NCBI GenBank assembly: GCA_900316265.1
Contig: ONCH01000003.1
Span: 1-64,000, forward strand
Length of the DNA: 64,000 nt
DNA from: an uncultured Prevotellaceae bacterium
GTDB lineage: Bacteria > Bacteroidota > Bacteroidia > Bacteroidales > Bacteroidaceae
Reading direction: 5' to 3'
Below, piece by piece: positions 1-64,000 of this stretch (position 1 is its first letter; every line of letters starts with the position of its first letter). The notes beneath the pieces are model-generated. The model had not been told where the DNA came from and made no database searches. It saw only the letters and a list, made by a program, of their open reading frames with translations. A program made the translations under genes and the position numbers.

Positions 1-456
1 TAGCTTTTTCTTGGTGTGCTGCAGCCCCTTGGCACGAAGCAGGTAAAGACGGAACCGTTCGCATAGGCTCGCATTGATGTCCCTAAACTTGCATTGTCCT
101 TTACAAAATCTCTCAAAATGAAGTCGGCTGCTTTGGTATTTTGCACCATGACAATCACCGTTCATTCTGAAATACTCCAAGAAATCTTCGTCAAGCCTGG
201 CCTTAGCCAAGAAACTGTAGTCGTGACGGACCAACTGTAGATACCTTTCACATCTAATCGTCTCTGCTATCTCTTCCACAGCTCTGTTATGTTTTAGCTG
301 CTGACTATTTTCTGGGTTAGTGTATATCTCCAAGTTCAAGCATTCGTACCTCACGCTATTGCCCTTGATGTCATGAATCGCAGGATTGAACTCCAGGTAG
401 ATGGATTTCATTTTACCCTGTGCAATGTTCCTGTACTTTAGAATCACTCGTGACAT
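1..456 (-). CDS. Tyrosine recombinase/integrase, N-terminal part (runs off window)
   Basis: An open frame of 152 codons reads from an ATG at 456 to the left edge with no stop. The product begins MSRVILKYRN and has the layout of Bacteroidetes tyrosine integrases: an N-terminal arm-binding domain (about residues 1-90) followed by the start of a helical SAM-like core-binding domain (LQLVRHDYSFLAKARLDEDF, then FERFCKGQCKFRDINASLCE). The catalytic domain lies outside the window, so the R-H-R-Y residues cannot be checked. The start overlaps the stop of the upstream helix-turn-helix gene by 13 nt, which suggests translational coupling. It probably drives the element inserted in mnmE next door. Family assignment rests on fold-like sequence features; moderately sure. 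Confidence 0.75.
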   Translation of the reverse strand, partial: MSRVILKYRNIAQGKMKSIYLEFNPAIHDIKGNSVRYECLNLEIYTNPENSQQLKHNRAVEEIAETIRCERYLQLVRHDYSFLAKARLDEDFLEYFRMNGDCHGAKYQSSRLHFERFCKGQCKFRDINASLCERFRLYLLRAKGLQHTKKKL

Positions 457-1049
457 AATTTACCTCCTTTCTTCACGACGGACAGTATATCTGTCTTGTT
501 ATAGACCAGGCTTTTGTTCTGTCTTTTCACCCTTGTCCTATGAAGGGCAGCAAGAGCATAGATGACTTCTTCGTCAACATCGAAGAGGAAACAGGCTTCA
601 TTTATGGTCAGCCAACGCTTCAACGCAATAGACTCACGTCTCCATGCTTCTTCACAGGCAGACTTGCAGAAACGTCGATACAAACCAACATAGTATGAAG
701 GGATAGAATTACGTGTTGCAAACTTAAGTAACCAGCATCTGCTCATGCCCGTGTAGCGCATCAGCTCTTTCAAAGAGTAACTGGCATAACCGATAGGGGA
801 GGTTGGCGTAGTTGGAAGAGCCGAAAACCATCTGACGAACTTTTTCCAAGCAATCACATAGTTCCCATCGTTGTTTTTCTTTGCATCAATGATGCCGCTT
901 GCAATGAGTTTGTTAATGTACTGGCGGCTGAATCCAGATAGGCGAGCCGCTTCTCTTACGGAAAGCATCTCATGGGAGATTTTTGCTTTCCATTCTGCGT
1001 CCAAACTATCGTAAGGATCGTAGAAGTGTTTCTTATTATTGTATATCAT
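444..1049 (-). CDS. Multi helix-turn-helix (excisionase/MerR-like) protein
   Basis: A 201-residue protein with three successive helix-turn-helix-like segments: LSVREAARLSGFSRQYINKL, YSLKELMRYTGMSRCWLLKF and WLTINEACFLFDVDEEVIYA. Single units of this kind occur in excisionases and in DNA-binding proteins of Bacteroides integrative elements; three in one chain is more than usual. The frame stays open upstream to a TTG at 1127, but that start lies inside a repeated motif, so I chose the ATG at 1049. The 3' end overlaps the integrase start by 13 nt. A role in excision or in regulating the integrase is inferred from position. It could also be a plain repressor of the element. Confidence 0.7.
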   Translation of the reverse strand: MIYNNKKHFYDPYDSLDAEWKAKISHEMLSVREAARLSGFSRQYINKLIASGIIDAKKNNDGNYVIAWKKFVRWFSALPTTPTSPIGYASYSLKELMRYTGMSRCWLLKFATRNSIPSYYVGLYRRFCKSACEEAWRRESIALKRWLTINEACFLFDVDEEVIYALAALHRTRVKRQNKSLVYNKTDILSVVKKGGKLCHE

Positions 1050-1115
1050 ATTATCAAAACCTGCTTTAGTGCAGGCATGATAATATAATGAAATCGGTGC
1101 AATGCAAACATCTAC

Positions 1116-1243
1116 AAAAATCTGCAAATATCAGGTGACAACTACCCACAAAATGAGTATCGGATATTTGCAGATTTTTAGGGTCACTTCTAACGAAATT
1201 CGCCACAAAATGTGCTAATTTTTATTTGCAGATTTTTGCAAAT
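1116..1243. repeat. Repeated 17-bp motif at the element end (candidate arm-type or operator sites)
   Basis: A 17-bp sequence at 1116-1132 is found as an exact reverse complement at 1163-1179 (GATATTTGCAGATTTTT). Its last 14 bases recur in direct orientation at 1224-1237, where they run into a small palindrome. A 10-bp sequence, CCACAAAATG, is also repeated at 1146-1155 and 1203-1212, so a block of about 35 bp is duplicated at a 57-58 bp period. Position between the integrase operon and the mnmE junction fits integrase arm sites or repressor operators. Function is inferred. Confidence 0.6.
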
Positions 1244-1251
1244 AGCTGATA

Positions 1252-1308
1252 ATTAGATAGTTATCGTATTTGTTAAAATACTCTAATAAAACATTATAAC
1301 TATCTAAT
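1252..1308. repeat. 13-bp inverted repeat at the element/mnmE junction
   Basis: ATTAGATAGTTAT at 1252-1264 is exactly complementary to 1296-1308. The right arm contains the new stop codon of mnmE (1300-1302). The arms are 31 bp apart and close to the place where mnmE homology ends (about 1340). This is a plausible core or end recognition structure of the integrated element, or a terminator-like hairpin. The second junction is outside the window. Confidence 0.5.
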
Positions 1309-2625
1309 AATCAACGAGTTACAACCTATTTTCCCACGCAGTCCTCCGGTGATTTCGGCAAGGGTGTCTAAGGCTTGGCGGAGATTTTCACTGAGGAGGT
1401 CTCCGCTGAGTTGTATTTGGAGTCCGTCAATGACGCGCTGAATGCAGTCGTGAGAACGAGTGAGAGCATCGTAGTGGCGGGCATTGGTGACGATGAAATC
1501 GGAGTCGGAAAGGGTGGGGATGTCTGCAGCATCGTATATGGCCTGCTCCAACTCGTCTATGCCAGTACCAAATTTGGCGCTGATAGCTACAATTGGCTGA
1601 CTTAACAAATTATAACATTTGTTATCGGTCTTGTCTGTCTTGTTTATTACCGTGATAAGTTTCTTGTTTCCAGTTTGTTTTGATAGTTCATTGATTTCTT
1701 TCATTGAGGGTTGCTGGTCAATGAGCCAAAGGACGATGCGAGCCTTCTGGATAGCTTGAAAAGTACGTTCTATACCTATCTGTTCCACTTGATCGGTGGT
1801 CTGTCGGATGCCTGCGGTATCGATAAAGCGGAAGGTGATTCCCTTGATATCGATGGTGTCCTCGATGGTATCGCGTGTGGTGCCATGAACGTCAGAGACG
1901 ATGGCGCGGTCGTCCTTCAAGAGGCGATTGAGCAGGGTGGATTTACCCACATTGGTCTTACCGACGATGGCTACAGGAATGCCTTGCTTGAGGGCATTGC
2001 CCATCTCGAAAGAGTGGGCGAGTTGAGTGATGTGTTTGTTAATTTTATTCGCAATGGTGGATAGCTCTGTACGGTCTGCAAACTCTAGATCTTCATGATC
2101 AGAGAAGTCAAGTTCGAGTTCTAATAGTGAGGTGAGCTTAAGAAGTTGTTCGCGGAGTTGGGTGAGCAACGATGAGAAATGTCCTCGGAGCTGGCTCATA
2201 GCCATATCGTGGGTGGCTTTGTTGGTTGAGGCTATCAAGTCGGCTACCGCCTCAGCCTGCGAGAGGTCCATCTTACCGTTGAGATATGCACGCTGGGTAT
2301 ACTCGCCAGGAAGAGCCATCCGGCATCCATGCTGGATGAGCAGCTCTAACACCTTATTTAATATATATCGTGAACCATGACAACTGACTTCCGCACAGTC
2401 TTCGCCGGTATAGCTGTGGGGAGCGCGGAAGATACTGACCACTACCTCGTCGACGATATCCTTACTATCCTTGATGTGACCATAGTGAATGGTGTTTGCT
2501 TGGGCATTCGTAAGGTTTTTGCTGAAGATATGTGAAAGAATCTCAAGTGCCTGAGCACCTGAGATTCTGATGATTCCTAATGCGCCACCTGGTGCGGTGG
2601 CTAAAGCACAGATTGTTTCGTTCAT
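1300..2625 (-). CDS. mnmE: tRNA modification GTPase MnmE (TrmE) with replaced C-terminus
   Basis: MnmE with MnmG installs the 5-carboxymethylaminomethyl-type modification at wobble U34 of several tRNAs. The N-terminal folate-binding domain (1-118), helical domain and inserted G domain are all recognisable: G1 GKTNVGKST at 222-230, G3 DTAG at 269-272, G4 NKTD near 331. Homology runs to LAEITGG (residue 428) and then stops. The expected end of about 20 residues, finishing in the family motif FC-I/L/V-GK, is replaced by LRGKIGCNSLIIR from the inserted element. The Cys of that motif is essential for modification in E. coli MnmE, so this copy is probably GTPase-competent but catalytically impaired. 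The start overlaps the phosphorylase stop (TAATG). It could be called a pseudogene. Confidence 0.9.
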   Translation of the reverse strand: MNETICALATAPGGALGIIRISGAQALEILSHIFSKNLTNAQANTIHYGHIKDSKDIVDEVVVSIFRAPHSYTGEDCAEVSCHGSRYILNKVLELLIQHGCRMALPGEYTQRAYLNGKMDLSQAEAVADLIASTNKATHDMAMSQLRGHFSSLLTQLREQLLKLTSLLELELDFSDHEDLEFADRTELSTIANKINKHITQLAHSFEMGNALKQGIPVAIVGKTNVGKSTLLNRLLKDDRAIVSDVHGTTRDTIEDTIDIKGITFRFIDTAGIRQTTDQVEQIGIERTFQAIQKARIVLWLIDQQPSMKEINELSKQTGNKKLITVINKTDKTDNKCYNLLSQPIVAISAKFGTGIDELEQAIYDAADIPTLSDSDFIVTNARHYDALTRSHDCIQRVIDGLQIQLSGDLLSENLRQALDTLAEITGGLRGKIGCNSLIIR

Positions 2626-3500
2626 TAAATACGGTCGAGAACCTTTTGAATAATTGTGTCGATAGAACTCTTGTAGTCGGTATTCATCTTCTGAGCATAG
2701 CGGTTGGCAATGACCATACAGCAGGTCATGGCATGGTGGCCCAGGAGAGAAGCAAGACCGGCAAGAGCTGAGGATTCCATTTCGAAGTTACAAATCTTCA
2801 TGCCCTCATATTCGAAGGCTTCAATCTTCTTATTTTGTTCAGGATCGCCTACAGCAGCACGCAATTGACGGCCCTGAGGACCATAGAAACCACCACAGGC
2901 AACGGTATAGCCCTTAACCATGTCGTCAGCGGCAATGCGGTCGATGAGCTCGCGGTCGGCAACAGCTACATAGGGAGCACCCTTGATGGGGTTCCAGTCC
3001 ATGTGCTTCTTGAATACTTCCTCCATCTTCAGGTCGCAGACGTCGTTGCGGCCGGCATAGAAGTTCAAGAGGCCATCAAAGCCAATGCTCTTGACAGAGG
3101 CGATGAATGAACCTGTTGGCGTGAAGGGTTGCAGACCACCGCAGGTACCGATACGTACCATAGTGAGTGAACGGTGTTCGGGTTTCTCCTCACGCGTGTT
3201 GTAATCGATATTGGCGAGGGTGTCGAGTTCGTTGACCACGATGTCGATGTTGTCACAACCGATGCCGTGAGACTGGCAGGTGATACGCTTTCCTTTATAC
3301 ATACCCGTAATGGTGTGGAACTCACGAGAAGAAACCTCGTGTTCGATGCTGTCGAAGTGGGCAGCAACAGTGTTTACACGAGCGGGGTCGCCTACGAGGA
3401 TAACCTTGTCTGCCAAGAATTCTGGCTTCAGATGAAGGTGGAAACATGAGCCGTCACCATTGATGATGAGCTCGGATTCGGGGAAATGTTTTTTTGCCAT
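2625..3500 (-). CDS. Nucleoside phosphorylase (uridine phosphorylase-like)
   Basis: A 291-residue PNP/UDP-family nucleoside phosphorylase, which splits a nucleoside with phosphate into base and ribose-1-phosphate. Family signatures: VILVGDPARV near the N-terminus (phosphate loop), the central MVRIGTCGGLQP segment, and NFEMESSALAGLASLLG, the ME(S/T) motif that contacts the ribose. Length is somewhat above the 250 of classic Udp, as in Bacteroidetes homologs. It is the middle gene of a tight operon: five bases after the PD40-protein gene, and its stop shares a base with the mnmE start. Substrate choice (uridine or a purine nucleoside) cannot be fixed from sequence alone. Confidence 0.85.
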   Translation of the reverse strand: MAKKHFPESELIINGDGSCFHLHLKPEFLADKVILVGDPARVNTVAAHFDSIEHEVSSREFHTITGMYKGKRITCQSHGIGCDNIDIVVNELDTLANIDYNTREEKPEHRSLTMVRIGTCGGLQPFTPTGSFIASVKSIGFDGLLNFYAGRNDVCDLKMEEVFKKHMDWNPIKGAPYVAVADRELIDRIAADDMVKGYTVACGGFYGPQGRQLRAAVGDPEQNKKIEAFEYEGMKICNFEMESSALAGLASLLGHHAMTCCMVIANRYAQKMNTDYKSSIDTIIQKVLDRI

Positions 3501-3504
3501 AGTA

Positions 3505-4683
3505 TTACTTGTTTTTAGTTAGAAAAGTGTTTTCTGAATTTCTGATAGCTTTTTCCAGATTGTGGGTTTCTTGATGCAGCATAAGCACCTCTTGCTCGTC
3601 AGAGAGAATGTCTTCCATCATGGCTCTGCGTTTTTTTCTGCTGGCGGTAGCATAGGCGTCGCGTGTCCTCTCGAGTGACTGATTGAGGTTAGCCTGACGG
3701 TTTCTCAATGCGGAGAGTTGCTGATAACGTATGACGTTCTCGCGCAATTTAAAGTCGGAGAGTTGACGATAGGTGATATCATCGTTAATAATAAACGAGA
3801 AGTCGGAAGAGTGGTCTTGAGGTTTTTGTGATTTGCGAACCTCTTCCAAGCGTTGAAGCGCCTGACTCAACAACTCTTTGTCGTCCCATGTATCAGAGAT
3901 GCTGCTAATTTGTGCATAACCGTTGATTTCTTCGGGTGTATAGTCTTCAATGTTATAGGTGATACGCTTCTCAGAAGGTACGAAGACGTAGATGCACACC
4001 TTGCCATCTTCTTGGTTGCGGTCGGTGGCAAACCAACCTAGATTAGCGTATTCGTCGATGACATATAGGTAGTCGTTGGCTGGGGAATTGAAGGGCAGAC
4101 CGATATTAACAGGACGCAGGAAACGGTTTTCTTCCTCATCATAGGTCGTCATATAGATATCGTAGCCTCCCAATCCTTCTTTACCACCGTCAGCAGCAAA
4201 GTAGAAAGTCGTACCGTCGCCCATCATATATGGATAGTTAACGTGACGGAACTGATGTTCGTCATTGATGCCTACCAACCGTATGGGTTCTGACCATTTG
4301 ACATTGTCAGACTCACGATAATAGAGATTACTTGTCGAGTCGGTCTCTTGTTTGGAAAAAAAGAACTTGTTGCCTATCTCGTTGAGATACACGAAATAAC
4401 CGTCGTGCCGTTTCTCGTGCGTGAAATCATCGCCATCCTTGATGGTACCTGTCTCTGGGCTTAGATGATAGTACTTCAGAAAACCGTCTTTGTCGACCAC
4501 CATGCTGTCGATAATCATGACTTTCTGCATGGCCGACTTCATGCGCTCCAGTTTCTCCAGACGCTCTTGCTCTTCAGGAGAAATCTTCTTTACACGTTGT
4601 GCCTTTTGCACATGCCTGCGTTGTCCTTGCGCAGGAATGGTCAACAGCATGATATAGAGAACTACAATCAGTCGTATGTTCAT
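3505..4683 (-). CDS. Secreted PD40/beta-propeller-repeat protein
   Basis: A 392-residue protein with an N-terminal signal peptide (MNIRLIVVLYIMLLTIPAQG, cleavage after about residue 20). Next come a basic, charged stretch and repeats of the PD40 type, seen as NKFFFSKQE, TTFYFAADGG-GLGGYDIYMT and LGWFATDRN, each a strand-rich blade with a D/G/YDIY motif. A Gln/Arg-rich C-terminal part (about 270-392) looks helical or coiled coil. Such proteins in Bacteroidetes are periplasmic or outer-membrane associated, often with OmpA-type or secretion components. No OmpA domain is present here. It is the first gene of the operon with the nucleoside phosphorylase and mnmE. Exact role unknown. Confidence 0.75.
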   Translation of the reverse strand: MNIRLIVVLYIMLLTIPAQGQRRHVQKAQRVKKISPEEQERLEKLERMKSAMQKVMIIDSMVVDKDGFLKYYHLSPETGTIKDGDDFTHEKRHDGYFVYLNEIGNKFFFSKQETDSTSNLYYRESDNVKWSEPIRLVGINDEHQFRHVNYPYMMGDGTTFYFAADGGKEGLGGYDIYMTTYDEEENRFLRPVNIGLPFNSPANDYLYVIDEYANLGWFATDRNQEDGKVCIYVFVPSEKRITYNIEDYTPEEINGYAQISSISDTWDDKELLSQALQRLEEVRKSQKPQDHSSDFSFIINDDITYRQLSDFKLRENVIRYQQLSALRNRQANLNQSLERTRDAYATASRKKRRAMMEDILSDEQEVLMLHQETHNLEKAIRNSENTFLTKNK

Positions 4684-4711
4684 CAGCGCATTTGATAGGT
4701 TATATAATAGG

Positions 4712-4719
4712 CAAAGATA
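4712..4719 (-). promoter_or_regulatory. Bacteroidetes -7 promoter element TATCTTTG
   Basis: Read on the minus strand the octamer matches TAnnTTTG and lies about 29 bp before the ATG of the PD40-protein gene at 4683. It is the only good match in the gap and would drive the three-gene operon ending in mnmE. Confidence 0.6.
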
Positions 4720-4768
4720 CGAAAAAACCTTAAATGACCATCAATTTGTAGCCTACAATTAAGGATAT

Positions 4769-5524
4769 TTAATATTCTATCAGCTTGTCAGCACTCTCCA
4801 GCGCGTGCCACAGTGAATAGCGCGCCTCTTTGTTCATCTGTTCCATCTGCAGGAAAAGGGCCTCTGCTGTCGTGCGATTTGTGTCCTTTTCATAGGGACA
4901 CAGCTTGAGTTGTTTTTCATAACCTTGTTGCTCAGCATATTGTCGGATGTCAGCTTCCTGACACAAGCAGAGCGGGCGGATGATGGTGAGCGGCATCTTC
5001 TTCATCTTCAGTTTGGCAGGCATCGTAGAAAACTGTCCTTGGAAAGTAAGGTTCATCAGGGCAGTATGGATAAGGTCGTCCTGGTGATGACCCAAGGCAA
5101 TCTTTGTGCAGCCGAGCTCCTGAGCAAGATTGAAGAGCTGCTTGCGTCGCTGCCAGGAGCAGAGGAAGCAAGCGGGCTTCTGTTTGCTTGACGGAGAAGC
5201 GTCGGGGGTGGTGACTTCTCCTGCGAGAGAACTGCTGGATGCTATGCTGGCGGTAATGACGTGGAGAGGAACGCCAAGGCGGTCGCAGAACGACTGGAGG
5301 TAGGTGGTGTCTGTCTCGTAATGAATATTTTCCATGCGGACATGCAGGGCCTCGACGGTGAAGTGGGGAACGTGAACCTTGGAACGACGGGCAAGGAACT
5401 CCAACAGCAGGAGCGAGTCTTTGCCACCAGACAAACCGACGAGGATTTTGTCGTCCTCGTCGATAAGCTGGTATTGTCCCAGCGCTTTATTGAATGTCTT
5501 CCAAAGTCGTTCTTCGAGTGTCAT
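4769..5524 (-). CDS. TtcA-like tRNA 2-thiolation ATPase (PP-loop)
   Basis: A 251-residue PP-loop ATPase of the TtcA/TtuA group, which adenylates a tRNA base and exchanges oxygen for sulfur (TtcA: C32 to s2C32). The PP-loop SGGKDS is at residues 32-37. A CxxC pair (ACFLCSWQRR) and a later Cys (KLCPYEK) are placed like the three [4Fe-4S] ligands of TtcA, and the LGHHQDD motif is present. A longer frame begins at 5650 but lies inside the DUF486 gene; I chose the ATG at 5524, which gives a 4-nt ATGA overlap with that gene. Last gene of the serS operon. The exact tRNA target is inferred. Confidence 0.85.
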   Translation of the reverse strand: MTLEERLWKTFNKALGQYQLIDEDDKILVGLSGGKDSLLLLEFLARRSKVHVPHFTVEALHVRMENIHYETDTTYLQSFCDRLGVPLHVITASIASSSSLAGEVTTPDASPSSKQKPACFLCSWQRRKQLFNLAQELGCTKIALGHHQDDLIHTALMNLTFQGQFSTMPAKLKMKKMPLTIIRPLCLCQEADIRQYAEQQGYEKQLKLCPYEKDTNRTTAEALFLQMEQMNKEARYSLWHALESADKLIEY

Positions 5525-5892
5525 TTGTCCATAAATACCAGATAAACGGCACAGATGATGAGAAAGAATGCCAAGATGTGGTTCCAGTGTAGGTGAGTGC
5601 CTTGGAACATGATGTTGGCAATGATACAGAACACGGCCAGCGAGATGCATTCCTGGATGACCTTCAGTTGAATGAGGTTGAAGGGACCTCCATTTTCTAC
5701 GAAGCCAATACGGTTGGCTGGCACCTGACAGCAGTATTCAAAGAAGGCGATGCCCCACGAGAAAGCGATGACGCCCAATAGGGGCCAGTTGTTAGAAACC
5801 CCGTTCTCCTGAAGTTTCAAATGCCCATACCAAGCCAGCGTCATAAAGACGTTGCTTAGTATGAGCAGTATGATGGTATAGAGTCCGTTCAT
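5521..5892 (-). CDS. DUF486 (DMT-superfamily) small membrane protein
   Basis: A 123-residue, very hydrophobic protein with four predicted membrane helices (NGLYTIILLILSNVFMTLAW, then LLGVIAFSWGIAFFEYC, LAVFCIIANIMF and ILAFFLIICAVYLVF). The pattern PANRIG and the overall size fit DUF486, a small family related to drug/metabolite transporters with no known substrate. A start nine codons upstream exists; the ATG at 5892 gives the usual N-terminus MNGLYTI. It overlaps the TtcA-like gene by four bases and is 33 bases after nfnAB. Function unknown. Confidence 0.8.
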   Translation of the reverse strand: MNGLYTIILLILSNVFMTLAWYGHLKLQENGVSNNWPLLGVIAFSWGIAFFEYCCQVPANRIGFVENGGPFNLIQLKVIQECISLAVFCIIANIMFQGTHLHWNHILAFFLIICAVYLVFMDK

Positions 5893-5925
5893 AATATTTT
5901 CTTTGTGGCAGAACCACAAAGCGTA

Positions 5926-8283
5926 CTATTTTTTCTGGAGGTATTCGTCCATGTGCTGGGCAGCACGGCGACCGTCACCCATAGCCAGGATAACAGTAGC
6001 ACCACCACGCACGATATCGCCACCAGCGAAAATCTCTGAGCGAGCAGACTGCATGCCTTCGTTCACAACGATGGTGTTTTTGCGACCCAGCTCTAATCCT
6101 TCAATTGACTTGGGTACCAGTGGGTTAGGAGATACACCGACAGCTACGATGACCTGATCGATATCGAGTGTTACGGTCTTACCCTCAACGGGAACGGGAC
6201 TGCGACGACCTGATGCATCGGGCTCACCAAGCTCCATGACTTGAAGAATAGCTGCTTTCACGGCGCCATTCTCGTCGGCAAGATACTCGATGGGGTTGTG
6301 GAGTGTCAGGAAGTTGATTCCCTCTTCCTTGGCGTGCTTCACCTCCTCCAGACGGGCTGGCATCTCCTGTTCAGAACGGCGATAAACCAGTGTAACATTA
6401 CCACCCAGACGCTTGGCTGTACGGCATGAGTCCATAGCGGTATTACCACCACCTACGACAAGCACGTTCTTACCCAAGTTGATAGGAGTATCAGTTGTTG
6501 GATTGGCTGCATCCATCAGGTTTACACGTGTCAGGTACTCATTACTTGACATGATGTTGATGGCATTCTCACCAGGAATATTCATGAAGTTAGGAAGACC
6601 AGCACCAGAACCTACGAAGATTCCTTTGAAGCCTTGAGCCTCCAGTTGTTCGACGCTGATGGTCTTACCTACGATGACGTCAGCTTGGAAGTGAACACCC
6701 ATCTTGGCGAGGTTCTCGATTTCCACATCAACAATCTTGTTGGGCAAACGGAACTCTGGGATGCCATACTTCAGCACACCACCGATTTCGTGAAGTGCCT
6801 CGAAGACATAGACGTCGTAGCCCTTCTTCACCATATCGCCAGCGAATGACAGACCAGCAGGGCCGGAACCCACAACAGCAATCTTGATACCGTTGGCAGG
6901 TGCAATCTCGGGCAAGCTGATGTTGCCACTCTCACGCTCGTAGTCGGCTGCAAAGCGCTCCAGATAGCCGATGGCCACAGCAGGCTCGTTCATCTTTAGG
7001 TGGATACACTTGCTCTCACACTGTTTCTCCTGTGGACACACACGACCACAGACAGCAGGCAGGGCAGAGGTGTTCTTCAGTACCTTAGCTGCAGCAAGGA
7101 ACTGTCCGCGCTCGATATTCTTGACAAACGAGGGAATATTGATATTGACGGGACAGCCTTCTACGCAGGTTGGCTTGGCGCAGTCGAGACAACGCTTGGC
7201 CTCTGTCATTGCCATCTCTTTGGTCAGACCGATATTGACTTCTTCTGTACGGGTAGTAGCACGATAGACGGGGTCGAGCTCAGGCATCTTGACACGCTCG
7301 ATAGCGGTGCGTTCTTTGGGCTTCATAGAAGCACGCAGTTCCTTACGCCACTCTGCATCGCGGTCTGTCAGTACTTCGATGGGATCATTGGTGGGATCGG
7401 TGTCCATTTTGACGTCGGTACCTTTTCCGATGGCTGAACCATCGGATGCGCTAATGGCGCCTAAGTGCTCCTCGTAATGTTCCAGTTCTTCCTGCTCAGC
7501 ACGCTTGAAGGTACCCATGCGCTTGAACATCTCGTCCCAATCGACGAGGGCGCCATCAAACTCAGGACCGTCAATGCAGACGAACTTCGTCTTGCCACCA
7601 ATGGTCAGACGGCAAGCACCGCACATACCCGTACCATCTACCATGATGGTGTTCAGGCTGACTTCGCAAGGAATATTATGCTTTTGAGCGGTGAGGTTAG
7701 AGAACTTCATCATAATGGGAGGACCAATGGCAAAAATCTTGTCGACATGTTCCTGCTCAACGAATTTCTCGATACCAACAGTTACGACACCTTTCTCGCC
7801 ATATGAACCATCGTCGGTCATGATAATCACTTCGTCTGATGATTCACGAACCTTATCTTCAAGAATAATCAGTTCCTTAGAGCGACCAGCCATGACGCTG
7901 AGTACGCGGTTGCCAGCAGTTTTCAACGCCTGGATGATGGGCAACATAGGGGCTACGCCCAGTCCACCACCGGCACAAACCACCGTTCCGTATTTCTCAA
8001 TCTTTGTAGGATTACCCAAGGGACCTACTACGTCAGCTACGAAGTCGCCAACGTTCAATGCACACAACTTTTTGGAAGAGAGACCCACCATCTGGACAAC
8101 CAATGTGATAGTGCCCTTATCTATGTCTGCACCGGCAATGGTCAACGGCATACGCTCACCACGCTGGTCAACACGTACGATGACGAAATTGCCTGCCTTA
8201 CGGCTTTTAGCAATCAATGGAGCCTCAATCTCGAAAAGGAAAACCTTCTCAGAAAATTGTTCTTTCCTTACAATTTTGTTCAT
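5926..8283 (-). CDS. Fused NfnA/NfnB-type flavoprotein (ferredoxin:NADP+ oxidoreductase / GltD-like)
   Basis: A 785-residue fusion. Residues 1-250 resemble NfnA/PyrK: a ferredoxin-reductase-like FAD/NAD domain (VVCAGGGLGVAPML) and a [2Fe-2S] site with C221, C224 and C236 (TGMCGACRL...FVC). Residues 300-785 resemble NfnB/GltD: two [4Fe-4S] Cys sets (C365, C368, C373, C377 and C412, C416, C422, C426), then two Rossmann motifs (VVGSGPAGLS near 470, VVGGGNTAMD near 595). In databases such fusions are often labelled PyrK/glutamate synthase. NfnAB enzymes couple NADH and reduced ferredoxin oxidation to NADP+ reduction by flavin bifurcation. This activity is inferred. Second gene after serS, 20 bases apart. 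Confidence 0.85.
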   Translation of the reverse strand: MNKIVRKEQFSEKVFLFEIEAPLIAKSRKAGNFVIVRVDQRGERMPLTIAGADIDKGTITLVVQMVGLSSKKLCALNVGDFVADVVGPLGNPTKIEKYGTVVCAGGGLGVAPMLPIIQALKTAGNRVLSVMAGRSKELIILEDKVRESSDEVIIMTDDGSYGEKGVVTVGIEKFVEQEHVDKIFAIGPPIMMKFSNLTAQKHNIPCEVSLNTIMVDGTGMCGACRLTIGGKTKFVCIDGPEFDGALVDWDEMFKRMGTFKRAEQEELEHYEEHLGAISASDGSAIGKGTDVKMDTDPTNDPIEVLTDRDAEWRKELRASMKPKERTAIERVKMPELDPVYRATTRTEEVNIGLTKEMAMTEAKRCLDCAKPTCVEGCPVNINIPSFVKNIERGQFLAAAKVLKNTSALPAVCGRVCPQEKQCESKCIHLKMNEPAVAIGYLERFAADYERESGNISLPEIAPANGIKIAVVGSGPAGLSFAGDMVKKGYDVYVFEALHEIGGVLKYGIPEFRLPNKIVDVEIENLAKMGVHFQADVIVGKTISVEQLEAQGFKGIFVGSGAGLPNFMNIPGENAINIMSSNEYLTRVNLMDAANPTTDTPINLGKNVLVVGGGNTAMDSCRTAKRLGGNVTLVYRRSEQEMPARLEEVKHAKEEGINFLTLHNPIEYLADENGAVKAAILQVMELGEPDASGRRSPVPVEGKTVTLDIDQVIVAVGVSPNPLVPKSIEGLELGRKNTIVVNEGMQSARSEIFAGGDIVRGGATVILAMGDGRRAAQHMDEYLQKK

Positions 8284-8303
8284 AAGTATTTGTTTGTTGT
8301 TTT

Positions 8304-9623
8304 TTAGTCAATGATATCGCAACCCATATATGGAACGAGGGCTGCAGGAATCTTAATGCCATTCTCCGTCTGGTTGTTCTCCAACAGAGCAGCCACGATG
8401 CGTGGCAGAGCAAGGGCAGAGCCGTTCAGCGTGTGACAGAGCTCGGTCTTCTTGGTCTCGGCATTGCGATAGCGACACTTCAGACGGTTAGCCTGATAGG
8501 TGTCAAAGTTTGATACAGACGATACTTCCAACCAGCGACCTTGAGCCTCAGAATAGACTTCGAAGTCGTAGCAGATAGAAGAGGTGAATGACTGGTCGCC
8601 ACCGCAAAGTAACAGAATGCGGTAGGGAAGCTCCAGTTTCTTCAACAGACCCTCTACGTGCTCCAGCATCTCCTTGTGGCTCTCCTTAGAGTGCTCAGGT
8701 TTGTCGATGCGTACAATCTCAATCTTCGAGAACTCATGCAGACGGTTCAGACCACGAACGTCCTTACCGTATGAACCAGCTTCACGACGGAAGCACTCTG
8801 TGTAAGCACAATTCTTGATGGGCAGATCCTTCTCGTCGAGAATCACGTCGCGATAGATATTCGTTACGGGAACCTCGGCGGTGGGAATCAGATAGAAATC
8901 ATCTACCTCGCAGTGGTACATCTGGCCTTCCTTGTCAGGCAACTGACCTGTACCGTAGCCAGAGGCGGCGTTTACGACTGTAGGAGGCATAATCTCCGTG
9001 TAGCCGCTCTTGCGGGCTTCATCGAGGAAGAAGTTGATGAGGGCACGCTGCAAACGGGCACCCTTGCCGATATATACGGGGAAACCAGCGCCTGTAATCT
9101 TAACACCCAGATCGAAGTCGATGAGGTTGTATTTCTTGGCGAGCTCCCAGTGGGGCAGGGGATTGGCGATACCCAGCTTGGGGTTCACGTCCCAGTTGCC
9201 TACGGTATCGTTAGCGGTGCACTCCTTCAGGTTGCTCTTCACAACGCGGTTGTCCTCAGCGACAGCACCTTCAGGTACCTCGTCGTAAGGAATATTAGGA
9301 ATCTGGCAGAGCAGACGAGTCATCTCCTCCTGAGCCTGATTCATGGTTTCTTCCAACTGCTTGTTGGTTTCCTTCATCTCAGATACCTGAGCTTTGACGG
9401 CATCTGCTTCGGCCTTCTTGCCTTCCTTTATCAGACCGCCAATCTGCGCAGCCATCTTCTTGGCCTCGCTTAGATTCTTGTCCAGCTGCTGCTGGGCCTC
9501 ACGGCGCTTTTTGTCAACGGCCAGCACTTCGTCAATGGCCTCTTTGGCGTTCTTGAAATGTTTCTTCTCCAAGCCGCGAATGACGCGGTCAGTCTCCTCA
9601 GTAATGAGCTTCAATGTAAGCAT
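8304..9623 (-). CDS. serS: Seryl-tRNA synthetase
   Basis: A 439-residue class II aminoacyl-tRNA synthetase that charges tRNA-Ser (and tRNA-Sec where present). The N-terminal 110 residues form the long antiparallel coiled-coil tRNA-binding arm (Lys/Glu/Ala-rich, DKKRREAQQQLDKNLSEAKK). The catalytic core follows, with motif 2 around CFRREAGSYGKDVRGLNRLH and motif 3 near the C-terminus (ETKKTELCHTLNGSALALPR). Length is normal for the family. First gene of the serS-nfnAB-DUF486-ttcA-like operon, with its own promoter 27 bp upstream. Confidence 0.97.
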   Translation of the reverse strand: MLTLKLITEETDRVIRGLEKKHFKNAKEAIDEVLAVDKKRREAQQQLDKNLSEAKKMAAQIGGLIKEGKKAEADAVKAQVSEMKETNKQLEETMNQAQEEMTRLLCQIPNIPYDEVPEGAVAEDNRVVKSNLKECTANDTVGNWDVNPKLGIANPLPHWELAKKYNLIDFDLGVKITGAGFPVYIGKGARLQRALINFFLDEARKSGYTEIMPPTVVNAASGYGTGQLPDKEGQMYHCEVDDFYLIPTAEVPVTNIYRDVILDEKDLPIKNCAYTECFRREAGSYGKDVRGLNRLHEFSKIEIVRIDKPEHSKESHKEMLEHVEGLLKKLELPYRILLLCGGDQSFTSSICYDFEVYSEAQGRWLEVSSVSNFDTYQANRLKCRYRNAETKKTELCHTLNGSALALPRIVAALLENNQTENGIKIPAALVPYMGCDIID

Positions 9624-9649
9624 AATCTTCTTTTTTAAGTTTTTGCTTG

Positions 9650-9657
9650 CAAAGGTA
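9650..9657 (-). promoter_or_regulatory. Promoter -7 element TACCTTTG for serS
   Basis: The octamer on the minus strand is a full match to TAnnTTTG, 27 bp from the serS ATG and just downstream of the gdhA terminator, so it separates the two transcription units. Confidence 0.7.
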
Positions 9658-9673
9658 GTAAAAATTATTATAA

Positions 9674-9707
9674 AAAGATGCGACTTCCCAAAGAAAATCG
9701 CATCTTT
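9674..9707 (-). terminator. Rho-independent terminator after gdhA
   Basis: A perfect 10-bp stem, AAAGATGCGA (9674-9683) with TCGCATCTTT (9698-9707), and a 14-nt loop. On the minus strand it is followed by a T-rich run. It ends gdhA transcription before the serS promoter. Confidence 0.75.
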
Positions 9708-9791
9708 ACTATAATAATAGTTGTTTTTGTGTCAAGCTATTACTTATACGATGCCTATGACATCATTGTTATCACCTTGACTTCGTCGAGC

Positions 9792-11071
9792 TTACACAAT
9801 GCCCTGAGCCATCATGGCATTAGCAACCTTCATGAAGCCGGCTACGTTAGCACCCTTCACGTAGTTGATGTAACCATCAGCCTGAGTACCGTACTTCACG
9901 CAGTTCTCGTGAATGTCGTTCATGATGCGCTTCAGGTAGTTGTCAACTTCCTCAGAAGTCCAGCTCAGACGCTCTGAGTTCTGTGACATCTCAAGACCAG
10001 ATACTGATACACCACCAGCGTTAGAAGCCTTACCAGGAGCATAGAGAATCTTGGCATCCTGGAAGATCTTGATAGCCTCGCCTGAGCCTGCTCACCGTTG
10101 ATCTCGTTCTGGGTAGCGCAAGGCAGAGCGATGTCAGCCTTCTCGTGCCAAGGACGCTCACCAGCGTGATATACAGCGTTAGGATACTCCTCAGCATATT
10201 CCTTAATACGTCCGCGCTCAACGTTCTTCAGCTCCTTAACATACTCGAGCTTCTCGAATGTGATACCATCTGGATCGTAGATGTAACCATCTGAGTCAGA
10301 GAGAGTCAAGGGGATAGCACCCAGCTGCAGACACTTCTCAGTAGCATACTGAGCTACGTTACCTGAACCAGAAATCAGCACCTTCTTACCCTTCAGTTCG
10401 ATACCACGAGTAGCGAGCATAGAAGTCAGGAAGTATACGCAGCCGTAACCGGTAGCCTCAGGACGGATGAGTGAACCACCGAAGCTGAGTCCCTTACCTG
10501 TCAGTACGCCCTGGAACTGGTGGGTGAGCTTCTTGTACTGTCCGAAGAGGTAACCAACCTCACGGCCACCTACACCGATATCACCAGCGGGAACGTCCTC
10601 ATCAGGACCGATAACGCGATACAGTTCGTTCATGAATGCCTGGCAGAAACGCATTACCTCAGCGTCGCTCTTACCACGGGGAGAGAAGTCTGAACCACCC
10701 TTAGCACCACCCATCGGAAGTGTTGTCAGAGAGTTCTTGAAGGTCTGCTCGAAAGCCAAGAACTTCAGAATACCCAGGTTTACACTCTTGTGATAACGCA
10801 GACCGCCTTTGTACGGGCCAATAGCGTTGTTGTGCTGGATACGATAACCCATGTTGGTTTGAACGTTACCCTTGTCATCTACCCAAGTGATGCGGAACTC
10901 GCAAACACGATCGGGGATACACAGACGCTCGATAAGGTTAGCCTTCTCGAACTCAGGGTGCTTGTTGTACTCTTCCTCGATAGTGGGAAGTACCTGACTT
11001 ACGGCCTGGATGTACTCCGGCTCGTTGGGAAATCTCTGTTTCAGATCCTCTACAACTTTTGCTGCATTCAT
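9792..11071 (-). pseudogene. gdhA: NADP-type glutamate dehydrogenase, broken by a small frameshifting deletion
   Basis: The frame from the ATG at 11071 matches hexameric glutamate dehydrogenase (glutamate + NADP+ to 2-oxoglutarate + ammonia): GPYKGGLRYH, TLPMGGAKGGSDF, the GSGNVAQYATE nucleotide-binding loop and CATQNEINGEQAQ. It then shifts frame near 10080 and ends at 9965 in unrelated sequence. The remaining gene (IFQDAKILYAPGKASNAGG to the end, VANAMMAQGIV) continues in another frame to 9792. Compared with the family, about 19-20 codons are missing at the junction, including the SEGANMP region, and the loss is not a multiple of three (about 58 nt). No full-length product is possible. Everything else is well conserved, so the lesion is recent or an assembly error. 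Confidence 0.85.
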
Positions 11072-11134
11072 AATCTTTTTACTTTTTTTGAGTTATTATA
11101 CTATTGAAAACAATTAATTTCTTGATTTCGGTTG

Positions 11135-11142
11135 CAAAATTA
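11135..11142 (-). promoter_or_regulatory. Promoter -7 element TAATTTTG for gdhA
   Basis: Match to TAnnTTTG on the minus strand, 63 bp upstream of the gdhA ATG, leaving a leader of about 55-60 nt. Confidence 0.55.
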
Positions 11143-11306
11143 AAGCAAAAACAGAGAACTACCAAACATTTCGTTACTTTTTTTATTGAAAATCTTACGT
11201 TTTGTCATTTAATTGATTTAAATCAAGAGAATATGGCAAAACGGCCCCGTTTTGTTGTGCACGATAACAAAGAAATATGCCTTTCGGTGTGTCCGATAAC
11301 AAAAAA

Positions 11307-11336
11307 ATTGTCGATCACTCGGTAGTGAACGACAAT
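11307..11336 (-). terminator. Terminator overlapping the 3' end of clpC
   Basis: The stem ATTGTCG (11307-11313) pairs with CGACAAT (11330-11336), with an inner TCAC/GTGA pairing. On the minus strand a run of seven T follows. The stem includes the last clpC codons and its TGA stop. Confidence 0.75.
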
Positions 11337-13858
11337 TCCTCTTTTTCCTGTACCTTATTTATATGTATGGTACTTCCTGGTTGTAGGTCTCCGTTGACAA
11401 TGAGTTCGGAGACGCCATCTTCGATATATGTCTGAATGGCTCGCTTCAGCGGACGGGCACCAAATTGTACGTCGTAGCCCTTCTCCGCAACAAATGCCTT
11501 TGCCTCGTCAGAGAGGTCGATGGTATATCCCATATCGGTAATGCGCTTGTAGAGTCCTTTCAGTTCTACATCGATAATCTGCTTGATAGCTGTGAGGTCG
11601 AGCTGATCGAAAGTGATGATCTCGTCCAGGCGATTCAGAAACTCTGGTGAGAACTGCTTCGACAGCGCCTTCTGTACAATCTGTCGCGCGTGTTCCTTAT
11701 CTTGTTCGTTGAGCATCAGCGCTGACGTAGAACCTGCATTGAAACCTACGCCCCGTCCGAAGTCCTTCAGCTGACGTGTACCAGCGTTCGAAGTCATGAT
11801 GATGACGGTATTACGGAAGTCCACGAAGCGGCCGTTGCCATCGGTCAGACGACCTTCGTCGAGTACCTGCAACAACAGGTTGAAGACGTTGCCGTGAGCT
11901 TTCTCTATCTCGTCGAGCAATACAATCGAGTAGGGGTGACGGCGTACTCGTTCTGTTAACTGTCCACCTTCCTCGTAACCCACATATCCTGGAGGCGCAC
12001 CAATCAGTCGGCTGACGTTGAATGATTCTGTATATTCCGACATGTCGATACGTATCAATGCATCCGTCGAGCCAAACATAAACTCCGCCAGTTTCTTGGC
12101 GAGATACGTCTTACCCACGCCTGTAGGACCAAGGAACATAAAGGCACCAATAGGATGGTTGGGGTCTTTCAGTCCTACGCGGTTGCGCTGGATGGCCTTG
12201 ACCATCTTGTCGATAGCTTTCTCCTGGGCGATGACGTGTTGTTTCAGTTCTTGTGCCATGCCCTTCAGACGGATACCTTCTTCCTGCGCCATGCGCTGTA
12301 CGGGGATACCAGTCATCATTGATACCACTTCAGCAACCTCTTGTTCGGTGATTGTCTGGCGAACATCAACGTCGCCATCCTGCCACTTCTTGTTCAGCTC
12401 CTGCAACTCACGTTCCAGAACGGTCTGGCGGTCACGATAACTGGCAGCCAACTCGAAGTTCTGATTGCCAACGGCGGCCTCTTTCTTTTCCTTGACATCC
12501 TTGATCTCTGATTCTTTGTCAGTAATCTCAGGTGGAATGTTGGCTGTCCGCAGGTGAACACGCGAGCCTACCTCGTCGAGTGCATCAATGGCCTTGTCGG
12601 GCATAAAGCGGTCTGATACGTAGCGGTCTGTCAGTTTGACACAAGCTGCCAGCGCCTCGTCGGTATAGTTCACGTGGTGGAAATACTCGTAGCGCCCGCG
12701 GATATTGCGCAATATCTCCAGCGTCTGTTCATTCGTGGTGGGTTCCACCTGTACCTTCTGGAAGCGGCGCTCCAGGGCTCCGTCTTTCTCGATGCTGTTA
12801 CGGTATTCGTCGAGTGTGGTAGCTCCGATGCACTGGATGGTACCACGTGCCAAAGCAGGTTTCAGAATGTTGGCAGCATCCATGCTACCGGGTGTCGAAC
12901 CAGCACCGATGAGCGTGTGTATCTCGTCGATGAACACAATGATGTCGGGGTTCTGTTCCAACTCCTTCACCAGCATCTTCATGCGTTCCTCAAACTGTCC
13001 GCGATATTTTGTGCCGGCTACCACACCCGTCATATCGAGCGTGTAGATGCGCTTATTATATAAGGTGGGCGAACAGCGGTGCATGACAATCATCTCTGCC
13101 AGTCCCTCCACAATGGCACTCTTACCCACACCGGGCTCACCAATGAGGATGGGGTTGTTCTTCTTTCGACGACCTAATATCTCGATGACTCGCTGTATCT
13201 CGTTCTCACGGCCGATACACGGGTCGAGCTTACCCAGCGCAGCACTCTCCGTCAGGTTCGTGCCAAAGTTGTCGAGGACAGGCGTCTTCGACTTGGTCTT
13301 CTGCTGTTGGGTGGTGGTGGACTTGCCAGTGGCAGAACCGCTGGATGCACTATCGTTGCCTGCAGGACTTTCCTCTTCTTCGTAGTCCTCTTCGGGCATA
13401 CCGATACCGCTGGTTACATTATCTTTCACGCTCAGTAGCGTCAATACGTCTTCGTAGTTCATGTTGTTGAATTCCAATACTTGTTTGGCACCATTCTCTG
13501 CCTGGTCGTGCAAAATGGCCAGCAACAGATGTTGCTCGTCAACCCTCGTAGAACGTTGCAGGCGTGCTTCGAGGACAGCCAGTTTCAGAATGTTGCTTGC
13601 TTTCTCGTTAAGAACCAGTTCCGAGGTAGTGATGGGCATTCCCAGTTCATCCTCGCGCACACGACTCTCCAGCTCCGTCTTGACAGATAGCGGATTGACG
13701 TTGAGTCGCTGGAACACGTTGAGGATGGGCCCGTCCTTGCTACGCATCAGTCCCAAGAGCAGATGCTCCGGACCCACGCTACGACTGGCCAGTCGGGTGG
13801 CTTCCTCACGCGAGAAGGCGAGGATTTCAGATACCTTGGATGAAAATTGGCTGGTCAC
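11315..13858 (-). CDS. clpC: ClpC-type ATP-dependent protease ATPase subunit
   Basis: An 847-residue Hsp100/Clp ATPase that unfolds proteins and feeds them to ClpP. Order: double Clp-N repeat (1-150), a low-complexity Ser/Thr/Gln linker (about 155-190), AAA-1 with Walker A GEPGVGKSA, a middle (UVR-like) coiled-coil segment (SYRDRQTVLERELQELNKKW), AAA-2 with Walker A GPTGVGKTY, and the C-terminal D2-small domain. Length is typical of ClpC. The DNA for the linker contains a 19-bp hairpin sequence (13326-13344) that also occurs in the TPM gene. Monocistronic by position, with a terminator at its stop; I see no convincing TAnnTTTG in the 57 bp upstream. Confidence 0.95.
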   Translation of the reverse strand: MTSQFSSKVSEILAFSREEATRLASRSVGPEHLLLGLMRSKDGPILNVFQRLNVNPLSVKTELESRVREDELGMPITTSELVLNEKASNILKLAVLEARLQRSTRVDEQHLLLAILHDQAENGAKQVLEFNNMNYEDVLTLLSVKDNVTSGIGMPEEDYEEEESPAGNDSASSGSATGKSTTTQQQKTKSKTPVLDNFGTNLTESAALGKLDPCIGRENEIQRVIEILGRRKKNNPILIGEPGVGKSAIVEGLAEMIVMHRCSPTLYNKRIYTLDMTGVVAGTKYRGQFEERMKMLVKELEQNPDIIVFIDEIHTLIGAGSTPGSMDAANILKPALARGTIQCIGATTLDEYRNSIEKDGALERRFQKVQVEPTTNEQTLEILRNIRGRYEYFHHVNYTDEALAACVKLTDRYVSDRFMPDKAIDALDEVGSRVHLRTANIPPEITDKESEIKDVKEKKEAAVGNQNFELAASYRDRQTVLERELQELNKKWQDGDVDVRQTITEQEVAEVVSMMTGIPVQRMAQEEGIRLKGMAQELKQHVIAQEKAIDKMVKAIQRNRVGLKDPNHPIGAFMFLGPTGVGKTYLAKKLAEFMFGSTDALIRIDMSEYTESFNVSRLIGAPPGYVGYEEGGQLTERVRRHPYSIVLLDEIEKAHGNVFNLLLQVLDEGRLTDGNGRFVDFRNTVIIMTSNAGTRQLKDFGRGVGFNAGSTSALMLNEQDKEHARQIVQKALSKQFSPEFLNRLDEIITFDQLDLTAIKQIIDVELKGLYKRITDMGYTIDLSDEAKAFVAEKGYDVQFGARPLKRAIQTYIEDGVSELIVNGDLQPGSTIHINKVQEKEELSFTTE

Positions 13859-13915
13859 TATAATGTACTATTTTACTATTTACGTTTTACGAGATTGCAA
13901 ACATCGTGCCAACAA

Positions 13916-14395
13916 TCACTCTATCTTGTATAAGTAGGCTATGGCCGCTACCGCCTTGCGCCAGTCGGTGTCCAGCGAGAAGCGTGTCATGCTCTGTGCC
14001 GAGTTGTAGTAGCTCAGCACCAGTTCTGTGTCCTTATCGTTGAACAGCGGATTAGAGTAGCTGGCATCCATGAACATCTTAATCATCTTCACCTGTTGCA
14101 CGTTGGGCAACTTGGTTGACTCGATGAGTTTTTCTACGTAGAAATTCACGAAGTTGTCCATCGCAATGGCCTGCTTGTCGAGGAATGTCGCGCTGGAGTC
14201 GGGCATCTCCTCCTGCATCTTGATAGCCATGTAGTTCAGGGCGTCAAGCTTGAACTGGCTGATTTGCTTTACGACGGCATTGGTCTTTGGGTCGTTGACG
14301 GTAGTCTTCGCCTTCTGACGCAGTTCGTTGTAGGCCTCCTGAGCCTGCATGCTGGTAGCAATGGCCAGCAATGCGAATAATATTACTTTCTTCAT
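13916..14395 (-). CDS. Secreted conserved Bacteroidales protein, function unknown
   Basis: A 159-residue protein with a clear signal peptide (MKKVILFALLAIATSMQAQ, cleavage after about residue 19). The mature part is helical and charged, without Cys and without a motif I recognise (QFKLDALNYMAIKMQEEMPD, then VKMIKMFMDASYSNPLFND). The start overlaps the stop of the ABC ATPase gene upstream (ATGA), so it is the third gene of the ruvC-ABC operon. Likely periplasmic. I do not recognise its function. Confidence 0.75.
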   Translation of the reverse strand: MKKVILFALLAIATSMQAQEAYNELRQKAKTTVNDPKTNAVVKQISQFKLDALNYMAIKMQEEMPDSSATFLDKQAIAMDNFVNFYVEKLIESTKLPNVQQVKMIKMFMDASYSNPLFNDKDTELVLSYYNSAQSMTRFSLDTDWRKAVAAIAYLYKIE

Positions 14396-15693
14396 ATCTG
14401 TTTCTTTAAGAATAAATGGTTCGTAATGATGTTAGGCAACTCCTCTTGGTAGTGTGTTACCATAATGAGTGTCTTGCCCTTGCGCTGACAGAATGTCTCA
14501 ATGACATCCTTTGTCAGTCGGCGGTTCCAGAGATCAAGCCCGTGTAGTGGTTCATCGAGAATCAGCAGTTGCGGGTCTTTTACGAAGGCACGTGCCAGCA
14601 GTACCAGTCGCTGTTCACCGCTGGAGAGTTGCAGGAATGGCTTGTCTGCCAGGTCTCCGATGCCGAAGATGTCGAGCCACCAGCGGCACTTGTCGTAGTC
14701 CTCTGCATTGGGAATGGCGTAGAGTCCGATCGAGTCCATCAGTCCGCTGGCTACGATGCGGATAGCCGGCAGGTTACGCTTATACGAGCGGTGCATCTCT
14801 GGTGACACGTAGCCGATGTGCTTCTTGATGTCCCAGATGCTCTCGCCAGAACCGCGTGGACGGTCGAAGAGTGTGATGTCGCAGGCGTAGCTCTGTGGGT
14901 TGTCGGCACAGACCAATGACAGTAGCGTCGACTTACCGCTGCCATTTTGTCCTGACAGCGCCCAGCGCTCGCCGTTCATCACCGTCCAGTCCAAGTCTTT
15001 CAGGATGGTCCGCTCGCCATAGCGGATGCTGACCTGCTTCATGTCTATGACACGTTGGCAGTCGTAGTCGCTGTTTGTATATGGAAGCGACAGAATTGCT
15101 TCCCGCTTCTCGTTGCTCAGCACGTGGGCAGGTACGGGCTCCTGTTCACCCATCCATTTCACCTCGCTGACAAACGAAGGAATATCGTCCGTCTTCGACA
15201 TGACGAGTACGATTTCCATATCCCGTTCCTCTGCCAACAGCTTCAGCAAATCTCTCAGCTGGTCGCGCGTCTCTGCATCCAGTCCGATGAACGGGTTGTC
15301 CATGATGAGCAGTTTCGGGTCGGCGAAGAGTGTCTTCGTCAACTGGAACTTGCGCAACTCACCACTCGACAGGGTGATGATATATTTGTCTAGAAACTCC
15401 TCCATGTGGAACAGCGCATATAGCTGATTGCGCAACTGTCGGCGCTCCTCTGTATCCTCGCCAGCCAGCAGGTAGGCTCGTTGCAGCAATTCTCCTACGG
15501 TAGGTGTCTCGTGGTCTATGTCGTGCTGGTTCCAGCGCAACTGCAGGTAGTACTGTCCGTCGACGTTCACACCATAGGAGTCCGTGAAGGCAATATAACG
15601 CACACGGTCAGAGGCCAACTGTTTTCTCAGCTGGTCCACGTATAGCGTCTTTCCGCTACCGTTACGTCCTGCTATGGCGGTTATTTTTGACAT
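14392..15693 (-). CDS. Twin ABC ATPase without membrane domain (ModF-like)
   Basis: A 433-residue protein with two ABC nucleotide-binding domains and no membrane segment. Domain 1: Walker A GRNGSGKT, signature LSSGELRKFQ, degenerate Walker B LLIMDNP (Asn where Glu is expected). Domain 2: Walker A GQNGSGKST, signature LSSGEQRLVL, intact Walker B LLILDEP. The tandem arrangement resembles ModF/PhrA-type proteins named in molybdate or photorepair contexts; the true substrate is unknown. The Asp-Asn change in domain 1 suggests only the second site hydrolyses ATP normally. The gene overlaps the end of ruvC by 13 bp and the following gene by 4 bp. Confidence 0.8.
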   Translation of the reverse strand: MSKITAIAGRNGSGKTLYVDQLRKQLASDRVRYIAFTDSYGVNVDGQYYLQLRWNQHDIDHETPTVGELLQRAYLLAGEDTEERRQLRNQLYALFHMEEFLDKYIITLSSGELRKFQLTKTLFADPKLLIMDNPFIGLDAETRDQLRDLLKLLAEERDMEIVLVMSKTDDIPSFVSEVKWMGEQEPVPAHVLSNEKREAILSLPYTNSDYDCQRVIDMKQVSIRYGERTILKDLDWTVMNGERWALSGQNGSGKSTLLSLVCADNPQSYACDITLFDRPRGSGESIWDIKKHIGYVSPEMHRSYKRNLPAIRIVASGLMDSIGLYAIPNAEDYDKCRWWLDIFGIGDLADKPFLQLSSGEQRLVLLARAFVKDPQLLILDEPLHGLDLWNRRLTKDVIETFCQRKGKTLIMVTHYQEELPNIITNHLFLKKQI

Positions 15694-16247
15694 GTCTTGC
15701 TAACTTTTTCCTTATTTTTAGTGATAAAGTCCTTCCAACCCTTATAATGAGCCTGCGATTCCGGGCGGTTCATCTGCATGAAGTGACAGTAGGCAGCACC
15801 TAAGGCGTCGGTCGCATCCATAAACTTCGACAACGCCTCCTTGTCGAACTTCAGCAGCCGTTGCAACATCCCTGCGACCTGTTCTTTTGAGGCGGCACCG
15901 TTGCCCGTAATGGCCATCTTGATTTTCATGGGCGCATACTCGTGGACGGGCACTCCGCGCTGGATGGCAGCAGCGATGGCTGTTCCCTGGGCGCGTCCCA
16001 GTTTCAAGGTCGTCTGCACGTTCTTCTGCAGGAATGGCGCCTCGATAGCCATCTCGTCGGGCAGATACCCCTCGATGATACCCGTTACACGCTCGAAGAT
16101 ATGACCCAGTTTCAGGTATCCGTCGCCAAACTTACGCAGGTCGATGACACCCATTGTCACCATCTCCGCTTTGTTGTCTACGACCTTGATGACGCCATAT
16201 CCCATGATGTTCGTTCCAGGGTCTATGCCCAGTATCACTTTTTCCAT
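15681..16247 (-). CDS. ruvC: Holliday junction resolvase RuvC
   Basis: A 188-residue RuvC endonuclease that cuts four-way junctions made by RuvAB. The acidic active site is visible: Asp in LGIDPGTN near the N-terminus, Glu in AIEAPFLQKN, and the paired Asp in DATDALGAAYCH. The frame extends to 16286, but a TACCTTTG promoter sits between the longer start and this one, so the ATG at 16247 is the true start. That leaves almost no 5' leader. First gene of an operon with the twin ABC ATPase and a secreted protein. Confidence 0.95.
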   Translation of the reverse strand: MEKVILGIDPGTNIMGYGVIKVVDNKAEMVTMGVIDLRKFGDGYLKLGHIFERVTGIIEGYLPDEMAIEAPFLQKNVQTTLKLGRAQGTAIAAAIQRGVPVHEYAPMKIKMAITGNGAASKEQVAGMLQRLLKFDKEALSKFMDATDALGAAYCHFMQMNRPESQAHYKGWKDFITKNKEKVSKTCQK

Positions 16248-16255
16248 TACGTTGG

Positions 16256-16263
16256 CAAAGGTA
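16256..16263 (-). promoter_or_regulatory. Promoter -7 element TACCTTTG directly upstream of ruvC
   Basis: Full match to TAnnTTTG on the minus strand, ending eight bases before the ruvC ATG. Given usual spacing, transcription would begin within a few bases of the start codon (near-leaderless mRNA). Confidence 0.65.
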
Positions 16264-16301
16264 ATGCAATTTAGTGGAACTACCAAATTCTATTTCAAAA
16301 A

Positions 16302-17936
16302 TTATCGCTTGATGCTGAATATGCCTAAGCGATGCATGCGCCTTTTCTTGTCCAGCGACTTCAGCAGATACATACCTTCCGGTAGCTGACTGATGTTGAT
16401 TTGTGGACGGTTGATATAGTTGCGCAGCTTGCGTCCTTTCAGGTCGCAGACCACCAGCAGGTCGGCATCGAAGGTGTTGCGCAGAGGAACAGTCAGCATC
16501 TTGCCGTCGTTGGATAACAGAGCGGTAACAATAACGGGTGCTGGGCTATTATCCACAGAACGGATAGGTTGACTCTCGTTGCCATAGCGGTCGAGGGCTG
16601 TCACCGCATAGTGCAGCATGGGCTTGTCGGCCTTGCGACGAATGCTCAGCGTGGTGGCTGTGCGACGTGTGGCGATGAGGTTCTCCGCACGGGAGATGTC
16701 AACGGGCTCTTCTGTCGAGGCATATATATTATATAATAGGTATGGGCCGTTGCTGCGGTCCTGTGCGCCGCTCCACGAGAGGTTGTCGCCACCTGCGGTG
16801 CGCTCTACGTTCAGTCGGGTGGGGGCTGAAGGTGCTATGCGCTGTGCCCACGTCATGGGCGGGATGAGTGCCGGATGACGGTCGGTTTGACGCATGAGGT
16901 CATAGACTCCCTTCACGTTGTCTAACAGGAACTTTGTGCGGAAGTGGCAATGGCCGATGCCCAATTCGCGGGTGACGCTTAGCTGGCGTTTCACCTCCGA
17001 TAATGGCCAGTTGCGCTCATAAGGGTGCAACATGTAAGTGCCCAAGCCCGATACAATGGTACGTCCGTAGCTCTGCTCCTGCCAGTCGATGGCAAAGGGG
17101 TAGAAATTGTTGCCCGAGAAGTACATCATCGGGTAGAGCTGGTCCATCAGTCCCTCGCGCAACCATCCCTGGGCGTCCTGTGCCACACGGTTGTAGGCAT
17201 CCCAACCACCAGAACGATAGCGCGACAGGTTGCCATACTTGCCAATGGGCGAACAACTCATCTTCACCCACGGTTTGTGGCGCTTTACCCGTTGGTTGAC
17301 GCTACGTACAATACGCGTGATGTTCTCGTGATATTTGCGTCCTTTCCACGTTTCCGGATAGCGGATGTAGTCCAGATGGATGCCGTCGATATCGTAGCGC
17401 GTGGTAATCTCCTCGCAGATATTGGCGATATAGTCTGCCGTGCCGTAGGCTTCCGGATTCATGTAGCCCTCATCGCCGATGCGCTTCACCAGTGACGGAT
17501 ACCACTTACGCATCGTCTTGCAGCCAATGGTATTCCACTTTCCGATAGGGATGGCAACCACCCACGCATGCAGCTCCATTCCGCGACGATGACACTCGTC
17601 GATGGCGAACTGCAGAGGGTCCCAGCCAGGCGTCTTGCCAGGAACGCCCGACAAACTGCCTTCCCACGGTTCCAACTCGGAAGGGTAGGCGGTAGTGGCA
17701 CGAACGCGCGTCTGAAAAAGTACGGTATTGACGTTGATGGCCTGCAACTGGTCCAGCATGTTGCAGAGGTCTTCCTGCTGCTTCAGTATGCCCATGCCAT
17801 CGTGCGCATAACTCTTCGGCCAGTCCAGACCGCCCAGCGTGGTGAGCCAAACGGCTCGCACCTCATATTTGGGTTGTGCGGCGATGGAAAGTGCGCAGAA
17901 TAGCAGGATTATGGATAGAATTCGCTTCAATTTCAA
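16302..17936 (-). CDS. DigH/DUF187-family glycosyl hydrolase (GHL10), secreted
   Basis: A 544-residue secreted protein of the GHL10/DUF187 family. E. coli DigH (YddW) of this family cleaves glycan strands of peptidoglycan that have lost their peptides. The core begins at EVRAVWLTTLGGLDWP and has a barrel-like pattern with IDGIHLDYIRYP, whose Asp residues are likely catalytic. A fibronectin-like domain (about 380-470) and a C-terminal segment follow. The frame opens at 17975, but the promoter at 17948-17955 lies inside that longer reading, so I chose the TTG at 17936. It gives a good signal peptide (KLKRILSIILLFCALSIAAQ). A TTG six bases downstream is equally possible. Stand-alone gene, divergent from cstA. 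Confidence 0.85.
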   Translation of the reverse strand: MKLKRILSIILLFCALSIAAQPKYEVRAVWLTTLGGLDWPKSYAHDGMGILKQQEDLCNMLDQLQAINVNTVLFQTRVRATTAYPSELEPWEGSLSGVPGKTPGWDPLQFAIDECHRRGMELHAWVVAIPIGKWNTIGCKTMRKWYPSLVKRIGDEGYMNPEAYGTADYIANICEEITTRYDIDGIHLDYIRYPETWKGRKYHENITRIVRSVNQRVKRHKPWVKMSCSPIGKYGNLSRYRSGGWDAYNRVAQDAQGWLREGLMDQLYPMMYFSGNNFYPFAIDWQEQSYGRTIVSGLGTYMLHPYERNWPLSEVKRQLSVTRELGIGHCHFRTKFLLDNVKGVYDLMRQTDRHPALIPPMTWAQRIAPSAPTRLNVERTAGGDNLSWSGAQDRSNGPYLLYNIYASTEEPVDISRAENLIATRRTATTLSIRRKADKPMLHYAVTALDRYGNESQPIRSVDNSPAPVIVTALLSNDGKMLTVPLRNTFDADLLVVCDLKGRKLRNYINRPQINISQLPEGMYLLKSLDKKRRMHRLGIFSIKR

Positions 17937-17947
17937 CTTTTTGGCTG

Positions 17948-17955
17948 CAAAGGTA
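17948..17955 (-). promoter_or_regulatory. Promoter -7 element TACCTTTG for the DigH-like gene
   Basis: Full match on the minus strand, 11 bp from the chosen TTG start, giving a very short leader. It decides the start codon because the longer reading frame would begin upstream of it. Confidence 0.65.
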
Positions 17956-17999
17956 CAAAATAATTCATAATGCATAATGCATAATTCATAATTTTTATA

Positions 18000-18007
18000 T
18001 ACTTTTG
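18000..18007 (+). promoter_or_regulatory. Promoter -7 element TACTTTTG for cstA
   Basis: Match to TAnnTTTG on the plus strand, 28 bp before the cstA ATG. The 45 bp between this and the divergent promoter at 17948 is made of repeated CATAAT/GCATAAT units. Confidence 0.65.
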
Positions 18008-18035
18008 CAGTCGGAAATATTTATCAAGACTAAAA

Positions 18036-19499
18036 ATGATTACATTTTCGCTGAGCTTTCTGGCTCTTATTTTGGGTTATCTGTTCTATGGCCGTTTTGT
18101 AGCACACATATTCGGCCCCGATGACCGTGTGACACCCGCTGTGGCTAAGGCCGACGGGATGGACTACATCGTACTTCCTAACTGGAAGGTGTTTATGATT
18201 CAGTTTCTGAATATCGCGGGTACAGGCCCCATCTTTGGTGCTATTATGGGTGCCAAGTTCGGACCGGTTGCTTACCTGTGGATTGTCTTTGGATGCATCT
18301 TCGCAGGTGCCACCCACGACTATCTCTGTGGTATGCTCTCCATGCGTCATGGGGGTGCCAGCCTGCCTGAATTGGTGGGTGCATATTTAGGTAAGGCTCC
18401 AAGGGCTATCATGCTGGTATTCACGGTGTTATTACTCATTATGACAGGTACGGTATTCGTTTATTCACCTGCCGAGATATTACACACCATCGGTGGTGAG
18501 ACCATGATGTGGGTAGGCATCATCTTCGTCTACTATATCATCGCCACCATGCTGCCCATTGACAAGATTATCGGTAAGATATATCCGCTGTTTGCTTTCT
18601 CGCTGCTTTTCATGGCTGCAGCGCTGATGATTGTGCTCTTCGTCAAGATGCCGCATCTGCCTGAACTGTGGACGAACTTCTATAATATGGGTAAGGAGGC
18701 ACAGCCAGAGAAGTGGACCGATGCCATCTTCCCAGCCCTCTTCATCACCATTGCTTGTGGTGCTATTTCTGGTTTCCACGCTACGCAGAGTCCTCTGATG
18801 GCTCGTTGCGTGAAGAGTGAGAAGATGGGCCGTCCCATTTTCTATGGTGCCATGATTACCGAGGGTATGGTAGCACTCATCTGGGCTACTGTTTCCATGT
18901 GGTTCTTCTATGATGCGCCCACGCCAGGCTACGAGTTGATTGCAGGTGCTGAGAAGGGCTTCTATACCTCTGCCCCTGCTGTTGTCAACCTCGTGTGCAA
19001 CGACTGGCTGGGTGTTGTTGGAGCCATCCTCGCCATGTTGGGAGTGGTAGCAGCCCCGATTACCAGTGGTGATACGGCTTTCCGCTCTGCTCGACTGATT
19101 GTTGCCGAGTGGTTGAAGGCAAACCAGCGTCCCATTGCCAAGCGCCTGATGATTTGTGTTCCGATGTTTGCATTGTCTATCGCCATGCTTGTTTGGCAGA
19201 TAGAGAATCCCGATGGCTTCAACACCATTTGGCAGTACTTTGGCTGGTCTAACCAGACCCTGTCGGTCTTCACGTTGTGGACGGTAACGGTCTATCTGGT
19301 GCGCAACAAGAGATGTTACTGGATAACGCTCATTCCCGCACTCTTCATGACCACCGTCTGCTCCACCTATGCTTTTGTGTCAAAGCAGATGTTTGGATTG
19401 GGCGATACCGGCTATATCATTGGTCTTTGCTGTCTCGGCGTGGCTGCCGTCTGCTTTGGACTTTGGTATAACAATGAATCTAAAAAACTCAATAAATAA
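18036..19499 (+). CDS. cstA: CstA-family carbon starvation transporter
   Basis: A 487-residue polytopic inner-membrane protein with about a dozen hydrophobic segments. The N-terminal signature GYLFYGRFVAHIFGPDDRVT and the conserved MDYIVLPNWKVFMIQFLNIA and AGTGPIFGAIMGAKFGP blocks identify CstA. E. coli members (CstA, BtsT) import peptides or pyruvate under carbon limitation. It is shorter than E. coli CstA (about 700), as in other Bacteroidetes homologs. First gene of an operon, followed by nadC after six bases. Substrate is not decidable here. Confidence 0.9.
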   Translation: MITFSLSFLALILGYLFYGRFVAHIFGPDDRVTPAVAKADGMDYIVLPNWKVFMIQFLNIAGTGPIFGAIMGAKFGPVAYLWIVFGCIFAGATHDYLCGMLSMRHGGASLPELVGAYLGKAPRAIMLVFTVLLLIMTGTVFVYSPAEILHTIGGETMMWVGIIFVYYIIATMLPIDKIIGKIYPLFAFSLLFMAAALMIVLFVKMPHLPELWTNFYNMGKEAQPEKWTDAIFPALFITIACGAISGFHATQSPLMARCVKSEKMGRPIFYGAMITEGMVALIWATVSMWFFYDAPTPGYELIAGAEKGFYTSAPAVVNLVCNDWLGVVGAILAMLGVVAAPITSGDTAFRSARLIVAEWLKANQRPIAKRLMICVPMFALSIAMLVWQIENPDGFNTIWQYFGWSNQTLSVFTLWTVTVYLVRNKRCYWITLIPALFMTTVCSTYAFVSKQMFGLGDTGYIIGLCCLGVAAVCFGLWYNNESKKLNK

Positions 19500-19505
19500 A
19501 GGCTT

Positions 19506-20390
19506 ATGTTAAGTATCGATTTTTATAGGCCCAACTACGACATGGATGTCAAGGAGTTGGTTGACAGACTCATTGATCTGTCGTTTGCAGAAGATATTGG
19601 CGATGGTGACCACACCACTTTGTGCTGTATTCCTGAGGATGCGATGGGCAAGTCGCACCTACTCATCAAGGAAGATGGCATCCTGGCTGGTGTAGAAGTT
19701 GCCAAAGAGGTGTTCCACCGCTTCGACCCCACCATGGAGGTTGAGGTTCTCATGCAGGATGGCGCCCGCGTCAAGAAAGGCGACATTGCCATGATAGTGA
19801 CGGGTAAGACGCGTTCCCTGTTGCAGACTGAGCGCCTGATGCTGAACATCATGCAGCGCATGAGTGGCATTGCAACCATGACCGATAAGTATGTACAGCA
19901 CCTGAAGGGCACCAAGACCCGTGTGCTCGACACTCGCAAGACCACTCCTGGCATGCGCATGCTGGAGAAGCAGGCTGTGAAGATTGGTGGCGGCTGTAAC
20001 CATCGCATCGGACTGTTCGACATGATTCTCTTGAAGGACAACCACGTGGACTTCGCTGGTGGCATCGTGAATGCTATTGACCGTTGCCACGCTTATCTGA
20101 AGGAGAAGGGGCTCGACCTGAAGATTGAGATTGAGGTGCGCTCGTTCGACGAGCTGCAGCAGGTGCTCGACCACGGTGGTGTGGACCGCATCATGCTCGA
20201 CAACTTCTCTGTGCCCGACACCAAGAAGGCTGTTGACATCATCGCTGGCCGCTACGAGACGGAGTCTTCTGGCGGCATCACCTTCGATACCATCCGTGAC
20301 TATGCTGAACAAGGTGTCGATTTCATCTCTGTGGGTGCCTTGACGCATTCAGTGAAGGGCCTTGATATGTCTTTCAAGGCTGCGAGTTAA
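19506..20390 (+). CDS. nadC: Nicotinate-nucleotide pyrophosphorylase (carboxylating)
   Basis: A 294-residue quinolinate phosphoribosyltransferase: quinolinate + PRPP to nicotinate mononucleotide + CO2, the entry to NAD from the de novo path. Signatures: EDIGDGDHTT near the start, NIMQRMSGIATMT, TRVLDTRKTTPGMRMLEKQA with the catalytic Lys/Arg set, and KDNHVDFAGG, IMLDNFS and SVGALTHS at the end. A second Met at residue 13 is an alternative start. It lies between cstA and the M23 peptidase; its stop shares a base with an ATG (TAATG). nadA and nadB are not in the window. Confidence 0.96.
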   Translation: MLSIDFYRPNYDMDVKELVDRLIDLSFAEDIGDGDHTTLCCIPEDAMGKSHLLIKEDGILAGVEVAKEVFHRFDPTMEVEVLMQDGARVKKGDIAMIVTGKTRSLLQTERLMLNIMQRMSGIATMTDKYVQHLKGTKTRVLDTRKTTPGMRMLEKQAVKIGGGCNHRIGLFDMILLKDNHVDFAGGIVNAIDRCHAYLKEKGLDLKIEIEVRSFDELQQVLDHGGVDRIMLDNFSVPDTKKAVDIIAGRYETESSGGITFDTIRDYAEQGVDFISVGALTHSVKGLDMSFKAAS

Positions 20391-20395
20391 TGAGA

Positions 20396-20422
20396 GCAGA
20401 GCCAAATTTATTTGGCCTCTGC
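20396..20422. repeat. Hairpin at the nadC/M23 peptidase junction
   Basis: GCAGAG-CCAAAT, a two-base loop, then ATTTGG and CTCTGC with one bulged C: a 12-bp stem. It lies between the coupled ATG at 20390 and the ATG at 20456 where the signal peptide begins. It may be a small palindromic insert that pushed the two genes apart, or a translation-control hairpin. Confidence 0.5.
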
Positions 20423-20455
20423 CGAATGGGAGCAGGCTCGCACGAAGTGCAAGGC

Positions 20456-21622
20456 ATGCTGAGACTCACATTTCTTACATGCTGTGTGCTATTGCTGACA
20501 GGCTGCGGTTCTGATGAATCCGAGTCTGTCGGCATTCATGATGTCGCCTATGAAAGTCCCGTCGATTACGACATCACGCTGGCGGGCAACTTCGGTGAAC
20601 CGCGACCGTTCCATTTCCATGGAGGTATCGATGTTAAGACGGGTAATGTGGAGGGTAAGGACATCTTCACCATTGCCGACGGCTACGTATCGCGCCTGAC
20701 GGTCAACAAGTATGGCTTCGGCAACGCTATCTATGTCAGCCACCCTGACGGCAAGACCAGCGTCTATTGCCACCTGAAGCGCTTTGCCGACCAGTATGAA
20801 GACCAGTTGCAGCGCATGGGTTCTAAGGATACGCTGTCGGTGGTTTTCCCTGCGGATAAGTTCCCCGTTAAGGCTGGCGACCATATCGCCATCAGCGGCA
20901 ATACGGGTCACTCTACGGGCCCTCATCTGCACCTGGAACTGCACGATACCGACACGTGGGTGTTGCGAGACCCCTTGATGAAGCTAGCCTGTATCATCGC
21001 CGATACGGTGGCTCCGCAGGCACACTCCTTCATGGCTTATCCGATGGATGGCGAGGGTGTGTTCAATGGCGGATTCACCAAACAGACCATTGGCTTTGGT
21101 GCTCCTGAGACGAAGGTGCAACACTCGGAATTTACGCTCCAGCGCGAGCTGACGGCGTGGGGCAGGGTAGGCTTTGCACTCTGGGCTGACGACTATTCGG
21201 AGGCCACCTACAACCACTATGGCATCCGCTATACCCGCCTGCTGGTCGATGGCCGCGAGGTGTTCCGCTCGGATGTTGACAGCATTCCCATCTCGTGTCA
21301 GCTGGAGGTCAATCTCTGGGGCGACTACGACCATTGGCGCCGTACCCGCGTATGGTATATGAAGTCATTCCGCGAACCAGGTATGCGACTGCCCATCCTC
21401 CATACCAATTTCGAACAGGGCATCGTCTGTTTCTCTGAGGAGCGCCCCTACCACCTTACCTATATTCTGCGTGACTATCAGGGCAACGAGTCGCGTTACC
21501 ACTTCACCGTCCGTGGCGAGCGCTATCAAGGCATTACGCCCCATCCACGTCGCACGTTGCTCAACGACTACCTCCTCTTCCGCCAAGTCACCTGGCCCCT
21601 CCACACTCCCGTATCACGCTAA
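20456..21622 (+). CDS. M23-family metallopeptidase, lipoprotein
   Basis: A 388-residue lipoprotein with a LytM/M23 zinc-peptidase domain near its N-terminus. The signal is MLRLTFLTCCVLLLTGC with lipobox LLTGC. Zn-site segments: FHFHGGIDVK (His and Asp) and GPHLHLELH (HxH). M23 enzymes cut peptidoglycan cross-bridges or act as non-catalytic activators; the full H-D-HxH set suggests an active enzyme. The C-terminal 200 residues are beta-rich and unknown to me. An in-frame ATG at 20390 overlaps the nadC stop, but it would place 22 polar residues before the signal peptide, so I chose 20456. Translation coupled through 20390 cannot be excluded. Confidence 0.85.
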   Translation: MLRLTFLTCCVLLLTGCGSDESESVGIHDVAYESPVDYDITLAGNFGEPRPFHFHGGIDVKTGNVEGKDIFTIADGYVSRLTVNKYGFGNAIYVSHPDGKTSVYCHLKRFADQYEDQLQRMGSKDTLSVVFPADKFPVKAGDHIAISGNTGHSTGPHLHLELHDTDTWVLRDPLMKLACIIADTVAPQAHSFMAYPMDGEGVFNGGFTKQTIGFGAPETKVQHSEFTLQRELTAWGRVGFALWADDYSEATYNHYGIRYTRLLVDGREVFRSDVDSIPISCQLEVNLWGDYDHWRRTRVWYMKSFREPGMRLPILHTNFEQGIVCFSEERPYHLTYILRDYQGNESRYHFTVRGERYQGITPHPRRTLLNDYLLFRQVTWPLHTPVSR

Positions 21623-21689
21623 TACGGAGCTGTATTAGCCTAATACACACTCGTATTAGGCTAATAATGCATACTTATTAGGCTGATAA
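21617..21689. repeat. Cluster of short palindromes with core TATTAG-S-CTAATA
   Basis: GTATTAGCCTAATAC (21632-21646), GTATTAGGCTAATAA (21653-21667) and TTATTAGGCTGATAA (21675-21689) are near-palindromic 15-mers spaced 21 and 22 bp, with a further half match at 21619. They lie between convergent genes, before the terminator. They could be binding sites of one protein or a tandem extragenic palindrome. Confidence 0.55.
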
Positions 21690-21707
21690 TGTAGGTGAAT
21701 CAGAAAA

Positions 21708-21726
21708 CCCCTCCGGATTGGAGGGG
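21708..21726. terminator. Bidirectional terminator between the M23 gene and the acyl-CoA synthetase
   Basis: The stem CCCCTCC (21708-21714) with GGAGGGG (21720-21726) and loop GGATT, preceded by AAAA and followed by CTTTTC, works for both convergent units. Confidence 0.8.
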
Positions 21727-21736
21727 CTTTTCATTA

Positions 21737-23398
21737 TTACGTATATAGGAAGCGCTTGATGCTGCGCTTGGGCGTTTTCTCGAACTCTTCGGTGCGGATT
21801 TCTATCTCTGCCAGCTTCTCGTAGGCGGGCAGGAGCTCGTTGAGTTGCAGGCGGTTCTGCTCCATGATGTTTTTGATGTCATCGTCGTTGAAGCGCATGT
21901 TCTTGGCTTCGTCGTAGTCGGGATAGACCAGTCCGACGAGCTTGTTGTCGCGCTGTACGACGACGCTTTCTACAACCATCGTCATGGAGTTGAGCTTGTC
22001 CTCAATCTCCTCGGGATAGATGTTCTGACCGCTGGGACCGAGGAGCATATTCTTGGAGCGGCCGTTGATGAAGACGTTGCCGTCGTAGTCCATCGTACCC
22101 AGGTCGCCGGTATGGTACCAGCCCTCGCGGTCGAGAGTCTCGGCGGTAGCCTCCTCATTCTTGTAGTAGCCCAGCATGGTGTTGAGGCCGCGGGCCATGA
22201 TTTCGCCAGGAATCTCAGAGGGACGCGGTGAGTTGATCTTGACTTCCATGTGGTAGGCGGCCTGTCCGCAAGAGCCCTGTACAAAGGTCTTCCAGTCGCG
22301 GTAGCAGATGATGGGGGCACACTCGGTGGCGCCATAGCCCACGGTATAGGGGAACTCGATACGCTTGAGGAACGACTCGACCTCCTGATTGAAGGCTGCT
22401 CCACCAATGATGACCTCGTAGAGCTCGCCACCGAAGGCTTTGATGACCTCCTGGCAAATCTTCTCGCGCACCTTCTTGGAGATGACGGGCATGGAGAGCA
22501 GCAGGCGCATACGGTTGTTCTGTATCTTGGGGAATACCTTCTTGCGGATAATCTTCTCAATAACCAGCGGCACGGCGATAATCACCTTCGGCTTGATGTC
22601 GGCGAAGGCCTGTGCGATGATGGCTGGCGAGGGGATGCGGTTCAGATAGTACACATGACAGCCGTGCAGGAACTCGAAGAGGAACTCGAAAGCCATGCCG
22701 TACATGTGGGCCATGGGCAGAATGGAGATGATGCGGTCGCCACGACCGATAATTTTACCCAGCACGTGGTCGGCGAAGTCGTAGTTAGACCACAGGGCGC
22801 GATAGGGAATCATGACGCCCTTGGAGAAACCTGTCGTTCCGCTGGTGTAGTTAATCATGGCCATCTCTTCGCCATTGGCTTCCTTGTAGTAGTTGACGTG
22901 TTCCTTGCGGAAGTATTTGGGGAACTTCTTGCCGTAGAGCTCGTTGAGGTGCTCGCGGGCGTAGGTCAGCTTGTCGGTGCGACTAATCATCAGTGAGTAG
23001 TCGGGGTTGTTGATGATACCCTCCAGATGGGGCATCTGCATGGGGTCTATCTGTGTGGCCACATGGTCGCCAACGAACAGGAGCTTAGCGTCGGAGTGGT
23101 TCACGATATTGTGAATCTGCTCAGCCATGAACTCATGCAGGATGGGTACAGCCACGGCGCCGTAGGTCAGCGTAGCCAGGAAGGCTACAGCCCACTGGCT
23201 GCTGTTGCGTCCGCAGAGGGCAATCTTGTCGCCCTTCACCACGCCGCTGTTCTCGAACAGGATGTGCAGCTTCTCTATCTTGCGGGCCACATCGTGGAAT
23301 TGCAGGGTGGCTCCTTTGTAGTCGGTGAGTGCATCAAGGTCCCAGTTATTGATGATGCTCTCCTGTATTAGTTGGTTAAAACTAGGTACGTTTTCCAT
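21737..23398 (-). CDS. AMP-dependent acyl-CoA synthetase (long-chain type), copy 2
   Basis: A 553-residue adenylate-forming ligase (fatty acid + ATP + CoA to acyl-CoA). Motifs: the phosphate loop INYTSGTTGFSKGV, the A5-type VGYGATECAP, the hinge-region WYHTGDLGTMD and the C-terminal Lys in EKTPKRSIKRFLY. Start MENVPSFNQLIQ aligns with MNDIPSFNSYIE of the gene just upstream, and the two proteins are similar along their whole length, so this is a tandem duplication. Nine bases separate them. Substrate chain length or an aryl-acid substrate cannot be told apart from sequence. Confidence 0.9.
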   Translation of the reverse strand: MENVPSFNQLIQESIINNWDLDALTDYKGATLQFHDVARKIEKLHILFENSGVVKGDKIALCGRNSSQWAVAFLATLTYGAVAVPILHEFMAEQIHNIVNHSDAKLLFVGDHVATQIDPMQMPHLEGIINNPDYSLMISRTDKLTYAREHLNELYGKKFPKYFRKEHVNYYKEANGEEMAMINYTSGTTGFSKGVMIPYRALWSNYDFADHVLGKIIGRGDRIISILPMAHMYGMAFEFLFEFLHGCHVYYLNRIPSPAIIAQAFADIKPKVIIAVPLVIEKIIRKKVFPKIQNNRMRLLLSMPVISKKVREKICQEVIKAFGGELYEVIIGGAAFNQEVESFLKRIEFPYTVGYGATECAPIICYRDWKTFVQGSCGQAAYHMEVKINSPRPSEIPGEIMARGLNTMLGYYKNEEATAETLDREGWYHTGDLGTMDYDGNVFINGRSKNMLLGPSGQNIYPEEIEDKLNSMTMVVESVVVQRDNKLVGLVYPDYDEAKNMRFNDDDIKNIMEQNRLQLNELLPAYEKLAEIEIRTEEFEKTPKRSIKRFLYT

Positions 23399-23407
23399 AA
23401 TATTACC

Positions 23408-25066
23408 TTATTTATATAAGTAACGTTTGATGCTCTTCTTTGGTGTCTTCTGGAACTCTTCCTCTTGCAGTTCGAAGGCTTGTAGTTTGCTATAGACGGG
23501 CAGCTGGGCGTTGAGCTGCTGACGGTTCTGCTCCATGACCTGCTCCAGTTCCTCCTGTCCGAAGCCCATAGACTTGACCTCGTCCATGTCGGGGTGAACC
23601 AGTGCGACGAGGTGGTCGCCACGCTGTACTATCAGACTCTCGCTGACCAGTGCCATGGAGTTGAGCTTGTCCTCAATCTCCTCTGGATAGACGTTCTGAC
23701 CGTTGGCACCCAGCAGCATATTCTTCAGACGTCCGCGGATGAAGATGTGGCCATCGCTGGACATGGTGGCAAGGTCGCCCGTATGATACCAGCCATCGCG
23801 GTCGATGGCCTGGTAGGTGGCCTCCTGATTCTTGTAGTAGCCCAGCATGACGTTGGGGCCACGGGTGATGATTTCGCCCTCGATGTTCTGAGGGTCTGAC
23901 GACGCAATGCGAACCTCCATATTGGGCAAGGGCTGTCCGCAGGAGCCTGGCTCGAAGACGTGATAGTCGCTATACGAGATGAGTGGTGCACACTCAGTAG
24001 TGCCGTAACCCACCGTGAAGGGGAAATCGATGCTCTTGAGGAACTGTTCGATTTCCTGGTTGAGGGGTGCACCGCCAATGATAATCTCGTAGGCACGTCC
24101 GCCAAAGGCGTTGTAGACCTCCTGGCAGATGCGCTCCTTGACCTTCTTGGAGACCACAGGCATCTGCAGCATAATCTTGATGGCGTTAGACTGTATCTTG
24201 GGGAACACGCGCTTGCGGATAATCTTCTCGATAATCAGGGGTACTGCAACGACGACGTCGGGCTTGACTTCCTGGAAGGCCTCGGCAATGATGGCTGGCG
24301 AGGGCAGACGCGTGAGGAAGTGCAGGTGGTAACCCGTACAGAAGGGGAAGAGGAACTCGATGGCCATGCCGTACATGTGGGCCATAGGCAGGATGTTCAG
24401 CATGTTACTGAACTTAGGCATGCGGTTGGCCAGGTTTTTCTGGCAGAAGTCCACGTTGCCCCAAATGGCACGGTAGGGTAGCATAACGCCCTTGGAGAAA
24501 CCCGTCGTGCCGCTGGTGTAGTTAATCATGCAGAGCTCTTCGGCAGAGTCCTTGTACCAGTGGATGTCTTCCTTGCGATAGGCATTGGGGAAGCGGTGGC
24601 CAAACAGCTCGTTCAAACGCTCGCGGGCATCGGTAAGTTTCTCACTACGCGATGTGTGGAGCGAGAAGTCGGGCAGATTGAAGATACCCTCCAAAGCGGG
24701 CATCTCGTCGGGATTGATAATCGTTGCCACGTAGTCGCCTACAAACAGCAGGCGCGACTCGGAGTGGTTGACGATATTATGTATCTGCTCAGCGTTAAAC
24801 TCGTGAAGAATGGGCACGATGACGGCACCATAGGTGATGGTGGCCAAGAATGCTACGGCCCAGTGTGCGGAATTGCGACCGCACACGGCTATCCTGTCTC
24901 CTTTCTGAATACCGGCTGCCTCCATCATGATGTGAAGCTTCTCTATCTTTCGGGCCACATCATGGTACTGCAAGGTAATGCCCTTGTAGTCTGTCAATGC
25001 ATCGAGCAACCAGTTGTCTTTGATGGTTTGTTCAATATAAGAATTGAAACTCGGTATGTCGTTCAT
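23408..25066 (-). CDS. AMP-dependent acyl-CoA synthetase (long-chain type), copy 1
   Basis: A 552-residue paralog of the downstream gene with the same motifs (INYTSGTTGFSKGV, VGYGTTECAPLIS, WYHTGDLATMS, KTPKKSIKRYLY). A longer frame runs to 25198, but its extra N-terminus lies upstream of the promoter at 25090-25097, and MNDIPSFNSYIEQTI at 25066 matches the start of the paralog. It leads the two-gene operon. The pair may divide substrates; divergence is greatest in the middle, where the acyl pocket is expected. Confidence 0.9.
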   Translation of the reverse strand: MNDIPSFNSYIEQTIKDNWLLDALTDYKGITLQYHDVARKIEKLHIMMEAAGIQKGDRIAVCGRNSAHWAVAFLATITYGAVIVPILHEFNAEQIHNIVNHSESRLLFVGDYVATIINPDEMPALEGIFNLPDFSLHTSRSEKLTDARERLNELFGHRFPNAYRKEDIHWYKDSAEELCMINYTSGTTGFSKGVMLPYRAIWGNVDFCQKNLANRMPKFSNMLNILPMAHMYGMAIEFLFPFCTGYHLHFLTRLPSPAIIAEAFQEVKPDVVVAVPLIIEKIIRKRVFPKIQSNAIKIMLQMPVVSKKVKERICQEVYNAFGGRAYEIIIGGAPLNQEIEQFLKSIDFPFTVGYGTTECAPLISYSDYHVFEPGSCGQPLPNMEVRIASSDPQNIEGEIITRGPNVMLGYYKNQEATYQAIDRDGWYHTGDLATMSSDGHIFIRGRLKNMLLGANGQNVYPEEIEDKLNSMALVSESLIVQRGDHLVALVHPDMDEVKSMGFGQEELEQVMEQNRQQLNAQLPVYSKLQAFELQEEEFQKTPKKSIKRYLYK

Positions 25067-25089
25067 TGCACAATTTTCAAAATTTTGTG

Positions 25090-25097
25090 CAAAGGTA
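25090..25097 (-). promoter_or_regulatory. Promoter -7 element TACCTTTG for the acyl-CoA synthetase pair
   Basis: Full TAnnTTTG match on the minus strand, 23 bp before the ATG at 25066. It rules out the longer reading frame. Confidence 0.65.
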
Positions 25098-25244
25098 ATG
25101 CTTTTTCTGCACATTCGCAAAAAAAATGTGCAATTTTTTATGGGAAAAGTGAAAAAGACAATTATTCCGACAAACAGAAAACAAAAAGTATTGCACATGT
25201 AAAAAATAAATGGAAAAATTCTTTGTAGTTTGTGCGATTTTTAG

Positions 25245-25252
25245 TACCTTTG
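25245..25252 (+). promoter_or_regulatory. Promoter -7 element TACCTTTG for infC-rpmI-rplT
   Basis: Full match on the plus strand with TTTG boxes upstream (25222-25225, 25229-25232) that may act as the -33 element. The infC start is 25 bp downstream. Confidence 0.7.
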
Positions 25253-25277
25253 CAGCCGATTTCGTAAAAAAGAGTTG

Positions 25278-25979
25278 ATGAAGAACGACAACATTAAGAA
25301 TCAGTATCGTGTAAACGAGCAGATCAGAGTACGTGAAGTGCGCATAGTAGGCGACGGTGGAAGCACGGTTGTTCCTACACGTCAGGCATTGGATATGGCT
25401 CGTGATCAAGGCGTCGACCTGGTGGAGATTTCTCCCAATGCCAATCCTCCCGTATGTCGTCTCATCGACTACTCGAAATTCCTTTACCAGCAGAAGAAAC
25501 GCCAGAAGGAAATGAAGGCCAAGCAGGTGAAGGTAGAGGTGAAGGAAATCCGTTTCGGACCTCAGACCGACGAGCACGACTATCAGTTCAAGCTGAAGCA
25601 CGCCAAGGAATTCCTGGAAGAAGGTAATAAGGTACGCGCGTATGTGTTCTTCCGTGGACGTTCCATCCTCTTCAAGGAACAGGGAGAAGTACTGTTGCTG
25701 CGTTTCGCCAACGACCTGGAGGAGTTTGGTAAGGTAGAGGGAATGCCCTCGCTGGAAGGAAAGAAGATGTTCCTTTACTTAGCTCCAAAGAAGGCCGGTG
25801 CTCAGAAGAAGAGCCAGCAGGCACGCGACCGTGAGGCTGCAGAGGCTGAGGCCAAGGAGAACGCTCGTCAGAATCAGCCTAAGGAGGTGGATGCAGAGAC
25901 TCCCGCGAACGGTGGTCTGTTTGCCAACGCTAAAATTAGTGCTGATGCGCTGAAGAAGCTGACAGAGACAGAAGAATAA
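25278..25979 (+). CDS. infC: Translation initiation factor IF-3
   Basis: IF-3 binds the 30S subunit and checks start-codon pairing. The N-domain ([37 protein letters not shown]) and C-domain ([28 protein letters not shown]) are intact. After the usual end, near residue 175, a 55-residue tail rich in Ala, Gln and Glu follows ([18 protein letters not shown]), a Bacteroidetes-type extension with no assigned role. The start could be the ATG at 25278 or the TTG directly before it (25275); rare IF-3 start codons serve autoregulation in E. coli, so the TTG-ATG pair is worth noting. Confidence 0.96.
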
Positions 25980-26049
25980 AGAAAAGGTGGCGCGCCCGGT
26001 ATATGCGTAGCTGCCGATTATTAATAACAATTTAAATATTTAAAAAACA

Positions 26050-26247
26050 ATGCCAAAAGTAAAGACAAATTCCGGTGCTAAGAAGAGATTCTCATTTACC
26101 GGTACAGGTAAGATCAAGAGACACCATGCTTACCACAGTCACATTCTGACTAAAAAGACCAAGAAGCAGAAGCGCAACCTCTGCGGTTCTACACTCGTCG
26201 ACAACTCAAACATGAAGCAGGTTCGTGACCTGTTGTGTCTCCGTTAA
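26050..26247 (+). CDS. rpmI: Ribosomal protein bL35
   Basis: A 65-residue basic protein, [20 protein letters not shown] followed by the KKQKRNL and VRDLL segments of bL35, complete in length. It sits between infC and rplT in the universal order, 70 bp after infC. Confidence 0.97.
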
Positions 26248-26284
26248 TTCACCTATTGTCAAACATTAAAAGTATTAGAAAACT

Positions 26285-26575
26285 ATGCCAAGATCAGTCA
26301 ATCACGGTGCCCGCAAGAATGTTTGGACAGTAGCCAAGAACACTTGGGAGAAGGGTCTTACCTACGCTTATCGCGATCGTAAGAACAAGAAGCGCAACTT
26401 CCGTGCCCTGTGGATTCAGCGTATCAACGCTGCCGCTCGTCAGGAGGGTATGAGCTATTCTGTACTCATGGGTAAGCTGGCTAAGGCTGGTATCGAGATC
26501 AACCGTAAGGTGCTCGCCGACCTGGCTCTGAACAACCCTGAGGCTTTCAAGGCTATCGTTGCCAAAGTGAAGTAA
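26285..26575 (+). CDS. rplT: Ribosomal protein bL20 with an internal 18-residue deletion
   Basis: bL20 binds 23S rRNA early in 50S assembly and, in E. coli, represses its own operon. The product is 96 residues where 114-118 is normal. It starts with the genuine N-terminus MPRSVNH and then jumps at 26305/26306 to [20 protein letters not shown]. The basic segment that normally links them (about 18 residues, in the order ASRAKRKR...LTRGYF) is absent, a 54-nt in-frame loss. That segment is the N-terminal extension threading into the rRNA. The rest is perfectly conserved. Either a real mutation, which would be expected to slow ribosome assembly, or an assembly artefact. Confidence 0.93.
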
Positions 26576-26603
26576 GAGACACATCGAGTAAGCAAAGTAA
26601 TAA

Positions 26604-26637
26604 AAAAGAGCTGCAATTGAAAGATTGCGGCTCTTTT
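26604..26637 (+). terminator. Terminator after rplT
   Basis: AAAAGAGCTGCAAT pairs with ATTGCGGCTCTTTT (one G-T pair) around the loop TGAAAG, followed by a T run. Strong intrinsic terminator of the infC operon. Confidence 0.85.
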
Positions 26638-26638
26638 T

Positions 26639-26670
26639 TTTGTTGATTTGAAATTAAATTTGTATCTTTG
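26639..26670 (+). promoter_or_regulatory. Promoter (TTTG / TATCTTTG) for iorA
   Basis: The -7 element TATCTTTG is at 26663-26670, with a TTTG at 26639-26642 exactly 20 bp before it, the spacing described for Bacteroides -33/-7 promoters. The iorA ATG is 38 bp downstream. Confidence 0.7.
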
Positions 26671-26708
26671 CGTGCAAGTTATTAGAAATAACCAATATAT
26701 CTATAAAT

Positions 26709-28313
26709 ATGAAGAAACTGTTATTAGGAGACGAGGCTATTGCTCAGGGTGCACTCGATGCAGGACTGAGTGGTGTCTATGCCTATCCGGGCACTCCCTC
26801 TACCGAGATTACAGAGTATATCCAGATGTCGCCCCTGGCCAAGGAGCGTGGCGTTCACAGCCGCTGGTCGACCAACGAGAAGACGGCTATGGAGGCCGCG
26901 CTGGGCATGTCGTTCATGGGCAAGCGTGCGCTGGTGTGTATGAAACATGTGGGACTGAACGTCTGTGCTGACCCGTTTGTGAATAGCGGAATGACGGGTG
27001 TCAACGGTGGTGTTGTGGTACTTGTTGCCGACGACCCGTCGATGCACTCCAGTCAGGACGAGCAGGACTCGCGTTTCTATGGTAAGTTTGCTATGATTCC
27101 TACCTTCGAGCCGTCAAGCCAGCAGGAGGCCTACGACATGATGGCTGCTGCCTTTGACTACTCCGAGAAGAAATGTCTGCCCGTGCTGATGCGCGTTACC
27201 ACCCGTATGGCTCACAGTCGTGCGGTTGTTGAGTTGGCCGACAGTCCACGCGAGCAGAATACGCTGAACTATGACGCAAAGGCAGCCAACTGGGTGCTGC
27301 TGCCCGCCAATGCCAAGAAACGTAACGATGCCGTTACCGCTCAGCAGGCGCAGTTGGAGGAAGATGCCGCAGGTTCCACCTATAATATATATATAGAAGG
27401 TCACGACCGCAAGTTGGGTATTCTGGCCAGTGGTATCGGCTTCAACTATGTCAATGAGTGCTTCCCACAGGGCAGTCCTTATCCTATTCTGAAGATTTCG
27501 CAGTACCCATTGCCGAAGAAACTGGTGCGCCGTCTGTTGGACGAGTGCGACGAAGTGCTCATCGTTGAGGAGGGACAGCCGTTCATCGAGGATATCGTTC
27601 GCGGTGTTGCCGACCTGAAGAATATTCACGGTAAGCTCGACGGTACATTGCCCCGTACAGGCGAACTGACACCCGACGTGGTGAAGAAAGCCCTGGGCAT
27701 GGAGATCGGCGAGTGCTTCGACCCATGTGCTGATGTCGCTCCACGTCCTCCTGCACTCTGTCAGGGTTGTGGTCACCGCGACGTCTATGCTGCCCTCAAT
27801 GAGGTGCTCAAGGAATACGACAATCCACGTGTCTTTGGTGATATTGGCTGCTATACGCTGGGCTTCCTGCCTCCGTTCCGCGCCATCCACTCATGTGTGG
27901 ATATGGGTGCATCCATTACGATGGCCAAGGGTGCTGCCGACGCTGGTCAATGGCCTGCTGTCGCTATCATCGGTGACTCGACATTTACGCATAGCGGTAT
28001 GACGGGTCTGCTGGATGCCATCAACGAGAACGCTAATATTACCGTTATTATTTCCGACAACCTGACAACAGGTATGACGGGTGGACAGGACTCGGCAGGT
28101 ACCAACAAGTTTGAGGCTATCTGTCGCGGTCTGGGACTCTCTGACGAACACTTGAAGGTAGTTGTTCCTCTGCCGAAGAACATGCCGGAGATTACACAGA
28201 TTATCCGCGATGAGATAAACTACAAGGGTACCAGTGTCATCATTCCACGTCGTGAATGTATGCAGACCCTGCAACGTCATTTGAAACAAAAGAAAGCGGC
28301 TGAGAAAAAGTAA
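26709..28313 (+). CDS. iorA: Indolepyruvate:ferredoxin oxidoreductase, alpha subunit
   Basis: IorAB oxidatively decarboxylates aryl pyruvates (from Trp, Phe, Tyr) to aryl-acetyl-CoA with thiamine diphosphate, reducing ferredoxin; it can run in reverse. The 534-residue alpha subunit has the N-terminal pyrimidine-binding part (AYPGTPSTEITEYIQ) and the ThDP part (CQGCGHRDVY, GDIGCYTLGF, IGDSTFTHSG). The C-terminal 2x[4Fe-4S] ferredoxin domain of the archaeal enzyme is absent; the chain ends in a Lys-rich tail. Electrons must therefore leave by another route. First gene of a three-gene operon with iorB and an aminotransferase. Confidence 0.92.
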   Translation: MKKLLLGDEAIAQGALDAGLSGVYAYPGTPSTEITEYIQMSPLAKERGVHSRWSTNEKTAMEAALGMSFMGKRALVCMKHVGLNVCADPFVNSGMTGVNGGVVVLVADDPSMHSSQDEQDSRFYGKFAMIPTFEPSSQQEAYDMMAAAFDYSEKKCLPVLMRVTTRMAHSRAVVELADSPREQNTLNYDAKAANWVLLPANAKKRNDAVTAQQAQLEEDAAGSTYNIYIEGHDRKLGILASGIGFNYVNECFPQGSPYPILKISQYPLPKKLVRRLLDECDEVLIVEEGQPFIEDIVRGVADLKNIHGKLDGTLPRTGELTPDVVKKALGMEIGECFDPCADVAPRPPALCQGCGHRDVYAALNEVLKEYDNPRVFGDIGCYTLGFLPPFRAIHSCVDMGASITMAKGAADAGQWPAVAIIGDSTFTHSGMTGLLDAINENANITVIISDNLTTGMTGGQDSAGTNKFEAICRGLGLSDEHLKVVVPLPKNMPEITQIIRDEINYKGTSVIIPRRECMQTLQRHLKQKKAAEKK

Positions 28314-28339
28314 AAATGTAAAATGTAAAAAGGTAAATC

Positions 28340-28912
28340 ATGAAGACCGATATCATATTGTGTGGCGTAGGCGGACAGGGTATCCTCTCTATCGCTACCA
28401 TCATTGGCGAAGCCGCCATGAACGAGAACCTATATATCAAGCAGGCCGAGGTACATGGAATGTCACAGCGTGGCGGCGATGTGCAGTCAAACCTGCGCAT
28501 CAGCAGCAATCCCATTGCCAGCGACCTGATTCCGAAGGGTGGTGCAGATGTAATCATCTCCATGGAACCTATGGAGGCATTGCGCTATCTGCCGTATCTC
28601 TCGAAGAACGGCTGGATTATCACCAGTAGCACGCCGTTTGTCAACATTCCCAACTATCCTGACATCGAGGTCATCAAGGCCGACCTGCAGAAGTTGCCTA
28701 ACGTTATCATGCTCGACATCGAGGAGAAGGCAAAGGACGCTGGTGTGCCTCGTTCGGCTAACGTTATCCTGCTGGGTGCTGCCCAGAAAGCTTTAGGAAT
28801 CGAGTACGAGAAACTGGAGGATGCTATCCGTCGCGTTTTCGGACGTAAGGGTGAGGCTATTGTCGAGGCAAATATCAAGGCGTTGGCAATAGGCCGAGAG
28901 GCACAGAAATAA
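28340..28912 (+). CDS. iorB: Indolepyruvate:ferredoxin oxidoreductase, beta subunit
   Basis: A 190-residue gamma-type subunit of 2-oxoacid:ferredoxin oxidoreductases. Signatures: IILCGVGGQGILSIATIIGE at the N-terminus, AEVHGMSQRGGDVQSNLRIS, and SANVILLGAAQKALG. Length is normal. It follows iorA after 26 bp, which include a repeated AAATGTAAAA. It forms the heteromer with IorA. Confidence 0.93.
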   Translation: MKTDIILCGVGGQGILSIATIIGEAAMNENLYIKQAEVHGMSQRGGDVQSNLRISSNPIASDLIPKGGADVIISMEPMEALRYLPYLSKNGWIITSSTPFVNIPNYPDIEVIKADLQKLPNVIMLDIEEKAKDAGVPRSANVILLGAAQKALGIEYEKLEDAIRRVFGRKGEAIVEANIKALAIGREAQK

Positions 28913-28947
28913 AGTCGTAATAACGATATAACGTAATAACGAAAGTA

Positions 28948-30255
28948 ATGGAGACACCAATTAAGAAAGAACTGGTTGATAAGCTCATCAGCGACCTCGG
29001 CATTACTGACTTTGCTAAGGCTACCATCCGCGAAGTGAAGCAGGTGGCTGCCCAGGCAGAGAAGGCGAGTGGGGTAGAGTTTATCAAGATGGAGATGGGT
29101 ATTCCCGGACTGCCTGCCGCCCAGGTGGGTGTTGATGCACAGGTGAAGGCGTTGCAGGATGGTATTGCCCACTCATATCCCGATATTCAGGGCTATCCTG
29201 AACTGAAAAAGGAGGCATCACGCTTCGTCAAGGCATTCATCGGAGTGGATGTTGCTGCCGAAGGCTGCGTACCTGTGACAGGATCTATGCAGGGTACATA
29301 TGCCTCGTTCCTGACCTGTTCACAGGCACAGCAGGGCAAGGATACCGTATTGTTTATCGACCCAGGATTCCCTGTGCAGAAGATGCAACTGCAGGTGATG
29401 GGCGTGAAGTATGAGACGTTCGACGTCTATGACTTCCGTGGCGAGAAACTCGGACCGAAGCTGGAGTCATATCTGAAGAATGGCAACATCTGCGCCATCG
29501 TCTACTCCAATCCCAATAACCCCGCATGGATCTGTCTGAACGAACAGGAACTGCAGGCTATCGGTACCTTGGCCACAAAGTACGACTGTGTGGTGATGGA
29601 AGACTTGGCCTACTTCGCCATGGACTTCCGTAAAGACCTTAGCGTACCGTTCCAGCCACCTTATCAGCCTACTGTTGGCCGCTATACAGACAACTACATG
29701 CTGCTTATTAGTGGTTCGAAGGCTTTCTCGTATGCCGGCGAGCGTATTGGTGTGGTGTGTATCAGCGACAAACTGTTCCACCGCCATTTCGACCAACTGG
29801 CACAGCGCTATCAGGGGCTGCCCTTCGGTCTGGTCTTCTCGACACGCATGCTTTATGCCTTGTCATCAGGTACCAGCCACTCTGCACAGTACGCAATGGC
29901 GGCTATGCTTAAAGCTGCTACTGACGGCGACTACGATTTCCGCAAGGAGATCAGCGTCTATGGCGAGCGTGCCCACAAACTGAAGGAGATTTTCTGTCGT
30001 CACGGCTTCCACGTGGTCTATGACAAAGACCTTGACGAACCTGTTGCCGACGGTTTCTATTTCACCATCGGTTACAAGCAAATGACCAGCGGTGAGCTGG
30101 CCAAGGAGTTGATGTACTACGGTGTATCGGCTATCTGTCTGATAACCACAGGTTCGCATCAGGAAGGTCTGCGCGTCTGCACATCGTTCATCGAAGATCA
30201 TCAGTATGCCCAACTGGAGGAGCGCATGGCTATCTTCGAGCAGAACAATCCCTAA
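28948..30255 (+). CDS. PLP-dependent aminotransferase, class I/II
   Basis: A 435-residue fold-type I aminotransferase. The PLP lysine lies in SGSKAFSYAGERIG, the Asn-Pro motif in YSNPNNPAW, and an Arg near the C-terminus (EGLRVC) would bind the substrate carboxylate. Placed after iorAB, it most likely interconverts aromatic amino acids and aryl pyruvates, so the operon could either degrade aromatic amino acids or, in reverse, build them from aryl acetates. That role is inferred from context. The 35-bp gap before it contains GTAATAACG/ATATAACG repeats. A bidirectional terminator follows. Confidence 0.88.
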   Translation: METPIKKELVDKLISDLGITDFAKATIREVKQVAAQAEKASGVEFIKMEMGIPGLPAAQVGVDAQVKALQDGIAHSYPDIQGYPELKKEASRFVKAFIGVDVAAEGCVPVTGSMQGTYASFLTCSQAQQGKDTVLFIDPGFPVQKMQLQVMGVKYETFDVYDFRGEKLGPKLESYLKNGNICAIVYSNPNNPAWICLNEQELQAIGTLATKYDCVVMEDLAYFAMDFRKDLSVPFQPPYQPTVGRYTDNYMLLISGSKAFSYAGERIGVVCISDKLFHRHFDQLAQRYQGLPFGLVFSTRMLYALSSGTSHSAQYAMAAMLKAATDGDYDFRKEISVYGERAHKLKEIFCRHGFHVVYDKDLDEPVADGFYFTIGYKQMTSGELAKELMYYGVSAICLITTGSHQEGLRVCTSFIEDHQYAQLEERMAIFEQNNP

Positions 30256-30263
30256 AAAAAGTG

Positions 30264-30285
30264 GACGGCGGTTTTAGCCGCCGTC
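30264..30285. terminator. Bidirectional terminator
   Basis: GACGGCGG (30264-30271) pairs with CCGCCGTC (30278-30285) around TTTTAG. The seven A before it make a strong T tract on the minus strand, so it mainly ends the rpoD unit and less strongly the iorAB unit. Confidence 0.75.
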
Positions 30286-30289
30286 ACTA

Positions 30290-30709
30290 TTACTCATCCA
30301 ACCCAACAGGCTCGAATTTGAAGTCCTGCATGGTCACATAACGCACCTCATACGATGAGGTGTGTTTTTTGTCGCTTAGATATTTGCTGCGTAACTTCAG
30401 GTATTGCTTCTCGGCTTTCTTCTTGGAGGTGGAGAACATCACCATGCACACGCGGTTGGGCATCTGCATCGTCTCTCTGAAATACGTCTTCAGCTGGTCG
30501 GAGTAGCTGTCACGACCCAGCAGGAATTTAGTCTTCGTATCATACATGGCACCCTGCACGTCCTGTATCTCCGTCATATAGACGACAGAATCTTTGAAAG
30601 ATGCCGCAAATCCAAATACATACATATGGCGAGCCTTTATGGTCTTAGCCTCGGCTCCCATGGCGACGCAGACAAGCAGCGTCAGTACTATATATTTTAA
30701 ATATTTCAT
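30290..30709 (-). CDS. Small secreted Bacteroidales protein, function unknown
   Basis: A 139-residue protein with a signal peptide ([21 protein letters not shown]). The mature part is Lys-rich with alternating hydrophobic residues ([20 protein letters not shown]), and no known motif is seen. The start overlaps the rpoD stop by four bases, so it is co-transcribed with the primary sigma factor. I do not recognise its function. Confidence 0.7.
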
Positions 30710-31569
30710 TGTCCTAAATATGCTTTTAATAACTTATTCTTCGTATTGCTACGCAGATGGCGGATGGCCTTTTCCTTGATTTGGCGCACACGCTCGCGCG
30801 TCAGTCCGTACTTGTTGCCAATCTCCTCTAGCGTCATCTCTGGTTCACCGATGCCGTAGAATGCTTTGATGACGCAGCGCTCACGGTCGCTCAGCGTATT
30901 CAGCACGTTGGAGATTTCCTCGCGCAACGACTCCAATACCAGCTGGCGGTCGGCCATCGGCGCATCGTCGTTCACCAGTACGTCGAGCAATGAGTTGTCC
31001 TCACCATCGATGAAAGGCGCGTCGACCGATACGTGGCGGGTGTTTGCCAGCATGGCCTCGCCGACCTTGTCCTCTGGCAGGTCTATCTGTTCCGATATCT
31101 CGTCAACCGACGGACGACGCTCATTCTCCTGTTCAAACTTGTTGAGCAGACGGTTAATCTTGTTCACAGACCCTACCTGGTTCAGGGGCAGACGGACAAT
31201 ACGACTCTGTTCGGCAATGGCCTGCAGGATAGCCTGACGAATCCACCACACGGCATAAGAAATGAACTTAAAGCCGCGTGTCTCGTCAAACTTCTCTGCC
31301 GCCTTGATCAGTCCCAGGTTACCTTCGTTGATGAGGTCGGAGAGTGACAACCCCTGATTCTGGTACTGTTTGGCAACGGAAACCACAAATCGCAGATTCG
31401 CTTTCGTGAGCTTGTCTAATGCTTTACGGTCGCCCTTTCGGATACGTTGTGCCAGTTCCACCTCTTCGTCGGTAGACAGCAACTCCTCATGGCCTATCTC
31501 CTGTAAGTATTTTTCCAGCGACTCACTTTCGCGATTCGTAATGGATTTGGTGATTTTTAGTTGTCTCAT
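30706..31569 (-). CDS. rpoD: Primary RNA polymerase sigma factor
   Basis: A 287-residue sigma-70 family factor, the Bacteroidetes housekeeping type that recognises TTTG/TAnnTTTG promoters. Region 1.1 is missing and the chain begins close to region 1.2 ([20 protein letters not shown]). Region 2 ([30 protein letters not shown]), region 3 and region 4 with its helix-turn-helix ([20 protein letters not shown]) are complete. Length is normal for the group. Its mRNA has a roughly 90-nt leader with two nested stems. Followed by a small secreted-protein gene. Confidence 0.96.
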
Positions 31570-31598
31570 TTAGTCGTATTTTTATAGCTGACTGCCAA

Positions 31599-31653
31599 GG
31601 ACGGTGCAAACCGAATGCAAAGAACTTGTTCTTTGCTGAGGTGCAGCCCGTCC
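31599..31653 (-). promoter_or_regulatory. Structured rpoD 5' leader
   Basis: Two nested stems lie between the promoter and the rpoD start. The outer one is GGACGG (31599-31604) with CCGTCC (31648-31653). The inner is a perfect 9-bp stem, GCAAAGAAC/GTTCTTTGC with a 2-base loop (31617-31636). Such a leader could control translation or stability. Function is inferred. Confidence 0.5.
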
Positions 31654-31666
31654 TCGCAATTTTTTG

Positions 31667-31674
31667 CAAAAGTA
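31667..31674 (-). promoter_or_regulatory. Promoter -7 element TACTTTTG for rpoD
   Basis: Match to TAnnTTTG on the minus strand, 98 bp upstream of the rpoD ATG, so the sigma factor appears to transcribe its own gene. Confidence 0.6.
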
Positions 31675-31743
31675 AGGCATTTTTCTGGAATAACCAAAAA
31701 AATGCCCTACTTTTTCTGTTTTTTTCCTGTTTATCTTTTTACC

Positions 31744-33210
31744 TTATTCGTTTTGCAGATAAACTACGAAGCCGCCGCGCTTGCCTGTTGGGAAGATTCC
31801 CTTGATGACAAGCATCTGGTCTTTGGCTTCCTTCACCACCTCCTGCAGGTCATCGAACGAACGCATGGGCTGGTCGTTCACTACCTGGATGATGAAGCCC
31901 TTAGGTACTCCGGCATCCTTCATCTTGCCACCGTTAACCTTCAGAACCTCAAGGCCATATGAGATTTCGAGCTGCTTCTTCTGACTGTCGGTGACAGGAC
32001 GTACATCAATGCCCAGCACGTCAACGTCAGCATTCTTCACCACCTTCGTGTTGCCCTGCTCGTTCTTCAGCGTCAGCGTAGCGGTCTTCTCCTTCTTGTT
32101 GCGCAGGTACTTCACCACCACCTTGTCGCCAGGACGCTTCTGGGCGATGATACCCTGCAGTTCACCAAACTGCTTCACCTTCTTGCCGTCAATGGTTGTA
32201 ATCACGTCGCCCTTCTGCAGACCAGCGTCAGCAGCGGCACCGTCCTCAACAACCTCAGCAATGTAGATGCCTTCCATAGTGCCCAGGTCAACCTCGTTGC
32301 CCTTCTCCTTCTCCACGTCCACATAGTTGCTCACGTCGCTACCCTTGATACCAATCATAGCACGCTGGTAGGTACCGAACTTCTTGAAGTCGTCGATAGC
32401 TTTCTGGACGATGGTAGTAGGAATGGCGAAACCGTAACCGATGTTTGAACCCGTCTGTGAGTACAGCATAGCGTTGATACCAATCAGTTCACCACGCGTG
32501 TTCACCAATGCACCACCAGAGTTACCCTGGTTGATGGCGGCGTCGGTCTGAATCATAGAGCTGACGCCCTGGCCCATGGTGCGGGCCTTGGCACTGACGA
32601 TACCAGCTGTAACGGTGTTGTTCAGACCTAAGGGGTTACCTACGGCCAGCACCCACTCGCCAACCTTCACGTCGTCGCTGTTGGCAATGACGATGGCAGG
32701 CAGGTCCTTGGCATCAATCTTGATGAGTGCCAGGTCGGTAGCCTTGTCGGCACCGATGATGCGGGCTGAGTACTCCTTTGAGTTCTCGTTCAGGGTTACT
32801 GTCAACTCGTCAGCACCATCTACTACGTGGTTGTTGGTAACGATATATCCATCTGCTGAGATGATGACACCACTACCAGCAGCAGCGCGCTTCGGAGTCT
32901 GCACCTGACGCTTGCGGCCACCACCGTTGCCCTGTCCCTGACCACGTCCGAAGAAACCACCAAACGGGTCTGAGAAGAAGTCCTCAAATGGATCAGAGTA
33001 CTCTACGGTCTGTACCTTTGAATTGGTGACCGACTTGATATATACCACTGCGGGCAGCGACTTTTCGGCCGCATACGTGAGGTCGACGGGTTGTCCTGGA
33101 GCAACAGCAGCTGTTGCGGGAGCGGCCTGTGTCTTGTTGCACGAGGCTGCAGAGAATGCGATGACCATGAGATACATGGCAGGCATCAGGGTCTTTACAA
33201 TCTTTTTCAT
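31744..33210 (-). CDS. DegP/HtrA-family serine protease, probable lipoprotein
   Basis: A 488-residue periplasmic quality-control protease. The signal peptide ends in the lipobox AASC (Cys24), so it is probably a lipoprotein. The trypsin-like domain has the triad His128 (TNNHVVD), Asp159 (ATDLALI) and Ser231 (QGNSGGAL). Two PDZ domains follow (about 300-390 and 410-480). A Gly/Arg/Gln-rich loop near residues 85-100 is the LA-loop position. Single gene with its own promoter, convergent with nothing. DegP versus DegQ subtype cannot be set. Confidence 0.93.
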   Translation of the reverse strand: MKKIVKTLMPAMYLMVIAFSAASCNKTQAAPATAAVAPGQPVDLTYAAEKSLPAVVYIKSVTNSKVQTVEYSDPFEDFFSDPFGGFFGRGQGQGNGGGRKRQVQTPKRAAAGSGVIISADGYIVTNNHVVDGADELTVTLNENSKEYSARIIGADKATDLALIKIDAKDLPAIVIANSDDVKVGEWVLAVGNPLGLNNTVTAGIVSAKARTMGQGVSSMIQTDAAINQGNSGGALVNTRGELIGINAMLYSQTGSNIGYGFAIPTTIVQKAIDDFKKFGTYQRAMIGIKGSDVSNYVDVEKEKGNEVDLGTMEGIYIAEVVEDGAAADAGLQKGDVITTIDGKKVKQFGELQGIIAQKRPGDKVVVKYLRNKKEKTATLTLKNEQGNTKVVKNADVDVLGIDVRPVTDSQKKQLEISYGLEVLKVNGGKMKDAGVPKGFIIQVVNDQPMRSFDDLQEVVKEAKDQMLVIKGIFPTGKRGGFVVYLQNE

Positions 33211-33269
33211 AATCTTTTATCAGTTTAATTAATGTTGTTATTGTTCGCTTTTGTTGTTGTTTGACGGTG

Positions 33270-33277
33270 CAAATATA
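33270..33277 (-). promoter_or_regulatory. Promoter -7 element TATATTTG for the HtrA gene
   Basis: Match on the minus strand, 60 bp before the htrA-type gene start. The rest of the 33211-33439 gap is A+T-rich with no gene seen. Confidence 0.6.
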
Positions 33278-33439
33278 GGTGCATTTTTCCGTATTCTGTC
33301 ATTTTGTCGTATCTTTTTGTCGCAATTTAACACTTCTGCCACCTTGCTTAACGGCTGTTAGAAATTAACGGTTGAATTGTGAAAATACTGACAAAATTAA
33401 CAAAATGACATATTTATAGTTGTATATATAAAAATATAA

Positions 33440-33468
33440 AAGAGGGAAGCCTTTCTGACTTCCCTCTT
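33440..33468 (-). terminator. Terminator after purM
   Basis: AAGAGGGAAG (33440-33449) pairs with CTTCCCTCTT (33459-33468), and a T/A-rich tract follows on the minus strand. It closes the phoH-to-purM run of seven genes. Confidence 0.8.
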
Positions 33469-33487
33469 AAATGAAGATAATATCGTA

Positions 33488-34675
33488 TTAATAATTGAAT
33501 TCGCCGAACTGGCTCTTGATAGTTAGGCTCTTGGGACCTTCTTCGATGTGTCCCACCACCTGTGCATCGATATTGAACGACTTCGAGAGGTCGATAACCT
33601 GCTGGGCAACTTCGGGACGCACGTAAATCTCCATGCGGTGACCCATATTGAACACCTGGTACATCTCCTTCCAGTCGGTACCGGAACACTCGTGGATGGC
33701 ATGGAACAGGGGAGGAACAGGGAACATGTTGTCCTTGACTACCTTGCAGTTGTCGTTGACGAAGTGGAGCACCTTGGTCTGCGCACCACCTGTGCAGTGT
33801 ACCATACCGTGAATCTCGGGGCGCAACTCGTCGAGCAGTTTCTTGATGACGGGTGCATAGGTGCGGGTAGGTGAGAGCACGAGCTGCCCCATGTCTGGCA
33901 GTACTGTGGGCTGCGATTCTGTCGCAGCATATGGAACCGCGTCTGTCAGCTTGAACTTGCCGCTGTACACCAACTCGTCGGGGACAGCGTGGTCGAAACT
34001 TTCGGGGTACTTCTCGGCAAGATACTTGGAGAAGACGTCGTGACGGGCGGAAGTCAGTCCGTTAGAGCCCATACCGCCGTTGTAGCATTTCTCGTAAGTA
34101 GCCTGACCTGTTGAGGACAGACCCACGATGACGTCACCCGGACGGATGTTGGCATTGTCGATGACGTCGCTGCGCTTCATGCGGCAGGTGACGGTAGAGT
34201 CAACGATGATGGTGCGCACAAGGTCGCCCACGTCGGCAGTCTCACCACCCGTAGGCCAGATGCCGATACCCATCTCGCGGAGCTCGGCAAGCAACTCGTC
34301 GGTGCCATTGATGATGGCGGAGATGACCTCACCTGGTACGAGCATCTTGTTACGACCGATGGTGCTGGAAACGAGGATGTTATCCACAGCACCCACGCAG
34401 AGCAGGTCGTCGGTATTCATGACGATGGCGTCCTGCGCAATACCTTTCCATACGGAGAGGTCACCTGTCTCTTTCCAATACATGTAGGCCAGGCTGGACT
34501 TGGTGCCAGCACCGTCGGCATGCATGATGTTGCAATACTCCGGGTCACCACCGAGAATGTCGGGGATAATCTTGCAGAAAGCCTGCGGGAAGATACCCTT
34601 GTCGATGTTCTTGATGGCTGCGTGAACGTCTTCTTTGGCGGCACTAACGCCGCGTTGCATATAACGGTTATTCAT
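33488..34675 (-). CDS. purM: Phosphoribosylformylglycinamidine cyclo-ligase (AIR synthetase)
   Basis: PurM closes the imidazole ring in purine synthesis (FGAM + ATP to AIR). The 395-residue chain has the N-terminal ATP-binding part (MQRGVSAAKEDVHAAI, MHADGAGTKSSLAY with the signature DGxGTK, AIVMNTDDLLCVGA) and the C-terminal AIRS domain (GLSSTGQATYEK, MVHCTGGAQT). It is longer than E. coli PurM (345), as in other Bacteroidetes. An ATG six bases upstream (34681) is an alternative start. Last gene of the phoH-purC-menG-aroE-TPM-lemA-purM run, so two purine genes share it. Confidence 0.95.
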   Translation of the reverse strand: MNNRYMQRGVSAAKEDVHAAIKNIDKGIFPQAFCKIIPDILGGDPEYCNIMHADGAGTKSSLAYMYWKETGDLSVWKGIAQDAIVMNTDDLLCVGAVDNILVSSTIGRNKMLVPGEVISAIINGTDELLAELREMGIGIWPTGGETADVGDLVRTIIVDSTVTCRMKRSDVIDNANIRPGDVIVGLSSTGQATYEKCYNGGMGSNGLTSARHDVFSKYLAEKYPESFDHAVPDELVYSGKFKLTDAVPYAATESQPTVLPDMGQLVLSPTRTYAPVIKKLLDELRPEIHGMVHCTGGAQTKVLHFVNDNCKVVKDNMFPVPPLFHAIHECSGTDWKEMYQVFNMGHRMEIYVRPEVAQQVIDLSKSFNIDAQVVGHIEEGPKSLTIKSQFGEFNY

Positions 34676-34719
34676 AATCATTGTTATGTTTGTCGCTATG
34701 CCATAGCGACATACTAGAC

Positions 34720-35307
34720 TTAGAACTTCACCTTGGGTGCGTTCTCTGCACCTGCCTCAGCCTCGAACTTATCCATGGTGTTGAAGCCAAAGATGCCAGC
34801 GAGGATGTTCTTTGGGAACTTGCGGATGACGATGTTGTACTGCTGAACAACACCATTGAACTTGTTACGAGCCTCGTTGATGCGGTTCTCAGTACCCTCC
34901 AGCTGTGACTGCAGGTCACGGAAGTTCTCGTTGGCCTTCAGTTCAGGATAGTTCTCCTGTACGGCAAGCAGACGACCGAGTGCGCTACCCAGTTCGCCCT
35001 GAGCCTTCTGGAACTCCTTCAGCTTGTCAGCGGTGAGGTTTGATGGGTCAACAGTAATCTGTGTAGCCTTGGCACGTGCGGCAACAACGCTTTCAAAAGT
35101 CTCCTTCTCGTGAGCGGCATAGCCCTTGACAACCTCTACCAGGTTGGGGATGAGGTCGGCACGACGCTGGTAGGCCGACTGAACATTAGCGAACGCTGTG
35201 GTAGCCTTCTCCTGTTCGCTGACCATTGAATTGTAAGCACTGGCAGCCCACATGCAGATGATGACAACGGCTGCGATGATTCCGATTGTAGATTTACTCA
35301 GTTTCAT
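34720..35307 (-). CDS. LemA family protein
   Basis: A 195-residue protein with one N-terminal membrane anchor (STIGIIAAVVIICMWAASAY) and a long helical coiled-coil domain typical of LemA (YNSMVSEQEKATTAFANVQS, AYQRRADLIPNLVEVVKGYA). LemA proteins are often encoded beside TPM-domain proteins, as here, but their biochemical role is not settled. The gap to the TPM gene holds CGTTATTACG-type repeats (35322-35355). Confidence 0.92.
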   Translation of the reverse strand: MKLSKSTIGIIAAVVIICMWAASAYNSMVSEQEKATTAFANVQSAYQRRADLIPNLVEVVKGYAAHEKETFESVVAARAKATQITVDPSNLTADKLKEFQKAQGELGSALGRLLAVQENYPELKANENFRDLQSQLEGTENRINEARNKFNGVVQQYNIVIRKFPKNILAGIFGFNTMDKFEAEAGAENAPKVKF

Positions 35308-35321
35308 AATTTATAATTTTT

Positions 35322-35355
35322 CGTTATTACGTTATCACGTTATTTCGTTATCACG
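35322..35355. repeat. Short repeat CGTTAT(T/C)A/T CG before lemA
   Basis: Four degenerate 9-10-bp units (CGTTATTA, CGTTATCA, CGTTATTT, CGTTATCA) lie between the TPM gene and lemA. The same kind of unit, in the other orientation, occurs before the aminotransferase (28914-28940). Function unknown. Confidence 0.4.
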
Positions 35356-35364
35356 ACGATGTTG

Positions 35365-36501
35365 TTACCATCTCGATGTGGCACCACCGCCACCGAAGCT
35401 TCCGCCTCCGAAGGAACCGCCACTGAAGCCACCTCCGCTGCTATGACCGCCCCCACCAAAGCCTCCGAAACCTGACGAACCGCTGCTGCGCGGTGCGACA
35501 TAGAACGGATTGGTCAACAGAGGCACCATGCCGACGAGTCCTAGCCAGTGGTACTTACGATTCTTGTAGAGGAAGAAGATGCACCAGGCGATAATGGCCA
35601 TGAAGGTAGTGAAGACCACCGTTGCAGCTTCGTCGTCCGCTGCTTCTTCAGCCATCAGCGACGATGCCACAGGCAACTGCTTCTTCTCCAGCGTGGAGTA
35701 GATGGCCTCGGTGAGATAATACATGGCACTGTCGGGCTGCTCACGCTTCATGAACGGGATGGCATATTGCTGCTCCAGACGACGGCACTCCACATCGGTG
35801 AGATCACCCTCTAAGGAGCGTCCCGGTGAGATATTGAGCGAGTGGTCCTGATAACCGCAAACGACCATGAGTCCGCGGTCGCCATAGCCAACACCGTATT
35901 TGTTACCCACATCCTGCGCCAAGCGGAAGGGGTCGTCGTTTTCGATATGGTTGACCACGATGACTACCGACTGTACGCCTAAGTCAAGGTTTAACCGTTG
36001 TAATGTAACGTTCATGTTATCAACGGTTTGTTGGGAGAGAACTCTGTCAGGATTGGAAACGTACTGCGTAGAGTCCTGTAGGTAAGGAATGGGGATGTTG
36101 TCGGCATTCCAATAGGTAATCTCTGTGGTCTCAGCGGCAGAACCGCTGAGTGCACTGGCGGTGCCTTCAATGGTCTCCGTGGCAGCCATAGGCTCGGGAC
36201 TGTCGGGCAGCGACATCGTGCAACAGGTCATGGCCGTCAGGATGCCCACCACGAAAAACCAGCCCCACATCTTGCGGGCCTTCGTCCATTCGGGGTGCGT
36301 CTCCTTATACTCCTTAACGATGGCTTGGCGCTTTATCTTGTATTCTTGCACCAGCTGCGTGTAGCGTCCGGAGTACTGCTCTTTGAGTTTGTTAACTCTG
36401 CCAACCTGTCCCTTCTCCAACTCAAAGGCATTCTCCAAGGCTTGGATGGCCTGGTTGTATTGCTTGGTCAGTTGGTCGAGTGATATTTTGTATTCTTCCA
36501 T
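35365..36501 (-). CDS. TPM-domain membrane protein
   Basis: A 378-residue protein. Order: N-terminal coiled coil (1-75), a membrane segment (MWGWFFVVGILTAMTCC), an exported TPM domain (about 140-290, VSNPDRVLSQQTVDNMNVTL...YGDRGLMVVCGYQ), two further membrane segments (TTFMAIIAWCIFFLY and a following one), and a Gly/Ser/Phe-rich tail (GGGFSGGSFGGGSFGGGG). TPM proteins are linked with protein turnover or phosphatase activity in some lineages. Here it is paired with lemA. The linker DNA at 36131-36149 shares a 19-bp hairpin with clpC. Function inferred only loosely. Confidence 0.85.
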   Translation of the reverse strand: MEEYKISLDQLTKQYNQAIQALENAFELEKGQVGRVNKLKEQYSGRYTQLVQEYKIKRQAIVKEYKETHPEWTKARKMWGWFFVVGILTAMTCCTMSLPDSPEPMAATETIEGTASALSGSAAETTEITYWNADNIPIPYLQDSTQYVSNPDRVLSQQTVDNMNVTLQRLNLDLGVQSVVIVVNHIENDDPFRLAQDVGNKYGVGYGDRGLMVVCGYQDHSLNISPGRSLEGDLTDVECRRLEQQYAIPFMKREQPDSAMYYLTEAIYSTLEKKQLPVASSLMAEEAADDEAATVVFTTFMAIIAWCIFFLYKNRKYHWLGLVGMVPLLTNPFYVAPRSSGSSGFGGFGGGGHSSGGGFSGGSFGGGSFGGGGATSRW

Positions 36502-36504
36502 AGC

Positions 36505-37251
36505 TTATTTCTCATGCCAGAATTCCCAAGAGGCGAAGGCCTGCAGCAACAGCATCTCCAGACCATTCTTGGTCTGTGCACCGTACTGTGCGCCGCGCTT
36601 CATGAAGAGCGTCTCGTCGGGATTGTAGATAAGGTCATAGAGGATGGTATGACTATCCATAGCCTCATAGGGTAGCAGCGGACACTCCTCGGTATTCGGA
36701 TACATGCCCAGCGGCGTGCAGTTCACAATGACGTTGTACTCCTTGATGACTTCTGGGGTAATGTTGGGATACTGGATAGTGTCGGGACGTTCGTAACGAC
36801 TGACAAAGACGGTCTCCAGTCCCAAATGGTGCAGTCCGAAGTTGATAGCCTTCGACGCACCACCCGTACCGAGGATGAGTGCCTTCTTGTGCCACTTCTT
36901 GTCGAGCATAGGTTCGATACTCTTGGTGAAACCGATGACGTCGCTGTTGAAACCCTTCAACTTGATATTTCTACCCTCGTGAATGACCTTGATGACGTTG
37001 ACGGCACCAATGGCTCTGGCCTCTGGTGTGATGCTGTCGAGATAGGGAATGACCTTTTCCTTGTAGGGGATAGTCACGTTGAGTCCTTTCAGTTCGGGAT
37101 TGGCACCCAGCACCTCGTCGAGCGCCTCGATGGAAGGAATCTCGTAGTTCTCATACACAGCATCGATGCCCTCATCCTGGAATCGCTGGTTGAAGTAGCT
37201 GATGGAGAATGAGTGACCCAATGGGTAACCGATAAGTCCGTACTTTTCCAT
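36505..37251 (-). CDS. aroE: Shikimate dehydrogenase
   Basis: A 248-residue NADP-dependent shikimate dehydrogenase (3-dehydroshikimate to shikimate). Signatures: GYPLGHSFSISYFNQRF, GLNVTIPYKEKVIPYLD with the catalytic Lys, ALILGTGGASKAI (dinucleotide loop) and NCTPLGMYPN. Slightly short for the family but complete. Between menG and the TPM gene with gaps of nine and three bases. Confidence 0.95.
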   Translation of the reverse strand: MEKYGLIGYPLGHSFSISYFNQRFQDEGIDAVYENYEIPSIEALDEVLGANPELKGLNVTIPYKEKVIPYLDSITPEARAIGAVNVIKVIHEGRNIKLKGFNSDVIGFTKSIEPMLDKKWHKKALILGTGGASKAINFGLHHLGLETVFVSRYERPDTIQYPNITPEVIKEYNVIVNCTPLGMYPNTEECPLLPYEAMDSHTILYDLIYNPDETLFMKRGAQYGAQTKNGLEMLLLQAFASWEFWHEK

Positions 37252-37260
37252 TTTTATTAC

Positions 37261-37995
37261 CTATTTTGTTGCTAAATACATCGTGCAGATGCCGAAGGTG
37301 AGTCGCTTGAACGATGCCTCGGCGAAGCCTGCCTTCATCAGAATATCTACCATGCGCTCGCCCTGTGGGAACGCCTCGATGGTCTTGGTGAGGTAAGAGT
37401 AGGCGCTGGTGTCCTTGGAGATGAGTCGTCCGTAGACGGGCAGCACCGTGTGTGAGTAGATGTGGAACAGCTGGCGCATGGGGAACGAGACGGGTGTCGT
37501 CAGTTCTACGATGCTGAGGTGTCCACCGGGACGGAGCACGCGACACATCTCGCGGAGTCCTGCGTCTAGGTCGGCAAAGTTGCGGATGCCGAAGGCTGCA
37601 GTCACAGCGTCAAAGGTGTCGCTAGGATACGATAGGTGTGTGCAGTCTTCTTTCTCGAACGTTACAACGTTGTCGAGTCCGAGGGCTTTCACCTTCTCAC
37701 GACCAATCTGCATCATACCCTCGCTGATGTCTGCACCGACCAGTCGCTGGGGATTTAGCATCTGGGCTGCCATGATAGCAAAATCGCCTGTACCGGTGGC
37801 AATGTCGAGCAGCGACTGGGGCTGATAGGGTGCCAGAGCCTTGATGGCCTTGCGGCGCCACCCCTTGTCGATGTTCCAGGATAGTCGATGGTTGAGCGTG
37901 TCATAGGTAGGGGCAATGTTGTCGAACATCGCCTCCACCTGCTGTGCCTTATCTCCGCAGGTATATGGGTTTATTTGTTCCTGCTGGTAAGCCAT
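37261..37995 (-). CDS. menG: Demethylmenaquinone methyltransferase (UbiE/MenG)
   Basis: A 244-residue SAM-dependent methyltransferase, the last step of menaquinone synthesis. Motif I is [14 protein letters not shown]; other family blocks are [40 protein letters not shown] and [14 protein letters not shown]. Bacteroidales use menaquinone, so the MenG role is favoured over ubiquinone. The start overlaps the purC stop by 25 bp; no better internal Met is available before the core. Confidence 0.93.
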
Positions 37996-38924
37996 GCGCT
38001 CACATTCTTCTCAATGCGCTGGGCAATGTCGCCTTCCTCCGTAGCTTTGTCGAACTTCTCGCCAACGATGTGCTCGTAGAGCTCGATATAGCGGTCTGAA
38101 ACGCTCTCGGCATATTCATCGGTGATTTCGGGCATCACCTGTCCGGGCTCGTTCATGAAGTCGTGCTCAATGAGCCACTGGCGCACAAACTCCTTAGAGA
38201 GCTGACGCTGGGGCTCACCCTTGGCCAACTTCTCCTCATAGCCGTCGGCATAGAAATAACGGCTGGAGTCTGGCGTGTGAATCTCATCGATGAGGTACAC
38301 CTTACCGTCGCGCTTACCAAACTCGTACTTCGTATCCACGAGGATGAGACCGCGCTTGGCAGCAATCTCCTGACCACGAGCAAAAATCTTGCGGGTGTAG
38401 TCCTCCATGATGGCATAGTCCTCTGCAGAGACGATACCCTGAGCAATAATCTCTTCCTTCGAGATGTTCATGTCGTGACCCTCGTCAGCCTTGGTAGTTG
38501 GGGTGATGATAGGCTCAGGGAAACGCTCGTTTTCCTTCATGCCGTCGGGCAGTTTCACACCGCAGAGCTCGCGACAACCGTTCTTGTACTCTCGCCAGGC
38601 AGAGCCGGTGAGGATAGAGCGGATAATCATCTCCACACGGAAGCCCTCACACTTCAGACCTACAGTGACCATGGGGTCGGGGGTGGCCAGCTTCCAGTTC
38701 GGACAGATGTCGGTAGTGGCATCCAGGAACTTCGCAGCAATCTGGTTCAGTACCTGACCCTTGAAGGGAATACCCTTCGGCAGTACGACGTCGAAAGCGG
38801 AGATGCGGTCGGTAGCTACCATCACCATCAGGTCGTCGTTGATGTTGTACACATCGCGTACCTTTCCGTGGTACACGCTCTTCTGTCCCTCAAAGTGGAA
38901 ATCAGTCTTTGTTAATGCTTTCAT
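37971..38924 (-). CDS. purC: SAICAR synthase
   Basis: A 317-residue phosphoribosylaminoimidazole-succinocarboxamide synthase (CAIR + Asp + ATP to SAICAR). Signatures: [53 protein letters not shown] and [13 protein letters not shown]. The frame continues upstream through the 9-bp repeat array to 39008, giving a Lys/Leu-rich nonsense leader; the ATG at 38924 gives the standard N-terminus [13 protein letters not shown]. It overlaps the 3' end of phoH by 23 bp. Confidence 0.95.
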
Positions 38925-39912
38925 TGTTATCTTCTTTAACTTCCTTAACTTCTTTAACTTCCTTAACTTCTTTAACTTCCTTGTCAAAACGTTCGTAAGC
39001 GTTGACAATGCGAGTCACCAGCTTGTGGCGCACAATGTCCTTACCCGTCAGATTGACGATGCCGATGCCCTCCACATTATTTAATATATGCAAGGCCTCC
39101 ACGAGACCGCTTTTCTGCGATTTCGGCAGGTCTATCTGTGTCATGTCGCCCGTGATAATCATCTTTGTGTTCCATCCCATACGTGTCAGGAACATGCGGA
39201 TTTGGGCGGGTGTGGTATTCTGCGCCTCGTCCAGAATGACTACGGCATCACTCAGCGTGCGACCACGCATAAAGGCCAGCGGAGCTATCTGGATGATGTT
39301 TTTCTCCATCATGTCCTGCAGCTTCACCTGTGGCAGCATATCCTCCAGAGCGTCGTAGAGCGGCTGCAGATAGGGGTCTATCTTTTCCTTCATGTCGCCA
39401 GGCAGGAAACCGAGCTTCTCGCCAGCCTCCACAGCAGGGCGCGAGAGGATAATCTTCTTCGCCGTCTTATCCTTCAGTGCTTTCACGGCCAGGGCTATCG
39501 ACAGGTAGGTCTTACCTGTACCGGCAGGTCCCACGGCAAACACCATGTCGTTCTGCTGGTAGGCATCGATGAGCTGTTGCTGGTTCTGGCTGCGAGCCTT
39601 GATGGCGCGGCCCGACATGGAGTAGCACACCACGTCGTCGGGGATATCGTCGGTAGTGCGACGACCTTTCACAATGTCTAGGATATTTTCTTCGTTGAGG
39701 GAATTGAATTTCAGCACGTGCTGACGCATGCGCTCCGTGCTCTCCTCGAAAGCTGCCATCTGTTCTTCATCGCCCAAGACGCGGATGACATTGTCGCGGG
39801 CCACGATGCGCAGCTTCGGGTACAAGGCGCGAATCATCTGGAGGTGCTGATTACCAGTCCCGTAGAACACCACGGGATCAATGTCCTCTAGTACTATGTG
39901 CTTCTCTATCAC
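38902..39912 (-). CDS. phoH: PhoH-like ATPase
   Basis: A 336-residue PhoH-family P-loop protein with an N-terminal KH-like part, Walker [15 protein letters not shown], Walker [11 protein letters not shown] and the [11 protein letters not shown] motif. PhoH-like proteins are tied to RNA metabolism (often encoded beside ybeY). The C-terminus consists of repeated KEV units (about residues 310-325) encoded by a 9-bp repeat array that also occurs at two intergenic sites here. It leads a seven-gene run, with a promoter 33 bp upstream. Confidence 0.93.
38931..38984 (-). repeat. 9-bp tandem repeat array (GTTAAAGAA/GTTAAGGAA) inside phoH
   Basis: Six units on the plus strand, alternating CTTCTTTAA and CTTCCTTAA, in frame with phoH so that each adds Val-Lys-Glu. 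The same unit forms arrays at 49346-49381 and 50215-50277. Confidence 0.8.
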
Positions 39913-39944
39913 GCTCTCAACGTTTTCTTTTCACAATAACGGCG

Positions 39945-39952
39945 CAAAGGTA
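39945..39952 (-). promoter_or_regulatory. Promoter -7 element TACCTTTG for the phoH-purM run
   Basis: Full TAnnTTTG match on the minus strand, 33 bp before the phoH start. No other good match is visible up to purM. Confidence 0.65.
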
Positions 39953-39998
39953 CAAAAAATATTTCTAAATGACAAAGAAACTCCTCTAAAAATAGCGA

Positions 39999-40025
39999 GA
40001 GCCGTAACTTTCTGGGTTACGGCTC
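39999..40025 (-). terminator. Terminator after the sugar isomerase gene
   Basis: GAGCCGTAAC (39999-40008) pairs perfectly with GTTACGGCTC (40016-40025). Read on the minus strand the stem is followed by CGCTATTTTTAG. Confidence 0.8.
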
Positions 40026-40049
40026 GTAGCTATTGAAGTCTGTCGCAGA

Positions 40050-41546
40050 TTATGCGAATGGATTCTCGGTGGGATAGAAGTCACCCTTCGGGAAGTTGTA
40101 GTCAATCTCGTCCACGGGGATACCCATGTACTTCAGAACCTCCCACAGGTACTTACCCTGGTGGCCGAACATAACGGCGCAGTGGTGTGGGTAGTGCTTC
40201 TCAATGAGGACGTGACGATAGAAGCGGTTCATGTTCTTGATACCGAAGATACCGATAGAACCGAATGAGCGGGTAGCTACAGGAATAACCTCGCCCTGAG
40301 CGATGTAAGCGCGGAGCTTGGTGTCGGCAGTAGACTGCAGACGATAAACAGTAGCCAGACCGGGCTGGATGTCACCCTCCAGGGTACCGTTGGTAACCTC
40401 AACAGGCAGGGCGCGAGCCATAATGCGCTGGAAGCACATCTGGCAGTTGCAAACCTTAGAAGAAGCAGTGTTACCGCAGTGGAAGCCCATGAAGATTTCC
40501 TTGTCGGTATAGGTGTCGCAAGCAAACTTCTTGCCCTTGATGCTCTCCTCGTACATGTCGTTAGGAACGGTGTTGTTGATGTCGAGCAGCGTAACGGCAT
40601 CCTGGCTGATGCAGGTTCCGATGTACTCAGACAGTGCACCATAGATGTCAACCTCACAAGCTACGGGGATGCCACGGCTGGTCAGACGGCTGTTGACATA
40701 GCAGGGAACGAAACCGAACTGAGTCTGGAAGGCAGGCCAGCACTTGTTAGCCATAGCAACGAACTGACGCGAACCCTTGTGAGCCTCAATCCAGTCGAGC
40801 AGTGTCAGCTCATACTGAGCGAGCTTAGGCAGCACCTGAGGAATCTTGTTGCCGTGACCGAGCTCCTTGGCCATGTCAGCTGCAACCTCGTCGATGCGTG
40901 GGTCGTTAGCGTGCTTCTGGAAAGCTTCGAACAGGTCGAGCTCTGAGTTCTCCTCGATCTCAACGTCCAGATCATAGAGGGCGCGGATAGGAGCGTTACA
41001 AGCCAGGAAGTTGTTTGGACGGGGACCGAAGCTGATAATCTTCAGGTTCTGCAGACCTACGATAGCGCGGGCGATGGGCAGGAACTCGTGAATCATTTCA
41101 GCGCACTGAGCAGCGTCACCAACGGGCTCCTCGGGGATGTAAGCGCGGGTCTTGCGCAGAGAGAGGGCCTGGCTGGCGTTCAGCATACCGCAGTAAGCAT
41201 CACCACGACCATCAATCAGGTTGTTCTGTGTCTCCTCAGCAGCAGCGCAGAACATAGCGGGACCCTGGAACCAGTCAGCCAGCATGGTCTCAGAAATCTC
41301 AGGACCGAAGTTGCCGAGGTATACGCACAGTGCGTTACAGCCAGCCTTCGTAATATCCTCGAGAGCCTGCTTAGCGTGAATCTCGCTCTCAACGATGCAG
41401 ATGGGGCACTCGTAGATGCCTTCCTTACCGAACTTCTTCTCGTACTCGGCGATAACGGCCTTGCGGCGGTTAACGGCCAGTGACTCGGGGAAACAGTCGC
41501 GGCTAACAGCCACGATGCCGATCTTAATTACAGGTACATTGTTCAT
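40050..41546 (-). CDS. L-fucose/L-arabinose isomerase family protein
   Basis: A 498-residue aldose-ketose isomerase of the FucI/AraA structural class. The N-terminal Rossmann-like part starts IKIGIVAVSRDCFPESLAVN. The central and C-terminal parts carry candidate metal ligands in ACEVDIYGALSEYIG (Glu, Asp) and MGFHCGNTASS (His), and a Cys pair, VCNCQMC. Length and first residues fit a Bacteroidetes subgroup annotated as fucose isomerase; the real sugar is not known. It follows the DUF4861 gene by 26 bp, which suggests a role in plant or host glycan use. Confidence 0.82.
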   Translation of the reverse strand: MNNVPVIKIGIVAVSRDCFPESLAVNRRKAVIAEYEKKFGKEGIYECPICIVESEIHAKQALEDITKAGCNALCVYLGNFGPEISETMLADWFQGPAMFCAAAEETQNNLIDGRGDAYCGMLNASQALSLRKTRAYIPEEPVGDAAQCAEMIHEFLPIARAIVGLQNLKIISFGPRPNNFLACNAPIRALYDLDVEIEENSELDLFEAFQKHANDPRIDEVAADMAKELGHGNKIPQVLPKLAQYELTLLDWIEAHKGSRQFVAMANKCWPAFQTQFGFVPCYVNSRLTSRGIPVACEVDIYGALSEYIGTCISQDAVTLLDINNTVPNDMYEESIKGKKFACDTYTDKEIFMGFHCGNTASSKVCNCQMCFQRIMARALPVEVTNGTLEGDIQPGLATVYRLQSTADTKLRAYIAQGEVIPVATRSFGSIGIFGIKNMNRFYRHVLIEKHYPHHCAVMFGHQGKYLWEVLKYMGIPVDEIDYNFPKGDFYPTENPFA

Positions 41547-41572
41547 GTTAATCTTGTTTGTAAAGTAAATGT

Positions 41573-42868
41573 TTAATTGTTAGAAATATTATTCTCGTTA
41601 ATTCTTAATTCATAATCGGCGAGCCGATAACTCTTAACTCTTACTTGAAGTGGTTCTTCCACTTCTCGCCTCCACGCCTTCAGGTAGTCGAACCACTCTT
41701 TGGCTGAGTGGTAACCGAAGGTCTCGTTGGCAGAGGTGTAGTTCACCTTGTAGTGCATCCGGTTGCCCGCCACCTTTATTATATATGCGTAGTTGTCCTT
41801 GTTGGCAGGCTCCTCGCTGACAATGTTCTGCTGTGGCACCAGCACAGCCAGACCGACGGTCTCGCGCTTCCACTTCAGTGTATCGGTCGAAGGATAGTCG
41901 GTACCCCAGCAGGCACGCAGGCCTTTCTTGTCGGTAAACTCCTCAGAACCTTTCACATTGATGATGCCCGTGGAGAAACGGTAGTCGCTAACGTCCTTAT
42001 TGAACAGCACATCGACATCGGTATCCCTGTGACCCGCATACTGGGTGTAGCGCAGGGTCATATTGATGGGAGATGGCTGATGGCTGATGGCCGATGGTGC
42101 TTGCCAACCTCTGTCCACCAGTTCGACGATGGTGCGCAGCGGTCCGTAGCTGATAATGCGCTGGGTACGACTGCGAACGGGTTCCACGAGTGTGGGCTGT
42201 TTGCCGTCCCAACCACGGAAGGCACCAAGTCCGAAGGTTTTACCCACCCACAGCACGTCGTCGCCATAGCCGCGAGCCTTCTGGTCGGCATCTGTATAGA
42301 ACTGAGTTTCTTTCAGTTCCAGTTGTTTGTTGAATTTTCCATATAAGTCCAGCGTCTGGCGGGCGTCAAAGTAGATGCGGATACCGTTGAGCTCGCTTTC
42401 GAAGGCCACGCCATGGTGGTGCTGTACGTTATAGGTATAGGCCGCGTCGCCACGAGCTGTGAGCGACTCGATATAATTGTTCTGCTGGTTTTTCTTCAGT
42501 GTCTTGTCCTTCGTGTTGGCCATCACCATCTCAGCATAGACGCGGGCAGGGTAGGGACGTGGCGCTCCTTCTGTATAGAGCGTCACCGTATAGTGCTTCT
42601 GCTCCTTCTTGCCAAGGTCAGCCAGAAAACACAGCTCGTCGAAATTGTCGTCCTGATTTAGGTCATCCAACTGACAAGGAATCTCCTGTCCCTCGCACAT
42701 GACCAGTGCCGAACGGATATCCTGTCCATAGCGCTCCAACTGGAGGACAACAGGCTGGTCGTTCCGTACTTGCGACGACGGATTGACGACACTTACCTCG
42801 ACGGTTTTTTGAGCCATCAAGGGCAGTGTTGCACATGTCAACAGCCAGAGGGAAATCGTACTTTTCAT
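41573..42868 (-). CDS. Secreted DUF4861 protein
   Basis: A 431-residue protein with a signal peptide (MKSTISLWLLTCATLPLMAQ) and a long beta-rich domain of the DUF4861 type (VVLQLERYGQDIRSALVMCE, YGPLRTIVELVDRG, LKWKRETVGLAVLVPQ). DUF4861 proteins are found in polysaccharide utilisation loci, often for pectin-like glycans; no enzyme activity is established to my knowledge. A short Ser/Pro/His stretch (APSAISHQPSPIN, near residue 257) is encoded by the repeat GATGGCTG at 42071-42097 and looks inserted. It pairs with the isomerase gene downstream. Confidence 0.78.
   Translation of the reverse strand: MKSTISLWLLTCATLPLMAQKTVEVSVVNPSSQVRNDQPVVLQLERYGQDIRSALVMCEGQEIPCQLDDLNQDDNFDELCFLADLGKKEQKHYTVTLYTEGAPRPYPARVYAEMVMANTKDKTLKKNQQNNYIESLTARGDAAYTYNVQHHHGVAFESELNGIRIYFDARQTLDLYGKFNKQLELKETQFYTDADQKARGYGDDVLWVGKTFGLGAFRGWDGKQPTLVEPVRSRTQRIISYGPLRTIVELVDRGWQAPSAISHQPSPINMTLRYTQYAGHRDTDVDVLFNKDVSDYRFSTGIINVKGSEEFTDKKGLRACWGTDYPSTDTLKWKRETVGLAVLVPQQNIVSEEPANKDNYAYIIKVAGNRMHYKVNYTSANETFGYHSAKEWFDYLKAWRREVEEPLQVRVKSYRLADYELRINENNISNN
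42071..42097 (-). repeat. 8-bp repeat GATGGC(T/C)G inside the DUF4861 gene
   Basis: Three to four copies in tandem, in frame, encoding Ala-Ile-Ser-His-Gln-Pro-Ser. A related CATCAGCCATC stretch lies in frame in the gene at 61137 (61345-61364), giving LHQPSD there. Confidence 0.55.
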
Positions 42869-42892
42869 GCTATGGATAGTTGATACCAGCTA

Positions 42893-42900
42893 CAAATATA
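42893..42900 (-). promoter_or_regulatory. Promoter -7 element TATATTTG for the DUF4861-isomerase operon
   Basis: Match to TAnnTTTG on the minus strand, 25 bp before the DUF4861 ATG. Confidence 0.6.
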
Positions 42901-42963
42901 CTCATTTCTCGCACCATTTTTTATCTTTTTAGCAAAAAATTTGCTATTAAAAATATTTTTTAG

Positions 42964-42971
42964 TAATTTTG
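42964..42971 (+). promoter_or_regulatory. Promoter -7 element TAATTTTG for gldB-dnaB
   Basis: Match on the plus strand. It overlaps the first codon of the longest gldB reading frame, which therefore cannot be the true start. Confidence 0.6.
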
Positions 42972-43013
42972 CATCGTATTTTTAATAAAATTAATGTTTT
43001 TCCTGTTAGTAAC

Positions 43014-43796
43014 GTGCAGAAAATATACGGAATATTGGTCGTGCTGATGTTGGTCTGCGTCGGTTGTCAGTGGCACTTGAAACCTGCTGAGACGGATGCT
43101 GCAGGCAAGCGTATCGGTATCCAGCGTTTTGACCGTATCGAGATGCTCTATCTCACTACGGGCGACTATTCTGCGTTACAACAGATGAACACCTATTTCC
43201 CTACGGAGACGCGCATGCTGATTGAGGATATGCTGCACCTGGGACAGGTCGACGACCCGGCCATCAATACGAAGTTCCTGTTCTTCTTTCAGGACTCCAC
43301 GCTGCAGCAGATGCTCAACGACGTGCAACAGCAGTACGCCAACATGGATGATGTCGATGAACATTTGTCGTTGGCATTCAAGCGGCTGAAGGACGAACTG
43401 CCAGACATGCCTGTGCCGACGGTATATACGCAGATTGGTTCTTTTGATCAGAGCATCATCGTGTCGGGTGGTTCGTTGGGTGTCAGCCTCGACAAGTACC
43501 TCGGTGCCGACTATCCGTTCTATGTGGACCACTACAGCGAGCAGGAACGCGAACAGATGCAACGCGACATGATTGTGCCCGACTGTCTGAGTTTCTATCT
43601 GCTGAGCATCTATCCTTTGCCCAAAGGACAAGAACAGACAAACCGCGACAAGCACATGGGACGCATCATGTGGACAGTGAACCGACTGATGCAGAAACAG
43701 GTGTTCGACAACGACTATGTGGACGAGGCAGCGACTTATATGAACCATCATCCACGAACCTCTTTAGATGATTTCCTAAAAGACAGAAAAGACTGA
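43014..43796 (+). CDS. gldB: GldB-like gliding-motility lipoprotein homolog
   Basis: A 260-residue protein similar to GldB, a lipoprotein first described in gliding of Flavobacterium and kept in non-gliding Bacteroidales. Blocks: RFDRIEMLYLTTGDYSALQQ, TKFLFFFQDSTLQQMLNDVQ, YTQIGSFDQSIIVSGGSLGV. The frame is open to 42969 within the promoter; a GTG at 43014 gives a short signal sequence (QKIYGILVVLMLVCVGC) with a probable lipobox CVGC. Followed by dnaB after two bases. Role in a non-motile species is unknown. Confidence 0.8.
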   Translation: MQKIYGILVVLMLVCVGCQWHLKPAETDAAGKRIGIQRFDRIEMLYLTTGDYSALQQMNTYFPTETRMLIEDMLHLGQVDDPAINTKFLFFFQDSTLQQMLNDVQQQYANMDDVDEHLSLAFKRLKDELPDMPVPTVYTQIGSFDQSIIVSGGSLGVSLDKYLGADYPFYVDHYSEQEREQMQRDMIVPDCLSFYLLSIYPLPKGQEQTNRDKHMGRIMWTVNRLMQKQVFDNDYVDEAATYMNHHPRTSLDDFLKDRKD

Positions 43797-43798
43797 TT

Positions 43799-45328
43799 AT
43801 GGCTGAACAGAAAAACAATACCAGACGCAGGCAGCAACCTGTGGATAACACTTACGCACACGTACAACCCCAGGCAACAGAGATAGAACGGGCCGTGCTG
43901 GGCGCCTTGATGATTGACAAGGACGCCTATGCCGTCGTTTGTGAGACACTGTTGCCGGAGAGCTTCTATGAACCCCGCAACCAGAAGGTCTATCAGGCCA
44001 TCATGGAACTGTCACTGAAGGAGCGTCCCGTGGACATCTGGACGGTGACGGAACAGCTGGCCAAACAGGGCGACCTGGAAATGGTGGGTGGTCCGGGATA
44101 CATCACGGAACTGTCGTCGCGTGTGGCTTCGTCAGCCAATATCGAGTATCATGCGCGTATCATCGCCCAGAAGTCGTTGGCGCGCCAACTGATATCGTTC
44201 TCCAGCAACATCCAGACCAAGGCGTTCGATGAGACGGTGGATGTAGATGACCTGATGCAGGAGGCGGAGGGTTCGCTGTTCGAACTGGGACAGCGTAACA
44301 TGAAGAAGGACTACACGCAGATAGACCCGGTCATCAAGAATGCGGTGGATGTCATTCAGAAGGCGGCAGCTAATAAGGACGGCTTGACAGGTGTGCCTAC
44401 GGGATATCATAAGTTAGATGATATCACTTCTGGTTGGCAACCCAGCGACCTCGTGATTATCGCTGGACGTCCGGCCATGGGTAAGACGTCGTTTGCGCTG
44501 AGTATGGCGAAGAATATCGCAGCAGACTATCAGGTGCCAATGGCATTCTTCTCGTTAGAGATGTCGAATGTGCAGCTGGTAAACCGTCTGATATCGAATG
44601 TCTGTGAAATTCAGGGTTCGAAGATCCTGAATGGTCAGCTGCAGCCCGACGAGTGGGATCGCCTGGACAAGCGTGTGAACAACCTGCTGGGTGCACCGTT
44701 GTATGTGGATGATACGCCGGGTCTGTCGGTGTTTGAACTGCGCACCAAGGCACGTCGTCTGGTACGTGAGCACGGGGTGAAAATCATCATGATTGACTAC
44801 CTGCAGCTGATGAATGCCAACGGTATGCGCTTCTCGTCGCGTCAGGAGGAGGTGAGCGTTATCTCACGTTCACTGAAGGGCTTGGCGAAGGAGTTGGATA
44901 TTCCTATCCTCGCACTGTCGCAGCTGAACCGTGGTGTGGAGAGTCGTGACGGATTGGAAGGTAAGCGTCCGCAGTTGAGCGACCTGCGTGAGTCGGGAGC
45001 CATTGAGCAGGATGCGGACATGGTGCTGTTCGTGCACCGTCCGGAGTACTACCATATCTTTGAGGATGATAAGGGTCGCGACCTGCACGGCATGGCACAG
45101 ATTATCATTGCCAAGCACCGTAAGGGTGCGACGGGCGATGTGCTGCTGACATTCCGTGGTGAGTTTACGCGCTTCGAGAATCCAGAAGACAAACAACTGC
45201 GCAGCACCAAGCATACGGATGATGGTGGTGGCGAGATTCTGGGTAGTAAGATGAATGGTGGTATGCCGGCAGATCCTAATGCGTCACCCTTCGAACCCGG
45301 TGATGCCCCTGGCTCCGTCCCCTTCTAA
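43799..45328 (+). CDS. dnaB: Replicative DNA helicase DnaB
   Basis: A 509-residue hexameric helicase that unwinds DNA ahead of the fork. The N-terminal collar domain (EIERAVLGALMIDKDAYAVV) is followed by a linker helix and the RecA-like domain: Walker A GRPAMGKTSFALSMA, Walker B IIMIDYLQLM, DLRESGAIEQDADMVLFVHR (arginine-finger region). The end is Gly/Pro-rich (GDAPGSVPF). Length is as expected for the chromosomal enzyme, with no intein. Convergent with recN across a terminator. Confidence 0.97.
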   Translation: MAEQKNNTRRRQQPVDNTYAHVQPQATEIERAVLGALMIDKDAYAVVCETLLPESFYEPRNQKVYQAIMELSLKERPVDIWTVTEQLAKQGDLEMVGGPGYITELSSRVASSANIEYHARIIAQKSLARQLISFSSNIQTKAFDETVDVDDLMQEAEGSLFELGQRNMKKDYTQIDPVIKNAVDVIQKAAANKDGLTGVPTGYHKLDDITSGWQPSDLVIIAGRPAMGKTSFALSMAKNIAADYQVPMAFFSLEMSNVQLVNRLISNVCEIQGSKILNGQLQPDEWDRLDKRVNNLLGAPLYVDDTPGLSVFELRTKARRLVREHGVKIIMIDYLQLMNANGMRFSSRQEEVSVISRSLKGLAKELDIPILALSQLNRGVESRDGLEGKRPQLSDLRESGAIEQDADMVLFVHRPEYYHIFEDDKGRDLHGMAQIIIAKHRKGATGDVLLTFRGEFTRFENPEDKQLRSTKHTDDGGGEILGSKMNGGMPADPNASPFEPGDAPGSVPF

Positions 45329-45352
45329 CAAAGGTTCCCTTTTGTTTAGTAG

Positions 45353-45371
45353 GCAGCGGGTTTCCCGCTGC
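45353..45371. terminator. Terminator between dnaB and recN
   Basis: GCAGCGGG (45353-45360), loop TTT, CCCGCTGC (45364-45371), with a T/C-rich tract after it on the plus strand. It separates convergent units. Confidence 0.7.
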
Positions 45372-45376
45372 TTCCC

Positions 45377-47032
45377 TTATTGTTTCAACAGCGCTTTCGC
45401 ATTGGCGATTGCTGCTTCTGACACGTCGCTACCGCTGACCATCTGCGCAATCTCCTTGACGCGTTCGTCATCATTGAGCAGGTGCATGCTGCTGGTGGTA
45501 CCCTGTGGCGTCTCTTCCTTCGAGACACGATAGTGGTGACTACCCATGGCGGCAATCTGTGGCAGGTGGGTGATGCTGATTACCTGACGCTCGGCTTGTC
45601 CCATCTCACGCATCATCTCCGCCATCTTTTCGGCAATCTTTCCACTGACACCGGTATCTATCTCGTCGAAGATGATGGTGGGCAGTTTCACGGCACCGCT
45701 AATCATGGCCTTCAGCGATAACATGACACGGGCAATCTCACCACCGGAGGCTACCTGACTGACGGGTTGGAGTGGGGTGGAGGTGTTCGCGGAGAACAGG
45801 AAACTGACGTTGTCCTGACCATGACGGCCTAATGGCTGACTATTGATAGTCACCTCAAAACGTACATGGGGCATACCCAGGGGTACCAAGCGCTGTTGCA
45901 TCTGTTTTTCAATGGCTTTCGCGGCTTTCTGGCGCTGGGCAGTCAACTTGTCGGCCAGCTGTTGACACTGGGCTGTCAACTGTTGACATTTCGCCTCCAG
46001 CTCTGCCACAGCTTCATCGCTGTTTTCAATGGCATTGAGTTGTTTATCCAATTGGTCACGTTGGGCAATGAGTTCGTCCACGCTATCCACGTGGTATTTC
46101 TTCTCCAGGTCGTAGAGCAGGTCCAGACGATTGTTCAGACGGTCTAGTTCTGCGGGATCGAAATCGGTGCGTTCTAACAGCCTGCTGACCTCATCGGCAA
46201 TGTCTTTCAGTTCAATATGACAACTCTCCAGGCGCTCTGCCAACTCACTGGCTGCAGGCAACACACGGGAGATGTTCCGCAGGGTCTGGTACGACTGTCT
46301 GACGTTGTCCACGGCACCTTGTTGCTCGCTATTCAAATGACCATCAGCCTCATACAACGCTCCCTTGATATCTTCTGCATGCGATAGCATATCGCTCTGT
46401 TGCTCCAACTCTTCCTGTTCACCGCTAACCAACTGTGCCTGAGTGAGTTCTTCAAACTGGAACTGCATAAAATCTGCCTGCTGACGGTTCTGCTCAATGT
46501 CATCCTTCAGTGCTTGCAATTGGTTGTTGGCGGCTTGCAATTGACTATAGATTTCCTGATAGTCAGCTAACAGGGTCTGGTTTTGGGCAATGATATCCAC
46601 CACACTCAACTGGAAGTCTTGCTTGTTCAGCAACAGGTTCTGGTGTTGTGAATGGATATCCACCAGTTGCTCACCGAGTTCTTTCAGCATCGACAGTGCC
46701 ACAGGGGTGTCATTGATAAATGCACGACTCTTTGTGGCCGTGATCTCTCTGCGGATAATGGTATCTTCCGCATCGTAGTCTATATCGTTGTCCGTAAAGA
46801 ACGGTTGCAAATCATATCTCGACAAATCGAAATGGGCCTCGATGGTACATCTGTCAGCCCCAGTCTTAATACTCTTAGAATCAGCACGTTGACCCAGCAA
46901 CAGACCGATAGCCCCCAGGATAATACTCTTTCCCGCACCAGTCTCACCAGTCAACACCGAGAACCCTGGATACAACTCAATATCCAGCAGGTCTATCAGC
47001 GCATAGTTCTTGATATATAATTTCTTCAGCAT
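45377..47032 (-). CDS. recN: DNA repair protein RecN
   Basis: A 551-residue SMC-like ATPase for double-strand break repair. Walker A is LTGETGAGKSII near residue 33. Two long coiled coils surround the centre, and the signature (VASGGEIARVMLSLKAMI), Walker B (TIIFDEIDTGVSG) and ITHLPQIAAMGSHHYRV lie near the C-terminus. Complete. Last gene of the dnaN-exonuclease-coaBC-DUF4835-recN run that is common in Bacteroidetes. Confidence 0.96.
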   Translation of the reverse strand: MLKKLYIKNYALIDLLDIELYPGFSVLTGETGAGKSIILGAIGLLLGQRADSKSIKTGADRCTIEAHFDLSRYDLQPFFTDNDIDYDAEDTIIRREITATKSRAFINDTPVALSMLKELGEQLVDIHSQHQNLLLNKQDFQLSVVDIIAQNQTLLADYQEIYSQLQAANNQLQALKDDIEQNRQQADFMQFQFEELTQAQLVSGEQEELEQQSDMLSHAEDIKGALYEADGHLNSEQQGAVDNVRQSYQTLRNISRVLPAASELAERLESCHIELKDIADEVSRLLERTDFDPAELDRLNNRLDLLYDLEKKYHVDSVDELIAQRDQLDKQLNAIENSDEAVAELEAKCQQLTAQCQQLADKLTAQRQKAAKAIEKQMQQRLVPLGMPHVRFEVTINSQPLGRHGQDNVSFLFSANTSTPLQPVSQVASGGEIARVMLSLKAMISGAVKLPTIIFDEIDTGVSGKIAEKMAEMMREMGQAERQVISITHLPQIAAMGSHHYRVSKEETPQGTTSSMHLLNDDERVKEIAQMVSGSDVSEAAIANAKALLKQ

Positions 47033-47050
47033 CTTACTTCTTCATTCTTC

Positions 47051-47086
47051 ACTCCCCTCCCAGCCGGGGAGGGGCTGGGGGTGGGT
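47051..47086 (+). repeat. Palindromic GC-rich repeat, family A, intergenic copy
   Basis: A 36-bp element, ACTCCCCTCCCAG then CGGGGAGGGG and TGGGGGTGGGT, between the DUF4835 gene and recN. The same element lies in frame in coaBC (48307-48343) and in the VirE-type gene (58060-58093), always in the same orientation on the plus strand. Confidence 0.8.
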
Positions 47087-47087
47087 A

Positions 47088-47990
47088 TTATTCTTTTATC
47101 TTATTCCACGCCTCGCTCTGCGACGCATTGAGGTTAAACAAGATGTTGTACACGTTCTCTTTTTCTTTCTGCGTACCCTTACCCTTGTAGATATTCGCCA
47201 ACTCGTCACGCTTGTAGTCAGTCCATATCTGTGGCAACAGACTCAGTGGCTTGTCCTGGTGGGCCTGCTTCAGCAGTTCCAGGGCCTCAGAGATATTCGT
47301 GCGTCCTCGTTCTGCATTGTTGCTCATCTCGTCCAGACCCTTGCGGTAATAGTCGTACTGCATCTGACGGAAGGGCTTCATCGCCTCATCCAAGTAGTCG
47401 TTGATAATGGCAAAACGATTACGCGAGTCTTCAAAGGCTTTCCAACCGGGGAACCCCATATCTTGGGCGTTATTCGTCAGATTCATACAACGCTGCAACA
47501 CCTCTGTACCTGCCATCGGACCAAAGCTGTCGAGATCCAGACCGATAATCAGAAAGGCATAGTACGCCATCAAGGCTGTCAGCTGATTGTCGATATTCTC
47601 TTCCATGAAGTTCAGCTGGTCAAACTGCGCAAAGTCGAAGTTGAAGTCACCATCCTTATTATTATATAAGGTGGTGGTGTAGGCAGAGTTGTACACCGGG
47701 CGGTTGGCCTGAATCATGGCTGAACACTCAAAGCGGTTGTTGGCCTTGTCATACTTCTGTACAGTAATGTTGAAGTTGACGTTGATGCGCTCATCCTTCT
47801 GGAACTGCAATTCAGTCCACTGCTTGTCGTTCATCCACTGTTCCAAGGTCTGCTGCAGGTTCTCAAAGACACTCTTATCAGTACCCTCCACCTGCGAACT
47901 ATTGATGTTCACCTTCACCTGCAACTCCTGCGCTCCGACACTTGCCGCAAGTAGTATATATAATAATGTAAGAATCCCTTTTCTAACCAT
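47088..47990 (-). CDS. DUF4835 family (PorD-like) secreted protein
   Basis: A 300-residue protein with a signal peptide (MVRKGILTLLYILLAASVGA). The mature part begins QELQVKVNINSSQVEGTDKS and contains NFMEENIDNQLTALMAYYAF and LDSFGPMAGTEVL, the pattern of DUF4835. Family members include a protein needed for type IX secretion or gliding in some Bacteroidetes (PorD). The stop codon of coaBC shares a base with its start. This gene order is conserved in the phylum. Location periplasmic or outer membrane, inferred. Confidence 0.82.
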   Translation of the reverse strand: MVRKGILTLLYILLAASVGAQELQVKVNINSSQVEGTDKSVFENLQQTLEQWMNDKQWTELQFQKDERINVNFNITVQKYDKANNRFECSAMIQANRPVYNSAYTTTLYNNKDGDFNFDFAQFDQLNFMEENIDNQLTALMAYYAFLIIGLDLDSFGPMAGTEVLQRCMNLTNNAQDMGFPGWKAFEDSRNRFAIINDYLDEAMKPFRQMQYDYYRKGLDEMSNNAERGRTNISEALELLKQAHQDKPLSLLPQIWTDYKRDELANIYKGKGTQKEKENVYNILFNLNASQSEAWNKIKE

Positions 47991-49336
47991 TAACCTTTAA
48001 CCCTTTTCTCGATTTCATCTACGATGTCTCTCGCCACCGCCTGCTTCGATTTCTTCTCATAGTCTCGCTGACCTTCCTTGGAGATGATGCTTATCTGGTT
48101 CTCATCCGACTGGAAGCACGTTCCTTTGTTCTGCAGCGAGTTCAAGACGATGAAGTCGAGATTCTTCTTCTCCAGCTTCTTCTTGGCATTCACCTCTTCA
48201 TCATTGGTCTCCAAGGCAAATCCCACCAGCACCTGCTTCTCTGTCTTCATCTTTCCCAAAGCTGCCGCAATATCGGGGTTGGGCACCAGCCTCAGCGTCA
48301 GTCCAGACTCTCCCTTCCCAGTGGGGAGGGGTTGGGGGTGGGTTTCCCTCTTTATCTTCTCCTTCGCCTGTTGCTCTGGACGGAAGTCTGCCACAGCTGC
48401 ACATAGTATCGCTGCATCACTCTCCTTGAAAGCGGCAGTCGCAGCCTGGTACATCTCCTCACAGCTCTCCACATCAATACGGTGGATAGCCTCAGAGCAC
48501 TCCATACTGACAGGGCCAGCGACCAGTGTCACCTCAGCCCCTCTTTGTGCGCACTCTTCAGCTAGCGCGAAGCCCATCTTCCCACTGCTATAGTTTCCGA
48601 TAAACCGCACCGGGTCTATCTTCTCATACGTCGGTCCAGCGGTAATCAGCACCTTCTTTCCCCTCATCCCTCCTTCCGGGCTTTCTTGTTGGGCATGGTT
48701 TTGCCATGCCTTTTGCGCTTCCATGCTTTCCTGTAGGGCATGGTTTTGCCATGCCTTTTCCAAGCAACTACTCCCCCTCATTTTTGAGGGGGCTTCCCCC
48801 AGGCTTTCCTCCAGTATGGCCACAATCCTTTCTGGCTCCTCCATTCTTCCTTTTCCTTCCAGTCCAGATGCCAGGAACCCTGATGCGGGCTCGATGATAT
48901 GATTTCCAAAGCTGACGAGCCGTTGCATATTCTCCTGCGTGCTGGGGTGCTTATACATATCCAGATCCATGGCTGGCGCAATAAACACGGGGGCCTTCAT
49001 AGAGAGATAGGTGGTGATGAGCATGTTGTCGGCAATACCATTGGCCATCTTGCCAAGGGTCGAGGCCGTACAGGGTGCAATAAGCATGGCGTCGGCCCAC
49101 AGTCCCAGATCCACATGCGAGTTCCACGTACCATCCCTTTGGGCAAAGAACTCGCTAATCACGGGCTTGTGGGTCAGTGCCGACAGCGTTATCGGGGTGA
49201 TAAACTCCTTCCCCGCAGGGGTAATAACCACCTGTACCTCAGCACCAGCCTTCACCAGTCCACGGATAATCAGACACGCCTTATACGCGGCTATGCTTCC
49301 CGTAATACCCAGTACAATCTTCTTCCCCTTAAGCAT
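47990..49336 (-). CDS. coaBC: Bifunctional CoaBC with palindromic-repeat insertions
   Basis: CoaBC makes 4'-phosphopantetheine from phosphopantothenate in CoA synthesis (synthetase + decarboxylase). The N-terminal CoaC flavoprotein domain (GITGSIAAYKA, the conserved PAMD motif) is at 1-180. The CoaB domain starts at KKVLITAGPTYEKIDPVRFI (about 227) with GNYSSGKMGFALAEE and VPNPDIAAALG. At 448 residues it is about 45 longer than usual. The excess is two stretches: an interdomain linker (about 181-224) holding two KAWQNHA units and APSKMRGSS, and THPQPLPTGKGESG at 331-345. Each corresponds to a DNA palindrome. All are in frame and outside catalytic motifs, so activity is probably kept. Confidence 0.94.
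   Translation of the reverse strand: MLKGKKIVLGITGSIAAYKACLIIRGLVKAGAEVQVVITPAGKEFITPITLSALTHKPVISEFFAQRDGTWNSHVDLGLWADAMLIAPCTASTLGKMANGIADNMLITTYLSMKAPVFIAPAMDLDMYKHPSTQENMQRLVSFGNHIIEPASGFLASGLEGKGRMEEPERIVAILEESLGEAPSKMRGSSCLEKAWQNHALQESMEAQKAWQNHAQQESPEGGMRGKKVLITAGPTYEKIDPVRFIGNYSSGKMGFALAEECAQRGAEVTLVAGPVSMECSEAIHRIDVESCEEMYQAATAAFKESDAAILCAAVADFRPEQQAKEKIKRETHPQPLPTGKGESGLTLRLVPNPDIAAALGKMKTEKQVLVGFALETNDEEVNAKKKLEKKNLDFIVLNSLQNKGTCFQSDENQISIISKEGQRDYEKKSKQAVARDIVDEIEKRVKG
48307..48343 (+). repeat. Palindromic GC-rich repeat, family A, in frame in coaBC
   Basis: A 37-bp copy of the element at 47051, read on the coding strand as Thr-His-Pro-Gln-Pro-Leu-Pro-Thr-Gly-Lys-Gly-Glu. It interrupts the CoaB domain between KIKR and LTLRLVPNPD. 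Confidence 0.8.
48681..48759 (-). repeat. Two direct copies of a palindrome-bearing unit in the coaBC linker (family B)
   Basis: Two 34-bp units (48681-48714 and 48726-48759) start 45 bp apart with two mismatches. Each contains the perfect palindrome GGCATGG-TTTTG-CCATGCC (48692-48710, 48737-48755). On the coding strand they give the repeated peptide KAWQNHA-QES. Confidence 0.85.
48773..48792 (-). repeat. Palindrome CCCCCTCA-TTTT-TGAGGGGG in the coaBC linker (family C)
   Basis: A perfect 8-bp stem with a 4-base loop, adjacent to the family B units and coding for part of APSKMRGSS. The next bases (CTTCCCCC) can form an alternative stem with the right arm. Confidence 0.75.
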
Positions 49337-49345
49337 TACCTCTAA

Positions 49346-49381
49346 TTTCCTTAACTCCTTTAACTTCTTTAACTCCTTTAA
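49346..49381 (+). repeat. 9-bp tandem repeat array between coaBC and the exonuclease gene
   Basis: Four units (TTTCCTTAA, CTCCTTTAA, CTTCTTTAA, CTCCTTTAA), the same family as in phoH, here noncoding. Confidence 0.7.
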
Positions 49382-49384
49382 CTG

Positions 49385-50212
49385 CTACTTTTGCGCTTCG
49401 CGCAAACGAATCCTCGTCAGCGCCTGCTTGGTGTTATTCGTAAAGTCTCCATTCAGTATCCAGCTATAGTAGCCAGGATCCATGCGCAGTACGTCGGTCA
49501 CGGGCAGTCCCTTGTACTTACCGAAGTTAAACACCTCTGTGCGCTTTCCCTTCACCTCTGCCCATATAATACGTCCGGCAAAGTCCACATTGTCATTGAC
49601 CTTCGAGAAGTCTGCCAGGGCCTGCATATCGTTGGGTAGGGTGCGCTCTGTGGGGTCTTCGCCAATGGCGCGCTGGTGCTCCTCCGTATAGCAGTCCAAC
49701 TCTCCCATCAGTACACGATAGGTCGCCTCGGTGTCCTGGTCGGCACGGTGAGCCTCGAAGTCGTCCTCCATCTTTCTGCCACAATAGAACTTATACGCAG
49801 CAGCCAGATTTCTGCGCTCCATCTTATGGTAGATGGTCTGCACATCTATCAGACGACACTTGCTGAAGTCGAAGTCAATGCCTGCCCTCAGGAACTCCTC
49901 AGCCAACAGGGGCACGTCGAAGTGGTTGCTGTTATAGCCGGCAATATCCGAACCGGTAAACACCTCGCAAATCTTGCTCGCCAACTGCTTGAAGGTGGGC
50001 TTGTCCTTGACATCCTCATTGGAGATGCCCGTCAGCGCCACGACCTCGTCGGGAATAGGCTTCTCTGGATTGATAATCTCATTACCTCTCTCTTCTCGAC
50101 CGTCGGGGTACACCTTAATATATGATAACTGGATGACACGTTCCTTGACAATGTCAAGGCCCGTGGTCTCCAAGTCAAAAATCACCAGTGGTTTCTGTAA
50201 GTTCAGTTTCAT
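49385..50212 (-). CDS. DnaQ-like 3'-5' exonuclease
   Basis: A 275-residue protein with an N-terminal DEDD exonuclease domain: VIFDLETTGLD (DxE), GYNSNHFDVPLL (D) and HRADQDTEATYRVL (HxxxxD), so a DEDDh enzyme like the DNA polymerase III epsilon subunit. A C-terminal 80-residue part (GRIIWAEVKGKRTEVFNFGK, DPGYYSWIL) resembles a small beta domain seen in stand-alone exonucleases. Between dnaN and coaBC, with 9-bp repeat arrays on both sides. Proofreading or repair role is inferred. Confidence 0.88.
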   Translation of the reverse strand: MKLNLQKPLVIFDLETTGLDIVKERVIQLSYIKVYPDGREERGNEIINPEKPIPDEVVALTGISNEDVKDKPTFKQLASKICEVFTGSDIAGYNSNHFDVPLLAEEFLRAGIDFDFSKCRLIDVQTIYHKMERRNLAAAYKFYCGRKMEDDFEAHRADQDTEATYRVLMGELDCYTEEHQRAIGEDPTERTLPNDMQALADFSKVNDNVDFAGRIIWAEVKGKRTEVFNFGKYKGLPVTDVLRMDPGYYSWILNGDFTNNTKQALTRIRLREAQK

Positions 50213-50214
50213 TT

Positions 50215-50277
50215 ATTCTTTAACTTCCTTAACTTCTTTAACTTCTTTAACTTCCTTAACTTCTTTAACTTCGTTAA
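50215..50277 (+). repeat. 9-bp tandem repeat array between dnaN and the exonuclease gene
   Basis: Seven units of CTTCTTTAA/CTTCCTTAA (first and last degenerate), the same family as at 38931 and 49346. It begins directly upstream of the exonuclease ATG. Confidence 0.8.
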
Positions 50278-50285
50278 CTCCCCAG

Positions 50286-51410
50286 TTAATCGTTGATCAG
50301 CATCGGCATCATCAGCATCAGCACATCCTGGTTCTCAGGCTGCTCAGAGGGCAGTACGAGACCTGCACGACTGGGGTCTGCCAACTGCAGGATAACATCC
50401 TGACAGTCGAAGTTGCTGAGTATCTCGATGAATGACGAGCCCTTGAAGCCAATGCTCATCGGCTGACCATTATACGAGCACGACATACGCTCGGTAGCGG
50501 TCTTCGAGAAGTCGTAGTCCTCAGCATCCAACTGCAGGGTACCTCCTTCTACGTGGAAGCGAATCAGGTTGCTGGAGTCGTTGGCGAAGGGCTGCACGCG
50601 GCGCAGCGCTGCCAACAGCGTCTGGCGGTCAACAGTCAACTGGTTGGGGTTGTTCTGTGGAATCACGCTGTTATAGTTAGGATAGCGACCCTCAATCAGT
50701 CGACAGATAATCTCGCCATCGCCATAACTGATCTGGGCATTGCGCTCATCGAAGCGGATGGTCACATCACCACCGTCCTTACCCAGCAGGGCCTTCAACA
50801 GCGATGCAGGCTTCTTAGGCAGGATGAAGGCGGCAGGCTGCTCGCTCTGGATGCTCAGCACCTTGTTGCGCACCAGCTTATGACCGTCGCTGGCAACGAT
50901 AGCCAAGCACTCTGGAGTCAGGTCGAAGTAGATACCGTTCATCACGGGGCGCAATTCATCCTGGGCGGTGGCAAACAGTGAGCGGTTGATGTTCTCTGCC
51001 AACAGGGCATTGCTGATGACAATCTCGTTAGCACCATCCGTGATACCCTGAGCCTGTGGATATTCGTCAGCATTCTCTACGGGCAGTGAGAAAAGACCGT
51101 TCTGGTACGAAATCTTGGCGATATTGGCCGTCTGGTCCACGTCAAAGGTGATGGGCTGCTCGGAGAAACCCTTCACGGCTTCCAACAGGTCGTGGTTGCC
51201 AATGGCAAAGCGACCGTTGCCGTCTGATTCGTTCAACTCCAACTGGGTCTTCATGACGTTCTCGCTGTCTGAAGCGGTCAGATAGAGCATGTTGTCCTGT
51301 ACGTCGAACAGGAAATCGGCCAAAATGGGCAGTGAATTCTTACTGTTGATGACTCTCGAAAGAGCGTTGAGTTTGCTGCTAAGCGCAGTGCTGGAAACTG
51401 TAAATCTCAT
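50286..51410 (-). CDS. dnaN: DNA polymerase III beta sliding clamp
   Basis: A 374-residue clamp of three similar domains. The N-terminus MRFTVSSTALSSKLNALSRV, SLFATAQDELRPVMNGIYFD in the middle, and the C-terminus (VLMLMMPMLIND), which carries the clamp-loader and peptide-binding groove, are all present. Length is standard. It begins the dnaN-exonuclease-coaBC-DUF4835-recN run. Confidence 0.97.
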   Translation of the reverse strand: MRFTVSSTALSSKLNALSRVINSKNSLPILADFLFDVQDNMLYLTASDSENVMKTQLELNESDGNGRFAIGNHDLLEAVKGFSEQPITFDVDQTANIAKISYQNGLFSLPVENADEYPQAQGITDGANEIVISNALLAENINRSLFATAQDELRPVMNGIYFDLTPECLAIVASDGHKLVRNKVLSIQSEQPAAFILPKKPASLLKALLGKDGGDVTIRFDERNAQISYGDGEIICRLIEGRYPNYNSVIPQNNPNQLTVDRQTLLAALRRVQPFANDSSNLIRFHVEGGTLQLDAEDYDFSKTATERMSCSYNGQPMSIGFKGSSFIEILSNFDCQDVILQLADPSRAGLVLPSEQPENQDVLMLMMPMLIND

Positions 51411-51466
51411 GCGTATTTATATTTTTAGTTTTGTTCGTTTATGTGCTAATAAGCGTAAATTGACCA

Positions 51467-51474
51467 CAAAAATA
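51467..51474 (-). promoter_or_regulatory. Probable -7 element TATTTTTG for dnaN
   Basis: Match to TAnnTTTG on the minus strand, 57 bp before the dnaN start. The region is A+T-rich, so a chance match is possible. Confidence 0.4.
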
Positions 51475-51587
51475 CAAAATAAGTTGGTCAAATGCAAAAA
51501 TATTGTCGGAAAAATGATTATTTTAAAAATATTTTCCGTAATTTCGCAGTCTGAAACAGAAAAAACGTAAAAAAACAACAAATAATT

Positions 51588-51995
51588 ATGGAATTATCAG
51601 GTAAAGTTATTGCCGTTCTTCCGGCAAACAGTGGTGTCTCTCAGCGCACCGGAAATGCATGGATGTCTCAGGAGTATGTCATCGAGGTTCCGGGACAGTA
51701 TCCTCGCAAATGTATGTTCAGAATCTTTGGTGAGGATCGTATCAAGCAGTTCAACATTCAGATGGGTGAGGATATCACGGTGTCTTTCGATATCGATGCA
51801 CACGAATATAATGGTCGTTGGTTCAACGAGATTCGTGCTTTCAACGTCGTTCGTGGTGTTGCTCCCGCCGTGGCTGCTCCCGTGCAGGGCGCTCCCTTCG
51901 CTCAGCCTGCTGCTGCCCCTCAGGATGCTACTTCTCCCTTTCCTCCAGCTCAGGAGCCTGCAGGAGAGGGTAGTGCCGACGACCTACCCTTTTAG
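51588..51995 (+). CDS. DUF3127 (SSB-like OB-fold) protein
   Basis: A 135-residue protein: an OB-fold-like domain (MELSGKVIAVLPANSGVSQR, GQYPRKCMFRIFGEDRI, ITVSFDIDAHEYNGRWFNEI), then an Ala/Pro/Gln-rich linker and the acidic tip ADDLPF. The tip looks like that of single-stranded DNA-binding proteins, which recruits repair partners. DUF3127 is restricted mostly to Bacteroidetes and has no proven function. Divergent from dnaN and upstream of the upxY gene. A degenerate TAATTTCG at 51539-51546 may be its promoter. Confidence 0.85.
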   Translation: MELSGKVIAVLPANSGVSQRTGNAWMSQEYVIEVPGQYPRKCMFRIFGEDRIKQFNIQMGEDITVSFDIDAHEYNGRWFNEIRAFNVVRGVAPAVAAPVQGAPFAQPAAAPQDATSPFPPAQEPAGEGSADDLPF

Positions 51996-52017
51996 GGAAC
52001 AATGATATGTGTATAAT

Positions 52018-52602
52018 ATGCCTACTATAGATAGTGCGGTAGCGGTGGGTGTTAGTGATGCCGTAGGCATACCAAATCGTTATTGGTATGTGGCATTCGT
52101 TGGGTCAAATGCTGAGAAGCGTTGTCGTGATCGTTTGCTTCGTTTAGGTTATGAAGCATACGTGGCAACTCAGAATGAAATCCACTGTTGGAAAAATGCT
52201 AAACTCAAGAAAGTAGAAAAGGTGGTCATCACCCAACTGCTTTTCATCCATTGCACCGAGCAAGAGCGCAAAGAGATAGTCAATCTTCCCTATATCCGCT
52301 CATTCTTAGTCGACAAAGCAGCCAAAGCCAACAAATTCGGTCTACGGCCCGTAGCTGTCATTCCTGACCAACAGATAAAAATGCTGCAGTTCATGCTCTA
52401 TAATGCTGACAGTCCTGTGCAGTTCGTCGCAGCTCCTCTCAAAAAAGGTGATAACATCCGTATCATTCGTGGTGATTTGAAAGGTTTAGAAGGTGAGGTT
52501 GTCGAACTCAAAGGCTCTGAAGAGCAATACTTGGGTATTCGACTAAGCATGTTGGGATGTGCAATATTACACATCGCGCTTACAGATGTAGAAAAAACAT
52601 AA
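52018..52602 (+). CDS. UpxY-type NusG paralog (transcription antiterminator)
   Basis: A 194-residue NusG-like protein. The NGN domain is seen as RYWYVAFVGSNAEKRCRDRL and VITQLLFIHCTEQERKEIV; the KOW domain is GDNIRIIRGDLKGLEGEVVE. UpxY proteins bind RNA polymerase in the leader of capsule operons and prevent early stopping. It heads the short wza-wzz operon. A GTG at 52009 is an alternative start; I chose the ATG at 52018. No UpxZ-type partner is present. Confidence 0.88.
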   Translation: MPTIDSAVAVGVSDAVGIPNRYWYVAFVGSNAEKRCRDRLLRLGYEAYVATQNEIHCWKNAKLKKVEKVVITQLLFIHCTEQERKEIVNLPYIRSFLVDKAAKANKFGLRPVAVIPDQQIKMLQFMLYNADSPVQFVAAPLKKGDNIRIIRGDLKGLEGEVVELKGSEEQYLGIRLSMLGCAILHIALTDVEKT

Positions 52603-52628
52603 ATAGTGTATTTATTATAATAAATAAT

Positions 52629-55160
52629 ATGAAGAGGATATATCTAATCTTAATGCTGTTCGTATGTTGCACAGTAGTGAACTACGCACAGAACACAGGT
52701 GGTGGTGCCGGTGGTGCTGGTGGTACAGCGACGACAGGTACCAGTAGTGGTGGTATTAGTGATGGTCAGGTCATTCGTAGTGCTGCCAGTCAGAAGCGTG
52801 CTGGTGCATCGGAGGCTCAGATTGCCAACCAGTTGCTCCAGCAGGGGGCTACACCCCAGCAGTTGCAGCGTCTGCGTAATCAACATGCTGACCAGATCAG
52901 AAAGGCAGGTATGGATAATGCTGTTGATAATGGTCTTCGCGATGCAATTGACCGCTCACGTACCAATAACGAGGCTAATGATGCACCTGCTGAACAGACT
53001 GGTGATGATGCCTCTATGGAAGATGGTACAGGTGATGGCGACGGTGATATGGATGTAGATGCCGATGGCGATGACTCTGATGACGGAGCGAGAGCTTCCA
53101 GAAGACGTGGTCGTTATAGCCGCCAGGTTTTCGGACGTAACATTTTCAATAACCGTAACCTGACATTCGCTCCCAATATGAATATCGCCACACCGCAGAA
53201 CTATGTACTGGGTCCTGGCGATGTGCTGGTCGTTGATGTCTATGGCGGTTCGCAGGAGAGTCAGCGCTTGACGGTCAGCCCGGAGGGTGACGTCTATGTC
53301 CCTGAGTACGGACCTATTCAGGTCAGTGGCCTGCAGATTCGTGCCGCCCAGAACCGCATCCGTCAGCGTCTGGGCAAGTTCTTCCAGAGTTCCGACATCC
53401 GTATCACGTTAGGTCAGACACGCTCTATCCAGGTCAACGTGCTGGGTGAGGTTCGTGTGCCAGGTACTTATACTTTGAGTTCCCTCTCTACGGTTTACCA
53501 CGCTCTCTATCGTGCCGGCGGTATCAGCAATTTAGGTACGCTTCGTAACATCAAGCTCTATCGCCAGGGCAAGCTGGTGACCGTCGTCGATGTCTATGAG
53601 TTTATCTTCAACGGTCGTCTGGCAGGTAATGTGCCCTTGCAGGACAATGATGTCATCCAGGTGGATACCTACGACTGTCTGGTGAACATCTCCGGATATG
53701 TCAAGCGTCCTATGACCTATGAGTTACGTGAAAATGAGAGTCTTTCCACCTTATTAAAATATTGTGGCGGCTTCACCAGTACTGCGCATAAGGAGACGGT
53801 TCGTGTATTCCGCAATTCGGATAAGATGAGGAATGTGTTCAATGTCGATGAGTTCGACTTCTCTTCTTTCAAGGTTCACAATGGTGATGCTGTCACAGTG
53901 GAAGCTATTTCCGAGTTGTTTGAGAACATGGTGCGGATTACTGGTGCTGTTGCTCGCCCAGGTATGTACCAGCTTGGCGACAAGGTCTATAGTGTGAAAA
54001 GTTTGGTGGAGCGTGCACAAGGACTGGCTCCTGAGGCAATGACAGACCGTGCTGTGATACGTCGATTGAACCCCAACCGCACGTCTGAGATTCTCTCATT
54101 CAATCTTGGGGGAATTATGAATGGTACAGAAGCGGACATTCAACTGCAGAACGAGGATGTGCTTTATATCATGACTCAAAAAGATCTGCGTCAGGAACGT
54201 ACGCTGACCATTACGGGTGAGGTGATGTCTCCAGGAACCTATGATTTTTCTGATAACATGACTATTGAGGATCTTATTGTCATAGCTGGTGGTCTCCGTG
54301 ATCAGGCTTCATTAGCAAAAGTCGATGTGTCACGTCGAATTCTCAATCCGAATGCTACCGAGAAATCACGCGAGATTGCCAAGACTTTCACCTTCGAACT
54401 CAAGGATGGACTACCCATCGATGCTGATCACCAGTTTATACTCGAACCTTACGATGTGGTGCACGTTCGTCGTAGTCCGGCTTTCAGCACTGCTCGTAAC
54501 ATCTCTGTGACGGGTGAGGTAAACTACGAGGGTAACCATACCTTGGAGAACAAGAACATGCGCCTTTCCGATGCTGTTCGCCTTGCTGGTGGTGTAACGT
54601 CTGATGCCAATCTTCGTGGTGCCCGTTTGGTGCGTCGTACGAATGATGAGGAACGTGTGCGCATGCGTGCGACCATGCAGGCTGTTCGAGAGATTCTGAC
54701 TGAACGAGGTGACTCTGTTTCATGGCAGAAATTGGATTTGGAAAACAACTATCTCGTAGGTATTAACCTTGAGGAAGCCTTGAAGAATCCAGGTAGTGAT
54801 GCCGATATCTTGCTCCGTGAGGGCGATCGTATCTTCGTTCCTGAATACGACCCCATTGTAAAAATCTCAGGCGACGTATTTTTCCCCAACACGGTGTTCT
54901 TTGAGAAAAACAAGGGATATAAGCATTATGTCGAGATGGCTGGTGGCTTTGGCAATAGGGCAAAAAAGTCCAAGACCTTCATCGTTTATCAGAATGGAAC
55001 TGTTGGTTTGCCTAAGAAAGGTGCTAAGCCTGAGCCTGGATGCGAAATCATCGTACCGTCAAAGAAACATAAGAATCCTATAGCTTTGGGTAATATCGCT
55101 ACTATGGGAACATCTCTTGCCTCTCTGGCCACATTGGTAATTGCACTCACTAAACTGTAA
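52629..55160 (+). CDS. Outer-membrane polysaccharide export protein (Wza-like, multi-SLBB)
   Basis: An 843-residue exporter. Signal peptide MKRIYLILMLFVCCTVVNYA, then a Gly/Thr-rich linker and an unusual acidic repeat, DGTGDGDGDMDVDADGDDSD (about residues 140-160). The polysaccharide-export domain (NYVLGPGDVLVVDVYGG, RLTVSPEGDVYVPEYG) and at least five SLBB domains follow (VNVLGEVRVPGTYTLSSLST, ITGEVMSPGTYDFSDNMTIE, SVTGEVNYEGNHTLENKNMR and others). A C-terminal hydrophobic helix (ATMGTSLASLATLVIALTKL) ends the chain. Much larger than E. coli Wza (379). The Asp-rich stretch may bind divalent cations. Start chosen at the Met of the signal peptide. Confidence 0.9.
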   Translation: MKRIYLILMLFVCCTVVNYAQNTGGGAGGAGGTATTGTSSGGISDGQVIRSAASQKRAGASEAQIANQLLQQGATPQQLQRLRNQHADQIRKAGMDNAVDNGLRDAIDRSRTNNEANDAPAEQTGDDASMEDGTGDGDGDMDVDADGDDSDDGARASRRRGRYSRQVFGRNIFNNRNLTFAPNMNIATPQNYVLGPGDVLVVDVYGGSQESQRLTVSPEGDVYVPEYGPIQVSGLQIRAAQNRIRQRLGKFFQSSDIRITLGQTRSIQVNVLGEVRVPGTYTLSSLSTVYHALYRAGGISNLGTLRNIKLYRQGKLVTVVDVYEFIFNGRLAGNVPLQDNDVIQVDTYDCLVNISGYVKRPMTYELRENESLSTLLKYCGGFTSTAHKETVRVFRNSDKMRNVFNVDEFDFSSFKVHNGDAVTVEAISELFENMVRITGAVARPGMYQLGDKVYSVKSLVERAQGLAPEAMTDRAVIRRLNPNRTSEILSFNLGGIMNGTEADIQLQNEDVLYIMTQKDLRQERTLTITGEVMSPGTYDFSDNMTIEDLIVIAGGLRDQASLAKVDVSRRILNPNATEKSREIAKTFTFELKDGLPIDADHQFILEPYDVVHVRRSPAFSTARNISVTGEVNYEGNHTLENKNMRLSDAVRLAGGVTSDANLRGARLVRRTNDEERVRMRATMQAVREILTERGDSVSWQKLDLENNYLVGINLEEALKNPGSDADILLREGDRIFVPEYDPIVKISGDVFFPNTVFFEKNKGYKHYVEMAGGFGNRAKKSKTFIVYQNGTVGLPKKGAKPEPGCEIIVPSKKHKNPIALGNIATMGTSLASLATLVIALTKL

Positions 55161-55169
55161 GATGTCTTT

Positions 55170-56273
55170 ATGTCTAAGGATATGGAAGAAATTATTAAGA
55201 ATCAAGAGTCGGTAGAAGAAACTTCTTCTATCGACTTCATGAAGATATTTAAAGACCTGTTAAAGTATAAGAAGCTTTATTATAAGGTGTTGGGAATCAC
55301 TGCAGTGGTGGCTGTCATCTACACCTTGAGCCTACCTAATTATTATCAGGTGACGGTGAAGCTGAGTCCAGAGCTGAATAGCCGACGTAGTAGTAATTCT
55401 CTGGCGAGTATGGCGAGTATGTTTGGTGTGAATCTCCGAGGAGCAGCTGGAAATACCACAGAGGCCCTCTTCCCCACACTCTATCCGGACTTGATGAATA
55501 GTGTGGCATTTCATACCACGCTGTTTCCCATTAAGATTCATCGTGACAAGGATGATAAGATGATGACCTACTACGATTACTTGCTGAATGAGCAGAAATC
55601 GCCTTGGTGGTCGCAGGCCATCGGTGCTACGAAAGGGGCTATCTTCAGTCTTTTTACTGAAAAAAAAGAGGAACCAACAAAGGTGAATCCTTTCCGCCTG
55701 ACCAAGAAGCAGACGGCTATCGTCAAGTCAATGAAGAAACGTATCGTCTGTGATGTGGATAATAAGACGATGGTAATTACGATTGATGTGATTGATCAAG
55801 ACCCGTTGATTGCTGCCGTCATGGCAGACTCTGTGCAACAGCGCCTGCAGGACTTCATCACCGACTACCATACCAAGAAGGCCCGAGTGGATTTGGAGTT
55901 CAGCAGGAAGGCATACACCAAAGCTCAACAGCGCTATGAGGAAGCTCGCCGTCGTTATGCGAACTATACAGATGCTAACCGGCGTCTGTTCTTGGAAGCT
56001 TATCGCAGTGAACAGTCCAAACTGAGTCAGGAGTTGCAGATTCAGTCGCAGATTTATTCACAGGCTTCTGCCCAGTTGCAGCAGGCAGAGATGGACGTGC
56101 AGAAAGAGACACCAGCCTTCACGGTGTTGGAGCCTGCCACGGTACCTGTTCGCAAGGCCGGTCCTGCCCGTGCGAAGATGTGCATCATCTTCTTGTTCCT
56201 GGCCTTCCTGGGCACTACGGCCTACGCCCTCTACAAAGAGGACGACCTGAAGCCCCTCCTCGGCATGGGCTAA
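55170..56273 (+). CDS. Wzz-type polysaccharide chain-length/copolymerase protein
   Basis: A 367-residue inner-membrane protein with a Wzz domain: cytoplasmic N-terminus, first membrane helix (VLGITAVVAVIYTLSLPNYY), a periplasmic helical region with a coiled coil (AQQRYEEARRRYANYTDANR) and a second helix (MCIIFLFLAFLGTTAYALY). It lacks the C-terminal tyrosine kinase domain of BY-kinases. It follows the SLBB gene after nine bases. With UpxY and Wza it forms an export module, but no glycosyltransferase, Wzx or Wzy gene is nearby. Confidence 0.88.
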   Translation: MSKDMEEIIKNQESVEETSSIDFMKIFKDLLKYKKLYYKVLGITAVVAVIYTLSLPNYYQVTVKLSPELNSRRSSNSLASMASMFGVNLRGAAGNTTEALFPTLYPDLMNSVAFHTTLFPIKIHRDKDDKMMTYYDYLLNEQKSPWWSQAIGATKGAIFSLFTEKKEEPTKVNPFRLTKKQTAIVKSMKKRIVCDVDNKTMVITIDVIDQDPLIAAVMADSVQQRLQDFITDYHTKKARVDLEFSRKAYTKAQQRYEEARRRYANYTDANRRLFLEAYRSEQSKLSQELQIQSQIYSQASAQLQQAEMDVQKETPAFTVLEPATVPVRKAGPARAKMCIIFLFLAFLGTTAYALYKEDDLKPLLGMG

Positions 56274-56286
56274 AAGCTCTGTGTTA

Positions 56287-56301
56287 GGCGGTTTTCCCGC
56301 C
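56287..56301. terminator. Weak hairpin between wzz and the VirE-type gene
   Basis: GGCGG-TTTTC-CCGCC between two convergent genes. The stem is short and the T tract poor, so the terminator call is tentative. Confidence 0.35.
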
Positions 56302-56326
56302 GTCAATTGTCCTGTCTGTTGCCATT

Positions 56327-58501
56327 TTATGGCAACTCCTTCACAAAATACTCACTTCCGGAGTTGCGCCTGCGACTCCGGAATTTGTTTTCCGGCCGGT
56401 TCAGGAAGTTACCAATTTTCTCGAAGGTGCCGGCTTCCTCCTTATAGGCACCCTTGAAGGCTTGTTTCAACTGCTTCGAGATGGCCTTCAGCGATAGCCA
56501 TTTACCCTCGCTCTCGTTTTCGGGCCTCTGGTAGAGCGACAGCAACATCTCGCCCAGTCCGTTCAGTCGTTGGTATTGCAGGTTATGGTGCATCAGCGCC
56601 TGCTCCTCATCCTTCGTCAACCAGTAGCGCTCGCCACGCGCCACCTCAGCTACCAGCTGCGCATAGAGCTGCGGGTAGTCGATGGGCGTCTGGAAGTCGA
56701 TGTTACCCTCAGCCACCACACAGATGAAACGGCGCGAACCGCTGGGGTCAACGAGGGGCGTCTGGTCGTTGGTGGTGCCAATGAACGACGCATAGCGTCG
56801 ATGACTACTATAAGCCTTGCCATACGGCGGACGGTATTTCAGGTCTGCCGTCGATACGAGGTATTTCAGTACAATCTGCTGGCGCTGGGTAATCTTGTCG
56901 AACTCGTCGAGGTTGATAAGGGCAAACGACGTCAGGCCGAGGTTCAGATCGGACTCGTTCTTGAAATTGATGCGGTCGTTATAGTATTCACGCTGGTCGC
57001 GAGGCAACAGGATGCGACAGAAGCTCGACTTGCCACAGCCTTGGCGACCTATTAATAAAGGTACGAGGGCGTTACCCGTCAGCTGTCCCTTACCTTGCCA
57101 CATGGCCACCATCGAGCGCATCCACAGGTGGAACAGATGCGTCCACTCCTCATAGTCGGTCTTCACACGCTGGGCCAGGGACGTCACACGGTCCACTCCG
57201 TCCCACTTGGGCAGGTGTTCCAGCCAGTCGTTGATGGGGTCATACAGTTCGATGTCGTCGGAGTTGACAAAGCGCCGGATGTCCTTGTCCCAACAACGGA
57301 TGCCCTGCTCCAAGGCACGCATCGTCATGGAGTTGCGAGCCTCCTCGGTGAGGTCCTGGAACGAGAAGCCCAGTCCTCTCCGCTGGCGGTATTCTGCTAC
57401 ACCACGCATCACGTTCTTCCGCAGTTCGTAGTGCTCACGCAGGAAAATGTCAATCTTCATCGTCAGCAGGGTCTCTGGTGCGATGTTCTTCAGGCGTTGC
57501 TTGTCGCCCTTCCTACGCTGATATTTCTTCTCATTAGCCTGACGATAGGCGTTCTCGAACGTCAGACGCACCATCAACGGGTCCTGACGGAAGGGGTTGC
57601 GGTTGATGGTCATCCTCAGGGCGATACCCTGTGGGATGCCCGTCTCCTGACAACGGTCAGCCAGTCGGATGGTCAGTAGGTGGGTGTACTCCGCATCGTC
57701 GCTGACGTCCTGTTCCTCGACGGTCGCCATCTCGTCGTAGGCCTTCATGAGGTTGAACTCATAAATCTTATGTAACGTCAGGTAACGGTCCAGACCAGGC
57801 GCCGTCTCCTTGGGTTCAATAGTAGTGCTGACAGGCTTCACGATAGTCGTCGTATCGACATAGAACGCCACAGCCAGCGGATTATAGAACGCCTCAGGGT
57901 CGTAGCTCATATAGCACACGCGATCCATCCTCGGCTCCAACTTCTCGATGGTCACACCCAGTTGCGCGTTATACGCCATCCGTGCCATCTCATACAGCCT
58001 CTCATGAAACACCCGTTCCTCCTCTTCCTTCTGACTTCTTCCCTCTTCCATCTTCCCAGACTCCCCTCCCGTCGGGAGGGGTAGGGGGTAGGTTCCACAG
58101 CACACTATCTTCACACTCCGCCCGCTGGCACCCACAAAGGCCAACAGCGTCTGGGGCATCAGGGCGGCACCATTACGGATGGCGACGGCCTCCTCATAGT
58201 TCTGCAGATGGTTCACCTCCAACAACACCAGCTGGGTGTAGCCCTTGCTGATGCGCTGGTGGTTGCGGTTCTCCAACTGTTGGGCAAAGCACAGCATCGG
58301 CAACTTCTTGACATACTCCTCACCGCCAACGAGTGTGCCGTCCTCGTTGCGCTCCTTATCTATAATAGGGTAGTAGGTGCGTAGCAGATCGACCTCCTTC
58401 TGGTAATCTCCCTTACGCATCATATCCACCACCGTCTCTATCTCCAGCGTCCGCAGCGCTTCGCCACCCCGCTGTCTCTTAATCATCGTAATCTCCTTCA
58501 T
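56327..58501 (-). CDS. BT4734/VirE-type P-loop protein
   Basis: A 724-residue protein. The N-terminal part (about 40-300) fits the BT4734/BF3469 family and the central part (about 430-640) the VirE/VapE P-loop domain: Walker A GRQGCGKSS (485-493), LINLDEFDKIT as Walker B, TTNDQTPLVDPSGSRRFICV as sensor/arginine segment. The C-terminus resembles DUF3874. VirE-type ATPases are primase-helicase relatives of mobile islands; a biochemical role is not shown. Such genes often neighbour capsule loci in Bacteroides. Family A repeat inserted in frame gives TYPLPLPTGGESG at about 137-149. A cluster of repeats lies directly upstream. Confidence 0.85.
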   Translation of the reverse strand: MKEITMIKRQRGGEALRTLEIETVVDMMRKGDYQKEVDLLRTYYPIIDKERNEDGTLVGGEEYVKKLPMLCFAQQLENRNHQRISKGYTQLVLLEVNHLQNYEEAVAIRNGAALMPQTLLAFVGASGRSVKIVCCGTYPLPLPTGGESGKMEEGRSQKEEEERVFHERLYEMARMAYNAQLGVTIEKLEPRMDRVCYMSYDPEAFYNPLAVAFYVDTTTIVKPVSTTIEPKETAPGLDRYLTLHKIYEFNLMKAYDEMATVEEQDVSDDAEYTHLLTIRLADRCQETGIPQGIALRMTINRNPFRQDPLMVRLTFENAYRQANEKKYQRRKGDKQRLKNIAPETLLTMKIDIFLREHYELRKNVMRGVAEYRQRRGLGFSFQDLTEEARNSMTMRALEQGIRCWDKDIRRFVNSDDIELYDPINDWLEHLPKWDGVDRVTSLAQRVKTDYEEWTHLFHLWMRSMVAMWQGKGQLTGNALVPLLIGRQGCGKSSFCRILLPRDQREYYNDRINFKNESDLNLGLTSFALINLDEFDKITQRQQIVLKYLVSTADLKYRPPYGKAYSSHRRYASFIGTTNDQTPLVDPSGSRRFICVVAEGNIDFQTPIDYPQLYAQLVAEVARGERYWLTKDEEQALMHHNLQYQRLNGLGEMLLSLYQRPENESEGKWLSLKAISKQLKQAFKGAYKEEAGTFEKIGNFLNRPENKFRSRRRNSGSEYFVKELP
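58060..58093 (+). repeat. Palindromic GC-rich repeat, family A, in frame in the VirE-type gene
   Basis: A 34-bp copy (ACTCCCCTCCCGTCGGGAGG, then GGTAGGGGGTAGGT) with a perfect CCCTCCCG/CGGGAGGG core. Same orientation as the copies at 47051 and 48307. Confidence 0.8.
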
Positions 58502-58561
58502 CTTCTTTAATCCTTAAACTCTTAAACTCTTGAACTTTTGAACCCTTCCCCCTTTGCCCTG

Positions 58562-58569
58562 CAAAAATA
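58562..58569 (-). promoter_or_regulatory. Probable -7 element TATTTTTG for the VirE-type gene
   Basis: Match on the minus strand 61 bp before the start of the VirE-type gene, in A+T-rich sequence. Confidence 0.4.
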
Positions 58570-58770
58570 CAAAAATTCGCCAATATCTGCAACATTTCCC
58601 GTGAAAATTTTCCGAGAAAAATTTGCAAAAAGTATCTCAAACCATCACTCATTTTCTGAAATGCCGATATATAAAGGATGTATCGCAGTGTATGTTTAAA
58701 AATTATGACAATACTAACCTACACTAATTCTCTATTTTTGACCTAAATTTGACAAAAAATGCCATTTTTC

Positions 58771-58885
58771 AAACACTTTGTTTGTCCTTATTATATCAAT
58801 CTCCAAACAGAGTGTTTTATTCTTCAAACACTCTGTTTTAGGGTGCAAACACTCTGTTTGACATCATCTATATATTTTCAAACAC
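58771..58885. repeat. Iteron-like cluster of AAACA-N3-TGTTT
   Basis: Near-identical 13-mers at 58771-58783 (AAACACTTTGTTT), 58805-58817 (inverted, AAACAGAGTGTTT), 58826-58838 and 58847-58859 (both AAACACTCTGTTT), plus a half copy AAACAC at 58880. Start-to-start spacings are 34, 21, 21 and 33 bp, close to two or three DNA turns. Each unit is itself palindromic in its outer five bases, as expected for a dimer-binding site. Confidence 0.8.
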
Positions 58886-58961
58886 ATTAGTAATCAGTCT
58901 ATTATACATATATTTTGATAATTATCAACAAAATTTCCTCGATTAGTGTATGTTTACTATG

Positions 58962-58978
58962 CGGTTATATTATAACCG
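58962..58978. repeat. Perfect 17-bp palindrome CGGTTATA-T-TATAACCG
   Basis: Eight-base arms around one T, about 110 bp upstream of the -7 element of the next gene. A probable operator or a protein-binding half of the control region. Confidence 0.55.
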
Positions 58979-59089
58979 TCACTACTTAACTTCTTGTATA
59001 TCAGCATAATAGACTAAATTGTGATGGTTTATGCCATTTTTCTTCAAATTTTCTCAGGAAATTTTCTTGGTGTTAAACACATTTTTTCG

Positions 59090-59097
59090 TATATTTG
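59090..59097 (+). promoter_or_regulatory. Promoter -7 element TATATTTG
   Basis: Match on the plus strand, 18 bp before the ATG at 59116. It overlaps the start of a longer reading frame and so decides the start codon. Confidence 0.65.
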
Positions 59098-59115
59098 CAC
59101 CAAAAATATACGATT

Positions 59116-59556
59116 ATGAAACAAAAAGAAGCCATTTTTACCGAAAAAGCCAAACATTACTTTGTCTGTTTTGCCGATCAGTGTCCGCTGCACGAGACTT
59201 GTTTGCGCTGGGAGGTTGGACAATATGTGGATGCTGACGAGGTCGCCATCATGTCCATGAACCCCAGGAACCGCAAGATTGCCCAGGGCGAGTGTGACAG
59301 CTATCGTGAGGATCAGGTCGTCAGAATGCCCCTTGGTATGCGTGAACACTTCTATTATGACATGCCTCATCATACGGAGCTCTCCATCAAAGGTGCACTC
59401 ATCAACCACTATGGCCGTTACAAGTATTACCAATACCATAGCGCCAAGTGCCCCATACCCCCCGACGTCCTGCAGGTTATCCAGACCGTCTGTCAGCGCT
59501 ACGGTTGGACGCAGCCCCTCCAATTCGACTCCGAAGTCGAGGATTATCTGTGGTAA
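59116..59556 (+). CDS. Conserved Bacteroidales protein, probably DUF6078
   Basis: A 146-residue soluble protein beginning MKQKEAIFTEKAKHYFVCFA. Three Cys lie in CFADQCPLHETC with a fourth in QGECDSY and a fifth in SAKCPIPP, a spacing that could hold a metal. A helical C-terminal part (QVIQTVCQRYGWTQPLQFDS) follows. I believe it matches DUF6078, common in Prevotella and Bacteroides near capsule-type regulators, but cannot confirm this. Single gene with its own promoter, between the VirE-type gene (divergent) and the second UpxY gene. Confidence 0.7.
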   Translation: MKQKEAIFTEKAKHYFVCFADQCPLHETCLRWEVGQYVDADEVAIMSMNPRNRKIAQGECDSYREDQVVRMPLGMREHFYYDMPHHTELSIKGALINHYGRYKYYQYHSAKCPIPPDVLQVIQTVCQRYGWTQPLQFDSEVEDYLW

Positions 59557-59633
59557 TCCACCTTTTTTATAAATAATTGACGTTTTATCCCAAAATTATT
59601 CATTCTTTGCCTCGTTATATGAAATTTTCTTTG

Positions 59634-59641
59634 TACCTTTG
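59634..59641 (+). promoter_or_regulatory. Promoter -7 element TACCTTTG for the second UpxY gene
   Basis: Full match, ending nine bases before the ATG at 59651. With normal spacing the mRNA would have a leader of only a few bases. Confidence 0.65.
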
Positions 59642-59650
59642 CACGGAATT

Positions 59651-60280
59651 ATGGACGAAGCGAAGATTTCTCCAAGTGGTTCGGTAGGTGCTGAGGTGCA
59701 CAAACCGAGTGGCTCTGCCGTACCCGACCGCAAATGGTTTGTGGCACTGCTGACCCATCAGAAATACACCGACACCTGTGTCGACTACCTCAGCAAGAAC
59801 CCCGCCACAGCCACGTGGGAAACCTACATCCCCCGCAAGAAAGTGCTCCACGTCTACCCCAACCGCACCAAGCGGATGGTCGACCGCTACTTCATCCCCC
59901 GCATGCTCTTCATCAGCGGTATGGACGAGAATGTAGCCTACGAGCACGTCCGTCACAATCCCTACATTGAGCTCTTCCTGCCAGAGCGAGCTATGCCGCG
60001 CACCACTGCCGGCCGTCTGAAACTCGCCCAGGTTCCCGACCGCGACATCCAGCGACTCCGTCAGGCTATCGCCGGCATCGTCAGCGAGGACGACATCGAA
60101 CTCACCAAGGAATCCCTCACCTCCGACTCCGTCATCGAAGTCCGCGACGGTGAACTCGCCGGCCTCTACGGCAACTACGTCCAAGACGCCGACAACCACT
60201 TCCTTTGCTTCGCCCTCGGCCGCCTCGGCAACGTCAAGGTTAAAGTCGACATCAAGCGCTGCACCCTCCACAAGCAGTAA
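59651..60280 (+). CDS. Second UpxY-type NusG paralog
   Basis: A 209-residue NusG-like protein: NGN domain (KWFVALLTHQKYTDTCVDYL, VDRYFIPRMLFISGM) and a C-terminal KOW-like part (DSVIEVRDGELAGLYGNYVQ, then LGNVKVKVDIKRC). It is more divergent than the first copy and has an N-terminal extension rich in Ser/Gly. UpxY factors normally lead a polysaccharide operon. Here the next gene is a GxxExxY protein behind a 218-bp repeat, so either its target operon was displaced or it acts in trans. Codon use is G+C-rich compared with the genes that follow. Confidence 0.83.
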   Translation: MDEAKISPSGSVGAEVHKPSGSAVPDRKWFVALLTHQKYTDTCVDYLSKNPATATWETYIPRKKVLHVYPNRTKRMVDRYFIPRMLFISGMDENVAYEHVRHNPYIELFLPERAMPRTTAGRLKLAQVPDRDIQRLRQAIAGIVSEDDIELTKESLTSDSVIEVRDGELAGLYGNYVQDADNHFLCFALGRLGNVKVKVDIKRCTLHKQ

Positions 60281-60290
60281 CCTCCTTTAC

Positions 60291-60508
60291 ATCCCGAACA
60301 CTCCCGAAAAAACGAAACTTCCCCAAAATACGATGAGTACATTTTCCAGATGATAAGCTGATTTTGTTTGGAAGCAATTCTGAAAGTTCACTTTCAAGAT
60401 GCTTCAAAACAATCTCAACCTTTGCTAAATGCAAAGCAATCTTTCCAACAAGATTGTCATCTGAAAAAGATTTTCGTCCATTCCGTCCTTTTCGGTTGCA
60501 TTCGGAAT
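60291..60508. repeat. 218-bp direct repeat, copy 1 (structured core)
   Basis: The same 218 bp, with no gaps, recur at 60904-61121 (offset 613). I count about 20 mismatches in total but only two in the central 60346-60468. The core can fold: closing stem CAGATGATAA (60347-60356) with TTGTCATCTG (60454-60463, one G-T pair); arm 1 GAAGCA/TGCTTC with inner GAAAG/CTTTC (60371-60405); arm 2 CTTTGC/GCAAAG (60420-60436); arm 3 CAATCTT/AAGATTG (60437-60456, partly competing with the closing stem). It ends 12 bp before the GxxExxY start codon. Minus-strand translation of the core is also conserved, so a short peptide is an alternative. Confidence 0.9.
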
Positions 60509-60519
60509 AAAATTAAAAT

Positions 60520-60903
60520 ATGATAGTATATAAAGAGGAGTCATCCAAGATTATCGGAGCAATATTCGAGGTACACAAGCGCCTCGGCGTGGGACTCCTT
60601 GAAAAAGTCTATCAAGAGGCTTTGGCCATTGAACTTAAACACCGCAACATTCCGTTCGAAAGAGAAAAGCGCTTTGACGTATATTACCGGGACGAAAAAC
60701 TGGATGCACAGTACATCGCAGACTTTGTCTGTTACGATAAAATCATTGTAGAACTGAAAGCTGTGAGCGAACTTACCGACACTCATAAGGCTCAAGTACG
60801 TAATTATCTGACGATAACCAACTATGAGCTCGGTATCTTGTGCAACTTTAACGAACTCTATATGGAGCCCGTAAGAGTACTCAACTCGAACCTGCATAGA
60901 TAG
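60520..60903 (+). CDS. GxxExxY protein (PD-(D/E)XK nuclease-like)
   Basis: A 127-residue protein with the family motif G25-L-L-E28-K-V-Y31 and a probable nuclease core: Asp68 (IADF) and Glu78-x-Lys80 (IVELKAV), then QVRNYLTITN. GxxExxY proteins are small, dispersed, often multi-copy in Bacteroidetes, and have no established function; the PD-(D/E)XK resemblance is structural inference. The gene is bracketed by two 218-bp direct repeats, so gene plus one repeat makes a 613-bp unit that looks like a cassette. Translation start ATG at 60520. Confidence 0.85.
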   Translation: MIVYKEESSKIIGAIFEVHKRLGVGLLEKVYQEALAIELKHRNIPFEREKRFDVYYRDEKLDAQYIADFVCYDKIIVELKAVSELTDTHKAQVRNYLTITNYELGILCNFNELYMEPVRVLNSNLHR

Positions 60904-61121
60904 ATTCCGAACACTCCCGAAAATAGGAAAACACCCCAAAACACAATGAATACAATTTCCAGATGATAAGTTGATTTTGTTTGGAAGCAATTCTGAAAGC
61001 TCACTTTCAAGATGCTTCAAAACAATCTCAACCTTTGCTAAATGCAAAGCAATCTTTCCAACAAGATTGTCATCTGAAAATGATTTTCGTCTATTTCGTC
61101 TCTTTCGGATACTTTCGGAAT
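60904..61121. repeat. 218-bp direct repeat, copy 2 (structured core)
   Basis: Second copy of the element at 60291-60508. All stems of the copy 1 fold are preserved; of the two core differences one lies in the arm 1 loop and one outside the stems. It begins at the stop codon of the GxxExxY gene and ends 15 bp before the next start codon, so each copy lies directly upstream of a gene. Confidence 0.9.
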
Positions 61122-61136
61122 TAAAAAGTAGTATAA

Positions 61137-61562
61137 ATGACTCAACTCAATGATAAAGATCACGCTGCACAGATGGCAGATATGGCGTCGTTCGACGAAG
61201 AGATGCCCTCAATAGGCATTTTCTGGTACGACCCTAATGATCACAGTCTGTTTGGCGTTGGCAAGAAGGAACTGACGCCTCAGATGGTGGAAGAGGCCGC
61301 CGAGAAGGGCATACATTATATGGATTATTCAACATCTTCCTTCTTACATCAGCCATCTGACATCAAGCGGAGTGCTTGCGGCCGTGTAGCCTGGAACGTT
61401 AATAAGTTTATTGTGTTGGTAGGCAAGTGGGCAGAGCCAATTCAAGAGCAGCTCACCGAATTGCTGGAACAGGAGTTCTCTCTGCCTTATTTCGAGTTCG
61501 TCTATGACCATCACTGGGACCTTGGTCACGGCTGGAGCGGCGACATGCCTGGCACACGTTAG
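61137..61562 (+). CDS. Hypothetical protein
   Basis: A 141-residue acidic soluble protein. The N-terminal part (EEMPSIGIFWYDPNDHSLFG, VGKKELTPQMVEEAAEKGIH) and an end rich in aromatic and His residues (FEFVYDHHWDLGHGWSGDMP) look like a conserved domain I cannot name. A segment near residues 65-76 (TSSFLHQPSD) is encoded by a CATCTTCC/CATCAGCCATC repeat and may be an insertion. No signal peptide. Its upstream region is the second 218-bp repeat. Followed by two very small frames. Confidence 0.65.
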   Translation: MTQLNDKDHAAQMADMASFDEEMPSIGIFWYDPNDHSLFGVGKKELTPQMVEEAAEKGIHYMDYSTSSFLHQPSDIKRSACGRVAWNVNKFIVLVGKWAEPIQEQLTELLEQEFSLPYFEFVYDHHWDLGHGWSGDMPGTR

Positions 61563-61609
61563 TCCTGTCTTCCACCATCTTCGGAATTATAACAATAGAC
61601 ATAAATACA

Positions 61610-61750
61610 ATGACGAAAGAAGAAGCAATTCGCCGTTTCAAGGCAGCTAAGCAAACTAAGAAGGATGCTGTTGCAGCTCTTGAACAGAAAATGAAACAAG
61701 CCTACGAGGAGCGTACTGGTTTGAAAGCCAATTATGTGGTAACGTTATGA
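61610..61750 (+). CDS. Small hypothetical protein (46 aa)
   Basis: A short frame starting MTKEEAIRRFKAAKQTKKDA and ending in YVVTL. It is Lys/Ala/Glu-rich and helical, with normal-looking codons, and its stop overlaps the next ATG (TTATGA), as in a toxin-antitoxin or paired-gene arrangement. No family recognised. Translation is plausible but unproven. Confidence 0.5.
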   Translation: MTKEEAIRRFKAAKQTKKDAVAALEQKMKQAYEERTGLKANYVVTL

Positions 61751-61896
61751 ACCAACTCTCTATTCAGGCAATCAATGAATCATCCTCTTATGAGGTGAGC
61801 GAGGTAAGTCCGGGCTGCTATCAGTTCTTTACAGACCTCAGTGCCATAATCGCAGAGTTCACTGAGACAATCTCTTTGCTCAGTTCGAAACCCTAA
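61747..61896 (+). pseudogene. Probable 5' remnant of a small gene
   Basis: A 49-codon frame beginning MNQLSIQAINESSSYEVSEV and reaching YQFFTDLS, then a less convincing end. A different frame continues with coding-like sequence (QFETLKNLNDYLLALAVAAH) to about 61970, where a CATCTTCC repeat begins. The two parts look like one gene broken by an internal deletion or frameshift. The first part resembles the start of a small Bacteroidetes family, but I cannot name it with confidence. It overlaps the preceding small gene by 4 nt. Confidence 0.45.
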
Positions 61897-61982
61897 AGAA
61901 TCTCAATGACTACCTGCTGGCACTGGCAGTAGCTGCTCATGAGAATTATAAGAAGTCAAAGATTCAAAAGAAAGGAAAACAA

Positions 61983-62014
61983 ACATCTTCCTTCTTCCAT
62001 CTAACATCTTTCGT
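61983..62014 (+). repeat. CATCTTCC-type short repeat
   Basis: The 14-mer ACATCTTCCTTCTT followed by CATC occurs here and, in frame, at 61332-61350. It marks the end of the broken small gene. It may belong to the simple-sequence family that also gives the inserts in the genes at 42071 and 61345. Confidence 0.45.
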
Positions 62015-62044
62015 TCGATACTGCCAGTCAGAACAAATAATAAT

Positions 62045-62344
62045 ATGGATAAAATGTTGAAAGCATCATTGGATTGGATAAATTCTATTGCATTTCCAAA
62101 TGCAGGCTTTGACCATCCGAATGATGAAAACAAGGTGAAGTGCGCTGCTCGTGCATTGGATAAGATGGGAGTGGTGATTAATAATCAGGAAGTTATTGAT
62201 TATTGTCGTACTCTAGGTATGCCACAGGAAGCTATTGATAAAATAGTGGATTGGTATGGCAGACCGAAAAGTCTGCGTTTGAAAGACGCAATGAAGTTCT
62301 CTACTAAAGACCTGAAAGATATTTGGTCGAGGAAAGATAGCTAG
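62045..62344 (+). CDS. Hypothetical protein (99 aa)
   Basis: A small soluble, largely helical protein (MDKMLKASLDWINSIAFPNA, then DENKVKCAARALDKMGVVIN and FSTKDLKDIWSRKDS). No motif I know. It precedes the three-gene STAS/GHKL operon by 31 bases and is in the same orientation, so it may be co-transcribed; base composition already shifts toward A+T here. Confidence 0.6.
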   Translation: MDKMLKASLDWINSIAFPNAGFDHPNDENKVKCAARALDKMGVVINNQEVIDYCRTLGMPQEAIDKIVDWYGRPKSLRLKDAMKFSTKDLKDIWSRKDS

Positions 62345-62375
62345 AATGTGAAACATAAAGGAAAACCTTTAGACT

Positions 62376-62858
62376 ATGGACATAAACATGAATTTTGTTA
62401 GTAATGTACTAAAGAGTTTTACGGAGCAAACACAAAATTTGGAGGGACAGCTAAATGCATTGCATAAGTTTTTATGGCTTCTCCTAATAGTTCTTTTGGC
62501 AAATATTGCAGTGACAATCATAAAGTATTATCTTGATAGACAGCATGCAAGGCAGGCAGCTCTTCTACAGAGAAGGAAGTTGATTTTTGAACAGTCGATT
62601 AATATTGAAAAAGAGATATTCAAAAAAGTGGATGCTCTTTCTGATTATACCAGAGAAGAATGCCCACAGCTAATTCAATCAGTCAATTCTATTCGAGATG
62701 AACTCAATGAAAGTAGATTGTTTTTCGATGACAAAGTATATGAATCTATTGATAGTATTTTGAATTATTTTACTGAAATAGCTGGGGATTTCCGTAAAAA
62801 GAATATTAGTAAAGAGATAAAGTTAAAAAAGAAATATATAGAAGCATTCCATGGCTAG
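62376..62858 (+). CDS. Membrane-anchored coiled-coil protein of the STAS/GHKL operon
   Basis: A 160-residue protein with one membrane helix (about 31-49, KFLWLLLIVLLANIAVTIIK) after a short N-terminal helix, and a cytoplasmic helical tail (RRKLIFEQSINIEKEIFKKV, then YESIDSILNYFTEIAG) likely to form a coiled coil. No catalytic motif. The last eight bases overlap the start of the STAS-GHKL gene. It could anchor or sense for that ATPase, much as small membrane partners do in signalling operons. Inferred from context only. A second Met at residue 5 is possible. Confidence 0.7.
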   Translation: MDINMNFVSNVLKSFTEQTQNLEGQLNALHKFLWLLLIVLLANIAVTIIKYYLDRQHARQAALLQRRKLIFEQSINIEKEIFKKVDALSDYTREECPQLIQSVNSIRDELNESRLFFDDKVYESIDSILNYFTEIAGDFRKKNISKEIKLKKKYIEAFHG

Positions 62859-63795
62859 TAAGTATAAAATGCACCACCTGCCCTCTCGAATGGATAGAAC
62901 CAATATACCTGAGGTCCTAGGTAAGCTAAGTCATATCTTCGATTCTGCTGGCCGCAACATAACAGACATATTCTTAAATTTCGATAACGTTAGAAGTATT
63001 GATATTACAGGAGTCCTTGTTCTTTATAAGTTCTTGGAATTTTCGTTGAATCATAATTGTTATAAGAATCCGCGTTTCAATCTTCTACAAAATAAGAATT
63101 TGGAGCAAATGATTGAGAAATTTGGCTTCTCAAATCTGATAACAAAGTTGATGGATAACAAAACCAAGGAGCAGTATTATAAGAATCTGACGACTCAAGT
63201 GACAGAGGATTTCATTTTGGCACCAGTGGCAATGATAAAAGATGAGGATTCCACATCGCAGAAAGAAAATGCCTTAAAGCAGATCGTGAATTATTATGGT
63301 AACAATGACATGTCTACAATGATATTGCAATTGTTTTCTGAAATTTTCCAGAACTTTATATCACATGCCGAAAAAGATGATTTGTCAGTTATAGTTGTTC
63401 ATGGTAACAAGAAAAAAATAGAATTAGCATGTGCAGATAATGGTATTGGTATTGTTAATTCGCTAAGGAAAAATAGTAAGTATTCATCTCTTAAAACAGA
63501 TAAATTGTTTTGTAAGGTCTTAGAACGTGGAGTTACATCTAAGGATTTTGAAGGTAGCAATCATTTGGGATATGGACTGTTTTATGTAAATGAAGTTGTA
63601 TCTAGACTGAATGGACAAATGTCTATATATACAGATAATATGATGCTTCAAAACCAACATGGCAAGTTGAGTATAACTCAAATATCTAGATGGGAAGGCA
63701 CTCTAATTAGTATAAATATCCCACTTTTACAGGCTATTACCATTGATGATATAGAGCCTCAGTATGATAACAACATAAAAATAAATTTTTCATGA
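62851..63795 (+). CDS. STAS-GHKL ATPase fusion (partner-switch-like kinase)
   Basis: A 314-residue protein. Residues 15-100 resemble a STAS domain (ITDIFLNFDNVRSIDITGVL, VLYKFLEFS). Residues 145-295 are a GHKL ATPase: N-box E164-IFQ-N168, G1 D196-N-G198-I-G200, G2 G240-Y-G242-L. No phospho-acceptor His domain is seen, so it is closer to SpoIIAB/RsbW-type Ser/Thr kinases or MutL-like ATPases than to histidine kinases. STAS and GHKL partners are normally separate proteins; here they are fused, and a second STAS-like protein follows. The start overlaps the membrane gene by 8 nt and the stop overlaps the next gene (ATGA). Codons are A+T-rich. Confidence 0.82.
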   Translation: MASKYKMHHLPSRMDRTNIPEVLGKLSHIFDSAGRNITDIFLNFDNVRSIDITGVLVLYKFLEFSLNHNCYKNPRFNLLQNKNLEQMIEKFGFSNLITKLMDNKTKEQYYKNLTTQVTEDFILAPVAMIKDEDSTSQKENALKQIVNYYGNNDMSTMILQLFSEIFQNFISHAEKDDLSVIVVHGNKKKIELACADNGIGIVNSLRKNSKYSSLKTDKLFCKVLERGVTSKDFEGSNHLGYGLFYVNEVVSRLNGQMSIYTDNMMLQNQHGKLSITQISRWEGTLISINIPLLQAITIDDIEPQYDNNIKINFS

Positions 63796-64000
63796 GTAAA
63801 GTAATTAGCCTATCAGGCTATGCACCAAGCATAGGGAGCGAAGAAAAAGCAGCAGAGATATTGCATAATATACAGACTGTTTTGGAATCTGACAACATAG
63901 TCGTAGATTTTGAAAATGTGCAAACAATGGGTACAAATTGTGCAAAACTGATATTTGGTACACTTTACAAGTCCATGGATGCTGAAAAATTTTATGAACG
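63792..64000 (+). CDS. STAS-like DUF4325 protein, N-terminal part (runs off window)
   Basis: An open frame from the ATG at 63792 to the right edge (69 codons). It reads MSKVISLSGYAPSIGSEEKA and then IVVDFENVQTMGTNCAKLIF, the strand-helix pattern of the STAS-like domain DUF4325 (aspartate plus small residue at the turn where anti-sigma antagonists carry Ser/Thr). It overlaps the STAS-GHKL gene by four bases. It would be the natural partner or substrate of that ATPase. The C-terminal part is not visible. Confidence 0.75.
   Translation, partial: MSKVISLSGYAPSIGSEEKAAEILHNIQTVLESDNIVVDFENVQTMGTNCAKLIFGTLYKSMDAEKFYE

Follow-up and report, generated by a model that had tools for sequence, protein, structure and literature searches.

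A GxxExxY gene between two four-way-junction repeats in an uncultured Prevotellaceae bacterium: a candidate composite of iteron-bounded miniature mobile DNA

A GxxExxY gene of an uncultured Prevotellaceae bacterium and the two direct repeats on its sides probably form, as we hold with somewhat more than even confidence, a composite of iteron-bounded miniature mobile DNA that is inserted between two host genes in the order iterons-core-iterons, GxxExxY, iterons-core-iterons, with GxxExxY as the likely nuclease and the core as a gene-less passenger. This reading draws on the inverted iteron arrays that bound GxxExxY genes, on the link of these genes to the core, on the covariation within the core and on insertion sites that are occupied in some genomes and empty in others. 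The window referred to below is the whole stretch of DNA analysed, 64,000 nt of contig ONCH01000003.1 (assembly GCA_900316265.1). The kind of miniature mobile DNA is possibly undescribed: in the open-licence literature neither a description of the element nor a function of GxxExxY was found, a description elsewhere being possible, and the passage on GxxExxY in PMC8934634 gives no function.

The two repeats (Table 1) are 225 nt long each, stand at an offset of 613 and align ungapped with 90% identity, and their cores differ at two of 117 positions (identity 0.98). An earlier, sequence-only reading of this DNA had described two ungapped repeats at this offset with two differences in the core and a GxxExxY gene between them, all of which was borne out, the gene by its TIGR04256 and PF13366 matches and the repeats with the bounds given here; its drawing of the core as a closing stem with three hairpin arms was likewise right, and this shape is conserved in relatives. 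It should be added that the repeats end in short iterated inverted units and that a second GxxExxY gene of the same genome is likewise bracketed by cores, both features going beyond that reading. Copies a and b fold far beyond chance (z of -7.01 and -7.22, none of 200 shuffles being as good). The inverted match between left and right ends is weak in copy a (51 of 200 shuffles equally good), and in copy b 38 of 200 shuffles were as good. With their cores being mutually nearest, the two copies look like a recent local duplication.

Table 1. Coordinates of the composite and its neighbours in the window
Feature	Position	Strand	Basis or content
Repeat copy a	60288..60512	+	left iterons, four-way-junction core, right iterons
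Left iteron array, copy a, ATCCCGAACACTCCCGAAAAAACGAAA	60291..60317	+	sequence, by eye
Four-way-junction core, copy a	60347..60463	+	covariance model (CM), 113.1 bits (copy itself in model); covariation
Right iteron array, copy a, TTTTCGTCC ATTCCGTCC TTTTCGG..ATTCGGAAT	60471..60508	+	sequence; pattern scan of own genome
GxxExxY protein, 127 aa, PD-(D/E)XK nuclease superfamily	60520..60903	+	profile matches; invariant residues
Repeat copy b	60901..61125	+	left iterons, core, right iterons
Left iteron array, copy b, ATTCCGAACACTCCCGAAAATAGGAAA	60904..60930	+	sequence; MFE fold pairs array with right end
Four-way-junction core, copy b	60960..61076	+	CM 116.3 bits (copy itself in model)
Right iteron array, copy b, TTTTCGTCT ATTTCGTCT CTTTCGGAT ACTTTCGGAAT	61084..61122	+	sequence; pattern scan of own genome
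Upstream gene, antiterminator weakly resembling UpxY	59639..60280	+	NF033644, 42.7 bits, below cut-off of 100; host gene, outside element
Downstream neighbour ORF-X, family unassigned (no profile match)	61137..61562	+	host gene, outside element

The protein encoded between the repeats is a member of the GxxExxY family, with 145.4 bits to TIGR04256 (cut-off 35) and 144.2 bits to PF13366, PDDEXK_3 (cut-off 22); to this family the present analysis adds the iteron ends and the core. Residues E28, D68, E78 and K80 are invariant across 66 GxxExxY sequences, and we take them to be catalytic, as expected of a PD-(D/E)XK nuclease. When the family profile was searched against the PDB, T7 endonuclease I sequences were the only ones returned at E up to 10 (two, with E of 0.98 and 1.0, not significant), with 56 of 120 profile positions aligned and the D and E-x-K columns lining up. 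T7 endonuclease I is a Holliday-junction resolvase of the PD-(D/E)XK type, and the resemblance of GxxExxY to it is a lead, not a result. Furthermore, the Cas4 model of PADLOC matches the GxxExxY protein at 1.5e-4. Genes of the family were present in 50 of 99 sampled genomes of the phylum, taken to be Bacteroidota, the source genome included.

The core fold of 117 nt is made up of a closing stem from which three arms branch, a long one and two short ones. Its consensus joins the helices by four links, of which three are free of unpaired bases and the fourth contains about three, and the core is therefore a nearly closed four-way junction. A first covariance model was built from 10 copies and was used in later scans to find more. 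Covariation was assessed in the 28 matches of at least 61 bits out of 50, the others being weaker copies or reverse-strand echoes. Standard pairs made up 94.3% of 1255 pair cells, as compared with 77.1% when the 3' letters were shuffled, and changes on both sides of a pair were seen in 206 cells, as compared with 54.9 +/- 5.8 in shuffles (none of 500 as high), although the copies are related and their alignment, having been fitted to the structure, is biased towards it. Two-sided changes occurred in 36 of 45 pairs, all five helices showed compensatory changes, and the signal was lost when pair partners were slid by 1-3 columns; in a model-free MAFFT alignment of 10 copies two-sided changes were present in 20 of 44 pairs. 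The core is a genuine conserved structure, and the covariation analysis that the sequence-only reading had proposed did find compensatory changes in its stems.

No Rfam family matched positions 59500-62500 at E up to 1, and searches of the element against plasmids and phages gave no match. Several candidate copies were set aside: 19 stretches of viral contigs that matched the pattern of the third and fourth arms were attributed to chance (none of them is recovered by the core model with an E threshold of 0.1), weak DNA matches in two genomes outside the genus (G082, G066) were short, and a core-model stretch in locus L010 resembles coding sequence. At L012 the core model gave no match.

The core model, built without reference to GxxExxY, was run on 200 genomes of the genus and returned 22 distinct cores in 11 genomes, 1 to 4 in each, with opposite-strand echoes merged by hand and at most 18 candidates scored per genome, which may hide diverged cores. 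A GxxExxY open frame was located within 1 kb of 15 of these 22 cores (four in G000, three each in G138 and G050, two each in G178 and G001, one in G212), and seven cores had none in the fetched flank (G238, G111, G114, G037, where the contig ends, and three in G219). By our estimate, given about 1-6 such genes per 3 Mb, well under one such proximity would be expected by chance. The sequence-only reading had suggested counting how many copies adjoin a GxxExxY gene and had named copies showing neither such a link nor compensatory changes as one outcome that would speak against it; the 15 of 22 cores and the covariation contradict that outcome. In 198 genomes of the order the core was found in the source genome only; this search used a stricter filter and scored up to 18 candidates per genome, and diverged copies may thereby be missed.

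The source genome, whose assembly is 87% complete, yielded two GxxExxY genes, and the one outside the window, at C91:103683, is bracketed by two diverged cores at C91:103501 and C91:104085. The first of these cores (L007:5502) shares 93% identity with core L049:3206 of Prevotella communis (NZ_CP091794.1), where the adjoining genes differ, and 74% with its partner 470 nt away; on sequence identity these two are not sister copies. Seven loci have a GxxExxY gene flanked by a core on either side (both of the source genome, G001, G138, G178, L067 and L117), and G050 becomes the eighth if a core 721 nt away is accepted. Among 80 GxxExxY loci (L044-L123) the core model matched at ten (L046, L047, L048, L049, L067, L068, L069, L082, L107 and L117), and since the other 70 have no core match, the nuclease is not dependent on the core. 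Of the cores within 1 kb, 19 have the same orientation as GxxExxY and five the opposite one (p 0.007); this set of 33 cores was mostly fetched via GxxExxY, so that linkage cannot be judged from its distances, and the count of 15 in 22 comprises scan cores only. Some cores lie downstream of GxxExxY or have no such gene. The proposal that repeat and gene make up one 613-bp cassette was consequently not upheld, core and gene being separable inserts, and in this separability of gene and structured unit the element is unlike an integron attC cassette.

GxxExxY genes of relatives are flanked by short units in inverted arrays, such as ACAACGAATTTCACGAATTTCACGAATT. The left flank matched the reverse complement of the right flank better than in all 60 dinucleotide shuffles at 77 of 99 GxxExxY loci, as compared with 1 of 25 control ORFs; allowing up to three of the 60 shuffles to be as good, the counts were 84 of 99 and 4 of 25. 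These 99 loci, which include the window locus (L001) and the second locus of its own genome (L003), were selected from 148 HMM hits including duplicates as the unique ones with E up to 1e-15 and 400 nt on either side, those with shorter flanks being dropped, and the control ORFs were taken from the same loci under limits of length, distance and flank. In a phylum-wide sample 18 of 27 GxxExxY loci passed the same test (27 of 29, loci at contig ends being dropped). The arrays have a period of 9 bp: at lag 9 self-match was above ten shuffles for 57 of the 99 left flanks and 56 of the right ones (lag 10, 22 left and 28 right; remaining lags tested, 5 to 18). The unit itself varies by locus, with CGAAA, ACGGAT, ACAGAG, ATCTAAA and others. 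When flanks were compared across loci, the matched pair was the best of its row in 24 of 99 cases and stood above the 95th percentile of mismatched pairs in 58 of 99 and above the 99th in 16; this comparison is blunt because unrelated loci share iteron words, and we therefore relied on the shuffle test with control ORFs.

The ends of core units resemble those of GxxExxY genes. Among 31 cores (L011 and L146 left out), 15 reached the 5% level in the shuffle test, which both window copies do not, and in others the resemblance is visible by eye. Moreover, the cores sort by iteron class, with 13 of 28 nearest neighbours sharing a class as compared with a mean of 3.6 in label shuffles, the classes being assigned by eye. 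Tandem arrays of bare units beside GxxExxY were seen by eye at L045, L050, L051 and L052.

Empty and filled states of the same junction were compared upstream of a gene which, from its sequence, we take to be wecB-like. A 600-nt stretch of this gene was matched in 22 of 249 genomes of the genus, giving 23 loci with upstream DNA, and 13 loci were measured; the remaining loci have other upstream genes, and the core model gave no match at the 23 wecB loci of the genus search. In one gene pair the gap is 5 nt at L250, which is empty, 475 nt at L044, with GxxExxY between iterons and no core, and 657 nt at L046, where left iterons, core, right iterons, GxxExxY and again right iterons follow each other. 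Between L250 and L044 or L046, respectively, the tails of the upstream proteins are identical at 111 of 137 and 124 of 148 positions, and the wecB starts at 139 of 150 and 137 of 150. In a second gene pair the gap amounts to -14 nt (L255, L257 and L258), 5 nt (L252), 9 nt (L261), 27 nt (L264) and 51 nt (L247), and filled gaps are of 121 nt at L262 (iterons only) and 773 nt at L053/L263 (GxxExxY; one assembly from two sources). Empty and differently filled junctions thus indicate that the gene unit, the core unit and the bare iteron pair were each added separately to gaps where genes are closely packed or overlap; no target duplication is readable at base level because the genomes compared are too diverged. 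The suggestion of a mobile element gains support from these junction states, from the 93% identical core beside different genes across species and from the link between core and GxxExxY.

It is improbable, in our judgement, that there is no current movement and that old intergenic inserts were merely inherited via the exchange of polysaccharide operons, with the window pair as a plain local duplication. Such a history would fit the window cores, which at 98% identity are each other's nearest, and several inspected loci that look like clusters of polysaccharide genes (as presumed from sequence, with no systematic count); however, the same junctions are empty and filled in different states, the 93% identical core stands beside different genes in another species, and the second GxxExxY gene is not bracketed by sister cores. 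Hardly more probable is that another enzyme, e.g. a REP-associated Y1 (HUH) transposase, mobilises the core units, with common landing sites behind the link to GxxExxY. HUH enzymes work on hairpins, the source genome does have one Y1 transposase over the cut-off (C46:107456), and seven of 22 cores have no GxxExxY nearby. Against this, no Y1 transposase lies beside the cores of that genome, its one match over and one below the cut-off being on contigs C46 and C67 and its four cores on C91, and iteron ends are carried by the GxxExxY genes themselves.

Whether the core pairs in DNA or in RNA was approached through its wobble pairs, as RNA stems should keep G.U far more often than A.C. Over all pairs, G.T and A.C cells in the core stood at 31:15 (p 0.026); eleven of the G.T cells sit in one poorly defined, ambiguous pair, and without it the counts were 20:15 (p 0.50), or 12:13 (p 1.0) in 25 rows, i.e. 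the 28 cores minus three apparently out of register. Selecting pairs for a share of at least 85% Watson-Crick cells disfavours G.T by design and was not used as evidence, and a tRNA yardstick gave four G.U and no A.C of 61 pairs, from three tRNAs, which are too few, with structure lines two characters short. Under DNA parameters the forward and reverse strands of the core fold about equally well. As there is no clear excess of G.T over A.C once the ambiguous pair is removed, we read the pairing as DNA-level; this is suggestive, not decisive, of pairing that is maintained in DNA, as a cruciform or in single strand. Hairpin template-switch repair could be a non-selective source of wobble-free two-sided changes.

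Given the orientation bias, a role of the core in RNA is possible. In its specific form, with the core as a structured RNA (leader, processing or stability element) in the operon mRNA that mobile ends spread and RNA function retains, we regard it as unlikely, though less so than the two alternatives above. The strong covariation, the orientation shared with GxxExxY by 19 of the 24 cores that lie within 1 kb, the position of cores in operon gaps and the G.T excess with the ambiguous pair included would all agree with it, as would the core upstream of ORF-X here, in P. communis (L049) and, about 480 nt upstream, in L228. It is countered by the wobble counts without the ambiguous pair, by the equal folding of the reverse strand, by the five cores in opposite orientation, by the Rfam result and by the lack of a core match at 27 of 28 loci of ORF-X homologues in other genomes. 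The related proposal of the sequence-only reading, a leader RNA or control element duplicated before two genes, finds no support on much the same grounds: a core was matched at one of these 28 loci (L228) and at L049 outside the set, cores occur in both orientations, and without the ambiguous pair no clear G.U preference is seen. ORF-X was accordingly rejected as a regular partner of the element.

In the composite of miniature mobile DNA that we prefer, the iteron arms or the core would be extruded as hairpins or as a cruciform, and the putative PD-(D/E)XK nuclease GxxExxY, whose active site looks intact, would recognise and cut the extruded arms; cutting would then drive excision or copying, followed by insertion into gaps between genes. 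The gene-less core unit would be a non-autonomous passenger moved in trans and recognised by that nuclease activity or one related to it, comparable to REPINs and RAYTs. It should be added that several observations weigh against this explanation, namely the iteron ends of core units that reach the 5% level in 15 of 31 cases and in neither window copy, the matched flanks that are row-best in 24 of 99 loci, the seven of 22 cores with no GxxExxY in the fetched flank, the 70 of 80 GxxExxY loci that have no core match and the 19:5 orientation bias, which plain mobile DNA does not demand.

Among known systems, the REPIN/RAYT pair would be the closest analogue in logic. REPINs are presented in the abstract of PMC3116915 as short intergenic inverted-repeat units with predicted hairpins that are linked to one enzyme family, the RAYTs. 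Units of the window type are similarly intergenic inverted repeats tied to one enzyme family; in contrast, their partner is a PD-(D/E)XK protein and not an HUH transposase, and they have 9-bp iteron-array ends, a conserved four-way-junction insert and 1 to 4 cores per genome (11 genomes of the genus with a match). Because no Y1 transposase is found beside the cores of the source genome, the element was not filed as a member of this group. MITEs share with the core unit that it is gene-less, and terminal inverted repeats like theirs may be present, the shuffle test reaching the 5% level in 15 of 31 core units and others showing such ends by eye; the MITE trait of ends shared with an autonomous unit would correspond to the GxxExxY units, which carry the same kind of ends, with GxxExxY as the putative transposing enzyme. 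BrickBuilt, a gene-less MITE of Porphyromonas gingivalis that is bounded by terminal inverted repeats and contains short repeats inside, has, according to passages of PMC4596501, a 23-nt minisatellite and ends like those of known IS, whereas the body here is a conserved junction.

Intervening sequences (IVS) of 23S rRNA, which a passage of PMC4990558 describes as a small ORF between inverted repeats and calls a selfish element of unclear origin, lie inside rRNA and are cut out by RNase III; the units analysed here are between protein genes and have another protein and other iterons. The window unit is not such an IVS, as its protein is GxxExxY and not S23, it occupies a gap between protein genes, and Rfam gave no match there. 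Genes for four-helix-bundle proteins of the 23S IVS family (TIGR02436) in the genus were nevertheless found between iterated inverted repeats, beyond all shuffles, at 21 of 25 loci (out of 30, L183-L212, the rest being dropped for contig ends). Their iteron units differ from those of GxxExxY, and the core model gave no match in the 30 loci. In the source genome itself, such genes are located at C91:69843, C91:71717, C91:83841, C52:5732 and C81:10727.

A wider and distinctly more tentative proposal, though one we find somewhat less doubtful than the structured RNA, is that the units belong to a widespread, transposase-free mobile DNA. Inverted 9-bp iteron arrays would bound the units, GxxExxY would be a junction-resolving PD-(D/E)XK nuclease that moves them via extruded hairpins, the gene-less form with its conserved four-way junction would be a Holliday-junction mimic and hence a natural substrate of the nuclease, and the four-helix-bundle (23S IVS) proteins would represent a parallel class with other iterons. 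If GxxExxY is the enzyme of a miniature mobile DNA, the family gains a function, the iterated repeats of ACGGAT, ACAGAG and ACGAAT type around its genes are explained, and a four-way junction kept by two-sided changes supplies a substrate ready for testing. Such a function might further be relevant to the spread of 23S rRNA intervening sequences, the origin of which is described as unclear in a passage of PMC4990558.

ORF-X, the downstream neighbour of 141 aa, has no Pfam or NCBIfam match; it was matched in 29 of 249 genomes of the genus (E up to 1e-10), and a second copy lies just beyond the window at C91:64871-65335. At L228 a different structured-looking insert between ACAGAT/ATCTGTG iterons was seen by eye within about 350 nt upstream of the ORF-X homologue, suggesting that further gene-less core types exist, and a core of the known kind is present further upstream (L228:2442-2552). 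The ORF-X homologue upstream of GxxExxY at L050 is, by eye, apparently shortened by an iteron unit. Elsewhere in the window, a protein with a BT4734-like or VapE-like domain is encoded at 56327-58501 on the minus strand, and iterated inverted CAAACACTCTGTTT units at 58764-58860, which precede a DUF6078 gene on its upstream side, possibly represent one more short palindromic repeat element.
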